Shown: one piece after another, positions 1-44,272 of the stretch
How the letters are laid out: each line of letters opens with the position of its first letter
How positions within the stretch are numbered: position 1 is the stretch's first letter
NCBI GenBank assembly: GCA_014859375.1
Contig: JACUUH010000014.1
Location: 1-44,272 of the forward strand
Direction of reading: 5' to 3'
DNA from: Gammaproteobacteria bacterium
Lineage (GTDB): Bacteria > Pseudomonadota > Gammaproteobacteria > Nitrosococcales > Methylophagaceae
Length of the DNA stretch: 44,272 bases
The notes under the pieces: generated by a model
What the model saw: only the letters and a program-made list of their open reading frames with translations
Told to the model about the DNA's origin: nothing
Databases searched by the model: none
Program-made: the position numbers and the translations under genes

Positions 1-55
1 CTACACCTGTAACAGCTAATGACATCATTGCGATTGAAAGAGTTTTCAGCTTCAT
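1..55 (-). CDS. Exported protein, N-terminal fragment (cut by window edge)
   Basis: Only the first 18 codons are inside the window. They read MKLKTLSIAMMSLAVTGV, a charged N-terminus followed by a hydrophobic stretch, as expected for a Sec signal peptide. The ATG is preceded by AAGGAA at a normal ribosome-binding distance, which supports the start. The gene runs off the left edge, so its function cannot be told. It is separated from the xox operon by about 350 bases that include a terminator, so it has its own promoter. That upstream region shares a 9-base motif with the xoxF upstream region, which hints at co-regulation with methanol oxidation. Confidence 0.6.
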   Translation of the reverse strand, partial: MKLKTLSIAMMSLAVTGV

Positions 56-354
56 GATTCGTTCCTTATCTCTATATAGATTATTTACATATCATTTATC
101 GAACTAGCTCTAAACAATATGTCCCGTGACTTTATCCTTATTATTCCCGCTGGTCACTAGGAGTTCCTCATGCTGTAGACAGGAGTTTATCCCGATAATA
201 AACCATCCCTTTACCTGGCTTAATTAGAAGAAATTCCTTAGTGAACTTTGGCGCACTATTCCCCACATCAATCCCACCAAAACTATATGCCAAGAGTTAA
301 ATACTACCGTGTCCGCGCATTGCCGAGAGGCATGAATCACAAATACATTCTTAT
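56..354. other. Intergenic region upstream of the edge gene
   Basis: About 300 bases without a convincing gene on either strand. It must hold the promoter of the minus-strand edge gene, but I could not pick clear -35 and -10 hexamers. The one notable structure is a pair of direct AGGAGTT repeats, listed separately. Confidence 0.5.
159..187 (-). promoter_or_regulatory. Candidate operator: direct AACTCCT repeats
   Basis: On the minus strand AACTCCT occurs twice, at 181-187 and 159-165, starting 22 bases apart (about two helical turns). The inner copy is part of GGAACTCCT (159-167), which is also found at 5717-5725 ahead of xoxF. The spacing to the start codon is similar in both cases, about 103 and 93 bases. 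Activator binding is an inference from repeat spacing and sharing; no regulator site of this sequence is known to me. Confidence 0.3.
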
Positions 355-387
355 CTAAATGAAAATAGCCCCTGATATTCAGGGGCT
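355..387 (-). terminator. Rho-independent terminator of the xox operon
   Basis: A perfect 9-base-pair stem, AGCCCCTGA (367-375) and TCAGGGGCT (379-387), encloses a 3-base loop. On the minus strand it is followed by a T-rich run (ATTTTCATTT). It lies 16 bases past the stop codon of the beta-propeller gene, so it most likely ends the xoxF-xoxJ-xoxG-propeller transcript. Confidence 0.85.
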
Positions 388-403
388 AAGTCGTCAGCCT
401 GAT

Positions 404-1372
404 TTATGGAATATAAACACCCCAAGGCATTTCACCAACCGTTATGTCTTTTAGTTTTTCCAAACTCACCGTATCAATTACCGAAACTGAGTTAGAACGA
501 CCATTAGCAACATACAATTTTCTATCATCATGCGTCAGTGCCATATTCCATGGACGTTCACCCACGGCGATAGTTTTAATCACTTTATTCGATGCAGTAT
601 CGATCACATCGACGGTATAGCTTTTACCACCTGAAATATAAACACGACGCCCATCATGAGACACTTTTACCCCATTTGAACGTTCACCAGTTTTGATGGT
701 GGTAGTCAATGACCAGTCTTGTGTATTCCACACTTGTGTTACATCGGCTTTTTCGTTTGCCACATAAAGTGTTTTACCATTAGGCGTGAACCCCATCCCG
801 CGTGGATGACCAGCCGCCGCTAATGTTTTGATAACTTTACGAGCTGCCACATCAATGATATCAATACTGTCAGAGCCTTCCTGGCTGGCCAATACTAATT
901 TACCGTCAGGTGAATAGACACAATGCTCAGGGGCATCACCCGTTGTATCAACACTGGCAACAATCTTGAACGTAGCCACATCAATAAAAGAAACTCGGTT
1001 CATTTCTTCCTGACAGGCGACTAGCTCTTGGCCATCAGGTGATAGCATTACACCTTCTGTACCTTCACCCACATCCAGCTTATCAATGATCGTTCTGGAT
1101 TGTCGTGCCACTCGCACAACTTTGCCACCTTCAGCATCAACCACATACAAAATATTGCCTGATTTATCAGTGACCACAGCGTTGATTTCTTCACCGAGAC
1201 GCCCCTCTTTGGGGATCTGCATGATGACAGAATCAATACTGGTATCGATAACAGAAATTGTGGCATCTTTTTCATTTGGCACATAAGCCAAGGGTGCAGA
1301 TGATGCTGCCAACAGATTTTGCCCTATCATTCCTAAGGTAATGGCTATAGCCAATTTTGTTATTTTATTCAT
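404..1372 (-). CDS. Exported YVTN-type seven-bladed beta-propeller protein, PQQ-catabolism associated
   Basis: A 322-residue protein with a signal peptide (about residues 1-23) followed by seven repeats of the YV-N-x-V-x-V-ID-T type (YVPNEKDATISVIDT near the start, YVANGRSNSVSVIDT near the end). This is the YVTN/NHL propeller fold. It resembles the family found beside PQQ-dependent alcohol dehydrogenases in methylotrophs and Pseudomonas. The biochemical role of that family is not settled; a periplasmic scaffold or assembly factor for the quinoprotein system is the usual guess. It is the last gene of the xox operon, 18 bases after xoxG, and has a good AGGA ribosome site. The family call is firm; the function is not. 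Confidence 0.85.
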   Translation of the reverse strand: MNKITKLAIAITLGMIGQNLLAASSAPLAYVPNEKDATISVIDTSIDSVIMQIPKEGRLGEEINAVVTDKSGNILYVVDAEGGKVVRVARQSRTIIDKLDVGEGTEGVMLSPDGQELVACQEEMNRVSFIDVATFKIVASVDTTGDAPEHCVYSPDGKLVLASQEGSDSIDIIDVAARKVIKTLAAAGHPRGMGFTPNGKTLYVANEKADVTQVWNTQDWSLTTTIKTGERSNGVKVSHDGRRVYISGGKSYTVDVIDTASNKVIKTIAVGERPWNMALTHDDRKLYVANGRSNSVSVIDTVSLEKLKDITVGEMPWGVYIP

Positions 1373-1390
1373 CGTTTTATTCCTAGTTTA

Positions 1391-1909
1391 TTACCAATCG
1401 CGACGTTTGATATCACCTTTGTACTGGGTTCTTAGCCAAGCAATGATTTTCCATAGCTCATCATCTGTTTTGATAATGTCGCCATAAGGTGGCATTGGTC
1501 CAACCACACCTTCCATGCCTTTTCGGTAGTAACCCGCTTTTTGTAAATCATCACTACCCAGCGTAACTAAACGAAACAAGGTGTCATCATCACTGCCATA
1601 GACAAACACTTCATTTGATATAGGTGGGCACATACCACCACCAGCGCCACCACCATGACAACCGTTACAACTGTTACCGAAATACCTATCTTTACCGGCT
1701 GAAATCATTTCTTCATTGTCGGTATACGGATTTTTCAATTCACCTTTGGGTGTTGAAGCCACACGCTCACGCGGACTCATGCCAACCATAGCTGAGCTAT
1801 CGTCAGTTAGGGCTAATGTGCCTTCTGATTCGCCACCTGCAAACCCAGTGATAGATAACATCATTGCCGTTGCAAAACTGGCTGCAATACATACTTGTTT
1901 TATCTTCAT
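1391..1909 (-). CDS. xoxG: Periplasmic cytochrome c, electron acceptor of XoxF (XoxG / cytochrome cL type)
   Basis: A 172-residue exported c-type cytochrome. Residues 1-24 are a signal peptide, and CNGCH at 81-85 is the single haem-binding motif. Met139 in GPMPPYGD is the likely distal haem ligand, and two further Cys features (Cys94 after the glycine run) sit near the haem. Cytochromes of this kind take electrons from the PQQ of methanol dehydrogenase and pass them to the oxidase chain. It is third in the operon after xoxF and xoxJ, the standard neighbourhood for XoxG. GAGGAAG lies just ahead of the ATG. A close alternative would be a PedF-type c550. Assignment to XoxG rests mainly on context. 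Confidence 0.8.
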   Translation of the reverse strand: MKIKQVCIAASFATAMMLSITGFAGGESEGTLALTDDSSAMVGMSPRERVASTPKGELKNPYTDNEEMISAGKDRYFGNSCNGCHGGGAGGGMCPPISNEVFVYGSDDDTLFRLVTLGSDDLQKAGYYRKGMEGVVGPMPPYGDIIKTDDELWKIIAWLRTQYKGDIKRRDW

Positions 1910-1932
1910 TTGACTTCCTCTTTGATTAAATT

Positions 1933-3600
1933 TTATGACTTGATTACTAAATTATTGTTTTGTGGCGCTATCGACAGCTTATTGATATTAAACCGGTGGA
2001 ACATGTGAATAGCATCTTGCGCTTCACGCTGATGAGCAATGTCATAGGCGGTCTGACCTTTCGTATTTTTCAGTTCAGGATCAGCACCTGATTTGATCAA
2101 TAGAGAAATAATATCTGGGTTATTATTTGCCGCGGCGATCATCAATGCAGTGATACCACCATCATTGGTTAGATTTGGGTTCGCACCGTATTGAACTAAG
2201 GTTTGAGCCACAGGTAGTTTGCCAACTTTGGCAGCAATCATCAGAGGTGTATAGTTAGCCTCACCCACAGTTAGATTGGCATCAGCACCACTATCGAGCA
2301 ACGCAACTACGGCTAAGGCTTTGCCATTCTGTACAGCCAAACTGAGGGCTGTACTTTGAGTCAGCTTTTCAATCTTTCCAAAATCAGCACCATAGGTCGA
2401 TAAAGCTCTAATCATCTTTGGTTCATTTAACCAGGCTGCATGCATTGCAGCTGTCCAACCATCACTATCAATTGCATTCGGCTCGGCCTTATTTTTAAGT
2501 AATAATTTGACCAAATCGAGATTTGCACCCTTAACGGCGTTCATTAGTGGTGTTAGTCCATTAGTATCGGGGGTATTTATATCTGCACCACGTTCAATGA
2601 CGTAACTAACACGCGGTAAATCTTTTGCCAGCACGGCATTTAGCAACTCTGCATCTAAAGTGCTTCCGGCCTGTAATGCTGCATCAATCTTATCTGGTAA
2701 TTGATCGTTGTTAGATTGTTTGGGTGCTTGGTATTTGGCTACGACATGCTCATGTTGCTGATATGGACCATGTGAAGGAATATCACCAGATACGATACAG
2801 TTTGAACACGCAACAAGTGGCACGCCATATGACACTAATATTTCCTTGATTTTTTCTTTTTCTTGAACCAGTACTTGATTGAGTTTATCTCGTAATTGGG
2901 TATCAGATTTTTTCAAACCAATTCCCAGCTCAAACTCCATCGGCAATACTGTGTCGTATTGATTAAGTGGATATAAGGTCAACTGTTTTTTATCGCCAGC
3001 GTTGTACCAGCCAGCCAAAGGTCCCCATGCCCCTGCAATATCCAGATCACCGTTGATAACGGCCTCGACTTGCTTGGTAGGTTGCCTTTCCGGTTTTAAA
3101 TCAGCATTGTGACTAATGATATGGAGTCTTAGGTTGTTGCCATTGATGCCGTGTTCCATCAATTCAGTTCTAATGGCTGAATGTTGAAATACCCCAATAG
3201 TCAATTCTTTCAACTCAGGATCAGCAAAAGAACTAAATTTGTATGGACTATCGGCTTTAGTTGCCAGCACAAATGTGCTTCGATATAGCGGTGTGGTCGT
3301 AATCAATCTTTCATTGTCTGCCGACATATCCATCAATATGTCACAGCGGTTATTTTGAAATGTTTGTCGCGTCAGGCCACGCTCAAGATATGGTCTATAG
3401 GCATAAGTGACATGTGTCCCCATCGCTTGTGCCAAGACTTCTGCAATTTTGTTATGAAAGCCTTCACCTTGAGTATTAGATAAAGGCATATTGCCGGGAT
3501 CGGCACATACACGCAGTGCCGGAACATTGTCAGCTGCAAACACAGCGCTACTTATCGCCAGACTAGTGGCCGATAATGTGAGAATTAATTTACTTGCCAT
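1933..3600 (-). CDS. xoxJ: XoxJ-type periplasmic binding protein fused to C-terminal ankyrin repeats
   Basis: Residues 1-22 are a signal peptide. Residues 26-268 are a periplasmic solute-binding-like domain of the quinoprotein-associated MoxJ/XoxJ family, with the start motif RVCADPGNMPLSN and the typical acidic region DILMDMSADNER. After a linker (about 270-310), residues 315-535 form roughly six to seven ankyrin repeats (NGLTPLMNAV, DGWTAAMHAA, NYTPLMIAAK, GITALMIAAA and others). MoxJ/XoxJ proteins are thought to help mature or activate the dehydrogenase. The ankyrin part makes this protein about twice the usual length of about 280. I start at the ATG at 3600, preceded by AGGA; the frame can be extended 11 codons to a TTG without a ribosome site. 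The fusion has no frameshift or stop, so it looks genuine. Confidence 0.85.
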   Translation of the reverse strand: MASKLILTLSATSLAISSAVFAADNVPALRVCADPGNMPLSNTQGEGFHNKIAEVLAQAMGTHVTYAYRPYLERGLTRQTFQNNRCDILMDMSADNERLITTTPLYRSTFVLATKADSPYKFSSFADPELKELTIGVFQHSAIRTELMEHGINGNNLRLHIISHNADLKPERQPTKQVEAVINGDLDIAGAWGPLAGWYNAGDKKQLTLYPLNQYDTVLPMEFELGIGLKKSDTQLRDKLNQVLVQEKEKIKEILVSYGVPLVACSNCIVSGDIPSHGPYQQHEHVVAKYQAPKQSNNDQLPDKIDAALQAGSTLDAELLNAVLAKDLPRVSYVIERGADINTPDTNGLTPLMNAVKGANLDLVKLLLKNKAEPNAIDSDGWTAAMHAAWLNEPKMIRALSTYGADFGKIEKLTQSTALSLAVQNGKALAVVALLDSGADANLTVGEANYTPLMIAAKVGKLPVAQTLVQYGANPNLTNDGGITALMIAAANNNPDIISLLIKSGADPELKNTKGQTAYDIAHQREAQDAIHMFHRFNINKLSIAPQNNNLVIKS

Positions 3601-3642
3601 GATATTTCCTGTTGATACAACGTAAAAAGCCAAAGAGAGAGC

Positions 3643-3700
3643 ACCTGTTACAGGTACCCTCCCTTCGGCAAGTTTTGCTAATTAGATTTGCTTAATCTAA
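3643..3700 (-). promoter_or_regulatory. Hairpins in the xoxF-xoxJ gap, possible attenuator or mRNA processing site
   Basis: The 112-base gap after xoxF holds two small inverted repeats. TTAGATT (3682-3688) pairs with AATCTAA (3694-3700) only 12 bases past the xoxF stop. ACCTG (3643-3647) pairs with CAGGT (3651-3655). Neither has a proper T-run on the minus strand, so full termination is unlikely. They could protect xoxF mRNA ends or lower downstream expression, which would suit the need for more XoxF than XoxJ or XoxG. This is inference from position. Confidence 0.3.
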
Positions 3701-3712
3701 CCATTCTGCAAT

Positions 3713-5623
3713 TTATGGATAAACTCGGAATGCGGTGAACTCACCACCTTGTGGAATAAGATTCAGTTTGGCAGCTTTCGCCATTGCTGTTGCACCGATA
3801 GCACCATATTTGTCAGAGAAATCCAGATCGGCAGTTACTGGCAAACCAGCCCAGCCACCTAAACCACTGAATACACCAACATATTGTTTACCATCAACTT
3901 TCCAGGAAATTGGGTTACCGATAATACCTGAACCCAGTTTGCGTTCCCAAACCACTTTACCTGATTTACGGTCAACCGCACGGAAGTCACCACCCATGCT
4001 ACCGTAGAACACTAAACCACCAGCAGTGTTCAATGTACCACTCCAGTTTTGGTATGAATCAGCAATTTCCCAAAGGGTTTTACCGGTTACAACGTCAAAC
4101 TTTTTCAACTTACCAGAAACACCTGGTTTTTCTTGATACATATAGACGTTAGCAAACACGTAAACCGTACCTTGTTGAGTGTGTGTACGTTCTTGAGGTT
4201 CATCTTCCATACACCAGTTGTTTGTTGGTACATAGAAAATGTTTGGTTCAGATGGATCAACTGATGCTGGTTGCTGATCTTTACCACCTTGTGCAGATGG
4301 GCATGTAGCTACATTACGACCGCGTTCAAATGGTGAGTGTTCTTTCACTTTAAGCGGACGACCTGTTACCAAGTCAACTTTCTCAGCCCAATCAACGGTA
4401 ACGAATTTGTGCGCACGAAGTAGATCACCGTTGGTACGATCCATAACATAAGCAAAGCCATTACGATCAAAGTTAACCAATGCTTTATGCTTTTTACCGT
4501 CAACCACCAGGTTATCGACCAGAATGTTTTCATTTACGCCATCATAGTCCCACTGATCAAATGGCGTTTTCTGATAAGCCCACACTACTTCACCCGTATC
4601 GACTTTACGAGCCATAATAGTCATAGACCATTTGTTATCCCAGTTACCTGAATTGATTTTTGGGTTGTACTCGTTACATTTTTCATGCGTCAGGTTTTCA
4701 CCTTCTTCACCACAACGATACGCTGGTGACCAGTGACCCGGGTTACCAGTACCGGCATAAACAATTTTCAAATCAGGGTCATAAGTAAACCATGCCCATG
4801 GTGCACCACCACCAATTATCCACTCATCACGTGGATAAGTAATCATACCCAAATCATGTCCGTAGGTACCGTAGTGTGGGTTATCTTTATTGGTATCAGG
4901 TGTTAAGCAAACGTCTTTATCAGAACCTGTGCTGTGACACGTCCATACTTCTTTACCTGTTTTAATATCATAAGCAACCATACGACCACGTGCTGCAAAT
5001 TCGTCACCACCAAAACCGGCAATAACCAAGTTTTCAGCGACCATTGCTGGTCCAGTATGTGTTTCACCCTTATCTGGATATGCATGTTTGGTCACCCACA
5101 CTTCTTCACCAGTCGTGGCATCAAGTGCAATCAATAAACCATCTAGTGTATGGAAAATAACTTTACCATCAGCATAGTTCAAACCACGGTTAACCGTGTC
5201 ACAACAGGCGCGCGGTACTGCTGACATATCACGATCGGTTTTTTTCTGATAGTTCCATACCTGTGCAGGTTTATCAGGATTAGATAAATCTAGTGCTTGC
5301 ACAATGTTTGGCCAGGCACTGACAAAATACATCATTGGCTTACCATTATGTTCAACTACTACAGGCTGGCCCTCATGACCACGAAGTGCGCCTGTTGATT
5401 GTGACCATGCCATGTGAAGGTTTTTAACATTTTTTGTATCGATATCTTTCAAAGCACTGTGACGTGTCATTGCCAGGTCACCACCTGGTGCCGCCCACAT
5501 ATCAGGATTTTGGCTACGTTTAATGATCTCATCATTGGCACTTGCCTGACCTGCAAGACCAATCATTGCTACTGTTCCTAGTGCAGCTATGCTGGCTCGC
5601 AAAGTAAATTTGGCTTTTTTCAT
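3713..5623 (-). CDS. xoxF: Lanthanide-dependent PQQ methanol dehydrogenase XoxF
   Basis: A 636-residue periplasmic quinoprotein that oxidises methanol (to formaldehyde or formate) using PQQ and a lanthanide. Signal peptide at about 1-29. The adjacent Cys140-Cys141 pair forms the family's unusual disulfide over PQQ. Likely metal and PQQ contacts are Glu208 (GGDEFAARG), Asn294 (GTGNPGHWSP) and the catalytic Asp359 in WDYDG. Asp361, two residues later, is the hallmark that separates lanthanide XoxF from calcium MxaF, which has Ala there. Tryptophan-docking propeller repeats run throughout. GGGGAG precedes the ATG. It is first in the operon with xoxJ, xoxG and the propeller gene. I do not assign the XoxF clade; a tree would be needed. 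Confidence 0.97.
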   Translation of the reverse strand: MKKAKFTLRASIAALGTVAMIGLAGQASANDEIIKRSQNPDMWAAPGGDLAMTRHSALKDIDTKNVKNLHMAWSQSTGALRGHEGQPVVVEHNGKPMMYFVSAWPNIVQALDLSNPDKPAQVWNYQKKTDRDMSAVPRACCDTVNRGLNYADGKVIFHTLDGLLIALDATTGEEVWVTKHAYPDKGETHTGPAMVAENLVIAGFGGDEFAARGRMVAYDIKTGKEVWTCHSTGSDKDVCLTPDTNKDNPHYGTYGHDLGMITYPRDEWIIGGGAPWAWFTYDPDLKIVYAGTGNPGHWSPAYRCGEEGENLTHEKCNEYNPKINSGNWDNKWSMTIMARKVDTGEVVWAYQKTPFDQWDYDGVNENILVDNLVVDGKKHKALVNFDRNGFAYVMDRTNGDLLRAHKFVTVDWAEKVDLVTGRPLKVKEHSPFERGRNVATCPSAQGGKDQQPASVDPSEPNIFYVPTNNWCMEDEPQERTHTQQGTVYVFANVYMYQEKPGVSGKLKKFDVVTGKTLWEIADSYQNWSGTLNTAGGLVFYGSMGGDFRAVDRKSGKVVWERKLGSGIIGNPISWKVDGKQYVGVFSGLGGWAGLPVTADLDFSDKYGAIGATAMAKAAKLNLIPQGGEFTAFRVYP

Positions 5624-5716
5624 ATTTCTCCCCTTGTTTGTTAGGATTTAAGCCGCTTCACCGTTGTTACGGATAGCGTGTAACAGTTTAAGCCTGACTT
5701 AAAATCATGAAACGAG

Positions 5717-5749
5717 AGGAGTTCCCGAGCTTGAATATGACTGCTTCCC
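5717..5749 (-). promoter_or_regulatory. Candidate regulator site upstream of xoxF
   Basis: The minus strand carries GGAACTCCT (5717-5725), identical to the motif at 159-167, with a related GGGAAGC starting 23 bases further upstream (to 5749). It sits about 93 bases ahead of the xoxF start codon, a suitable place for an activator. The neighbouring LuxR-type response regulator (6650-7294) is the obvious candidate to bind it. No clear sigma-70 hexamers were found between the motif and the gene. Confidence 0.3.
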
Positions 5750-5761
5750 TAAGATTATCGT

Positions 5762-5796
5762 GAAATAAAAAAGGACAGCCCTAGGACTGTCCTTTT
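5762..5796 (-). terminator. Rho-independent terminator after the kinase-regulator-Sel1 operon
   Basis: AAAAGGACAG (5769-5778) pairs over 10 bases with CTGTCCTTTT (5787-5796) around an 8-base loop. On the minus strand it ends in a run of six T followed by ATTT. It lies 25 bases beyond the Sel1-protein stop codon and separates that operon from xoxF, so xoxF needs its own promoter. Confidence 0.85.
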
Positions 5797-5820
5797 ATGT
5801 ATATAAACCAATGGTTTAGA

Positions 5821-6636
5821 TTAGTTGCTTGGGATTGATATTGGCGCACTTGTTTGCCATGAACTGGCGATAGATTTAGCTTTTTTAAGTTGTTCCTCTT
5901 TCATTTCCAATGTTAGTTCTTTTTTGAACTTCTCAGCGGCTGCATGACCATCACGTGTTGCTAGCTCTAATAATGCATAAGCAAGAACAAGGTTTTGTTC
6001 CACTCCAATGCCTTCCTTATACATCATGCCTAAGGTGTATTGTGCTTTATAATGACCTTGTTCTGCTGACAGGCGTGTCCAATATGCCGCTTTTTGTTGA
6101 TCTTTTGGTACACCTTTACCTTCGTAATAAAGCAGCCCTAAAGAAAACTGTGATTTAAAGTGTTTCTGTTTTGCTGCTTTCTCAAACCAATTCGCAGCTT
6201 GCTGGTAATCCTGCTTGACACCCCAGCCCTTTGTATACATATCACCAAGTGCAAACTGTGCTAAGGCAAGGCCCTGTTCAGCCGCTTTAGCATACCAATG
6301 TGCACTTTTTTTTTGCTCTATTTCAACACCTTGACCTTTACTGTACATCACACCCAAATTATATTGCGCATTGACATCGCCCTGATTAGCGGCCTTTTGG
6401 TACCAATTTGCAGCCTGTTTCTGATCACGTTCAACACCTAGGCCATCATCGTATATAACACCCATAAGATATTGTGACATCACATCGCCTTGTTGAGCCA
6501 AAGGTGAAAATTCTGATATGGCTGTTGCATAATCACCGGCTATCATCGCTGTTTTACCTTGCACGAAGTCGGCATTCACTAGGACAGGCATAGACACCAT
6601 TAATAATGCTGCTAATGTTTTTAGTTGTTTTTTCAT
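5821..6636 (-). CDS. Exported Sel1-repeat protein
   Basis: A 271-residue protein with a signal peptide (about 1-22, ending VLVNA). About five Sel1-like repeats (tetratricopeptide-related, 36 residues each, pattern AQYNLGVMYSKGQGV...AANWYQKAA) fill residues 48-230. Sel1 repeats bind other proteins or peptides and have no catalytic residues. The gene follows the response regulator by 13 bases and has a strong AGGAG site. It is therefore the third gene of a kinase-regulator operon, and periplasmic export would let it meet the kinase's sensor domain. Partner and function are unknown; a role as an accessory sensor is inference only. Confidence 0.8.
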   Translation of the reverse strand: MKKQLKTLAALLMVSMPVLVNADFVQGKTAMIAGDYATAISEFSPLAQQGDVMSQYLMGVIYDDGLGVERDQKQAANWYQKAANQGDVNAQYNLGVMYSKGQGVEIEQKKSAHWYAKAAEQGLALAQFALGDMYTKGWGVKQDYQQAANWFEKAAKQKHFKSQFSLGLLYYEGKGVPKDQQKAAYWTRLSAEQGHYKAQYTLGMMYKEGIGVEQNLVLAYALLELATRDGHAAAEKFKKELTLEMKEEQLKKAKSIASSWQTSAPISIPSN

Positions 6637-6649
6637 TATTACTCCTAAT

Positions 6650-7294
6650 TTAATCTTCTATTACACCGTGTCGAATTGCGAGGCGTACCAGCTCAACAGG
6701 ACTGTTTATTTGCAACTTCTGTTTTAATAGTGTTTGATAATTTGCCACTGTTTTTTGACCTATGTTGAGCAATTTTGCTATTTCATCGACCACTTTACCT
6801 TCTGCTAGAAGGCGAAAAATCTCAAACTCTCTTGCTGTCAGCTTTTGTATCGGATTATCGTCACCACTCATAGTGTGTAGTGCAATTTTTTGAGCCATTT
6901 CAGAGCTAAGATAAATTTTGCCTGCATAGACCTGTTTAACTGCGGTAAGTAGATCGCCTGCTTCACCTGACTTGGATACATAGCCTAAAGCTCCGGCAGT
7001 CAAAGCTTGCGTGGAAAATGTGGCATTCTCATACATTGAGAAAATTATGATCTTGGCCTTGGAATAACGTGTTTTAATTCGTCGAAGCGCTTCCAAACCT
7101 CCGATGCCGGGCATAGACATATCCATAACCAAAATTTCGGGTAATATTTCGCCATATAGTTGATAAGCCTGCTCACCACTTTCTGCTTCAGCAACTACCT
7201 GCACCTCGTCGCTCTGATCAAGCAATCGCCTTAAACCAGAGCGAACAACCGCATGATCATCGACCAGCAATACTGTAATTTTTTTATCCATCAT
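6650..7294 (-). CDS. LuxR/NarL-family response regulator
   Basis: A 214-residue two-component regulator. Residues 5-120 form the receiver domain with the acidic pair Asp12-Asp13, the phosphoacceptor Asp58 (LVMDMSMPG) and the conserved Lys in GYVSKSG. Residues 149-212 form the LuxR-type helix-turn-helix DNA-binding domain (LTAREFEIFRLLAEGK). It follows its kinase by 7 bases and has an AAAGGA ribosome site. By analogy with the regulators of methanol dehydrogenases in other methylotrophs, and because xoxF is the next operon, it probably controls xox genes. That target is inferred from location, not seen directly. Confidence 0.9.
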   Translation of the reverse strand: MMDKKITVLLVDDHAVVRSGLRRLLDQSDEVQVVAEAESGEQAYQLYGEILPEILVMDMSMPGIGGLEALRRIKTRYSKAKIIIFSMYENATFSTQALTAGALGYVSKSGEAGDLLTAVKQVYAGKIYLSSEMAQKIALHTMSGDDNPIQKLTAREFEIFRLLAEGKVVDEIAKLLNIGQKTVANYQTLLKQKLQINSPVELVRLAIRHGVIED

Positions 7295-7301
7295 TTTTCC
7301 T

Positions 7302-8633
7302 TTAACAAGGCAGCCTTACCTCTATGCACACACCTTCATTAATCTCAGTCGTGATATGAAAGCTTCCATTTAAACCTTCACAACGTTCTTTCATGCCTAG
7401 CAAACCAAAGCCATTTCCAGATTGAGATAAATCAAACCCAACACCGTCATCTTTGACAGTAAAACTAATTTCATCTATTTCCTGTATCAATGTAATATCG
7501 ACATGCTGCGCATTCGAATGACGGGCAACATTAGTTAGGCATTCTTGAACAATTCTATAAATAGCAATTAGCGGCGAATCGTCTAAATCAACAAATTCAC
7601 CTTGCACATTAAGCTGGCACACCGTCATAGAGTTGCGTAATTGCCATGTATTGACCAATTCGGCAAGTGCCAGCTTAAGTCCTAATTCATCAAGATCAGC
7701 AGGACGTAGTCGTTGCAAAATATTACGTACAATATCAATCATTTGCCTTACAACATCTGAGATAGCTGAACCACTTTCTTGTGCTACTTTAAGATTAGGT
7801 GCCGTTTTAATTGCTGCGGCATCGACATTGATTGCTGTTAAATGCTGACCAATTTCATCATGTAACTCACGTGCGAGACTTTTGCGTTCGTGTTCCTGCA
7901 CATTAATGATTTGCTGGTGTAAACGACGATTCATTTCTACGCTTTTCTGGAGCGTGTCTGCCATTACATTAAACTTATTGCTTATATTGGTTAATTCAGG
8001 CAGAGAAAACTGGGGCAGCCTTAATGAAAATTTGCCCGATTCTATTTCTGATAATGCATCGATAATTCGGTCTATAGGTTTCAAGGCCTGATTTACTGCT
8101 AAATATATCAATACATTAGCGGTAATAATGAAAAAAATCAGTAAGACCAACATGGTTTTAGTTTCTTCCCAGACTTCGTCAATCTCATTTAACGGATCAG
8201 GTGTCACAACTAATTCACCTATCATTTGACCAGCGTTAAATACTTGGCGTCGTGTCGGCTGCATTTGTTCAGTTACCGAGTCCATAGCCCTTACAAACCA
8301 GTCAGGTGCGATGGTTTCATGTTGTGCGTAGTGATTACTGTCTATTAAATCACCAAACACGTTGAAGAACTCTATTTTTAAATGTCGAACATTCTGTAAT
8401 TTTTTTAAATTGAAATTAGATCGTTTGGCACCATCAGAAGGTCGACCCCAAGCGGCTCCATAGCTATATAGCAATATCTCAGCATCCAACATGTGAACAG
8501 CCAACACTGCTGTAGACGCAATTTCCGCTTGCACATTTTGGCGTGCGTTATGAATGGTCGATATCGCCCCCATTGCTATAATCACTAACAATAAAAGCGT
8601 TATGATAAGGTTGAGTCGGAGTTTTAGGTTCAT
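7302..8633 (-). CDS. Membrane sensor histidine kinase (NarX/UhpB-like, HisKA_3)
   Basis: A 443-residue inner-membrane kinase. The first membrane segment is about residues 7-27, the periplasmic sensor region about 28-157, the second membrane segment about 160-180, and a HAMP linker about 178-230. The phosphoacceptor is His258 in ARELHDEIGQHL, the HisKA_3 signature that pairs with LuxR-type regulators. A C-terminal ATPase domain follows with the N-box (CLTNVARHSNA) and G-boxes (DGVGF, GFGLLGMKER). The periplasmic part matches no sensor domain I recognise. No strong ribosome site is seen ahead of the ATG. It heads the operon with the regulator and Sel1 genes. The signal is unknown; methanol, its oxidation products or lanthanides are guesses from the neighbours. 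Confidence 0.9.
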   Translation of the reverse strand: MNLKLRLNLIITLLLLVIIAMGAISTIHNARQNVQAEIASTAVLAVHMLDAEILLYSYGAAWGRPSDGAKRSNFNLKKLQNVRHLKIEFFNVFGDLIDSNHYAQHETIAPDWFVRAMDSVTEQMQPTRRQVFNAGQMIGELVVTPDPLNEIDEVWEETKTMLVLLIFFIITANVLIYLAVNQALKPIDRIIDALSEIESGKFSLRLPQFSLPELTNISNKFNVMADTLQKSVEMNRRLHQQIINVQEHERKSLARELHDEIGQHLTAINVDAAAIKTAPNLKVAQESGSAISDVVRQMIDIVRNILQRLRPADLDELGLKLALAELVNTWQLRNSMTVCQLNVQGEFVDLDDSPLIAIYRIVQECLTNVARHSNAQHVDITLIQEIDEISFTVKDDGVGFDLSQSGNGFGLLGMKERCEGLNGSFHITTEINEGVCIEVRLPC

Positions 8634-8692
8634 CTAGAAAATGCTATCAATCAAAGAGCGTCACTCTAATGATATTGCTACATTTTCTGTAT

Positions 8693-8704
8693 GGGAGAAC
8701 TTCC
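8693..8704. promoter_or_regulatory. Possible operator upstream of the histidine kinase gene
   Basis: GGGAGAACTTCC, about 60 bases ahead of the kinase ATG, is a near-palindrome and loosely resembles the GGAACTCCT motif upstream of xoxF. It might allow autoregulation. The match is imperfect, so this is weak. Confidence 0.15.
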
Positions 8705-8764
8705 TAAATATCTGATGTTGGGCAAAATAAATCGTTCATTTTGCAAATTTGTACGCTTTAATCC

Positions 8765-9643
8765 TTAACGGCTGCGTTCAACGATGCCCATCATTTTATA
8801 TGTGAGCATGGCCGCAGCAAAATCATAAGCATGAAAGCCTTTGATTGGCGCAAATTCCATGATGTCAAAACCAATGATTTCACGCTGTTTTGCTACTGAT
8901 TCAAACAAACTTAATGTTTGATACCAACCAAGACCACCGGGAACAGGCGTGCCTGTTGAAGGGAATACGGACGGATCCATTCCATCAATATCTAAAGTGA
9001 AAAATACTTTTTCCGGGAAATCATCCGGCAGGGTCAATTCAGTGATGTTGTTAGGTACTAATTGATCTGCATCCTGGAAATAGACACCAAACTGCTCGCG
9101 GCAGCCTATTTCTTCATCACAGTAGGCGCGAATACCTAATTGATAGACCGGAATACCCATATCAACGGCACGTTTCATTACAGAGGCATGACTTAATCGA
9201 TCACCTTCATAGGCATCACGTAAATCAGCATGAGCATCAATTTGGACGATACCGAAGTCTTCGATACCTGCGGCTTTTAGCCCTTTTAATACACCATAGG
9301 TCACCGTGTGTTCACCACCTAACACGATAGGCAAGCCACCTTGTTCTATAATTTCTTGTGTCGCATTTGCAATATTTTCAATAACTTGCTCAGGCTCGAC
9401 CGAACAATCAATTGTTTCACAGGTATAAATACCTTGAACGCAGGGTTTACTTTTACCATCCCATTGTTCTAATTGCCATGAGGCTTTTAATATCGCTTTT
9501 GGACCTAATGCGGTGCCGCTGCCATACGATACTGACTTTTCATACGGTACAGGTAGAACATGAAACATCGCTTGTTCAGGATCAGCTTGCTCAATTTCTG
9601 AACCTAAAAATATTGGATAGGGTTTTGCTTGTTGCTCACTCAT
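8765..9643 (-). CDS. speB: Agmatinase, ureohydrolase family
   Basis: A 292-residue manganese enzyme that splits agmatine into putrescine and urea. The three metal-binding signatures of the arginase/agmatinase family are complete: GGEH at 109-112, DAHAD at 136-140 and LDIDGMDP at 217-224. Length is typical (about 300). Its ATG overlaps the stop of nspC (TAATG), so the two are translationally coupled. With the arginine decarboxylase at the head of the cluster it completes the arginine-to-putrescine route. Arginase is the alternative reading, but the operon partners favour agmatinase. Confidence 0.92.
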   Translation of the reverse strand: MSEQQAKPYPIFLGSEIEQADPEQAMFHVLPVPYEKSVSYGSGTALGPKAILKASWQLEQWDGKSKPCVQGIYTCETIDCSVEPEQVIENIANATQEIIEQGGLPIVLGGEHTVTYGVLKGLKAAGIEDFGIVQIDAHADLRDAYEGDRLSHASVMKRAVDMGIPVYQLGIRAYCDEEIGCREQFGVYFQDADQLVPNNITELTLPDDFPEKVFFTLDIDGMDPSVFPSTGTPVPGGLGWYQTLSLFESVAKQREIIGFDIMEFAPIKGFHAYDFAAAMLTYKMMGIVERSR

Positions 9644-10809
9644 TACGATAGCCTGTTTTTAAAGTCTTGATAGCCAAATGTTTTAACGACGCGTAATTGA
9701 TCCGTATTAGAATTCCATAATGCTAATGCCGGTAGTTTAGTACCATTAAAGGTTGTGGTTTTAACCATGGTGTAATGGCTCATATCTTCAAACATAATGC
9801 GCTGACCAATTTCTAATGGCTGCTTAAAGCTATAATCACCGATGACATCACCTGCTAAACAGGTCAAACCACCTAAACGATAGGTGTGAGCATACTGTTC
9901 GGCCTCACCTGCGCCAATGATATCAGGTCGATATGGCATTTCTAATGTATCCGGCATATGGCAGGTTGCCGACGTATCCAAGATCGCCTGATTTAACTGA
10001 TTGAAGGTAATATCCAACACTTCACAACTTAATATACCTGTGCCAATAGCGACCGCTTCGCCAGGCTCAAGATAGACTTGCACTTGATGACGCGTCGTAA
10101 AATCACGCACTAGCTCAACCAGTCCATTTATATTGTAACCATCAGCCGTAATATGATGACCGCCGCCAAAATTGACCCAGTGCATCGTCGGTAATAAATG
10201 ACCAAATTTAGCTTCAACTGCGGCTACCGTTCTTGCAAGTGGTTCAAAACCTTGTTCACATAAGGTATGAAAATGTAGGCCAGTAATACCATCTAAAACA
10301 GTTTCATCCAATTCAGATAAGGTAATACCTAGACGCGAACCCGGCGCACAGGGATCATAAATTGGCACAGCCCCTTCCGAATGCTCAGGATTAATACGTA
10401 AACCAAACTGTAATTGAGGTCGCTTTGTTTGAGCCGCTAAACAGATGTCACGAAAACGTAGCCACTGTCCGCATGAGTTGAACACTATATGATGCGCAAA
10501 TTCGAGCAGTTCGATTACATCGACTTCAGAATACGCTGCAGCAAACACATGCACTTCACCACCATATTGCTCATGACCTAACTTAGCTTCATGTAAGCCG
10601 CTAGCACAGGTGCCGCTTAAATAGTGTGTTGTCACTGGCCCAAGTGACCACATTGAAAATGCTTTTAATGCCGCTAACACTTTAGCACCACTCGCATCAG
10701 CTACGTTTTTTAAGATCGATAAATTGCGTTCAACTGCCACTTCATCTACCACAAAACACGGTGATGGTAGTCGCTGTAAATCCAATTTGGAAAAATCAGT
10801 GAATTGCAT
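9643..10809 (-). CDS. nspC: Carboxynorspermidine/carboxyspermidine decarboxylase
   Basis: A 388-residue PLP enzyme of the alanine-racemase fold that removes the carboxyl group from carboxyspermidine or carboxynorspermidine, giving spermidine or norspermidine. Lys49 in VLAALKAFSMWS is the PLP lysine. NFGGGHHITADGYN and YLEPGEAVAIGTG match the phosphate-binding and active-site regions of the family. It is coupled by one-base TAATG overlaps to the dehydrogenase upstream and to agmatinase downstream. Because putrescine is made by the flanking genes and I see no diaminopropane-forming enzyme here, spermidine is the more likely product. Confidence 0.92.
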   Translation of the reverse strand: MQFTDFSKLDLQRLPSPCFVVDEVAVERNLSILKNVADASGAKVLAALKAFSMWSLGPVTTHYLSGTCASGLHEAKLGHEQYGGEVHVFAAAYSEVDVIELLEFAHHIVFNSCGQWLRFRDICLAAQTKRPQLQFGLRINPEHSEGAVPIYDPCAPGSRLGITLSELDETVLDGITGLHFHTLCEQGFEPLARTVAAVEAKFGHLLPTMHWVNFGGGHHITADGYNINGLVELVRDFTTRHQVQVYLEPGEAVAIGTGILSCEVLDITFNQLNQAILDTSATCHMPDTLEMPYRPDIIGAGEAEQYAHTYRLGGLTCLAGDVIGDYSFKQPLEIGQRIMFEDMSHYTMVKTTTFNGTKLPALALWNSNTDQLRVVKTFGYQDFKNRLS

Positions 10810-12008
10810 TAGTTATCCAGGTTAAAACTATCTAGCTCGATCACAGTCCATGGTAAGCCGTATTTGTTCATATCTTCCATAAATGGATCTGGATCAAATT
10901 GTTCGATATTCCAAACACCAGCTTGTTTCCATTTCTGCTCAAGCATCATTTTGGCACCAATCATGGCTGGTACACCGGTTGTGTATGAAATAGCTTGTGA
11001 TTGCACTTCTTTATAACACTCTTGATGATCTTTAATGTTATAGATGTAAACGATTTTTTCTTTACCGTCTTTAATACCTTTAACCACACAGCCGATGCAG
11101 GTTTTACCTTTGGTACGAGGACCAAGTGATGATGGATCGGGTAATAACTGTGCCAGCAATTGAATTGGCACAATTTCTTGGCCGTTGTAGGTAATCGGTT
11201 TAATACCTAACATACCGACATTACCCAATACTTCTAAATGCTTGAGATAGTTATCTCCAAAGCTCATCCAAAATTGGGCGCGCTTCAAGCTTGGGAAGTT
11301 TTTAGTCAGTGATTCCAATTCTTCATGATACATACGGTAGATACTATAAGTACCAACCTGTTCTGGACATTCAAATTCAGCTTTTTTAGACATAGCAGGC
11401 GTTGTAACAAACTCACCATTTTGCCAATGGCGACATTCTGCTGTGACTTCGCGAATGTTGATTTCAGGATTGAAGTTAGTAGCAAATGGATAACCATGAT
11501 CACCACCATTAACATCAATAATGTCAAGCTCATGAATTTCATCAAAATAATGTTTTGCAACATAGGTGGTAAAGACATTGGTTGCACCAGGATCAAAACC
11601 ACTACCTAATAAGGCTGTCAGACCAGCTTGTTTAAATTTATCGTGATATGCCCACTGCCATTTATACTCAAATTTAGCCGTATCTAACGGCTCATAGTTG
11701 GCAGTGTCCATGTAATCAACACCCGCTGCTAAACAAGCATCCATAATCGTTAAATCTTGATATGGTAAGGCAACGTTAATCACTAAATCAGGCTGTTCAG
11801 CCTGTAAAAATGCTGTTAGTTCTGGCACATTATCAGCATCAATTTTAGCGGTTTTGATAGGTCGATCAAGTTGCGCTGCAATTGCATCACATTTAGCCAA
11901 TGTTCGGCTTGCCAATACAATTTCAGTAAATACGTCGGGCAACTGAGCACACTTGTGAGTAACAACACCACCTACACCACCAGCACCAATAATAACTACT
12001 TTAGACAT
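10809..12008 (-). CDS. Carboxynorspermidine/carboxyspermidine dehydrogenase (saccharopine dehydrogenase-like)
   Basis: A 399-residue NAD(P)-dependent enzyme. The N-terminal Rossmann motif is VVIIGAGGVGGVVTHKCA (residues 4-21), followed by the saccharopine-dehydrogenase-type catalytic half, including DVNGGDHGYPFATN. The enzyme reductively joins putrescine (or diaminopropane) to aspartate beta-semialdehyde to make carboxyspermidine. A plain lysine-pathway saccharopine dehydrogenase would not fit the setting, as it lies between speA and nspC. AGGA precedes the ATG, and the stop overlaps the nspC start. The substrate aspartate semialdehyde is produced by Asd, encoded at 33875-34894. Confidence 0.92.
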   Translation of the reverse strand: MSKVVIIGAGGVGGVVTHKCAQLPDVFTEIVLASRTLAKCDAIAAQLDRPIKTAKIDADNVPELTAFLQAEQPDLVINVALPYQDLTIMDACLAAGVDYMDTANYEPLDTAKFEYKWQWAYHDKFKQAGLTALLGSGFDPGATNVFTTYVAKHYFDEIHELDIIDVNGGDHGYPFATNFNPEINIREVTAECRHWQNGEFVTTPAMSKKAEFECPEQVGTYSIYRMYHEELESLTKNFPSLKRAQFWMSFGDNYLKHLEVLGNVGMLGIKPITYNGQEIVPIQLLAQLLPDPSSLGPRTKGKTCIGCVVKGIKDGKEKIVYIYNIKDHQECYKEVQSQAISYTTGVPAMIGAKMMLEQKWKQAGVWNIEQFDPDPFMEDMNKYGLPWTVIELDSFNLDN

Positions 12009-12035
12009 TGCTAAATTCCTATATCAACTCGTTAT

Positions 12036-13979
12036 CTATCGTTCAAAAAAGGTATAACCTTGCATGCTTTCACGAAAAGCCTGCAACACTTGTTGGCGCA
12101 TCGCTACCGAGATTTTGCCATCACGTACTGCTTGTTCGGCAATACGTCTAAATTGTTCTTGCATGTTTTTTGGATCGTATTCGACATAGCTCAACACATC
12201 GGCAATGCTGTCACCATGGAATTCACGAATAAAATCAAAACTGCCATCTTCATTGATATGCACACTGACCACGTTGGTATCACCGAATAGATTGTGTAAA
12301 TCACCGAGTGTTTCCTGGTAGGCCCCAACTAGAAAAACACCTAAATAATATTCTTCATTTTGTTTCAATGGGTGTAATGGCAATGTTTTACGAATACCAT
12401 CTATATGTGCAAAAGAATCAATTTTGCCATCACAATCACAGGTCATATCTGCCAACACAGCGTTGCGTGTTGGTTGTTCATTCAGGCGATGAATCGGCAT
12501 AATAGGGAAGATTTGATCAATCGCCCAAATATCTGGCAACGATTGAAACAAGCTGAAGTTACCATAGTAAATATCAGATAATAACTCCGGTAACGATTCT
12601 AATTCAGTTGAAACACGTTTGGCTTGCGGTAGCAATTCTGTAATTTTTTCTAAAATAGCCAATGACATATTTTCAGCCATTGCACGATCACGCAAACTGG
12701 CTTGACCACGATGAAACAGTTCACGAATTTCATCGCGATAATACAAGGCATCGTTATAACATTCTTGTAAGTTAGCTAGCTCAACGTTATGTAACACTTC
12801 GAATAAATTTAGCAGTTGATCGTGACTATCTTGTGCCAATTCTGCAGGAACCGCACTAGGTTTATGATCTCGCACATCTAAAATATTAAATAACAACATC
12901 GATGAGTAGGCGACTAACGCTCGACCAGACTCGGTCACAATAACAGGGTGTTTGATATCAAGCGGATCTAAACACTCCTGCAAAGTTTCGATGATGTTGT
13001 AACAATATTCATCCAGACCATAGTTCATACTGTGAGTACTGTTTGAACGCGTGCCTTCATAGTCAACGGCCAAGCCACCACCCAAATCGATATAGCCCAT
13101 TGGGGCACCTTCTTCGATTAAGCCCGTATAAAAACGACAGACTTCTAATACACCTGTACGAATGTTACGAATATTGGGTATCTGTGAACCTAAATGACTA
13201 TGAAGCAACTGCAAGCAATGCAACATATCTGCCTGCTTTAACTGCTCAACGACATCTAACAAGGCATTGGTTGATAAGCCAAAAATTGAACGGTCACCAC
13301 TATCTTCATTCCAGTGACCTTCAACCATCGATGATAATCGAATACGAACACCAATAAGAGGTTCAATACCCAACGCTTTACTACGCTCAATAATAATGGC
13401 TAATTCTGTTGTGGTTTCTAATACAAAGAAACACGGGATCCCCATCTGACGAGCATAGAGTCCAAGATCAATAAACTCAGCATCTTTATATCCATTACAG
13501 ATAATTAAACTGTCATGATCTTGTAATTGCGATAAGGCAATAATCAACTCAGCTTTACTGCCTGCTTCCAAACCGTGATGGTATTGGCGCCCAAAATCAG
13601 CTATTTCTTCAATAACATGACATTGTTGGTTTACTTTGATTGGAAACACGCCACGATAATGATTTTGATATTCCGCTTGCTCGATAGCTTTTGCAAAGGC
13701 TTCATTTAATTGTTTGATGCGTTGATCAAGTAAATTATCGATACGAAGCACCGCTGGCATTTCCAAGCCACGCTCTTTCATACCTTCAACGATATCAATT
13801 AATGATACACAAACAGTCTTATCTCCAAATTGAACTGTGGCAACAACATGACCATCGTCAGAAACATCGAAATAATCCGCACCCCAATCTCGCACACCAT
13901 AGAGTTGCGAACTTTGTTGTGCATCCCAGTCTGATTGTGATTGCTCTAAAGCATTATTGGAGCGGATGCTATCTTGCAT
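12036..13979 (-). CDS. speA: Biosynthetic arginine decarboxylase
   Basis: A 647-residue PLP- and magnesium-dependent enzyme turning arginine into agmatine, the first step of this polyamine cluster. Lys115 in FPIKVNQQCHVIEEI is the PLP lysine. LEAGSKAEL, SHLGSQI and the glycine-rich IDLGGGLAVDYEG are family motifs, and the C-terminal half contains the substrate-binding segment with DMTCDCDGKID. I start at the ATG at 13979 with GAGGA ten bases upstream. The frame extends ten codons to a TTG, but the ribosome site lies inside that extension. It is followed 27 bases later by the dehydrogenase gene. Confidence 0.95.
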   Translation of the reverse strand: MQDSIRSNNALEQSQSDWDAQQSSQLYGVRDWGADYFDVSDDGHVVATVQFGDKTVCVSLIDIVEGMKERGLEMPAVLRIDNLLDQRIKQLNEAFAKAIEQAEYQNHYRGVFPIKVNQQCHVIEEIADFGRQYHHGLEAGSKAELIIALSQLQDHDSLIICNGYKDAEFIDLGLYARQMGIPCFFVLETTTELAIIIERSKALGIEPLIGVRIRLSSMVEGHWNEDSGDRSIFGLSTNALLDVVEQLKQADMLHCLQLLHSHLGSQIPNIRNIRTGVLEVCRFYTGLIEEGAPMGYIDLGGGLAVDYEGTRSNSTHSMNYGLDEYCYNIIETLQECLDPLDIKHPVIVTESGRALVAYSSMLLFNILDVRDHKPSAVPAELAQDSHDQLLNLFEVLHNVELANLQECYNDALYYRDEIRELFHRGQASLRDRAMAENMSLAILEKITELLPQAKRVSTELESLPELLSDIYYGNFSLFQSLPDIWAIDQIFPIMPIHRLNEQPTRNAVLADMTCDCDGKIDSFAHIDGIRKTLPLHPLKQNEEYYLGVFLVGAYQETLGDLHNLFGDTNVVSVHINEDGSFDFIREFHGDSIADVLSYVEYDPKNMQEQFRRIAEQAVRDGKISVAMRQQVLQAFRESMQGYTFFER

Positions 13980-14088
13980 TGTGCAAATATCCTCGGGGGG
14001 ATGATTCAAATGGCGGAATTCTCACTATTTCCATCTTAAAAAGCAAAGGTTTTATCAGTTTTTTGTATTAAATAGTATTATGATTCGA

Positions 14089-15141
14089 TTACATGATCGG
14101 TAAATCTTCTGGCACTGCTGTATCAGTGGCAGGATCTAAATCAGAATGAAAGGCTTCAACACTATCGGCCACTTCATCAGGCCGATTAAATCGCGCAATA
14201 TGAAACAAGGCTTCACCCTCATTAACCAATGGCAAATTCGTTCTCCCTATAACCACACCTGAACTTGTTGCAATCACCTCAACTTCACTATTTTGATCAC
14301 CATATGGGGCGGCAACAATACCTAATAAATCACCCTTATTAACGTGATTACCCATTGGTACTAACATTCTGAAAATACCACTTTGTGGTGCCCGCACCCA
14401 TGTACTTGAACGGGCAACAAAAGGCACTGTCACCTTTTTGGCTTTAGAACGAATGCTCAACATGCCAAGCATTCGCATCACGTTTAATACACCAGCAACA
14501 CCGGCCCGTATTGCCAATTCATTAAAACGCAAGGCTTCGCCTGCTTCATAAACAATGACAGGAACGTCATAGTCAAAACAAGCATGTCGTAGCGAACCTG
14601 CAATCAGATTTGAATTGACAACAACAGGCGCATTAAACGATTGAGCCATTGCTTCAACATTTGAATGTGACAAATCTGCCCGTATTTGCGGCAAGTTATC
14701 CCGATGAATAGCGGCCGTGTGCAGATCAATACCATGTGTGCATTTAGAGGCAACTTCGGTCATAAAGGCATGTGCTAATCGGCCCGCTAAGCTGCCTTCA
14801 CCCGAACCCGGAAAACTGCGATTTAAATCACGACGGTCAGGCAAATAACGTGATTGATTGATAAAGCCATAGACATTGACAACCGGCACTGTAATTAAGG
14901 TACCGCGTAAGCCTTTTATCGCTTTAAGCTTAACTAAACGTCGAATAATTTCGACACCATTGATTTCATCACCATGCACAGCAGCAGAAATAAATAATAT
15001 TGGCCCCTTTCGACGACCACGGATAACTTGTACTGGCATACTTAATGATGTATGCATATACAAATCTGGTAATGCCACATCGACTATTTTGTTTTGACCC
15101 AGACCAATGCCTTGTCCGGCAATAGTTAAGATATCAGCCAT
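14089..15141 (-). CDS. Succinylglutamate desuccinylase / aspartoacylase family zinc hydrolase
   Basis: A 350-residue metallohydrolase of the M14-like AstE/AspA family, which cleaves N-acyl bonds of amino acids. Zinc ligands are His56 and Glu59 in AAVHGDEINGVE and His141 in IDLHTA. Arg/Asn motifs DRRDLNRSFPG (102-112) bind the substrate carboxyl. The C-terminal 100 residues form a beta-rich domain (APQSGIFRMLVPMGNHVNKGDLLG) that recalls a biotinyl-lipoyl fold. It is not near arginine succinyltransferase genes, so AstE itself is unlikely. The gene follows rimK by 6 bases, so it probably acts on a product or substrate of the RimK ligase. The true substrate is not known. Confidence 0.85.
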   Translation of the reverse strand: MADILTIAGQGIGLGQNKIVDVALPDLYMHTSLSMPVQVIRGRRKGPILFISAAVHGDEINGVEIIRRLVKLKAIKGLRGTLITVPVVNVYGFINQSRYLPDRRDLNRSFPGSGEGSLAGRLAHAFMTEVASKCTHGIDLHTAAIHRDNLPQIRADLSHSNVEAMAQSFNAPVVVNSNLIAGSLRHACFDYDVPVIVYEAGEALRFNELAIRAGVAGVLNVMRMLGMLSIRSKAKKVTVPFVARSSTWVRAPQSGIFRMLVPMGNHVNKGDLLGIVAAPYGDQNSEVEVIATSSGVVIGRTNLPLVNEGEALFHIARFNRPDEVADSVEAFHSDLDPATDTAVPEDLPIM

Positions 15142-15147
15142 AGCGTT

Positions 15148-16053
15148 TTAGCCACGCCCACGTGTTTTGGTTTTACCTGATTTTGCATTCTTTTCTGTGA
15201 AGTCAATAATCATACTGGCAATATCTTTTCCTGTTGCCCCTTCAATACCTTGTAGACCTGGTGATGAATTCACTTCCATTACAACGGGGCCATGATTCGA
15301 TCGCAATAAATCAACACCACATACGTTCAAGCCCATTGTTCTGGCAGCTCTCACTGCAGTTGAACGCTCTTCAGGTGTAATACGAATTAAATTGGCAGTT
15401 CCGCCTCGATGAATATTCGAACGGAATTCACCTTCTTTACCTTGGCGTTTCATCGCAGCGACAACTTTATCACCCACAACCAGACAACGAATATCTGCAC
15501 CACCTGCTTCTTTAATAAATTCCTGAACCAGAATATTAGCCTTCATACCCATAAAGGCTTCGATAACACTTTCTGCCGCAGCCTTGGTTTCAGCTAACAC
15601 CACACCAATTCCTTGTGTGCCTTCTAATAATTTAATCACTAGTGGTGCACCCCCAACCATTTTGATTAAATCATCAACATCATCAGGGCGATGAGCAAAA
15701 CCTGTTACCGGTAATCCCAAGCCCTTACGAGATAATAATTGCAAAGCGCGTAATTTATCGCGTGAACGACTGATAGCTACAGACTCATTGACAGGATAAA
15801 CATGCATCATTTCAAACTGTCGTAATACCGCTGTGCCATAAAATGTAACCGATGCACCAATGCGAGGAATAACAGCATCAAATCCTGTTAAATTTTGTCC
15901 TTTATAATGCACCTCGGGCTTCATTGATGTGATATTCATATAACAACGTAATACATCAATAACATGAACTTCATGACCACGTGACTCGGCCGCTTCGACC
16001 AGTCTACGTGTTGAATATAAATTCGGGTTGCGAGATAAAATCGCTATTTTCAT
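15148..16053 (-). CDS. rimK: RimK-family ATP-grasp amino-acid ligase
   Basis: A 301-residue ATP-grasp ligase, the same length as E. coli RimK, which adds glutamates to the C-terminus of ribosomal protein S6. The N-terminal domain starts [18 protein letters not shown]. The ATP-grasp core includes Lys141, the glycine-rich loop EGTQGIGV (144-151) and the magnesium ligands Asp248, Glu260 and Asn262 in [11 protein letters not shown]. It overlaps rimB by 4 bases (ATGA) and is followed by the desuccinylase. S6 may be its target, but in this operon context another peptide or a small molecule is possible. Confidence 0.92.
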
Positions 16054-16547
16054 TCGAAATTTCCTTCAAGATTATCTTGCAAAGAATCTTGCATGTGCTC
16101 AATTAAGGTTTGACCTGCCAGATAGGACAGTGCGGAATTGACCACTATATTACCAGCAGTCATTGCTGTTCGTCCTAATAACATTCTAAACAACATGCTA
16201 TCCCGGTTTGTCAACGTTGCCTCTATCGTCCACGTTTTTTGGCCTACGCTCACATTAGTTTCAATCACATAACGCTGTTCGGAATGACCTCCAGAGTCAG
16301 TCACTGCACGTTGGTCAATGACTTTTGCTTCACACCAAACCTCTTTGTCAGTGTTGTTTTGCAGCGGATGCATGCCAAACTTGACCCATAGCTCACCGTT
16401 GTTATCAAAAGGTTCAACCGAAAAAGCATGCAGTGCTGAAGTACGAGCACCGGTATCAACTTTGGCTTTAATTGATGGCACACCTAAGTCAGGTAATGCC
16501 AACCATTCTCGCCAACCTACTACAATTTGTTCATTCTTTTCTGACAC
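16050..16547 (-). CDS. rimB: RimB-type retropepsin-like protease (ATP-dependent zinc protease family)
   Basis: A 165-residue protein of the family labelled ATP-dependent zinc protease, often found beside rim[15 protein letters not shown] (28-41) carries Asp31-Thr-Gly-Ala, the aspartyl-protease active-site motif, and [11 protein letters not shown] near residue 120 matches the second conserved region. There is no zinc-protease HExxH, so the family name is misleading and a retropepsin-like aspartic mechanism fits better. Translation starts at GTG (16547) with a modest GGA ahead, and its stop overlaps the rimK start. It may trim residues added by RimK; that is inference. Confidence 0.85.
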
Positions 16548-16848
16548 ATTTTTTCCATTTATTAGGGTTTTGCTAATCTAGAATGTTTTTATTCCAGTCT
16601 ATTAGGGTCACTATGGCTGCTGAGCCCTGTTTTTTATTTAGGATCCAGCTTAATTATGTCTGACAACGCGTGTTTGATGCCAGACCCATATTAATCTGCC
16701 AAGATATTCGCGGTCATAACAACCAGCGTGGCAACAATAATAACGTATAGATGTGTAACGATGGCCCTGGCCATGTGGAATGCCTGCGAACAATTAAAAG
16801 ACTAGACTAGATTAGCGAGAGGTGTTTTGACTTAACACTCAAACTGCA
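16548..16848. other. Gap between rimB and sdhB
   Basis: About 300 bases without a gene. It should contain the rimB promoter (minus strand) and the end of the sdh transcript. A short GTGTT (16822-16826) and AACAC (16834-16838) hairpin lies soon after the sdhB stop but has no T-run, so it is a poor terminator. TATTAGGGT is repeated exactly 40 bases apart at 16560-16568 and 16600-16608, just upstream of rimB, and might be an operator. Only short spurious frames are seen. Confidence 0.4.
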
Positions 16849-17577
16849 TCAGGATGATTGATAGAGTAATTTATTCATGGTTGTAATGTTACTGACGCTA
16901 ATTTCTTTCGGACACACACGCTCACATTCACGATAATTACTACAACCACCAAAGCCTTGTTCATCCATCGCCAATAACATTTTTCTGGCGCGTTGTTGAT
17001 CCATTTGTCCTTGTGGCAAAGAGCTAAGATGACTTACTTTGGCAGCAACAAACAAGGTTGCAGAAGCATTGGGACAAGCAGCAACACAGGCACCGCAGCC
17101 AATACAGGTTGCAGCATCAAAAGCATCATCGGCAATATGCTTTTCAACCGGCATGGTATTGGCTTCAGGTGCAGAACCGGTACGGATATCAATATAACCG
17201 TCCGCCTGAATAATCTTATCAAAAGCACTGCGATCAACAATCAGATCTTTAATAATTGGAAACGCAGTAGCACGCCATGGTTCAATCCACAGTTCATTTT
17301 CACCTGCATAATCACGCATGTATTGTTGGCAGGTTGTGGTCGCGCGATGTTTGCCATGGGGCGTACCATTGATGACCAGATTACATGAACCACAGATACC
17401 TTCACGACAGTCAAAATCAAATGCTATTGCTTCTTGTCCAGTCCGAATAAGTTGCTCATTCAATGCATCTAACATTTCCAGAAAGGATGTATCTTCACTG
17501 ACATCAATGTGATGTTGCTCAAAGTTACCTTGGCTGTTGGCATCGTGTTGTCGCCATATATGCAGCGTGAAAATCAT
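16849..17577 (-). CDS. sdhB: Succinate dehydrogenase/fumarate reductase iron-sulfur subunit
   Basis: A 242-residue subunit that carries electrons from the flavin to the membrane quinone. Cys57, Cys62, Cys65 and Cys83 bind the [2Fe-2S] cluster. [12 protein letters not shown] (158-169) and the later Cys212, Cys218 and Cys222 bind the [4Fe-4S] and [3Fe-4S] clusters. The start overlaps the sdhA stop by ATGA. Sequence features and the single-gene cytochrome partner fit the type-B form of complex II rather than the usual proteobacterial sdhCDAB. Whether it works as succinate dehydrogenase or fumarate reductase cannot be read from sequence, but an aerobic methylotroph makes the former likelier. Confidence 0.93.
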
Positions 17578-19514
17578 TTGTAGTTTCTCGTTGTTGGTCT
17601 GACAAATTCAAAGTGCAATTCTTCTTTATACAACACCGGTATACTGACATTACCACTATATTGCCATGCTGAAACAAAGGCATAGTCATCATCATGACGC
17701 TGTGCTTCACCATCATCTGCAATATGCTCAACTCGGGCATGGCAGCCACAGGATTCTTCACGAGTTAAGGCATCAATACACATTAATTCGGCCAATTCAA
17801 AGAAGTCAGCAATACGCCCAGCACGTTCCAATGTCTGGTTCAGCGTTTTATCGCTACCTGTTACCTTGACCTGTTGCCAAAACTGTTTGCGCAGGGCTTG
17901 AATATCACTAATCGCTGCTTCAAGAATAGCTTTTTCACGCGCCATGCCACAGGCATTCCAAAGAATTTGTCCCAATTTACGGTGAAACTCATCGGGTGTT
18001 TTTTGGGGATCAGGCGCATTAAGTAAACGATCAAGTTGAGCTTGGCAGGCTTGTAGCGTTTGTTGCGCTTCTGGATAAGATTTGGTGATATCAATCGGTG
18101 TTTGCTGGGCAAGATAATTTGAAACGGTTGTTGGCAAAATAAAGTAACCATCAGCCAAACCTTGCATAAGCGCGCTAGCCCCTAAACGATTGGCACCATG
18201 ATCAGAAAAATTGGCTTCACCCCCAGCAAATAAGCCATTGATCGATGTCATCAAGTTGTAGTCAACCCAGAGGCCACCCATGGTGTAATGCACAGCAGGA
18301 TAAATGCGCATGGGGGTTTCATACGGATTTTCTGCGGTAATATGCTGATACATATCAAACAAATTACCGTATTTTTCTTCAACGCCATCCAAGCCAAATT
18401 TTTCAATCGCCTTGGCAAAGTCGAGATAAACACCTAGTTTTTTTCCATCAATGGCATGCCCTACACCACGGCCTTCATCACAAATCAATTTAACAGCACG
18501 TGATGCAATATCACGTGGCACCAAATTGCCGAATGCTGGGTACATACGTTCAAGAAAATAATCGCGATCGTGCTCAGGGATGTCTTCAGGACGTTTTTCG
18601 CAATCTTGCTGATGTTTAGGTGCCCAAATTCGCCCATCATTGCGCAATGATTCGCTCATTAACGTCAGTTTGGATTGCAACTCACCTTGTTGTGGAATGC
18701 AGGTTGGATGGATTTGAGTAAAACAGGGGTTGGCAAATAAAGCACCGCGCTTGTGCGCACGCCAAGCGGCAGAGGCATTACAGCCTTTAGCATTAGTCGA
18801 TAGATAAAATACATTGCCATAACCACCTGTACATAACACCACACAATCGGCGATATGTGTTTCAAGTTCACCCGTGACTAAATCACGGCTGACAATGCCT
18901 TTGGCTTGACCATCGATCATAATCACATCTTGCATTTCACAACGTGATTTATGCACTACGGTGCCAGCATCAATTTGTTTACTCATTGCCTGATAGGCAC
19001 CAAGCAATAACTGCTGTCCTGTTTGACCTCGCGCATAAAAGGTGCGAGAAACCTGAGCACCACCAAATGAACGGTTAGCTAAATAACCGCTATACTCACG
19101 GGCAAAAGGCACGCCTTGTGCCACCGCTTGATCGATAATACTGGTACTGAGTTCTGCTAACCTGAATACATTCGATTCACGCGCCCGATAATCACCACCT
19201 TTAATCGTGTCGTAAAACAAGCGCCAGACACTATCACCATCATTTTGATAGTTTTTGGCTGCATTAATACCGCCTTGTGCAGCGATGCTGTGAGCACGAC
19301 GTGGACTATCTTGAAAACAAAAGGTTTTAACGTTATAACCCATTTCGCCCATTGATGCCGCTGCCGCCGCACCTGCCAAACCTGTTCCAACCACAATAAC
19401 GTTATATTTTTTTCGATTGGCGGGGTTGACAATATTCAGATTAAATTTATGTTGTGTCCAACGATTTTCCAAACTGCCCTTGGGGGTTTGACTATTTAAT
19501 TCAAAATCACTCAT
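17574..19514 (-). CDS. sdhA: Succinate dehydrogenase/fumarate reductase flavoprotein subunit
   Basis: A 646-residue flavoprotein that oxidises succinate to fumarate. It has the FAD-binding [17 protein letters not shown] (43-59), His75 in [13 protein letters not shown] as the covalent FAD site, and the substrate-region motif [20 protein letters not shown] start at the ATG at 19514, which overlaps the sdhC stop (ATGA). The frame stays open 23 more codons into sdhC, but that extension is the out-of-frame end of sdhC and not part of the protein. Its size, larger than the roughly 590 residues of E. coli SdhA, agrees with the type-B family. Confidence 0.94.
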
Positions 19515-20104
19515 GGCATCACAACACTGATATAAAGAGGAATACTGGCAAGTCCACCCACCAACACAAGAGGTACACCCCAAGCTAGGCAGTGACAGCT
19601 AAATGATGTTTTACCCAATGTTTGCAACACATTAGCTAAGGAATGATGCAAATGCATTAACAATACAAACAGCCCTGCCAGATAAAACAAAGTCATCGAT
19701 GGTGACTGAAACAGCTGCACGATTTCAGCATAAGTATCAGTACTAACGAATGTCAGGGTTTGGTAGACATGGATCAGAATAAATCCAAACAGAAAAACAA
19801 TGCTTAAACTGACAAACACTGCCGGGATTTTAAACCTATCGTGTTTCTTATAGTCAACCGTTCTTGCCTTGGCATTGACGTGACGTATTTTAATTGCCGT
19901 TTTTACATGAAGTAAAATCGCTGCCGCCATCACCAACAATACTAACCAACGAATAATGCTGTTGTTATACCAATCATAAAAGGCAGTAAAGGCCGATTGA
20001 TTAAAGAAATTTAGATTGGTCAACATGTGCAAGACCAAATAAACCGTCATCACTACACCCGCTATCGCCATTGTTCTTTTTTGCAATTGAAGTGGTGTAG
20101 TCAT
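19511..20104 (-). CDS. sdhC: Succinate dehydrogenase cytochrome b subunit (b558-family, single membrane anchor)
   Basis: A 197-residue integral membrane protein with five predicted helices, the arrangement of the b558-family anchor that replaces separate SdhC and SdhD. Several helix-borne histidines ([37 protein letters not shown]) can bind the two haems b. I start at [11 protein letters not shown] (ATG at 20104) preceded by GGAAAG. The frame is open 59 codons further, but that overlaps the gene upstream and lacks homology. It lies 1 base after the upstream protein and overlaps sdhA. No sdhD follows, as expected. Confidence 0.92.
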
Positions 20105-20105
20105 A

Positions 20106-20615
20106 TCAACTTTCCATATAGCTATGAATATGTGTCGTATCTTGTCTTGGCTGCAGCTTTTCTTTTTGAATGGTTCGAACACAACTATTCCAGCGTAAGA
20201 TAGCCTCATCATTGCCTTCGGGACACATTTTTTCAGCATGGTGATAACACTGAAGCGCGTCAATAAAATAGTCATAGGCAAAGGAATGTGACATCGGTTG
20301 ACTCATCAAGGCTAATGCCCGACGTTCGTTTAATAAACCCGTGTAATAAAAGCGCTTATATTCGCTCTCAAGCTTGTCAATTGCTTGAGTAATATCTTTA
20401 ATTTGCGTTTGTCTTTCCGTGTGATGAAGTTGATCAGTCAACGACAAAATATAGATGACAAGGGCTTCTTGATTATTCTCATCAATTTTTAAAATATCAA
20501 GACAAATACTTTCTGCTATGTCTGGTTCAAGTAACGATCGGTACTGTTTGGCTTTTTTCAATGCCTGTTTGACTGCATCAGGGTGAATGTCATGTAGTTC
20601 TAATTCAAGCTCCAT
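20106..20615 (-). CDS. Uncharacterised helical protein, first gene of the sdh operon
   Basis: A 169-residue cytoplasmic protein without signal peptide or membrane segment. It is almost all helical and acidic at the start (MELELELHD), with weak tetratricopeptide-like pattern (IAESICLDILKIDENNQEALVIYILSL; YDYFIDALQCYHHAEKMCP). I do not recognise the family. Its stop lies 1 base before the sdhC start and a promoter is seen just upstream, so it is co-transcribed with sdhCAB. It is unlike the flavinylation factor SdhE, which is about 90 residues with an RGxxE motif not present here. An assembly role for complex II is possible but unproven. Confidence 0.7.
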   Translation of the reverse strand: MELELELHDIHPDAVKQALKKAKQYRSLLEPDIAESICLDILKIDENNQEALVIYILSLTDQLHHTERQTQIKDITQAIDKLESEYKRFYYTGLLNERRALALMSQPMSHSFAYDYFIDALQCYHHAEKMCPEGNDEAILRWNSCVRTIQKEKLQPRQDTTHIHSYMES

Positions 20616-20663
20616 CTCAATCCTTATCTAATTGTAAATTGATGACAGCATTGTTCCTGCTTC

Positions 20664-20692
20664 AATCTAATCCAAAGCGAAACGCATTTCAA
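20664..20692 (-). promoter_or_regulatory. Sigma-70 promoter of the sdh operon
   Basis: On the minus strand TTGAAA (20687-20692) and TAGATT (20664-20669) are separated by 17 bases. They match the -35 consensus in 5 of 6 and the -10 in 4 of 6 positions. The start of transcription would be about 40 bases ahead of the first gene. Confidence 0.5.
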
Positions 20693-20707
20693 TAGAAATG
20701 GCTAATA

Positions 20708-20735
20708 CTGACAACATAATTATGCTTTTTATAAC
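20708..20735 (+). promoter_or_regulatory. Sigma-70 promoter of metG
   Basis: CTGACA (20708-20713) and TATAAC (20730-20735) are 16 bases apart, each 5 of 6 to consensus. This gives a leader of about 65 bases. It lies back to back with the sdh promoter in the same divergent gap. Confidence 0.5.
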
Positions 20736-20806
20736 AAGCAGATGGAGTCACAACAGGATTTCTGGTATCTTTCACCGTCATTTACCTTGTTATATCTGGT
20801 TGATTC

Positions 20807-22831
20807 ATGCAAAGAAAAATCCTCGTTACTAGCGCATTACCCTACGCTAATGGTTCTATTCATCTAGGTCATCTAGTTGAATACATTCAAACTGATATAT
20901 GGGTACGCTTTCAAAAAATGCGTGGTCATGAATGTCATTATGTGTGCGCAGATGATGCCCACGGTACGCCAATCATGCTTCGTGCTCAAAATGAAGGCAT
21001 TACACCAGAACAGCTAATCGAGAATGTCAGCAAAGAACATCAAGCCGATTTTGCCGAGTTTAAAATTAATTTCGATAATTTCTACAGCACCCATAGTTCT
21101 GAAAATAAAGCCTTAGCCAGCCAGATCTATTTAGCTAATCGTGATGCTGGTCATATTGCAACCCGCACTATCAGCCAGGCCTATGATCCTGAAAAAGAAA
21201 TGTTTTTACCGGATCGCTTTATTAAAGGTGAATGCCCTAAATGCGGCGCTGCTGATCAATATGGTGATAACTGTGAAGCCTGTGGTGCAACCTATGATCC
21301 TACCGAATTAAAAAATCCGATTTCAGCCGTCTCAGGTGCCACACCGATTACTAAAGACTCAGAACACCATTTCTTTAAATTAGGTGATTTTGAACAGAAT
21401 TTAAAATCATGGACACAAGGTGGTCATCTACAAGCTGAAGTCAGCCATAAACTAAATGAATGGTTTGAAAGCGGCTTACAAGATTGGGATATTTCACGTG
21501 ATGCACCCTACTTTGGCTTTGAAATTCCTGATGCACCCAATAAATTTTTCTATGTGTGGTTAGATGCACCAATTGGCTATTTGGCGAGCTTTAAAAACTA
21601 CTGTGATCGCAGCGGCACTGATTTTGATGAATTTATGAAACCAGATAGTACTACTGAAATGATCCATTTTATCGGTAAAGATATTATCTATTTCCATGCC
21701 CTGTTCTGGCCTGCCATGTTACAAGGTGCTGGTTTCAGATTGCCAAACTCAATTTTTGCCCACGGCTTTTTAACCGTAGATGGCAAAAAAATGTCGAAAT
21801 CTCGTGGCACATTTATTAAAGCACGTACCTATCTGGACCATTTGAATCCAGAATATTTACGATATTATTTTGCTGCTAAATTAGGCAGTGGCATCGATGA
21901 TATCGATTTGAATTTAGAAGACTTCCAAAGTCGCATCAATTCCGATCTCGTTGGGAAAGTGGTCAATATCGCCAGCCGTTGTGCCGGTTTTATCAGCAAA
22001 CGCTTTGATGGAAAATTAGCAGATACCTTATCTGAACAAGCCTTATTTGATGACTTTATTGCACAAGCCGACACCATTGCCGATAAGATGGAAAAACGCG
22101 AGTTCGGTCATGCCATGCGCGATATTATGGCCTTGGCTGACAAAGCCAATCAGTATATTGATGAAATGAAACCGTGGGCTTTAGCTAAAGAACAAGGCAA
22201 AGACCAACAAGTACATGATATTTGTACCATGGGGATCAATTTATTTCGTGTATTAATTGCTTATTTAAAACCCGTGTTGCCAACAACGGCTACTGAAGCT
22301 GAAGCATTCTTGAACATTGAACCACTTCAATGGAATGCTATTGCTACCCCCCTGCTTAACCATAATATCAGCAAATTCAAACCGTTAATGACACGCATTG
22401 AATCTGACAAAATCGAAGCTATTCAACACGCATCAAAAGAAACTATGACAACACAAAAACCAGCACCAACAAAACCTGACACAACTACTATTGAACCGAT
22501 CTTGCCTGAAATCAGTTTTGATGACTTTGCCAAAATCGACTTACGCATTGCCAAAATTGTCAATGCCGAACATGTTGAAGGTGCAGATAAACTACTAAAA
22601 CTGACCTTAGATATTGGTTTAGCTGAAAAACAAGTATTTGCAGGCATAAAATCAGCCTATTCACCAGAAGACCTAATTGGAAAACAAACCGTGATGGTGG
22701 CTAACTTGGCGCCACGTAAAATGCGTTTTGGTTTATCTGAAGGCATGGTGTTAGCCGCCGGACCAGGCGGTAAGGATTTGTTTATTTTAAATCCTGATGC
22801 CGGTGCCCAAGCGGGGATGCGCGTTAAATAA
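20807..22831 (+). CDS. metG: Methionyl-tRNA synthetase, class I, long form
   Basis: A 674-residue enzyme charging tRNA-Met, including the initiator. The ATP-binding HLGH is at 19-22, a four-Cys zinc knuckle lies at Cys143, Cys146, Cys156 and Cys159, and KMSKS is at 328-332. After a linker rich in Thr/Pro (about 545-565), residues 570-674 form the C-terminal EMAP-like tRNA-binding and dimerisation domain. Domain order and length equal the E. coli protein. No strong ribosome site precedes the ATG. Confidence 0.97.
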
Positions 22832-22882
22832 ATGACATATAAATTCTGGTTATCTTCGGGTACGATCCGATCCCATGCTAAA

Positions 22883-22910
22883 TTGACTATATTTCTAAAT
22901 ACGATACTAC
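22883..22910 (+). promoter_or_regulatory. Possible promoter of trmB
   Basis: TTGACT (22883-22888, 5 of 6) and a weak TACTAC (22905-22910) are 16 bases apart, ending 21 bases ahead of the trmB ATG. The -10 match is poor, so this is only a candidate. Confidence 0.25.
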
Positions 22911-22931
22911 TCAGGCTAGGCTATTTAAATC

Positions 22932-23618
22932 ATGACAAACACTAAACCATTACGTACGGTTCGTAGTTTTGTTCGCCGTGAAGGTCGACTAACTCAAGCA
23001 CAACAGCGTGCAATTGACACGCTCTGGACCGAATTTGCTGTCGATAATGGTGATTCAATAATTGATTTAAACGCACTGTTTGGTCGAGATGCACCTAAAA
23101 TACTTGAAATAGGTTTCGGCAATGGTCATTCACTCGCTCAAATGGCATCTGAACAACCTGAACATGATTTTTTAGGTATTGAAGTGCATCGCCCAGGTGT
23201 AGGTCAATTACTCAATTCTATTGAAAAGTTAGGTTTAACGAATTTACGTGTTGCATGCACTGATGCCGTTGAGTTAATCAAATATCGTTTAGCGGATAAC
23301 AGTCTTGATAGATTGCAGCTTTTTTTCCCTGATCCATGGCACAAAAAAAGACACCATAAACGTCGCATCATTCAACCCGAGTTTGTCGCACTTTTAGCCC
23401 AAAAAATAAAATCGGGTGGTTATCTCCATATGGCGACAGATTGGCAACATTATGCTGAACAAATGTTAGATGATTTATCTAACAATGATCAGTTCATAAA
23501 CTGTGGTAATGATACTGGCTATATTCCTCGACCAGACTACCGCCCCCTTACAAAATTTGAACAACGTGGCCATAAACTGGGACATGGTGTATGGGATCTT
23601 CTTTTTAAACGACGCTGA
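22932..23618 (+). CDS. trmB: tRNA (guanine-N7-)-methyltransferase
   Basis: A 228-residue SAM-dependent enzyme that makes m7G46 in the variable loop of tRNAs. The SAM-binding loop is EIGFGNGHS (59-67), and the family signature FFPDPWHKKRHHKRR lies at 131-145. The C-terminal TKFEQRGHKLGHGVWDL is the conserved tRNA-binding end. Length is standard. It follows metG on the same strand by 100 bases. Confidence 0.96.
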   Translation: MTNTKPLRTVRSFVRREGRLTQAQQRAIDTLWTEFAVDNGDSIIDLNALFGRDAPKILEIGFGNGHSLAQMASEQPEHDFLGIEVHRPGVGQLLNSIEKLGLTNLRVACTDAVELIKYRLADNSLDRLQLFFPDPWHKKRHHKRRIIQPEFVALLAQKIKSGGYLHMATDWQHYAEQMLDDLSNNDQFINCGNDTGYIPRPDYRPLTKFEQRGHKLGHGVWDLLFKRR

Positions 23619-23687
23619 CAATAAAACTTGTACCATTGAAACTCATAAGGTATTTTCGTTAGAAATTCCTTAATTTAGAGTGTAAAC

Positions 23688-24968
23688 ATGAATAAAATCA
23701 ATAAGATTAAACTAAGTGCACTTGTCGTTACATCTGTCATTAGTTCTACATCATATAGTGCTGGTTTTGGTCTTATAGAGCAAAGTGTTACCGGCCTAGG
23801 TCGCGCGTTTGCGGGTGGTGCTGCCGTTGCTGATGATGCTAGTACGATTTATTATAACCCTGCCGGTTTAACCAATCTCAAACATCCAGAGCTAGACATA
23901 GGGCTTAATTTTCTAGCAGCAAAAATTGAATTCACTGATAGTGGTTCAACATCAGCCTTTGCAGCGCCTTTAACCGGTGGTGATGATGGTGATGTAGCAA
24001 ATAATGCCTTTTTACCAAACCTTTATTATTCAACACCACTCAATGATCGCCTGCATGTTGGCATTGGTATCACCACCCCTTTTGGTCTGGCAACCGAATA
24101 CGATGATAGTTGGAAAGGTCGTTATCATGCCGTTAAATCTGATTTACGTACGATAAACATCAATCCGACAATTGCTTTTAAGGCTACCGATAAAGTATCC
24201 GTAGGCTTTGGTGTTAATTTACAGAAAATCGATCTTGAATTAACACAGATGGCTGACTTAGGAGGGTTAGGTGGTCCAGCTTTCTCTCAAAAAGCCGATG
24301 GTAAAGTTAATATTGAAGCAGATGATTGGAGCTGGGGTTATAACTTAGGACTAATGCTACAAGCAACGGAATCTACTCGCCTTGGTTTAGCCTATCGCTC
24401 CAAGGTTTCCCATACGTTAAAAGGTAACGCTACACTCAGAACTGCAACAGGTGCCTTAGCTGCTGATGAGAACATTATGGGTAACGTCGATTTACCAGAA
24501 TCACTTTCATTAGCTGTTCATCATCAATTCAATACTAAATGGGCTGTAATGGGTGGAGCGACCTGGACACGTTGGAGTCGATTTAAAGAATTGGCGATTA
24601 TCTCAGACGGTCCATTACTTAGCAGTACTAAACAAGAAAACTGGGATGACTCAATGCGGTACAGTCTTGGAGTATCTTACCAATATAATGACAAATGGAC
24701 TTTGCGTAGCGGCATTGCATTTGATGAAACCCCCATCCCATCTGCACAATTAAGAACCGCCCGTCTTCCAGGTGAAGAACGTACATGGCTATCCTTAGGT
24801 GCCAGCTATAAATACTCGGAAAAAATGACGATAGATACCGGCTATATGCATGTATTTGTGCGCACTGCTGATATTAATGAAAATAATGGTAGCAACTATG
24901 TATTAAATGGTAAATACGATGTCAGCTCTCATATCTTTGGTGTTCAAATGCGTTGGTTATTGTTATAA
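23688..24968 (+). CDS. FadL/TodX-family outer membrane channel
   Basis: A 426-residue outer-membrane beta-barrel for uptake of long-chain fatty acids or other hydrophobic molecules. Signal peptide at about 1-24 (cleaved before GFGLIEQS). The N-terminal hatch contains GRAFAGGAAVADDASTIYYN and the NPAG motif typical of FadL. The protein ends in a phenylalanine/aromatic-rich strand (IFGVQMRWLLL). It lies just before a broken acyl-CoA synthetase, suggesting that the pair once imported and activated an acyl compound. The transported substrate cannot be told from sequence. Confidence 0.9.
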   Translation: MNKINKIKLSALVVTSVISSTSYSAGFGLIEQSVTGLGRAFAGGAAVADDASTIYYNPAGLTNLKHPELDIGLNFLAAKIEFTDSGSTSAFAAPLTGGDDGDVANNAFLPNLYYSTPLNDRLHVGIGITTPFGLATEYDDSWKGRYHAVKSDLRTININPTIAFKATDKVSVGFGVNLQKIDLELTQMADLGGLGGPAFSQKADGKVNIEADDWSWGYNLGLMLQATESTRLGLAYRSKVSHTLKGNATLRTATGALAADENIMGNVDLPESLSLAVHHQFNTKWAVMGGATWTRWSRFKELAIISDGPLLSSTKQENWDDSMRYSLGVSYQYNDKWTLRSGIAFDETPIPSAQLRTARLPGEERTWLSLGASYKYSEKMTIDTGYMHVFVRTADINENNGSNYVLNGKYDVSSHIFGVQMRWLLL

Positions 24969-25019
24969 AACAACGCTCTGAGTTATGACTACATCAACTA
25001 AAGACCATATAAAGATTGA

Positions 25020-25517
25020 ACAAGCGAAGACTTTATAAGGTTTATTTCGAGAACAGGTGTTCAAGCACGCATTAGTGAGACTGGACACATTTATATCACT
25101 GGGCGTATTAAAGATATTATTGTTATGAGCAATGGCGAGAAAATTCCGCCCAATGATATTGAAGCAGCCATTCTAAATGATGATATTTTTGATCAAGCCT
25201 TAGTTATTGGGGAAGGTCGCTCTCACTTATCGGCCTTATTGGTTTTAAATTCTGATAACTGGTTCAGCTTAGCCAAAACACACAAGCTTGATGGTTTTGA
25301 TGCAAACTCGCTCAATGATAAAATACTCCATTTAGACATCATTAGTCGATTAAGACGTTTGTTACACGATTTCGCTTCTTATGCAAAAATTCGTCGGGTG
25401 ACATTAAAACTTGAACCTTGGACAGCAGAAAATAATTTGCTGACGCCAACAATGAAAATCAAACGTTCACAAGTAATAGCGCATCACAAGGTTGATATCG
25501 AAAAAATGTATTCATAA
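25020..25517 (+). pseudogene. C-terminal remnant of a long-chain acyl-CoA synthetase (AMP-binding family)
   Basis: From 25020 the frame is open without a start codon and encodes RTGVQARISETG then HIYITGRIKDIIVMSNGEKIPPNDIE. This is the C-terminal domain of AMP-forming acyl-CoA synthetases, including the hinge motif GRIKDII and the NGEKIPP loop. The large N-terminal ATP-binding domain is missing. In addition, the conserved Asp of TGD, which binds the ATP ribose, reads Val (GTT instead of GAT). The first ATG (25125) would give a 130-residue product without ATP site. A 17-codon frame from an ATG at 24985 could be a relic of the original start. I conclude a decayed gene after an internal deletion, ending 2 bases before folC (opposite strand). 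Confidence 0.8.
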
Positions 25518-25519
25518 TT

Positions 25520-26797
25520 CTAATCATTCGATAGTGTTTTCATCACCGCTTCAACTGTATGAAAAGAACCAAATATAAGCACACGATCGCCATTTTTAGC
25601 ATTTTCCATTGCTAAATGATATGCATCAATCACCTCAATACTATTCACACACTTAGCCGGTTCAATAAGATGACTAATCTTGTTTGCCATCTCATCGGCA
25701 GTCATCCCTCTCGATCCGGAAAGTCCTGCTAAATACCACAGATCAATTGATGGTTTTAATACATCAACAACAGCAGTGACATCTTTATCTTTTAGCATGG
25801 CTAATACAGCATAAGTTTTGCCATTACAGGGCTTTTCAGCTAGAAGTTTGGCAAGATTTTCTGCACCTTGCTGATTGTGGGTAACATCAAAAATTCGCTC
25901 AACAGGACCTGAAATTTGCTGAAAACGGCCTGCCAATTTGACTCCGCTTAAGCCACGTGCAATTGCCTGTTTAGAAATATCCTTTCCTTGTTCGATCAAG
26001 ATATCGATTACTTTAAGCACCGCGGCTGCGTTATTGATTTGATAGCCACCTGCTAATGCTGGAAATGGTAAATCCTGCCAACGCTGTTCACTACTGCTCC
26101 ACTGCCAATCAACGCCACTGACAGAAAAGTAATAATCATTTTGTGCTTTATACACTGGCGCTGAAAGCGATTGTGCATAGGCTAACAAGCTTTGTGGTGG
26201 TTCACTTTCAGAGCATACTACAGGTTTGTTTGCACGAATAATGCCTGCTTTTTCTTTTGCTATCAGCTCACGTGTGCTACCAAGCCAGTTAACATGATCC
26301 AAGCCGATGGGTGTGATCAATGCAATATCAGTATCAAACAGATTCACAGCATCTAATCTGCCCCCCATACCGACTTCGAGGATGGCTATATCAATCTTTT
26401 GTTGGCAGAAAATATCTATTGCAGCTAAGGTCGCAAATTCAAAATAGGTTAATGATGTAGCTTGTCGCGCCTTATCAATACGCTCAAATGCTTGACAAAT
26501 TGGACTATCATCGCAAGGTATACTGTTGATGCAAATGCGTTCGTTATAACGTAAAAGATGAGGTGATGTGTAGGTTCCGGTACGATAACCTGCAGCACGC
26601 AAGATTGACTCTAACATGGCTACGGACGAACCTTTGCCATTAGTCCCTGCTACAGTTATAACTGTAAAAGGTAATACTGTTTTTTCTTTTCTAAGTTGAT
26701 TCCAGACTAAACCGATTCGACTTAAGCCTGGATCAACTTCAGTAAAGTGTAAATTTTCCTGCCACGTTAACCATTCTGGCAGAGTCTTAAATCGCAT
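25520..26797 (-). CDS. folC: Bifunctional dihydrofolate synthase / folylpolyglutamate synthase
   Basis: A 425-residue Mur-ligase-like enzyme that adds glutamate to dihydropteroate and lengthens the folate glutamate tail. The P-loop GTNGKGS lies at 51-57, the conserved TSPHLLRYNERI follows, and ITPIGLDHVNWLG is the second ATP/Mg region. The C-terminal domain contains FDVTHNQQGAENL. It comes 13 bases after accD, as in many gammaproteobacteria. The genes that often follow (dedD, cvpA, purF) are not here; the acyl-CoA synthetase remnant abuts instead. Confidence 0.95.
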   Translation of the reverse strand: MRFKTLPEWLTWQENLHFTEVDPGLSRIGLVWNQLRKEKTVLPFTVITVAGTNGKGSSVAMLESILRAAGYRTGTYTSPHLLRYNERICINSIPCDDSPICQAFERIDKARQATSLTYFEFATLAAIDIFCQQKIDIAILEVGMGGRLDAVNLFDTDIALITPIGLDHVNWLGSTRELIAKEKAGIIRANKPVVCSESEPPQSLLAYAQSLSAPVYKAQNDYYFSVSGVDWQWSSSEQRWQDLPFPALAGGYQINNAAAVLKVIDILIEQGKDISKQAIARGLSGVKLAGRFQQISGPVERIFDVTHNQQGAENLAKLLAEKPCNGKTYAVLAMLKDKDVTAVVDVLKPSIDLWYLAGLSGSRGMTADEMANKISHLIEPAKCVNSIEVIDAYHLAMENAKNGDRVLIFGSFHTVEAVMKTLSND

Positions 26798-26810
26798 ACC
26801 GTTTTAAGAG

Positions 26811-27668
26811 TTATGCAGCCGATCGCTTTTGTAGCATGCCAAGAAGACTTGCTAAGCGATCACGCATTTGTCTACGATCAATAATCATATCAATCGCGCC
26901 ATGCTCTAATAAAAACTCACTACGTTGGAAGCCTTCAGGCAAGGTTTCACGTACTGTTTGTTCAATAACACGAGGACCGGCAAAACCGATCAACGCATTG
27001 GGCTCTGCCGCATTAATATCGCCTAACATTGCCAAACTGGCAGAAACACCACCCATTGTTGGATCGGTCATTACTGATACAAATGGAATGTGTTTCTTAC
27101 TAAGTTGCGTCAATATTGCACTGGTTTTAGCCATCTGCATCAAAGAAAACAAGCCTTCCTGCATGCGCGCACCACCACTGGCAGAAAAACAAATTAATGG
27201 AATATCCTTTTCCAGGGAGACTTTAGCAGCACGAACAAACTTTTCGCCTACAACCGCTCCCATAGATCCACCCATAAAACTAAAGTCAAAAGATACGGCT
27301 ACCACAGGCAATTGATTGATAGTGCCTTGCATGGCTAATAATGCATCATTTTCACCTGTCGTTTTTTGTGCTTGAATAATACGATCTTTGTAGCGTTTGC
27401 TATCCTTAAACTTAAGCATATCAACAGGGCGAACATCTGCCGCAATTTCTACCCGATTTTCTGGGTCAAGAAAGGACTCCAAACGAGTCCGAGCATTAAT
27501 ACGTTGATGATGGTCGCACTTTGGACAAACATGAAGATTACGTTCTAACTCCGCACGATAAAGTACATTGTCACATGCAGGACACTTACACCAAATACCC
27601 TCAGGAACAGATCGACTTCGAACTGTAGTGCGAATTTTTGAAGGAATTAATTTCTCAAACCAACTCAT
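26811..27668 (-). CDS. accD: Acetyl-CoA carboxylase carboxyltransferase subunit beta
   Basis: A 285-residue subunit that, with AccA, moves the carboxyl group from biotin to acetyl-CoA, the first step of fatty-acid synthesis. The N-terminal zinc ribbon uses Cys29, Cys32, Cys48 and Cys51 (CPAC...CPKCDHH), with an extra Cys27 where E. coli has Thr. The crotonase-like core contains [13 protein letters not shown] and the oxyanion glycines of [11 protein letters not shown]. Length is typical. It lies between trpA and folC in the minus-strand run. Confidence 0.97.
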
Positions 27669-27702
27669 AATGTGTCACCTAATTGCATATCGTATTGCAT
27701 TA

Positions 27703-28521
27703 TTATTTTGCCATATCACGCGCATTGATCGCGTGTCTCATTTCAGCTACTAATCCCGCCAACGCTTCTGGCAAAATTTCAGGATTATTAGCATGTTCCG
27801 CAATCCGACCTACTAAAGTACTGCCGACAACTACGGCATCTGCAACTTCCGATACTGCAGCCGCTGACTTGCCATCTCTAATCCCAAAGCCAACACCTAA
27901 AGGTAACGAGGTGCGTTGACGCAATTGCGTCATTTTTTCACTGACTTCGCTAATATCAAGACTTGCTGACCCCGTAACACCTTTTATCGACACATAATAA
28001 ATGAAACCTTTTGCTGACTGGGCAATTTTCTCCATTCTTTCAGGCGATGTAGTTGGAGCAACCAGAAAAATCGTATCTATATTATGTGCATCCATAATTG
28101 TTAAAAATTGTTCTGATTCTTCTGGCGGCATATCAACGGTTAAGATTCCATCAACGCCAACTTCTTCGGCACGCTTTGCAAAAGCTTCATAACCCATAGC
28201 TTCTAATGGGTTTGCATAGCCCATCAATACAATAGGTGTGATTTTATCTTTTTCTCTAAACTGGCGCACCATGTCCAAAACATGTTTGAGTGATACATCA
28301 TTTTTTAACGCACGTTCACACGCCTTTTGAATAACGGGACCATCTGACATCGGATCTGAAAATGGAATACCCAATTCTAATAAGTTAGCACCGGCATCAA
28401 CCATGGCATGTAATATTGGAACCGTGACCCAAGGCTCAGGATCACCAGCAGTGATATAGGGTATTAACGCTGTTTGACCATCGGTCTTTAGCTTTTCAAA
28501 ACAGTGACTAATTCGGCTCAT
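27703..28521 (-). CDS. trpA: Tryptophan synthase alpha chain
   Basis: A 272-residue TIM-barrel enzyme that cleaves indole-3-glycerol phosphate to indole. Catalytic Glu49 (LELGIPFSDP) and Asp60 (PMSDGPVIQ) are present, as are the phosphate-binding GVTGSAS and GFGIRDG segments. It follows trpB by 9 bases with a TTGAGGA ribosome site, as usual for the alpha-beta complex. The anthranilate genes trpE, trpD and trpC are not in the window. Confidence 0.97.
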   Translation of the reverse strand: MSRISHCFEKLKTDGQTALIPYITAGDPEPWVTVPILHAMVDAGANLLELGIPFSDPMSDGPVIQKACERALKNDVSLKHVLDMVRQFREKDKITPIVLMGYANPLEAMGYEAFAKRAEEVGVDGILTVDMPPEESEQFLTIMDAHNIDTIFLVAPTTSPERMEKIAQSAKGFIYYVSIKGVTGSASLDISEVSEKMTQLRQRTSLPLGVGFGIRDGKSAAAVSEVADAVVVGSTLVGRIAEHANNPEILPEALAGLVAEMRHAINARDMAK

Positions 28522-28530
28522 TTTTATTCC

Positions 28531-29751
28531 TCAAAAAGTTAAACCAGCCATGGCTGCAACCGTGTGCATATCTTTATCACCTCGACCCGATAGATTAATC
28601 AAAAGCACTTGTTCAGGAGACATGGTAGGTGCCAACTTACACGCATATGCAATTGCATGACTTGATTCTAACGCAGGAATAATGCCTTCAGACCGTGTTA
28701 ATGTATGAAATGCTTCTAATGCTTCATCATCAGTCACTGACACATAGTTAGCACGACCAATATCTTTTAATAATGCGTGTTCTGGACCGACACCGGGATA
28801 ATCCAATCCGGCAGAGATTGAATGAGTTTCAATGATCTGACCATTTTCATCCTGCATCAAGTAGGTGCGATTACCATGTAATACGCCTGGTGTTCCGGCA
28901 GATAATGGCGCTGAATGTTGACCTGTTTCAATACCGTGGCCGGCACCTTCTACACCGTACATCACAACTTCTTTATCTTCGATAAATGGGTGAAATAATC
29001 CAATCGCATTAGAACCACCACCGATACATGCTATTAAAGCATCTGGCAATTTACCTGTTGCTTTGATGATTTGGCTACGGGCTTCTCGTCCAATAATCGA
29101 TTGAAAGTCTCGTACCATCGCAGGATAAGGGTGTGGGCCAGCAACTGTACCAATAATGTAGAAGGTATTATCAACATTAGTGACCCAATCCCGTAATGCC
29201 TCGTTTAATGCATCTTTTAATGTACGTGAACCCGATTCAACTGGAATGACTTCTGCTCCAAGCAGTTTCATCCGATACACATTCTGTGCTTGACGCTGAA
29301 CATCTTCTGCGCCCATATAGACAATACATTCCATGCCTAAACGGGCAGCAACTGTCGCGGTTGCAACCCCATGCTGACCAGCACCCGTTTCAGCAATGAT
29401 TCTGGTTTTTCCCATACGCTTGGCAAGTAAAGCCTGACCAATTGTATTGTTAATCTTGTGTGCACCAGTATGATTTAAATCTTCACGTTTTAAATAGATT
29501 TGTGCCCCACCGAGCTTTTTAGTCAAATTCTCGGCAAGATAAATCGGAGATGGTCTGCCTACAAAGTCGGCAAGATCTTTATCCATCTCTGCTTGAAACT
29601 CCGGGTCTGTTTTATATTGTTGATAGGCCTGCTCTAACTCGTAGATAGCGCCCATTAGTGTTTCGCCGACAAAGCGTCCACCATATTGACCAAAGTGACC
29701 GTTGTGATCGGGATAGGTATCGTAATAATTAGTTTCCATCGTATTAGCCAT
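28531..29751 (-). CDS. trpB: Tryptophan synthase beta chain
   Basis: A 406-residue PLP enzyme joining indole and serine to make tryptophan. Lys99 in HTGAHKINN holds PLP, and GGGSNAIG is the phosphate-binding loop. The N-terminal [13 protein letters not shown] is the conserved family start. The start at 29751 has AGAGG upstream and overlaps the end of trpF by 8 bases. Confidence 0.98.
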
Positions 29752-30358
29752 TGGCTACCTCTTGCATGAAAGTGCGTATTTTCTGGTTATCTTTTATACC
29801 TTTTGCAAGCTCGACACCACCACTGACATCGACTGCATAAGGTTGCACTTGTTCTATCGCCATCGCAACATTTTCAACGGTTAATCCTCCAGCAAGGATA
29901 ATAGGTTTAGTAACATCAGTTATCATTGACCAATCAAATGTCTGGCCAGTTCCTCCCGGTACACCAAATTGATAACTATCTAGCAATAACGCTGATGCTG
30001 ATGCATAGTTTTTTGCCATTGCTGTTAAATCAATCTGATCTTTCATTCGAATCGCTTTTATATAGGGTTTATTAAATTGTTGGCAATATTCAGGGCTTTC
30101 ATCACCATGAAATTGCAATAAATCAATTTTTACCTGATTTAAACAGGTTAGAACATCCTCTGGTTGCGCATCAACAAATAATGCGACAACACAAACAAAA
30201 GGCGGTAAATTTTCAACAATTTTCTGAGCTTGCGCAACTGTTACAGCTCTTGGACTAGGTGCATACATAACTAAGCCTATCGCATCTGCACCCATTTTAA
30301 TTGCAAATTCAGCATCTTGGCGACGGGTGATGCCACAAATTTTTACACGTGTTCTCAT
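29744..30358 (-). CDS. trpF: Phosphoribosylanthranilate isomerase
   Basis: A 204-residue TIM-barrel isomerase of tryptophan synthesis. The general base Cys8 (VKICGITRR) and general acid Asp127 (LLDSYQFG) are in place, with the phosphate-binding [11 protein letters not shown] and DVSGGVE loops. It is a stand-alone protein, not fused to TrpC as in enteric bacteria. It follows truA by 35 bases and overlaps trpB. Confidence 0.96.
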
Positions 30359-30393
30359 TACTGATATCGGAGAAGGAAAACCAATCGGTTACT

Positions 30394-31173
30394 TTACCAG
30401 ACCACGGGGAAAGCTGACACTGTTGGTAGCTGATATTGTTCTGGATAGTCTGCTTTAACGAAAAATAAGCCTTGGGGTGGTGAGGTTATTCCACCTTGAC
30501 TACGGTCACGACTCTCTAAAACAGATTGTGCCCAAGATACTGGTTTTTTACCTTCGCCAATGGGTACTAATACACCAACAATATTTCTGACCATATGGTG
30601 CAAAAATGATTTTCCTACAACATCGACCGCAATACAGTCATCGTGTCGTGTTACCTGTATTTTTTCTAATGTTTTAATCGGACTTTTGGCCTGACATTCT
30701 TGTGCTCGAAAGGCTGAAAAATCGTGATGACCTATTAACAATTGAGCAGCTTGCTGCATCTTATTTTCATCGAGCGGTCTAAAAACCCACCACATCCGAT
30801 TATGATGTATTGCTGAACGACCTACTCGATTAAAGATTAAATAGCGATAACGTCGTCTGCTTGCAGAAAAACGTGCACTAAACTCATCGTCTACCGGTTT
30901 AGCCCAAGTGACATTGATATCCTCAGGCAGGTTTGCATTAATGCCTAGAATCCAATTTCGTTCAGCACGTTGTGCATCGGTATCAAAATGTACAACTTGT
31001 TGAATTGCATGGACACCAGAATCAGTTCTACCTGCCGCAGTAGTACTGATAGCGTGATTTGCAACTATAGAGATTGCTTGTTCTAAACAACCTTGTACGG
31101 TGCGCTGGTGTGGTTGAACCTGCCAACCTGAAAATTGTGTGCCATCGTATTCGACACCTAAGGCTACTCTCAC
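30394..31173 (-). CDS. truA: tRNA pseudouridine synthase A (positions 38-40)
   Basis: A 259-residue enzyme that modifies uridines 38-40 of the tRNA anticodon arm. The catalytic Asp51 lies in AAGRTDSGVHA, and HHMVRNIVG is the conserved C-terminal motif. The start is GTG at 31173, supported by GGAGG five bases ahead. It sits between fimV and trpF, the same place as in Pseudomonas. Confidence 0.95.
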   Translation of the reverse strand: MRVALGVEYDGTQFSGWQVQPHQRTVQGCLEQAISIVANHAISTTAAGRTDSGVHAIQQVVHFDTDAQRAERNWILGINANLPEDINVTWAKPVDDEFSARFSASRRRYRYLIFNRVGRSAIHHNRMWWVFRPLDENKMQQAAQLLIGHHDFSAFRAQECQAKSPIKTLEKIQVTRHDDCIAVDVVGKSFLHHMVRNIVGVLVPIGEGKKPVSWAQSVLESRDRSQGGITSPPQGLFFVKADYPEQYQLPTVSAFPVVW

Positions 31174-31186
31174 TTAGCCTCCAGCG

Positions 31187-33832
31187 TTATTTAATGTCAC
31201 TCAGCATCGCCTCAGCGCGTGTTTTTTGGTCATCATTACCTTCGGTCAACACTTCTTCTAAAATGCTTTTAGCACCGTCGGGATCGCCCATATCAATGTA
31301 GGCAGCAGCTAAGTCCAGTTTTGTTTCCGCTTCATCTATCTGATCAAAGTCACCTAAATCAAAATCAAGTTCAGCTTCAGATAATGCAGCGTTAGCTTCG
31401 GTTAGATCACCCTCAGTAATTGAATCTAAGCCGTCTAACTCGAATGTTTCATCGTCATTATTGAGATCAAGATCAAATTCGATAGTATCGTCACCACTAG
31501 TATTTGAAGTTATATCTGACTCAGATTCGATAGCTTCTACTTCATTTATATCTAAAGGCTCAAGCTCTGGCAGACTTAACCTGTCATCATCATTTACATC
31601 CGATATTGTCGATTCATCAGAACCTTCTAACGCAACTCTATCGTCAGATGACGTTTGAGTAAGATCAAAAGCCAGCAACTCATCATCGATATTGACATTT
31701 GGTGATGTAATGTCCAGATCCGGATTATTTTCGTCCAGTTCTATCGTATCAACAACTTGACTGCTTGGTACTTCTGGTTGAATTTCTTCAACAGTTTTCG
31801 TAAGCACTGGTTGGAATAAGGCCTGTTGAGGCGCTAATTCCTGCCCCCAGCTGACGACCTGATCCCACTCAGGCGCATTTGTTTTATTCTGATAATATTC
31901 AGCTAATTGTACAAACTCATTGAGTTGTGATTGCTTATATAAGACAAATAATAATTTATGAATGACTTCTTCATTCATTGGCTCAGTATCATGTGCCGCT
32001 TCAAGGTTTTGTTTTGCTTTTGCAAAGTCACCATAACTGACATAAACATCAGCATCACTGACTAACTGTTCTAGTGTTTTTTCTGACTCATCTGCCGCAA
32101 CAGGTACTACGTCAGTATCAATAACATCATTATTATCAACAATCTGAGGTCGGTGTGATGCAGTTGTGGTGCTTGCTTTAGTTGGCTCATCACCAACAGC
32201 TTGATCCCAAGTAACATAAGGACGATTACGCATCCGAATAATTAACCAAATAAGCAATAACAATACTAAGCTACCTAGAATTGATTTTTGTTTATGTTCA
32301 GTTACATAGGATTTTACTTGCTCATATTTTGATTTGGTTTGTTCTTGATCTAACCCAGCTAGATCAGACACATAACTGATAGCACCATCAATAGAATTTA
32401 ATCCTTGTTCAATTACAGCATCAGCTTGTTCAGATTCTTGAGTTGGTGTTGAAACAGACTCAGCATCATTAGCCAACGCTTCTGTTTGAGAAATCTCATC
32501 AGATGTTTGCTGTTGTGACTCTGAGTCCACAAGCGACGACAGACCATCTTCAACAATTGCTTGATTGTCTTCTAGAACATTAGCGTCAGCAATTTGTGTA
32601 TCTAACATATCGTTTGATGCACTGCTATCAGCGACATCTGTTTGCACAGTTTCATCTGATGATTCAGCTAGTTCAGTTTGTTGTTCAAGCGTACTTTGTA
32701 ATAAAGCCAAATCCGAATCTTTCAACGATAATAAACGACGTAAAGTCTCAATCTGCTCTTCCATTGCAGCCATGCGTGACTTAATATCTATATTTTCCTG
32801 AGTTTGAGTTTCGATTGTTTCTTGGGCTAAAGTAAGCTGTTCAGTTAATGCTGTGAGTTTATCGTCACCCATAGGTGACATTTCTGACTCGCTAGAAACG
32901 ACTTCCTCACTTGGTGCAACTAATTTCAGGCGTGCTGTTGTATCAATCGCTAATTCTAGAACATCGTCGTCGTTGGCGGGTATTGCCACGTTTTCTGCTT
33001 CGGGTTGAGCCACAGAATTTTCTGTCGGTGATGTTACCGCTTCTACCGTCGTTGCCACTACAGGTGTTGGATTACGGTTTTTCCATAATGTATTTTGCTG
33101 TGACACGGCTGAAATCGCTTCGGATTTGGAACGTTTTTTGATACTTATCTCAGCAGGGATATCCAAGTTATAACCCGCTTTCAAACCATTAATATTATTA
33201 CTTGCGAATGCCTCAGGGTTTTCATCCAGCAATGCCATCATCATCTGATGAACTGTGGTGTCATCCTGTTTAACTTTAAGTGCAATTTTCCACAAAGTAT
33301 CGTTTCTATCTGTAGGTCCGTAACTACTACCAGAGCTATATTTGGTTGATTTTGATGAGGTTGGCGTTGTTGTTTGAGTTGGCTTGCTTGCCACTGCTTG
33401 TATTTTGGTTTTTTGTTTTACAAAAATATCTTTTGGTGGGTCAAGTAACACTGTGTATTCACGGATAAGTCGACCATTACCTGCTGTAGCGGTTAATAAC
33501 AAGTCGATAAAGGGCTCTTTTACAGCATCTTTGGAACGAATATCAATTGATGTCGTTCCATTGTTTTCAACTACAGTAAATTCAAATTGTGTTAAATAAA
33601 AACTGCGTTCTAAACCAGCTCGTTCAAACTCGCTCGCTGAAGCTAATTGTACTTGTAAATTCCCCTTCTCGTCTTCACGTAAAGCAGTAACCGGGATTTG
33701 AGCTCTAAATGGTTGATTCAAAGCAGATGACAGTTCAATCTTACCTAATCCAAATGCATGACTGTTACTCATGGGAAGAAAAACGCCTAATGCAGTCATC
33801 ACTGCAAGACTAGTGACCGTTCTTGTTATCAT
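31187..33832 (-). CDS. fimV: FimV-family inner-membrane hub protein
   Basis: An 881-residue protein of the FimV/HubP type, which organises the cell pole, type IV pili or flagella by binding peptidoglycan and partner proteins. Order: signal peptide (about 1-26), periplasmic FimV N-domain (FGLGKIELSSALNQPFRAQI), a LysM-like segment (171-227, with NDTLWKIALKVK), a coiled coil (325-392), one membrane helix (about 517-534, SILGSLVLLLLIWLIIRM), then a long acidic cytoplasmic tail. A TPR-like FimV C-domain ends it (831-881, LDLAAAYIDMGDPDGAKSILEEV). I start at the ATG at 33832 with AGAGG upstream rather than a GTG 14 codons earlier. Confidence 0.92.
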   Translation of the reverse strand: MITRTVTSLAVMTALGVFLPMSNSHAFGLGKIELSSALNQPFRAQIPVTALREDEKGNLQVQLASASEFERAGLERSFYLTQFEFTVVENNGTTSIDIRSKDAVKEPFIDLLLTATAGNGRLIREYTVLLDPPKDIFVKQKTKIQAVASKPTQTTTPTSSKSTKYSSGSSYGPTDRNDTLWKIALKVKQDDTTVHQMMMALLDENPEAFASNNINGLKAGYNLDIPAEISIKKRSKSEAISAVSQQNTLWKNRNPTPVVATTVEAVTSPTENSVAQPEAENVAIPANDDDVLELAIDTTARLKLVAPSEEVVSSESEMSPMGDDKLTALTEQLTLAQETIETQTQENIDIKSRMAAMEEQIETLRRLLSLKDSDLALLQSTLEQQTELAESSDETVQTDVADSSASNDMLDTQIADANVLEDNQAIVEDGLSSLVDSESQQQTSDEISQTEALANDAESVSTPTQESEQADAVIEQGLNSIDGAISYVSDLAGLDQEQTKSKYEQVKSYVTEHKQKSILGSLVLLLLIWLIIRMRNRPYVTWDQAVGDEPTKASTTTASHRPQIVDNNDVIDTDVVPVAADESEKTLEQLVSDADVYVSYGDFAKAKQNLEAAHDTEPMNEEVIHKLLFVLYKQSQLNEFVQLAEYYQNKTNAPEWDQVVSWGQELAPQQALFQPVLTKTVEEIQPEVPSSQVVDTIELDENNPDLDITSPNVNIDDELLAFDLTQTSSDDRVALEGSDESTISDVNDDDRLSLPELEPLDINEVEAIESESDITSNTSGDDTIEFDLDLNNDDETFELDGLDSITEGDLTEANAALSEAELDFDLGDFDQIDEAETKLDLAAAYIDMGDPDGAKSILEEVLTEGNDDQKTRAEAMLSDIK

Positions 33833-33874
33833 GTCAAACCTCTTGTTTAAGCTTACTTTAGGCAACCCTAGCAC

Positions 33875-34894
33875 TTACAGATATTTTTCAACTAAAATTT
33901 CAGCAATTTGTACGCTGTTTAAAGCGGCACCTTTACGAACGTTGTCAGCAACTACCCATAAATTAAGCCCATTAGGGTGTGAAATATCTTCACGAATTCT
34001 ACCTACATAAACCGGATCAGTACCTGCTGCATCAACAGCTGTAGGGTAGCCACCATCCTTGCGTTCATCGTGCACTACAATACCATCAAATGTTGCTAAT
34101 AGTTTTCTGGCCTCTTCTGCTGAAATTTTTTGTTTGGTTTCAATATGGATCGCTTCTGAGTGACCATAAAAAACAGGAACACGTACCGCTGTCGGGTTAA
34201 CAGCAATTGTTTCATCACCCATTATTTTCCTGGTTTCCCACACCATTTTCATTTCTTCCTTGGTGTAGCCGTTTTCTTGGAAAACATCAATTTGCGGTAA
34301 CACATTAAACGCAATACGCTTTGGATACACATTAGACTCAACAGAACGGCCGTTAAGTAAATCAGCCGTTTGTTTGGCTAACTCATCCATCGCCGGCTTA
34401 CCTGTACCTGATACCGCTTGATAAGTACAGACATTAATACGACTGATACCAACTGCATCATAAATCGGTTTCAAAGCAACCATCATTTGGATAGTTGAAC
34501 AATTTGGGTTAGCAATAATGCCTTTGTTTTTATAAAGTGCAATATCGTGAGGATTGACTTCAGGCACAACTAATGGAATATCATCAACGTAGCGAAACTC
34601 AGAAGTATTATCAATAACAACGCAACCTGCCGCTGCCGCTATTGGAGCGTAAACGCGAGATACCTCAGCGCCAGGTGAAAATAAACCTAGTTGTACTTTA
34701 GAGAAATCAAATGTTGCTAAATCTTCAACAATTAAAGATTTATTGCCAAATGATACCGTATTGCCAGCAGAGCGTTGACTGGCCAAAGCATACACTTTGC
34801 CGACAGGAAACTTACGTTCATGCAGAATCGATAACATTGTTTCACCAACAGCACCAGTCGCACCAACTACAGCAACATCAATTTTTTTACTCAC
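33875..34894 (-). CDS. asd: Aspartate-semialdehyde dehydrogenase
   Basis: A 339-residue NADP enzyme making aspartate beta-semialdehyde for lysine, threonine, methionine and cell-wall diaminopimelate. The NADP motif GATGAVGETM lies at 11-20, the catalytic Cys132 in NPNCSTIQM, and the active-site histidine in GHSEAIHIETK. The start is GTG (34894) with AGGTG ahead. Its product is also the co-substrate of the carboxyspermidine dehydrogenase encoded at 10809-12008, so it links amino-acid and polyamine synthesis here. Confidence 0.96.
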   Translation of the reverse strand: MSKKIDVAVVGATGAVGETMLSILHERKFPVGKVYALASQRSAGNTVSFGNKSLIVEDLATFDFSKVQLGLFSPGAEVSRVYAPIAAAAGCVVIDNTSEFRYVDDIPLVVPEVNPHDIALYKNKGIIANPNCSTIQMMVALKPIYDAVGISRINVCTYQAVSGTGKPAMDELAKQTADLLNGRSVESNVYPKRIAFNVLPQIDVFQENGYTKEEMKMVWETRKIMGDETIAVNPTAVRVPVFYGHSEAIHIETKQKISAEEARKLLATFDGIVVHDERKDGGYPTAVDAAGTDPVYVGRIREDISHPNGLNLWVVADNVRKGAALNSVQIAEILVEKYL

Positions 34895-34921
34895 TTTTCA
34901 CCTAACTTTAAATGTATTTAA

Positions 34922-35992
34922 TCAAAGCGCTGCAACAATTGCATCGCCCATTTCAGCTGTTCCAACCTTAGTCATACCTTCAGAATAAATATCACTGGTG
35001 CGAAGCCCATCATCAAGCACTTTACTTACCGCATTTTCAATACGTTTCGCTATTTCAGGTTGATCCAAGGTATACCGTAACATCATCGCTACCGATAGGA
35101 TTGTTGCAATTGGATTAGCTAAGTTTTGTCCCGCAATATCAGGAGCTGAACCATGTATAGGTTCATACATACCCTTGCCATCTTCATCAAGTGATGCCGA
35201 CGGTAACATTCCAATCGAGCCGGTTAGCATTGATGCACAATCAGACAAAATGTCACCAAACATATTTGTTGTCACCATCACATCAAATTGTTTTGGTGCT
35301 CGTACCAATTGCATCGCCGCATTATCAACGTACATATGGCTTAATTCTACATCAGGATAATCAGCGGACAATGCAATCATCGTTTCACGCCAAAGCTCGG
35401 TGGATTCAAGTACATTTGCTTTGTCAACAGAACATAATTTGCCGCCCCGTTTTTGTGCTATTTCAAAGGCAACCTTACCAATACGGTTAATTTCGCTTTG
35501 TTTATAGACTAGCGTATTGAAACCTTGTTTTTCACCGTTAGCAAGCTCACGAATGCCACGAGGTTGACCAAAGTAAATACCACCAGTTAATTCCCGAACA
35601 ATCATCAAATCCAGGCCAGCAACAACATCGGGTTTAAGCGTTGATGCATCGGCTAATTGAGGATATAAAATTGCTGGTCGCAAATTAGCAAAAAGATTAA
35701 GTTCGCTGCGAATACCAAGCAACCCTTTTTCCGGTCGAACGCTAATATCTAGCGATTCCCATTTATAACCACCAACCGCACCTAAAAGTACAGCATCGGC
35801 AGCTTTCGAAATGGCTAGCGTATGCTCTGGTAATGGCGTACCTGTTTCATCGTATGCGGCACCACCAATCAGTCCATATTCAAGTTCAATATCTAAACCA
35901 TCTTGTGCTAATTTTTCTAATACTTTAACTGCCTCAGCGACAATCTCTGGACCGATTCCGTCACCGGGTAAAACTGCGATTTTTTTTGTCAT
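34922..35992 (-). CDS. leuB: 3-isopropylmalate dehydrogenase
   Basis: A 356-residue NAD enzyme of leucine synthesis. Family motifs are present: [11 protein letters not shown] at the start, [14 protein letters not shown] in the substrate site, [14 protein letters not shown], and the metal-binding [13 protein letters not shown]. Length is typical. It lies between leuD and asd, 44 and 27 bases away. Confidence 0.97.
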
Positions 35993-36036
35993 TATTTGCG
36001 CCCACTAGCGTTTATGTAAATTTAAAAAGCTTGTAA

Positions 36037-36678
36037 TTATGCAGAAAACAGCCACGGCGATTGCTGCTTGCGCTGCTGTTCGTATGCGTTAATTTCATCA
36101 GCATGTTGTAAAGTCAGACCAATATCATCTAAACCATTTAATAAACAATGCTTTTTAAATGGATCAATTTCAAATGCAATAGTGTTGCCATTTGGCATTA
36201 GAATTGTCTGATTAGGTAAATCAACCGTTAGTTGATAACCGGGCTCTGCTTCTACAGCATCAAAAAGTTCATTGACATAGTTATCGTCTAATTTAATAGC
36301 CAAAATGCCATTTTTACTGGTATTACTGAAAAAAATGTCAGCAAAACTTGGTGCAATCACAACACGGATACCAAAGTCATCGAGCGCCCAAACAGCATGT
36401 TCTCGACTCGAACCACAGCCGAAGTTTTCACGCGCAAGCAGTATTGTACCACCTTGATAACGCGCTTGATTTAAAACGAAATCTGGATTCAATGGACGGT
36501 TTTGACAACTTTTCCCCGGTTCACCCAAGTCGAGGTAACGCCATTCATCAAATAAGTTAGGACCAAAACCACTACGCTGAATTGATTTTAGAAATTGTTT
36601 AGGAATAATGGCATCGGTATCAACATTTGGTCTATCTAATGGAATAACAATGCCTTGCTCTACTGAAAATGATTGCAT
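36037..36678 (-). CDS. leuD: 3-isopropylmalate dehydratase small subunit
   Basis: A 213-residue swivel-domain subunit that works with LeuC to isomerise isopropylmalate. [13 protein letters not shown] and the substrate-binding [15 protein letters not shown] are conserved. LeuC, the iron-sulfur large subunit it must pair with, is not upstream as is usual; a yceI-like gene is there instead, so leuC must lie elsewhere. Confidence 0.96.
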
Positions 36679-36700
36679 TACGATTAATTCACTTAATTAT

Positions 36701-37291
36701 TTATGATTTTAAGGCGAAGTTTAAATAAAAACTTACGGGGACGGTATGACTAATTGATGGTAGGTTCGCAAGCTCTCTAAGCTTTTCTACGCCTGCGATA
36801 AGACTAAAATCTGCAACGTTTAGTAATACAGGCTTCACACTTACTACAGAAAGTTTTGCTCCAACCAAGCGTGTTACAACAACATCAAGTGTCAGATCTA
36901 CGGTCTGACCGTGTAATTCAAGTGTTGCATCAACTGCAAGTTCTGAACTGGCACCTTCGGCAATCGCATCTATTGTTTCTGGATCTATAGTCGCTTTTAA
37001 AACTGCAGTTGGATACGTTGCTACCTCAAACAAATATGTTGTCATGCGCTCATCGCGAACTGCAAATTTTGTATCAATACTAGCCAGATCGATTGTAATG
37101 ATGACAGTGCCTAAATCATCTATGGTGCCATCCAATGTTTTAAACTGATGTATTTCTGAAACATGTGTGTTTTTAATTGAAATAAAATTCAGTGTTGAAT
37201 TATCACTATCGAGTTGCCACTGCGTTGCAAAAGCAGTATTGATTGATAGCATAATCAACAACGCACTCAACCATATTCTACGTTTATTCAT
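36701..37291 (-). CDS. Exported YceI-family lipocalin-like protein
   Basis: A 196-residue periplasmic protein with a signal peptide (about 1-22, ending TAFA). The mature part starts TQWQLDSDNSTLNFISIKN, which fits the YceI beta-barrel that binds isoprenoid-type lipids such as polyprenyl chains or quinone precursors. The pattern of alternating strands (GTIDDLGTVIITIDLASIDT) continues to the end. Its start overlaps the pomB stop (ATGA), so it is coupled to the stator genes, an unusual partner. Function is known only at family level. Confidence 0.85.
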   Translation of the reverse strand: MNKRRIWLSALLIMLSINTAFATQWQLDSDNSTLNFISIKNTHVSEIHQFKTLDGTIDDLGTVIITIDLASIDTKFAVRDERMTTYLFEVATYPTAVLKATIDPETIDAIAEGASSELAVDATLELHGQTVDLTLDVVVTRLVGAKLSVVSVKPVLLNVADFSLIAGVEKLRELANLPSISHTVPVSFYLNFALKS

Positions 37292-38196
37292 TGCTCATTC
37301 CTTTTTAATATTGTTATTTCACTATCGACTTCATCATGCTCTATGTTGAGCTGATTGATAGATTGTGTAATATCATCTTTAACAGGTGACTTTAGCACTA
37401 TAATTTCTACACGCCGATTTTTCGCACGGTTTTGGGAAGAATCGTTAGGCGCCAAAGGTTGAGTGTCAGCATAACCTTCTAAAACAAATCGTTCTGGTGG
37501 CATCACGCCAGCTACTAATAATTCATGTACAACGGAAGTTGCTCGAGATGTAGAAAGCTCCCAATTAGAACGATAACGCGGTGTATTGATAGGGATATTA
37601 TCCGTGTGTCCAGCAACAGCGATTCTGCCATCCGTTAATGCCAATACATTATGTATTTTGGCTAATATGGGAAGGAACTCTCTATTAAGCCTGGCGTCAC
37701 CAGAAGGAAACGATCCTTTTTCACGAATTCTGATAACAATTCTGTTTAATTGCGTTTCTACATCAATTAGGCCTTCAGAGATTTCTTTATCCAGGATTTG
37801 TTTAAATTCCTTTGCTTCCTTTTCAACTTCTTTTTGTATCTCTTCCTGCGCTTCTTTTTTATCCAATGTTACTTTCAACGCATCACGCGTTTCATCTATG
37901 GTGTCTTGTCGGACTTGTTTTAATGGTGTTGGCTTAGGATCGCCAGGACTGAACTCCTGTGCAATAATGCTTGTACCTTTTGGTATTTGATTTGCGGCTA
38001 TTTCTCGTTGCACACCAAATGCATTATCCAGTGATTTAACCACCATTTTGTATTTTAAGGCATCCATTTCTGCAAATGATAATAACAGAACAAAAAAGCA
38101 CATTAGCAATGACATCAAGTCGGCAAATGTACCCATATAAGCAGGCAGACCTACAGGCGGACAATCACAATCGTGTTGTTCTTCCTCTTCATTCAT
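37288..38196 (-). CDS. pomB: Flagellar stator protein PomB (MotB family, sodium type)
   Basis: A 302-residue stator subunit. After a short acidic tail with CDCPPVGLPAYMG it has one membrane helix (about 22-45, FADLMSLLMCFFVLLLSFAEMD). That segment is very close to Vibrio PomB. Asp26 is the ion-carrying residue. A coiled-coil linker (about 100-150) leads to the OmpA-like peptidoglycan-binding domain (about 155-275, AVAGHTDNIPINTPRYRSN). PomB-like sequence argues for sodium as the driving ion, which suits a marine cell. It follows pomA by 34 bases. Confidence 0.93.
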   Translation of the reverse strand: MNEEEEQHDCDCPPVGLPAYMGTFADLMSLLMCFFVLLLSFAEMDALKYKMVVKSLDNAFGVQREIAANQIPKGTSIIAQEFSPGDPKPTPLKQVRQDTIDETRDALKVTLDKKEAQEEIQKEVEKEAKEFKQILDKEISEGLIDVETQLNRIVIRIREKGSFPSGDARLNREFLPILAKIHNVLALTDGRIAVAGHTDNIPINTPRYRSNWELSTSRATSVVHELLVAGVMPPERFVLEGYADTQPLAPNDSSQNRAKNRRVEIIVLKSPVKDDITQSINQLNIEHDEVDSEITILKRNEQ

Positions 38197-38230
38197 GAGG
38201 CTGACCTTTCATATTTCTAACCATCACTCA

Positions 38231-39010
38231 CTATTCTTCCTGTCCAGCACGCTCTTGCTCCGGAGCATTACGCTTTGATGGTGGTAAGAAATTTTTCAAC
38301 AACTCTTCCAACACTTTTGGATTCTGTCCTTCCTGAATGCCAAGCACGCTCTGGATAATAATGTTTTTATTGGTCACTTCTTCAGCACTACGCAATGCCA
38401 ACTTATCAGAAATCGGTAATGCAAACATATTCGCTAACATTGCACCGTATAGCGTTGTTAATAGTGCTACCGCCATTGCTGGTCCAATTGACTTAGGATC
38501 AGACATATTTGATAGCATTTGAACCAAACCTATTAAAGTACCGATCATACCCATTGCAGGGCCTGCATCACCGATCTGTTTAAAGACCCCTTGACCTATT
38601 TTATGACGACTCACTGTTTCGTTCATTTCTGTTGTTAATGCTTTTTTGACCACTGCTGGCTCGTGACCATCAACTAGCATAGTGATACCTTTCGCAAGAA
38701 CTGGATTAGTAATTTCTTGATTTTCTAATGCTAACAACCCTTCCTTCCTAGCGATGCCAGCCAACTCAACTACGGTGGTAATAAGTTCATCAGAATTCTC
38801 CGATTTATACAAAAAAGCTCTGACAGCAGTTTTAATCGATCCGATAAATTGAGCCAAGGTAAAGCGCATCATTACAACTGCAAATGCACCACCTAGCACT
38901 ATCATAAATGAAGGTGCATTAATGAAAACTAATGCCCCAGATCCGAGTGCAATTGTGGCAAGAATCAGCCCCCATGCCGCCAAGAATCCCAACAGCGTCG
39001 CTAAATCCAC
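38231..39010 (-). CDS. pomA: Flagellar stator protein PomA (MotA family)
   Basis: A 259-residue membrane protein with four helices that forms the stator channel with PomB. DLATLLGFLAAWG at the start and DAGPAMGMIGTLIGLVQMLSNMSDPKSIGPAMAVALLTTLYGA (split across the third and fourth helices) match PomA closely. The cytoplasmic loop between helices two and three holds charged residues that touch the rotor. The start codon is GTG with AGGAGA ahead. No flagellar structural genes are nearby. Confidence 0.93.
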   Translation of the reverse strand: MDLATLLGFLAAWGLILATIALGSGALVFINAPSFMIVLGGAFAVVMMRFTLAQFIGSIKTAVRAFLYKSENSDELITTVVELAGIARKEGLLALENQEITNPVLAKGITMLVDGHEPAVVKKALTTEMNETVSRHKIGQGVFKQIGDAGPAMGMIGTLIGLVQMLSNMSDPKSIGPAMAVALLTTLYGAMLANMFALPISDKLALRSAEEVTNKNIIIQSVLGIQEGQNPKVLEELLKNFLPPSKRNAPEQERAGQEE

Positions 39011-39028
39011 TAAAAATCTCTCCTAATT

Positions 39029-39057
39029 CAAAGTGTATCTAATAAGCACTTTGTCAA
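39029..39057 (-). promoter_or_regulatory. Inverted repeat and TTGACA box upstream of pomA
   Basis: CAAAGTG (39029-39035) and CACTTTG (39047-39053) form a perfect 7-base inverted repeat with 11 bases between. The right arm touches a perfect -35 box, TTGACA (39052-39057, minus strand). The best -10 (TACACT, 39032-39037) lies only 14 bases away, too close for a normal promoter. It is placed 19 bases ahead of the pomA GTG and may be an operator or a leader hairpin. Confidence 0.3.
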
Positions 39058-39119
39058 TAACGTTAATAAATATCGGACCATTTTACCCAAAGCTGGATAA
39101 AAAAGCTGTAGTTACATGG

Positions 39120-41264
39120 CTATCTTCGTATTCTATGATTCATCTTATTTCGATACATTATCCATGCCGGAAGTAATATCACGATAATGCCTACTATCAT
39201 CAATGCTAGCGGCCAAATTACCGGTTTATTCCACTGGTTTTGTAAATTCACGCGTTGTTGCGGATCTAAACGTCTATATTTCAATGTATTATTGGCCATC
39301 AGGTTCGGCTTTATATTGTAATTCCACGCATGAAATAATGACAATTGCTTGGGATGATAGCCCCAAACCCACGGCGCATCGTCTATTAATAGTTGATGCA
39401 TTTGATTGATGATCTGTTGGCGGGCTTGCGTGTTTGGCATGACTCGCATTTGCTCAAATAGCTGATCAAATTCGGCATTATTATAATTCGCGGCATTCTC
39501 ACCACCGCTGATGACTTTACCATTAGGTCCATACAATAAAAATAAGAAGTTCTCTGGATCTGGATAATCGGCGTTCCATCCCCATTGAAACAATTGAGCT
39601 TGTCCAGTTCGCATTTTGTCTTGAAAGCGATTGTAATCAGTACTACGGATAACGAGTTGAATATCTAATTTTTGAAATTGCTTTCGAAGCCAATCAAATT
39701 GTGATTTGGCATCTGGGCCGCTTGCAGGTACATCGAAATATAACACCAATGGTTCGCCAGTTTTATTATCGCGTCCATTTGGATATCCTGCCTGGGCGAT
39801 TAGCTGTTTGGCATAAACTATCGATTTACGTCTGGCATTGCCATCAGTCCAATCATAGACATTTGAGTTAATACCTTCGCTACCAGCTTGATATCCAAAG
39901 ATACCTGGTGGTATTGGACCTTGTGCAGCAATACCTCTGCCATTGGCAAATATCGAAATAAATTCCTCGTAATCAATCGCTATCGAAATTGCCTGACGTA
40001 ATTTTTTTGCTCGCTCAGATAAACCGCCAACAATGGGATCATTCATATTAAAACCAATGTAGTAGCTTGAAGTACCAATCGCTGTTTTTAACTTAATTCC
40101 CTTGTCCAGCATAGTATCACTCAATTCAAAATCACCAGAACTGGCCATATCAATCGCTTGTTCAAAACTATCTGAGCTAACACCGCTAACATCATAATAA
40201 CCTTGTAGGAATTTATTCCAATATGATGTATTTTCTTTTTCCAGAGTAAAAACCACTTTGTCAATTAGAGGCAACTGCTTGCCAGCATCGTTTAACAATC
40301 CTGTCAACTCATCTTCTTTTTCGCCTTGTTGTGGATAAAAATCATCGTGATAATTAGGATTTTTTTCTAACACCATTTGGCTATTGGGATCATTTTTACT
40401 TAATAAAAATGGGCCAGTGCCGACGGGATACCAATCAAGTGTTATATTTTTTTGTGCAAGTTGAGCTTGTTTATAGAAAACATCTGCTTCCCAAGGAATA
40501 GGTGCAAAGAAAGGCATAGCTAGCCAATAACGTAATTGTGGATATTTGCCATACACTTTGATTTGATATGTATATCGATCAATGACAGTTACACCCTCAA
40601 TCTCATATTGCTTTAGGTCTATCTCCTGCCCTGCTTGTTTTATATTTTGTAATTGAGTTGCATAATCACCTAGTCCCACAATGTAGTCACTCATCAGGCC
40701 TAAGATTGGCGAATGTATTTCGGGGTTTGCCAAACGCTTGATTTGATAAACGTAATCTTGTGCAATCAGCTCTCGTGTTGCTTGGCGTTCAAAGTCTGCC
40801 AATATTGAAATTTTATCTGCCTCTTCATTAGTTAAGTAATGATATAGATAGTTACCATCGTCATCTTTTGCAAAGGCTGGATGTGGCTGATAACGGATTC
40901 CTTTTTTAATGTTTATTTGATAAACGCTATAAGCGACGGCACGTGGATCGTCAGCGTCAAGCAGTTCATTTTGATCAGTATAAAACGACACTGTTGGCAT
41001 GGTTTCAGCCGTCAAAGGTTCTAAGGTATAAGGACGTTTCAAATAATGATATTGCAGAGGCGGTTCGTAGATCTGCCCTGTAAAAGTCACCTCATTCGAG
41101 CTATAGGAGCGAGCAGGATCAAGATGCTTAGGTCTTAGAGTAAATGACGAGTACAAAATAGCTTCATTCTGATTTTGCTCAGAATAAGGTGAGTTCATAG
41201 CGTTAAACTCACAGCCGGATAGACATAGAGTAATACTGGCAATGACATACCAAAGATAACGCAT
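39120..41264 (-). CDS. Peptide-type ABC transporter solute-binding lipoprotein with C-terminal membrane helix
   Basis: A 714-residue protein of the SBP_bac_5 (dipeptide/oligopeptide-binding) family. A lipobox LSGC (Cys18) marks a lipoprotein. The binding domain contains LRPKHLDPARSYSSNEV near the start and the late motif FQWGWNADYPDPENFLFLLYGPNG. The extra feature is a C-terminal membrane helix (about 685-705, WPLALMIVGIIVILLPAWIMY) followed by basic residues. I start at the ATG at 41264 with AGAGG upstream; a start 26 codons earlier would lie in the fabI promoter region. No permease or ATPase gene is adjacent in the window, so it is an orphan here. In Pseudomonas, fabI likewise lies beside peptide-transporter genes. 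Confidence 0.85.
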   Translation of the reverse strand: MRYLWYVIASITLCLSGCEFNAMNSPYSEQNQNEAILYSSFTLRPKHLDPARSYSSNEVTFTGQIYEPPLQYHYLKRPYTLEPLTAETMPTVSFYTDQNELLDADDPRAVAYSVYQINIKKGIRYQPHPAFAKDDDGNYLYHYLTNEEADKISILADFERQATRELIAQDYVYQIKRLANPEIHSPILGLMSDYIVGLGDYATQLQNIKQAGQEIDLKQYEIEGVTVIDRYTYQIKVYGKYPQLRYWLAMPFFAPIPWEADVFYKQAQLAQKNITLDWYPVGTGPFLLSKNDPNSQMVLEKNPNYHDDFYPQQGEKEDELTGLLNDAGKQLPLIDKVVFTLEKENTSYWNKFLQGYYDVSGVSSDSFEQAIDMASSGDFELSDTMLDKGIKLKTAIGTSSYYIGFNMNDPIVGGLSERAKKLRQAISIAIDYEEFISIFANGRGIAAQGPIPPGIFGYQAGSEGINSNVYDWTDGNARRKSIVYAKQLIAQAGYPNGRDNKTGEPLVLYFDVPASGPDAKSQFDWLRKQFQKLDIQLVIRSTDYNRFQDKMRTGQAQLFQWGWNADYPDPENFLFLLYGPNGKVISGGENAANYNNAEFDQLFEQMRVMPNTQARQQIINQMHQLLIDDAPWVWGYHPKQLSLFHAWNYNIKPNLMANNTLKYRRLDPQQRVNLQNQWNKPVIWPLALMIVGIIVILLPAWIMYRNKMNHRIRR

Positions 41265-41390
41265 AAAACCTCTGCTGTGATAGTAACAATACGGACTATT
41301 ATAACGAGTAAACTTTAGTTGTGCCTCTTCCAGAAAAACCATATTTACGGTACTTTAGTCAACTTATTCAACAACATCAGGAGCCCCATA

Positions 41391-42179
41391 ATGGGTTTTT
41401 TACAAGGTAAACGTGTATTAATTGTAGGGGTTGCCAGTGCGCGTTCGATCGCATCTGGTATCGCATTGGCTATGGCACGTGAAGGTGCTGAACTGGCATT
41501 TACATATCAAACTGACAAATTAAAATCACGTGTAGAAAAAATTGCTGAAGAATGTGGCGCAAATCCCGCATTATTATTTCCTTGTGATGTATCTAGCGAC
41601 GAGCAAATTAATGCCGTATTTGAACAACTGGGCCAGCATTGGGATGGCCTGGATACAATTATTCATGCTGTTGCCTTTGCACCTCGCGAACAACTTCAGG
41701 GTAGCTATATTGATAGCGTAACACGTGAAGGCTTTGCAATTGCTCATGACATCAGTGCCTATAGTTTTGCTGCCTTAGCTAAAGCAGGAAGAGCGATGAT
41801 GGCTGGTCGTAATGGCTCGTTGCTTACATTAAGCTATCTTGGTGCTGAACGTGCTATAGAAAATTACAACGTAATGGGTGTAGCTAAAGCAAGCTTAGAA
41901 GCGAATGTACGCTATATGGCTTATTCATTAGGCCCAGAAGGTACACGTGTTAATGCGATCTCGGCAGGACCAATTAAAACGTTAGCTGCGGCAGGAATCG
42001 CTGACTTTAGTAAAAAATTGGCGATGGGAGCAGAAGTGTCTCCATTACGCCGTAACGTGACTATTGAAGAAGTCGGTAATGTTGCTGCCTTTATGTGTTC
42101 AGATCTCGCTTCTGGTATAACGGGCGAAATAACCTACGTAGACAGTGGCTACAATATAGTGGGTGGTGCTGCAGGTTAA
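41391..42179 (+). CDS. fabI: Enoyl-acyl-carrier-protein reductase (NADH)
   Basis: A 262-residue short-chain dehydrogenase family enzyme doing the last reduction of fatty-acid elongation. The catalytic Tyr149, Tyr159 and Lys166 match E. coli Tyr146, Tyr156 and Lys163. [18 protein letters not shown] is the NAD-binding N-terminus. Ala95 stands where E. coli has Gly93, a residue in the inhibitor-binding region. I start at the ATG at 41391 with AGGAG upstream. It is divergent from the solute-binding gene and convergent with ppiD. Confidence 0.95.
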
Positions 42180-42205
42180 TAGCATTACTTAAACCAAACT
42201 AATAT

Positions 42206-42233
42206 AAAAAAGGCGCTTTAAAGCGCCTTTTTT
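42206..42233. terminator. Bidirectional terminator between fabI and ppiD
   Basis: A perfect 28-base palindrome with the core AAAGGCGCTTTAAAGCGCC, flanked by A and T runs, works in both directions. It lies 26 bases after fabI and 8 bases after the ppiD stop, so it serves both convergent genes. Confidence 0.9.
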
Positions 42234-42241
42234 CAGTTTAC

Positions 42242-44131
42242 TTACTTCAAATATTCTCTGTTGATCTTGATATCCGCATCTGCTTTTAAACTATCAATAA
42301 AAGCCTGGACTTGACTACTACCCTCAATTTTTAGCAGATAAGATTCGAGTCCATCACGATCTTCATCTGTTACTTCAGCTGGATTACCATCTGTAACACC
42401 GGTTACTTTTACAACAATATAGTTACCATTAGTCGCACTAAAGCCTGTAAATTCAGCGCTATTGGCTTTAGGTTGTGGCAATCTAAATGCGTGTTCTACT
42501 ATTTGAGCACTAATTTCTGAACTTGCACGACTATATGCTTGTGTATCGTACCAATCACTTCCTGAAAACAATGCCTCACTTGATTCACCTGCCTTCATCT
42601 TACTAAGTAGAGCTTCACCTTGCTCTTTTGCCTTGGCACTCGCTTTTTCAAATTTAAGTTGTTCCGCGATAGCAGGTGAAATCGAATCAAAGGGTAATTG
42701 ACTGGCCAAGCTGTGTTTATTCTTATGTAATACAACCAGCCGTGTTTTACTCAATTCGATAACAGCACTGTTAAGACTATTACTCAACACATCCTCACTA
42801 AATGCGACACTGGCAAATTTCTTATCTGACGCTATACCACTACCACCATCGCGTGTGAACTCTTCGGTTTGTTTAATTTCAAGGCCTAATACCTCAGCAG
42901 TTATATCAAGGCTATCTGGATTTTCATAGCTAAGATCAGCCAGTTTCTCTGCTTGCTCATAAAACACGTCTTCCGCTTGACGATATCGATACATTTTTTC
43001 AACATCATCACGTGCAGCATCAAAGGATTTACCTTCAGACTGTTTAATATCGGTTAACTTGATGAGGTGATAGCCAAATTCTGTCTTGACTGGCTCACTG
43101 ATATCGCCAATTGCAGATAGTGAGAATACGGCTTGATCAAATGCGGGATCCATCACATTTTGTTGAAAATAGCCTAAATCACCACCATCGTTGGCTGAAC
43201 CTATATCGTCTGAAAATTGTTTAGCCAAAGCAGAAAAATCTTCACCTTGCTCTAAACGTTGTTGAATTTCAGATAGGGTTTTTAATGCCTCAGCCTCGTC
43301 ACCTTCTATCAAGATATGACTAGCACTACGCTGCTCAGGTCCTATAAATTGATTTTGATTCTCTAGGTAAAATTGCTTCAATAACTGTTCATTTACCTCA
43401 ACTGTTTTAGCCAACGCATCAACAGACAACTCAATGTAGTTTACTGAAACGCGTTCTGGAGCGAGATACTTAGATTTGTTCATATCGTAATATGCTTGCA
43501 CTTCTTGATCAGGCACCTGAATGTGATCTGATAATGACTGTGCAGATATAACACCATAAGCAATATCACGCGTTTGTTTTTCCAGACGAAGGATATTATC
43601 TACTGAAGCGGGGGTAGTCAGTACTGTTTGCTGAATAGAATCGGTTAACTCTCTTGCCAGAATATCAATACGTAACTGGGCTTCGTATGATGCTGGACTT
43701 TCACCAACTCTTGCTAGCAACATGCGATATCTTTCAGGATCAAATTTGCCTTCTGTTTGAAAGGCTTGCGTTGATTTAATCAGTGTATTAATAGCGCTAT
43801 CGCTGATTCTTTGTCCTAACTCTGCATTCGCTAACTGTAGTAATTTTCGCTCGATTAAACTATCTAACACATTTTGTTTGACCGATTCTCCTTCAAATAG
43901 AGACGGATCAAATCGATCACCCATCACCTCTCTCATTCGATCACGATATTGTTGATATGCTCGCTGAAATTCAACTTGTTTGATAGGTTGGCCATTAACG
44001 ATTGCCGTTACTGCATCAGATGGACCATTTAAGTAAGAATTAACGCCCCAAAGCGCAAAAGGAATACTAATCAAGCCAACGATAAACCATGCGACCCAAC
44101 CTTTGGCTCGTTCGCGAATGAAATGCAACAT
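42242..44131 (-). CDS. ppiD: PpiD-type membrane-anchored periplasmic chaperone (parvulin family)
   Basis: A 629-residue inner-membrane chaperone that helps proteins emerging from the Sec channel. One membrane helix (about 13-32, VAWFIVGLISIPFALWGV), then a SurA/PpiD N-domain (about 36-180), a parvulin domain (about 268-370, ASHILIEGDEAEALK to EFGYHLIKLTDIK), and a C-terminal chaperone part. Length equals the E. coli protein (about 620). No clear ribosome site is seen. It sits between fabI and a tRNA-Asp, an order also found in Pseudomonas. Confidence 0.94.
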   Translation of the reverse strand: MLHFIRERAKGWVAWFIVGLISIPFALWGVNSYLNGPSDAVTAIVNGQPIKQVEFQRAYQQYRDRMREVMGDRFDPSLFEGESVKQNVLDSLIERKLLQLANAELGQRISDSAINTLIKSTQAFQTEGKFDPERYRMLLARVGESPASYEAQLRIDILARELTDSIQQTVLTTPASVDNILRLEKQTRDIAYGVISAQSLSDHIQVPDQEVQAYYDMNKSKYLAPERVSVNYIELSVDALAKTVEVNEQLLKQFYLENQNQFIGPEQRSASHILIEGDEAEALKTLSEIQQRLEQGEDFSALAKQFSDDIGSANDGGDLGYFQQNVMDPAFDQAVFSLSAIGDISEPVKTEFGYHLIKLTDIKQSEGKSFDAARDDVEKMYRYRQAEDVFYEQAEKLADLSYENPDSLDITAEVLGLEIKQTEEFTRDGGSGIASDKKFASVAFSEDVLSNSLNSAVIELSKTRLVVLHKNKHSLASQLPFDSISPAIAEQLKFEKASAKAKEQGEALLSKMKAGESSEALFSGSDWYDTQAYSRASSEISAQIVEHAFRLPQPKANSAEFTGFSATNGNYIVVKVTGVTDGNPAEVTDEDRDGLESYLLKIEGSSQVQAFIDSLKADADIKINREYLK

Positions 44132-44182
44132 AGGAAGATAACCTTCAACAATAATGTATTAGAACGTTATTAAAATTCAAAA

Positions 44183-44207
44183 AAAAGGCGCATAAAATGC
44201 GCCTTTT
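44183..44207 (-). terminator. Rho-independent terminator after tRNA-Asp
   Basis: AAAAGGCGCAT (44183-44193) and ATGCGCCTTTT (44197-44207) form an 11-base-pair stem with a 3-base loop. On the minus strand it ends in a T-run and lies 10 bases past the tRNA CCA, so it ends the tRNA transcript before ppiD. Confidence 0.85.
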
Positions 44208-44217
44208 CTACTTAATC

Positions 44218-44272
44218 TGGCGGAGCGGACGGGACTCGAACCCGCGACCTCCGGCGTGACAGGCCAGCATTC
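44218..44272 (-). tRNA. tRNA-Asp (GTC), 3' part, cut by window edge
   Basis: The minus strand shows 55 bases of a tRNA including an encoded CCA end (44218-44220), the T arm with GGTTCGAGTCC, and the anticodon arm CTGGC-CTGTCAC-GCCGG with anticodon GTC. The D arm and 5' acceptor strand lie beyond the right edge. The sequence closely follows the usual proteobacterial tRNA-Asp. Confidence 0.95.

Follow-up and report, generated by a model that had tools for sequence, protein, structure and literature searches.

A XoxJ–ankyrin fusion protein that accompanies XoxF1-clade dehydrogenases in two classes of Pseudomonadota

The stretch of DNA analyzed here (the window; 44,272 nucleotides of contig JACUUH010000014.1, assembly GCA_014859375.1) encodes a XoxJ-type protein that continues, through a cysteine-containing hinge and a variable linker, into a domain of seven predicted ankyrin repeats. 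Fusions of this type (XoxJ-Ank) were detected at 23 loci in 23 genomes from two classes of Pseudomonadota, the class of genome G751 being different from that of the window. In every one of them (23 of 23) a xoxF gene of the XoxF1 clade is located immediately upstream, while ankyrin repeats occurred in none of the 24 distinct other XoxF–XoxJ loci opened; the loci in this contrast were picked for long frames, high XoxF identity or contrast and not at random, and near-copies are present on both sides (eight of one family among the 23, two G006 rows among the 24). XoxJ-Ank is probably a purpose-built assembly partner and not an oddity of one genome. The reading we favor, with more confidence than doubt, is that of a maturation factor dedicated to XoxF1, in which the J domain would sit on (apo-)XoxF1 and the ankyrin domain would serve as a second docking site.

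The xoxJ-ank gene (1933..3600, minus strand) encodes 555 amino acids and a stop in one frame, from the ATG at 3600 to the last codon at 1936, followed by the stop at 1933-1935; the plus-strand reading of the same segment contains many stops. The first-pass annotation had proposed an unbroken XoxJ–ankyrin frame behind a signal peptide. The frame was confirmed, on the minus strand and with no stop between the domains, and the predicted signal peptide was recognized by eye and by hydropathy as a hydrophobic N-terminal stretch (residues 1-22, MASKLILTLSATSLAISSAVFA; 3535..3600). It is followed on the same strand by the XoxJ domain (residues 29-264; 2809..3516), the hinge motif (residues 265-280, C265-x-x-C268 ... 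G-D-I-P-S-H-G-P-Y280; 2761..2808), the variable linker (residues 281-300; 2701..2760), and a first helix with seven ankyrin repeats (residues 301-536; 1993..2700), the last delimited by Pfam, AlphaFold2 and fold search.

The assignment of the N-terminal part to the MoxJ/XoxJ type was borne out by model TIGR03871, which scored 241.6 bits against a cut-off of 212.15 over residues 28-263, while the MoxJ equivalog model TIGR03870 remained below its cut-off (121.8 versus 258.1 bits). The profile match of the J domain is to the SBP_bac_3 fold, and the Pfam model Ank_2 reached 125.5 bits (cut-off 27.3) on the C-terminal part. The haem-binding motif CxxCH is absent from the 555 residues, unlike the XoxGJ or cytochrome cGJ fusion.

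An AlphaFold2 model, for which the input was an alignment of 22 fusion proteins, shows a two-lobed binding-protein domain, a poorly ordered linker, a first helix and seven ankyrin helix pairs, at the upper end of the six to seven repeats expected earlier. The mean pLDDT is 85.6, falling below 50 at protein residues 282-291 (model residues 260-269), and the pTM is 0.52, so that the mutual placement of the J and ankyrin domains is unsure. The J part superimposes on XoxJ (6ONP) with a Z of 25.1 and 1.8 A over 210 residues (106.7 bits in sequence) and on MxaJ (5SV6) with a Z of 25.5 and 2.0 A; its Foldseek list also includes the MxaJ of the cryo-EM MxaF/MxaJ complex 9ISM. The ankyrin part resembles many ankyrin solenoids (best Z 28.9, for a predicted model). 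A conserved concave binding face (paratope) was not supported, as conservation of the concave face of the repeats did not differ significantly from that of the outer face (0.478 versus 0.466, p = 0.32). W382, W390 and Y450 of this part are fairly conserved, although these aromatics were chosen post hoc. Among 10 representatives, mean pairwise identity is lower in the ankyrin part (39%) than in the J domain (47%).

An assembly artefact was excluded, because the same fusion is present in JARGFJ010000027.1 at 95% identity, in another genome, and in NVVW01000025.1 at 63%. Carriers among the relatives include Gammaproteobacteria bacterium C14-03 and Methylophaga sp. NORP53, which makes a methylotroph similar to Methylophaga the likely host. 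The host assembly itself comprises 2.35 Mb and is 96.7% complete. A recent ankyrin insertion, as judged by base composition, was likewise rejected, since the J and ankyrin parts are alike in GC (0.423 and 0.435) and GC3 (0.378 and 0.353). The 23 loci in 23 genomes dispose of the idea of a local oddity.

In the fusions, 264-317 residues follow the J domain and the adjoining XoxF is 56-100% identical to that of the window. In unfused XoxJ proteins, -7 to 34 residues follow, or 131-136 with a haem motif, and the XoxF beside them, where in reach, shows 40-49% identity to the window XoxF. The statement that the usual XoxJ is about half as long agrees with the 27 unfused haem-free rows (three of them duplicates), 17 of which measure 269-303 amino acids versus 555 for XoxJ-Ank; the other 10 are longer frames with 2-34 residues after the J domain. 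The long frames of G267, G724 and G746 were dismissed as fusions, having 4-9 residues behind the J domain, and the stop flagged in G008 proved to be the natural stop of a frame of 551 amino acids.

Fusions were sought as TIGR03871 matches above cut-off combined with open-frame length. The long frames confirmed as fusions numbered 7 among 48 matches (57 family genomes), 4 among 41 (369 class genomes), 2 among 41 (53 genomes of the G174 family) and 3 among 46 (398 phylum genomes), the window gene being counted in the family, class and phylum sets, and G174 in the class and G174-family sets. XoxJ matches with frames below 480 amino acids, which are too short for a J domain plus an ankyrin domain of this kind, were mostly left unopened. 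XoxF searches at E <= 1e-180 gave matches in 8 of 63 genomes of the window's own order and in 4 of 369 of its class. The orders to which G849 and G751 belong yielded 11 of 250 and 1 of 292 genomes, respectively, and the G751 class yielded 1 of 84 (G751 itself again). All distinct loci from these searches were opened, and G443 was added from the TIGR03871 search of the G174 family. The duplicates L009-L011 enter neither the J tree nor the count of 24, L046 was left out before A1 owing to an ambiguous base, and L101, with a cut XoxF, was left out of the XoxF counts. On plasmids, a tblastn search produced 187 records matching part of the fusion query, none covering 80% of it, and none of the 158 plasmid records that matched XoxF at E <= 1e-100 exceeded 60% identity.

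The adjoining xoxF gene (3713..5623, minus strand) belongs to the XoxF1 clade. Among PDB chains, the window XoxF scored highest with 7O6Z (813.8 bits), followed by 4MAE (557.7) and other chains below 490; 7O6Z is thus its closest solved structure, and the sole XoxF1 structure found in the PDB scan. It represents the Nd-containing XoxF1 of Methylacidimicrobium thermophilum AP8, in which an Asp beside the ligand Glu, in place of Gly, was called diagnostic for XoxF1 in the cited passages of PMC8546591; its lanthanide ligands are given in PMC11845868. The corresponding residues of the window protein are D207 for the diagnostic Asp, and E208, N294, D359 and D361 for the ligands Glu, Asn, Asp and Asp. 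Among the 22 readable fusion-linked XoxF sequences, the diagnostic position is occupied by Asp in 12, by Asn in nine (G007 and eight of family f12) and by Ala in one (G1232), and the fusion therefore extends beyond the Asp-bearing XoxF1 enzymes.

The plotting of the two-domain architecture on a XoxF tree, proposed in the first-pass annotation, was carried out by maximum likelihood with 51 rows (G443, whose XoxF is cut by the contig start, was omitted, and L010 and L011 were kept as partial duplicates). The fusion goes with one clade, supported at 100/100, whose 24 rows comprise the 22 fusion-linked XoxF sequences, 7O6Z and the truncated gene of G056; none of the other 27 rows fell inside it, and 7O6Z is sister to the fusion-linked XoxF. 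The G056 locus is the only XoxF1-type locus without a fusion, and its xoxF frame ends after 526 amino acids. Behind the truncated xoxF1 at this locus (L113:5891-7471, G056:C49) comes a TonB-receptor gene on the opposite strand, and neither xoxJ nor xoxG was seen there, while the genes for the kinase, the regulator and the Sel1-repeat protein are still in place upstream. An ankyrin part encoded by a separate, unrelated gene, named beforehand as an arrangement adverse to the fusion, was seen at none of the XoxF1 loci opened.

In a tree of 53 J domains, the 23 fused ones lie on one side of a branch with moderate support (91/86), recovered in 92% of the bootstrap trees. As the pairing, the XoxF clade and the grouping of the J domains coincide, a single fusion inherited thereafter together with XoxF1 would be the simplest account. 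Separate gains of ankyrin repeats by different XoxJ proteins are not supported, given the moderately supported grouping of the fused J domains and the hinge cysteines that they share. The XoxF and J trees disagree in their inner branching, for example in the place of G1232 and G751, and some exchange of partners among XoxF1 clusters may therefore have occurred. Four of the fusion genomes (G006, G007, G018 and G443) also hold other XoxF–XoxJ pairs. In G006, two such loci on different contigs (L089 and L090; G006:C17 and G006:C25) are near-identical and represent either a recent duplication or a duplicate in the assembly.

The hinge between the two domains follows the consensus C-x-x-C-x-x-x-G-D-[LI]-P-S-H-G-x-Y. 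Both cysteines were present in all 23 fusions, versus no hinge CxxC in the 33 other J rows (30 distinct), with the tail motif scored in part by pattern match, which may miss divergent forms; the SHG-Y part is common but not invariant. A clade-specific element is also present in the enzyme itself. Directly behind the metal ligand N294, the window XoxF carries a loop (residues 304-328; 4640..4714, minus strand) with cysteines C304 and C316, which were found in all 22 readable fusion-linked XoxF sequences and in G056, versus none of 24 others. In 7O6Z the loop is present, with Thr and Ala in place of the two cysteines. It is conceivable, but doubtful, that XoxJ-Ank is a thiol-handling chaperone, whose hinge CxxC would make or exchange a disulfide with C304/C316 and thereby lock or open the active site during PQQ and metal entry, the ankyrin domain gripping the loop. 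If so, this would be a route of quinoprotein dehydrogenase maturation absent from other XoxF and MxaF enzymes. Two further cysteine pairs occur in the fusion-linked XoxF proteins: C229/C239 is present in 18 of the 22 sequences, and a pair at positions 453/465, where the window protein has Ala and Val, in 12. In each case both cysteines are present or both absent, and the XoxF1 cysteine pairs may form extra disulfides.

The location of the fusion in a xox cluster was as first described. In order of transcription, the genes encode a sensor histidine kinase (7302..8633), a response regulator (6650..7294), a Sel1-repeat protein with a signal-like start (5821..6636), XoxF, XoxJ-Ank, a c-type cytochrome (1391..1909) and a YVTN beta-propeller protein (404..1372), all on the minus strand. 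The gaps measure 112 bp between xoxF and xoxJ-ank, 23 bp between xoxJ-ank and the cytochrome gene, and 18 bp between the latter and the propeller gene. The cytochrome, a putative XoxG, was assigned by position; Pfam Cytochrome_CBB3 is above cut-off and the MoxG model TIGR03872 below. The propeller protein resembles TIGR03866, below the cut-off of that model. The Sel1 gene upstream of xoxF is kept in all seven own-genus fusion loci, and the kinase and regulator genes belong to the same own-genus neighborhood. A XoxG-like gene lies behind the fusion in 22 of the 23 loci, the exception (G121) being situated at a contig end; in G174, G443 and G1232 the two are separated by 3-4 kb that contain other genes. 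Of XoxF, XoxG and the propeller, named in the first-pass annotation as proteins that the fusion may hold in one complex, the propeller is the least probable partner of the ankyrin domain. Its sequence diverges strongly at four of the fusion loci (25-32% identity), its gene precedes xoxF in G1154, and no propeller gene was found in the G356 stretch or in G121, whose contig ends there.

Other genes were noted around the XoxF1 clusters of other families. TonB-dependent receptor genes, with a possible role in metal-chelate uptake, occur nearby at L079:117-2618 and L116:10158-12920, and genes for ABC-type substrate-binding proteins (TIGR03863) lie inside the clusters at L081:7803-9005, above cut-off, and at L100:9404-10609, just below it.

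The nearest known counterparts of the J part are XoxJ of Methylorubrum extorquens AM1 (6ONP) and MxaJ (5SV6, and 9ISM with MxaF), which it resembles in sequence, fold and the position of its gene beside xoxF and a xoxG-like gene. XoxJ-Ank differs from this type in its hinge CxxC and its ankyrin repeats, both absent from all 33 unfused XoxJ rows examined, and these proteins are half its length. A XoxJ module joined to a second component of the system is already known, since in the Methylacidiphilum protein described in the cited passages of PMC8498564 and PMC8170126 as cytochrome cGJ or XoxGJ it is fused to the cytochrome XoxG, in contrast to the ankyrin domain, without CxxCH, in XoxJ-Ank. No description of the ankyrin fusion was found in the literature searched, most subscription papers lying outside its scope, and the first-pass annotation likewise named no description of such a complex; the passages found that name xoxF together with ankyrin concern other ankyrin proteins. 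XoxJ1 of Methylocella silvestris (Msil_3148) and the xoxJ product of strain AP8 (MTHMO_v1_1701, between xoxF1, 1700, and xoxG, 1702) are numbered beside a XoxF1 gene and xoxG, and are described in the cited passages just as a solute-binding protein or xoxJ (PMC9291206, PMC7907005). A secreted ankyrin protein supporting an enzyme has a precedent in AnkB of Pseudomonas aeruginosa, an ankyrin-like protein of the periplasm on which optimal KatB activity depends (PMC3091734). The likeness is by description, AnkB serving another enzyme, and the cited passages mention no J domain.

A dedicated maturation factor would extend what is reported for XoxJ itself. In M. extorquens AM1, losing xoxJ has the same effect on growth on methanol with La as losing xoxF1 and xoxF2, according to the text cited from PMC7391723, and XoxJ and MxaJ may bind the partly folded apo-enzyme and help with the insertion of PQQ and metal (PMC12997753, in the part cited). 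By homology, the J domain of XoxJ-Ank would dock on XoxF1, probably in its immature form, and assist PQQ and metal insertion as proposed for those proteins. The ankyrin domain, on a flexible linker behind the conserved CxxC hinge, would offer a second docking surface, and we infer that its partner is XoxF1 or the XoxF1–XoxG pair, for which this surface would be specific. XoxF1 would thereby depend for its maturation on a helper of its own instead of the XoxJ that belongs to another XoxF of that cell, a specificity that would be useful in the four genomes that hold other XoxF–XoxJ pairs. XoxF1 may also differ in metal loading, since lanthanides lower XoxF1 and its XoxJ in M. silvestris, and the XoxF1 of Ca. 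Methylomirabilis oxyfera was reported with Ca (both in the cited passages of PMC9291206); Nd was reported in the Methylacidimicrobium enzyme (PMC8546591). The absence of significant conservation on the concave face, the lower conservation of the ankyrin part and the uncertain placement of the two domains speak against a maturation factor.

An ankyrin domain that acts as an electron-transfer scaffold, holding XoxG near XoxF1 while the J domain sits on the enzyme, is possible but distinctly less probable. Such a scaffold would be analogous to the Methylacidiphilum XoxG–XoxJ fusion and to haem-extended XoxJ proteins with a single CxxCH, which occur in the window's own genus (L041, L093, L094, L098 and L110), and it would suit the XoxG-like gene behind nearly every fusion. 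The distance of that gene in G174, G443 and G1232 is less easily accommodated, and the haem extension itself fell below the cut-offs of the cytochrome models in L041 and gave no cytochrome match in L094. We regard it as unlikely that the repeats are a general stability or anti-aggregation module, or that their ligand is the Sel1-repeat protein or some other protein of the periplasm without a link to methanol oxidation. Ankyrin repeats often act as binding modules, their concave face is not significantly conserved here, and the conserved Sel1 gene upstream in the genus, together with a Sel1–ankyrin fusion in L039, would fit such a role. Against it, the fusion pairs with XoxF1 over two classes, while a same-strand Sel1 gene near the fusion was seen only in the window's own genus, G056 retains Sel1 without the fusion, and the weak Sel1-like gene of G174 is on the other strand.

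It is highly improbable that the J domain functions as a sensor or as a solute-binding protein of the transporter type, its bound state being relayed by the ankyrin domain to a regulator, even though its SBP_bac_3 fold, the kinase and regulator genes (upstream in the own genus, and present in the G121, G356 and G751 stretches) and the TIGR03863 substrate-binding genes of the G174 and G751 clusters could be taken in that sense. No ABC permease was recognized among the window genes from 404 to 8633, the stretches of families f119, f181 and f12 showed no window-like kinase or regulator, and known XoxJ is tied to enzyme function in the cited parts of PMC7391723 and PMC12997753. The maturation factor is retained as the preferred reading. 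XoxF1 enzymes form a little-studied clade of lanthanide-type methanol dehydrogenases whose metal is debated, and a clade-specific, separable helper domain, together with a clade-specific cysteine loop, would provide a handle on a maturation route of its own. It also suggests that xoxJ-ank should be included when XoxF1 is expressed heterologously.

Ankyrin proteins were also encountered near other PQQ dehydrogenases. In six of seven ankyrin-only loci of the family (L034-L038 and L040), a secreted-looking protein of 212-285 amino acids is encoded less than 1 kb from a PQQ dehydrogenase with 27-29% identity to XoxF; the seven represent part of the high-scoring matches, and the remaining one (L039) occupies a contig of 3.2 kb. 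Between the ankyrin and dehydrogenase genes lies one of about 200 codons, which in the three loci where it was read encodes a cytochrome with two haem motifs. Conversely, a PQQ dehydrogenase was found in none of 10 other ankyrin loci of the family for which a stretch was fetched, most of these proteins being cytoplasmic as judged by their start (11 control loci were taken, L133 being dropped for lack of an ankyrin frame, and the L127 and L135 stretches span only about 7 kb). On plasmids of Alloyangia pacifica and Ideonella dechloratans (L125 and L126), selected by rank and taxon from 65 matching records, genes annotated for an ankyrin protein adjoin those for a cytochrome c and a XoxF-like PQQ protein, on mixed strands. 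This suggests that ankyrin proteins may serve several PQQ enzymes; such separate ankyrin genes beside a PQQ dehydrogenase and a cytochrome c would, if anything, link ankyrin to the enzyme class.

Two further architectures were observed. On the contig that carries L039 (462-2513; G031:C81), Sel1 repeats and many ankyrin repeats are combined in one secreted-looking chain of 683 amino acids. The haem-extended XoxJ-type proteins of the window's own genome and genus (L041:144-1385 in G000:C85, and the four other loci named above) measure 413-430 amino acids, of which 131-136 form the extension with one CxxCH, and the neighboring XoxF, where in reach, shows 45-47% identity to that of the window. A XoxJ-type protein with a CxxCH extension is also encoded outside the family, at L106.
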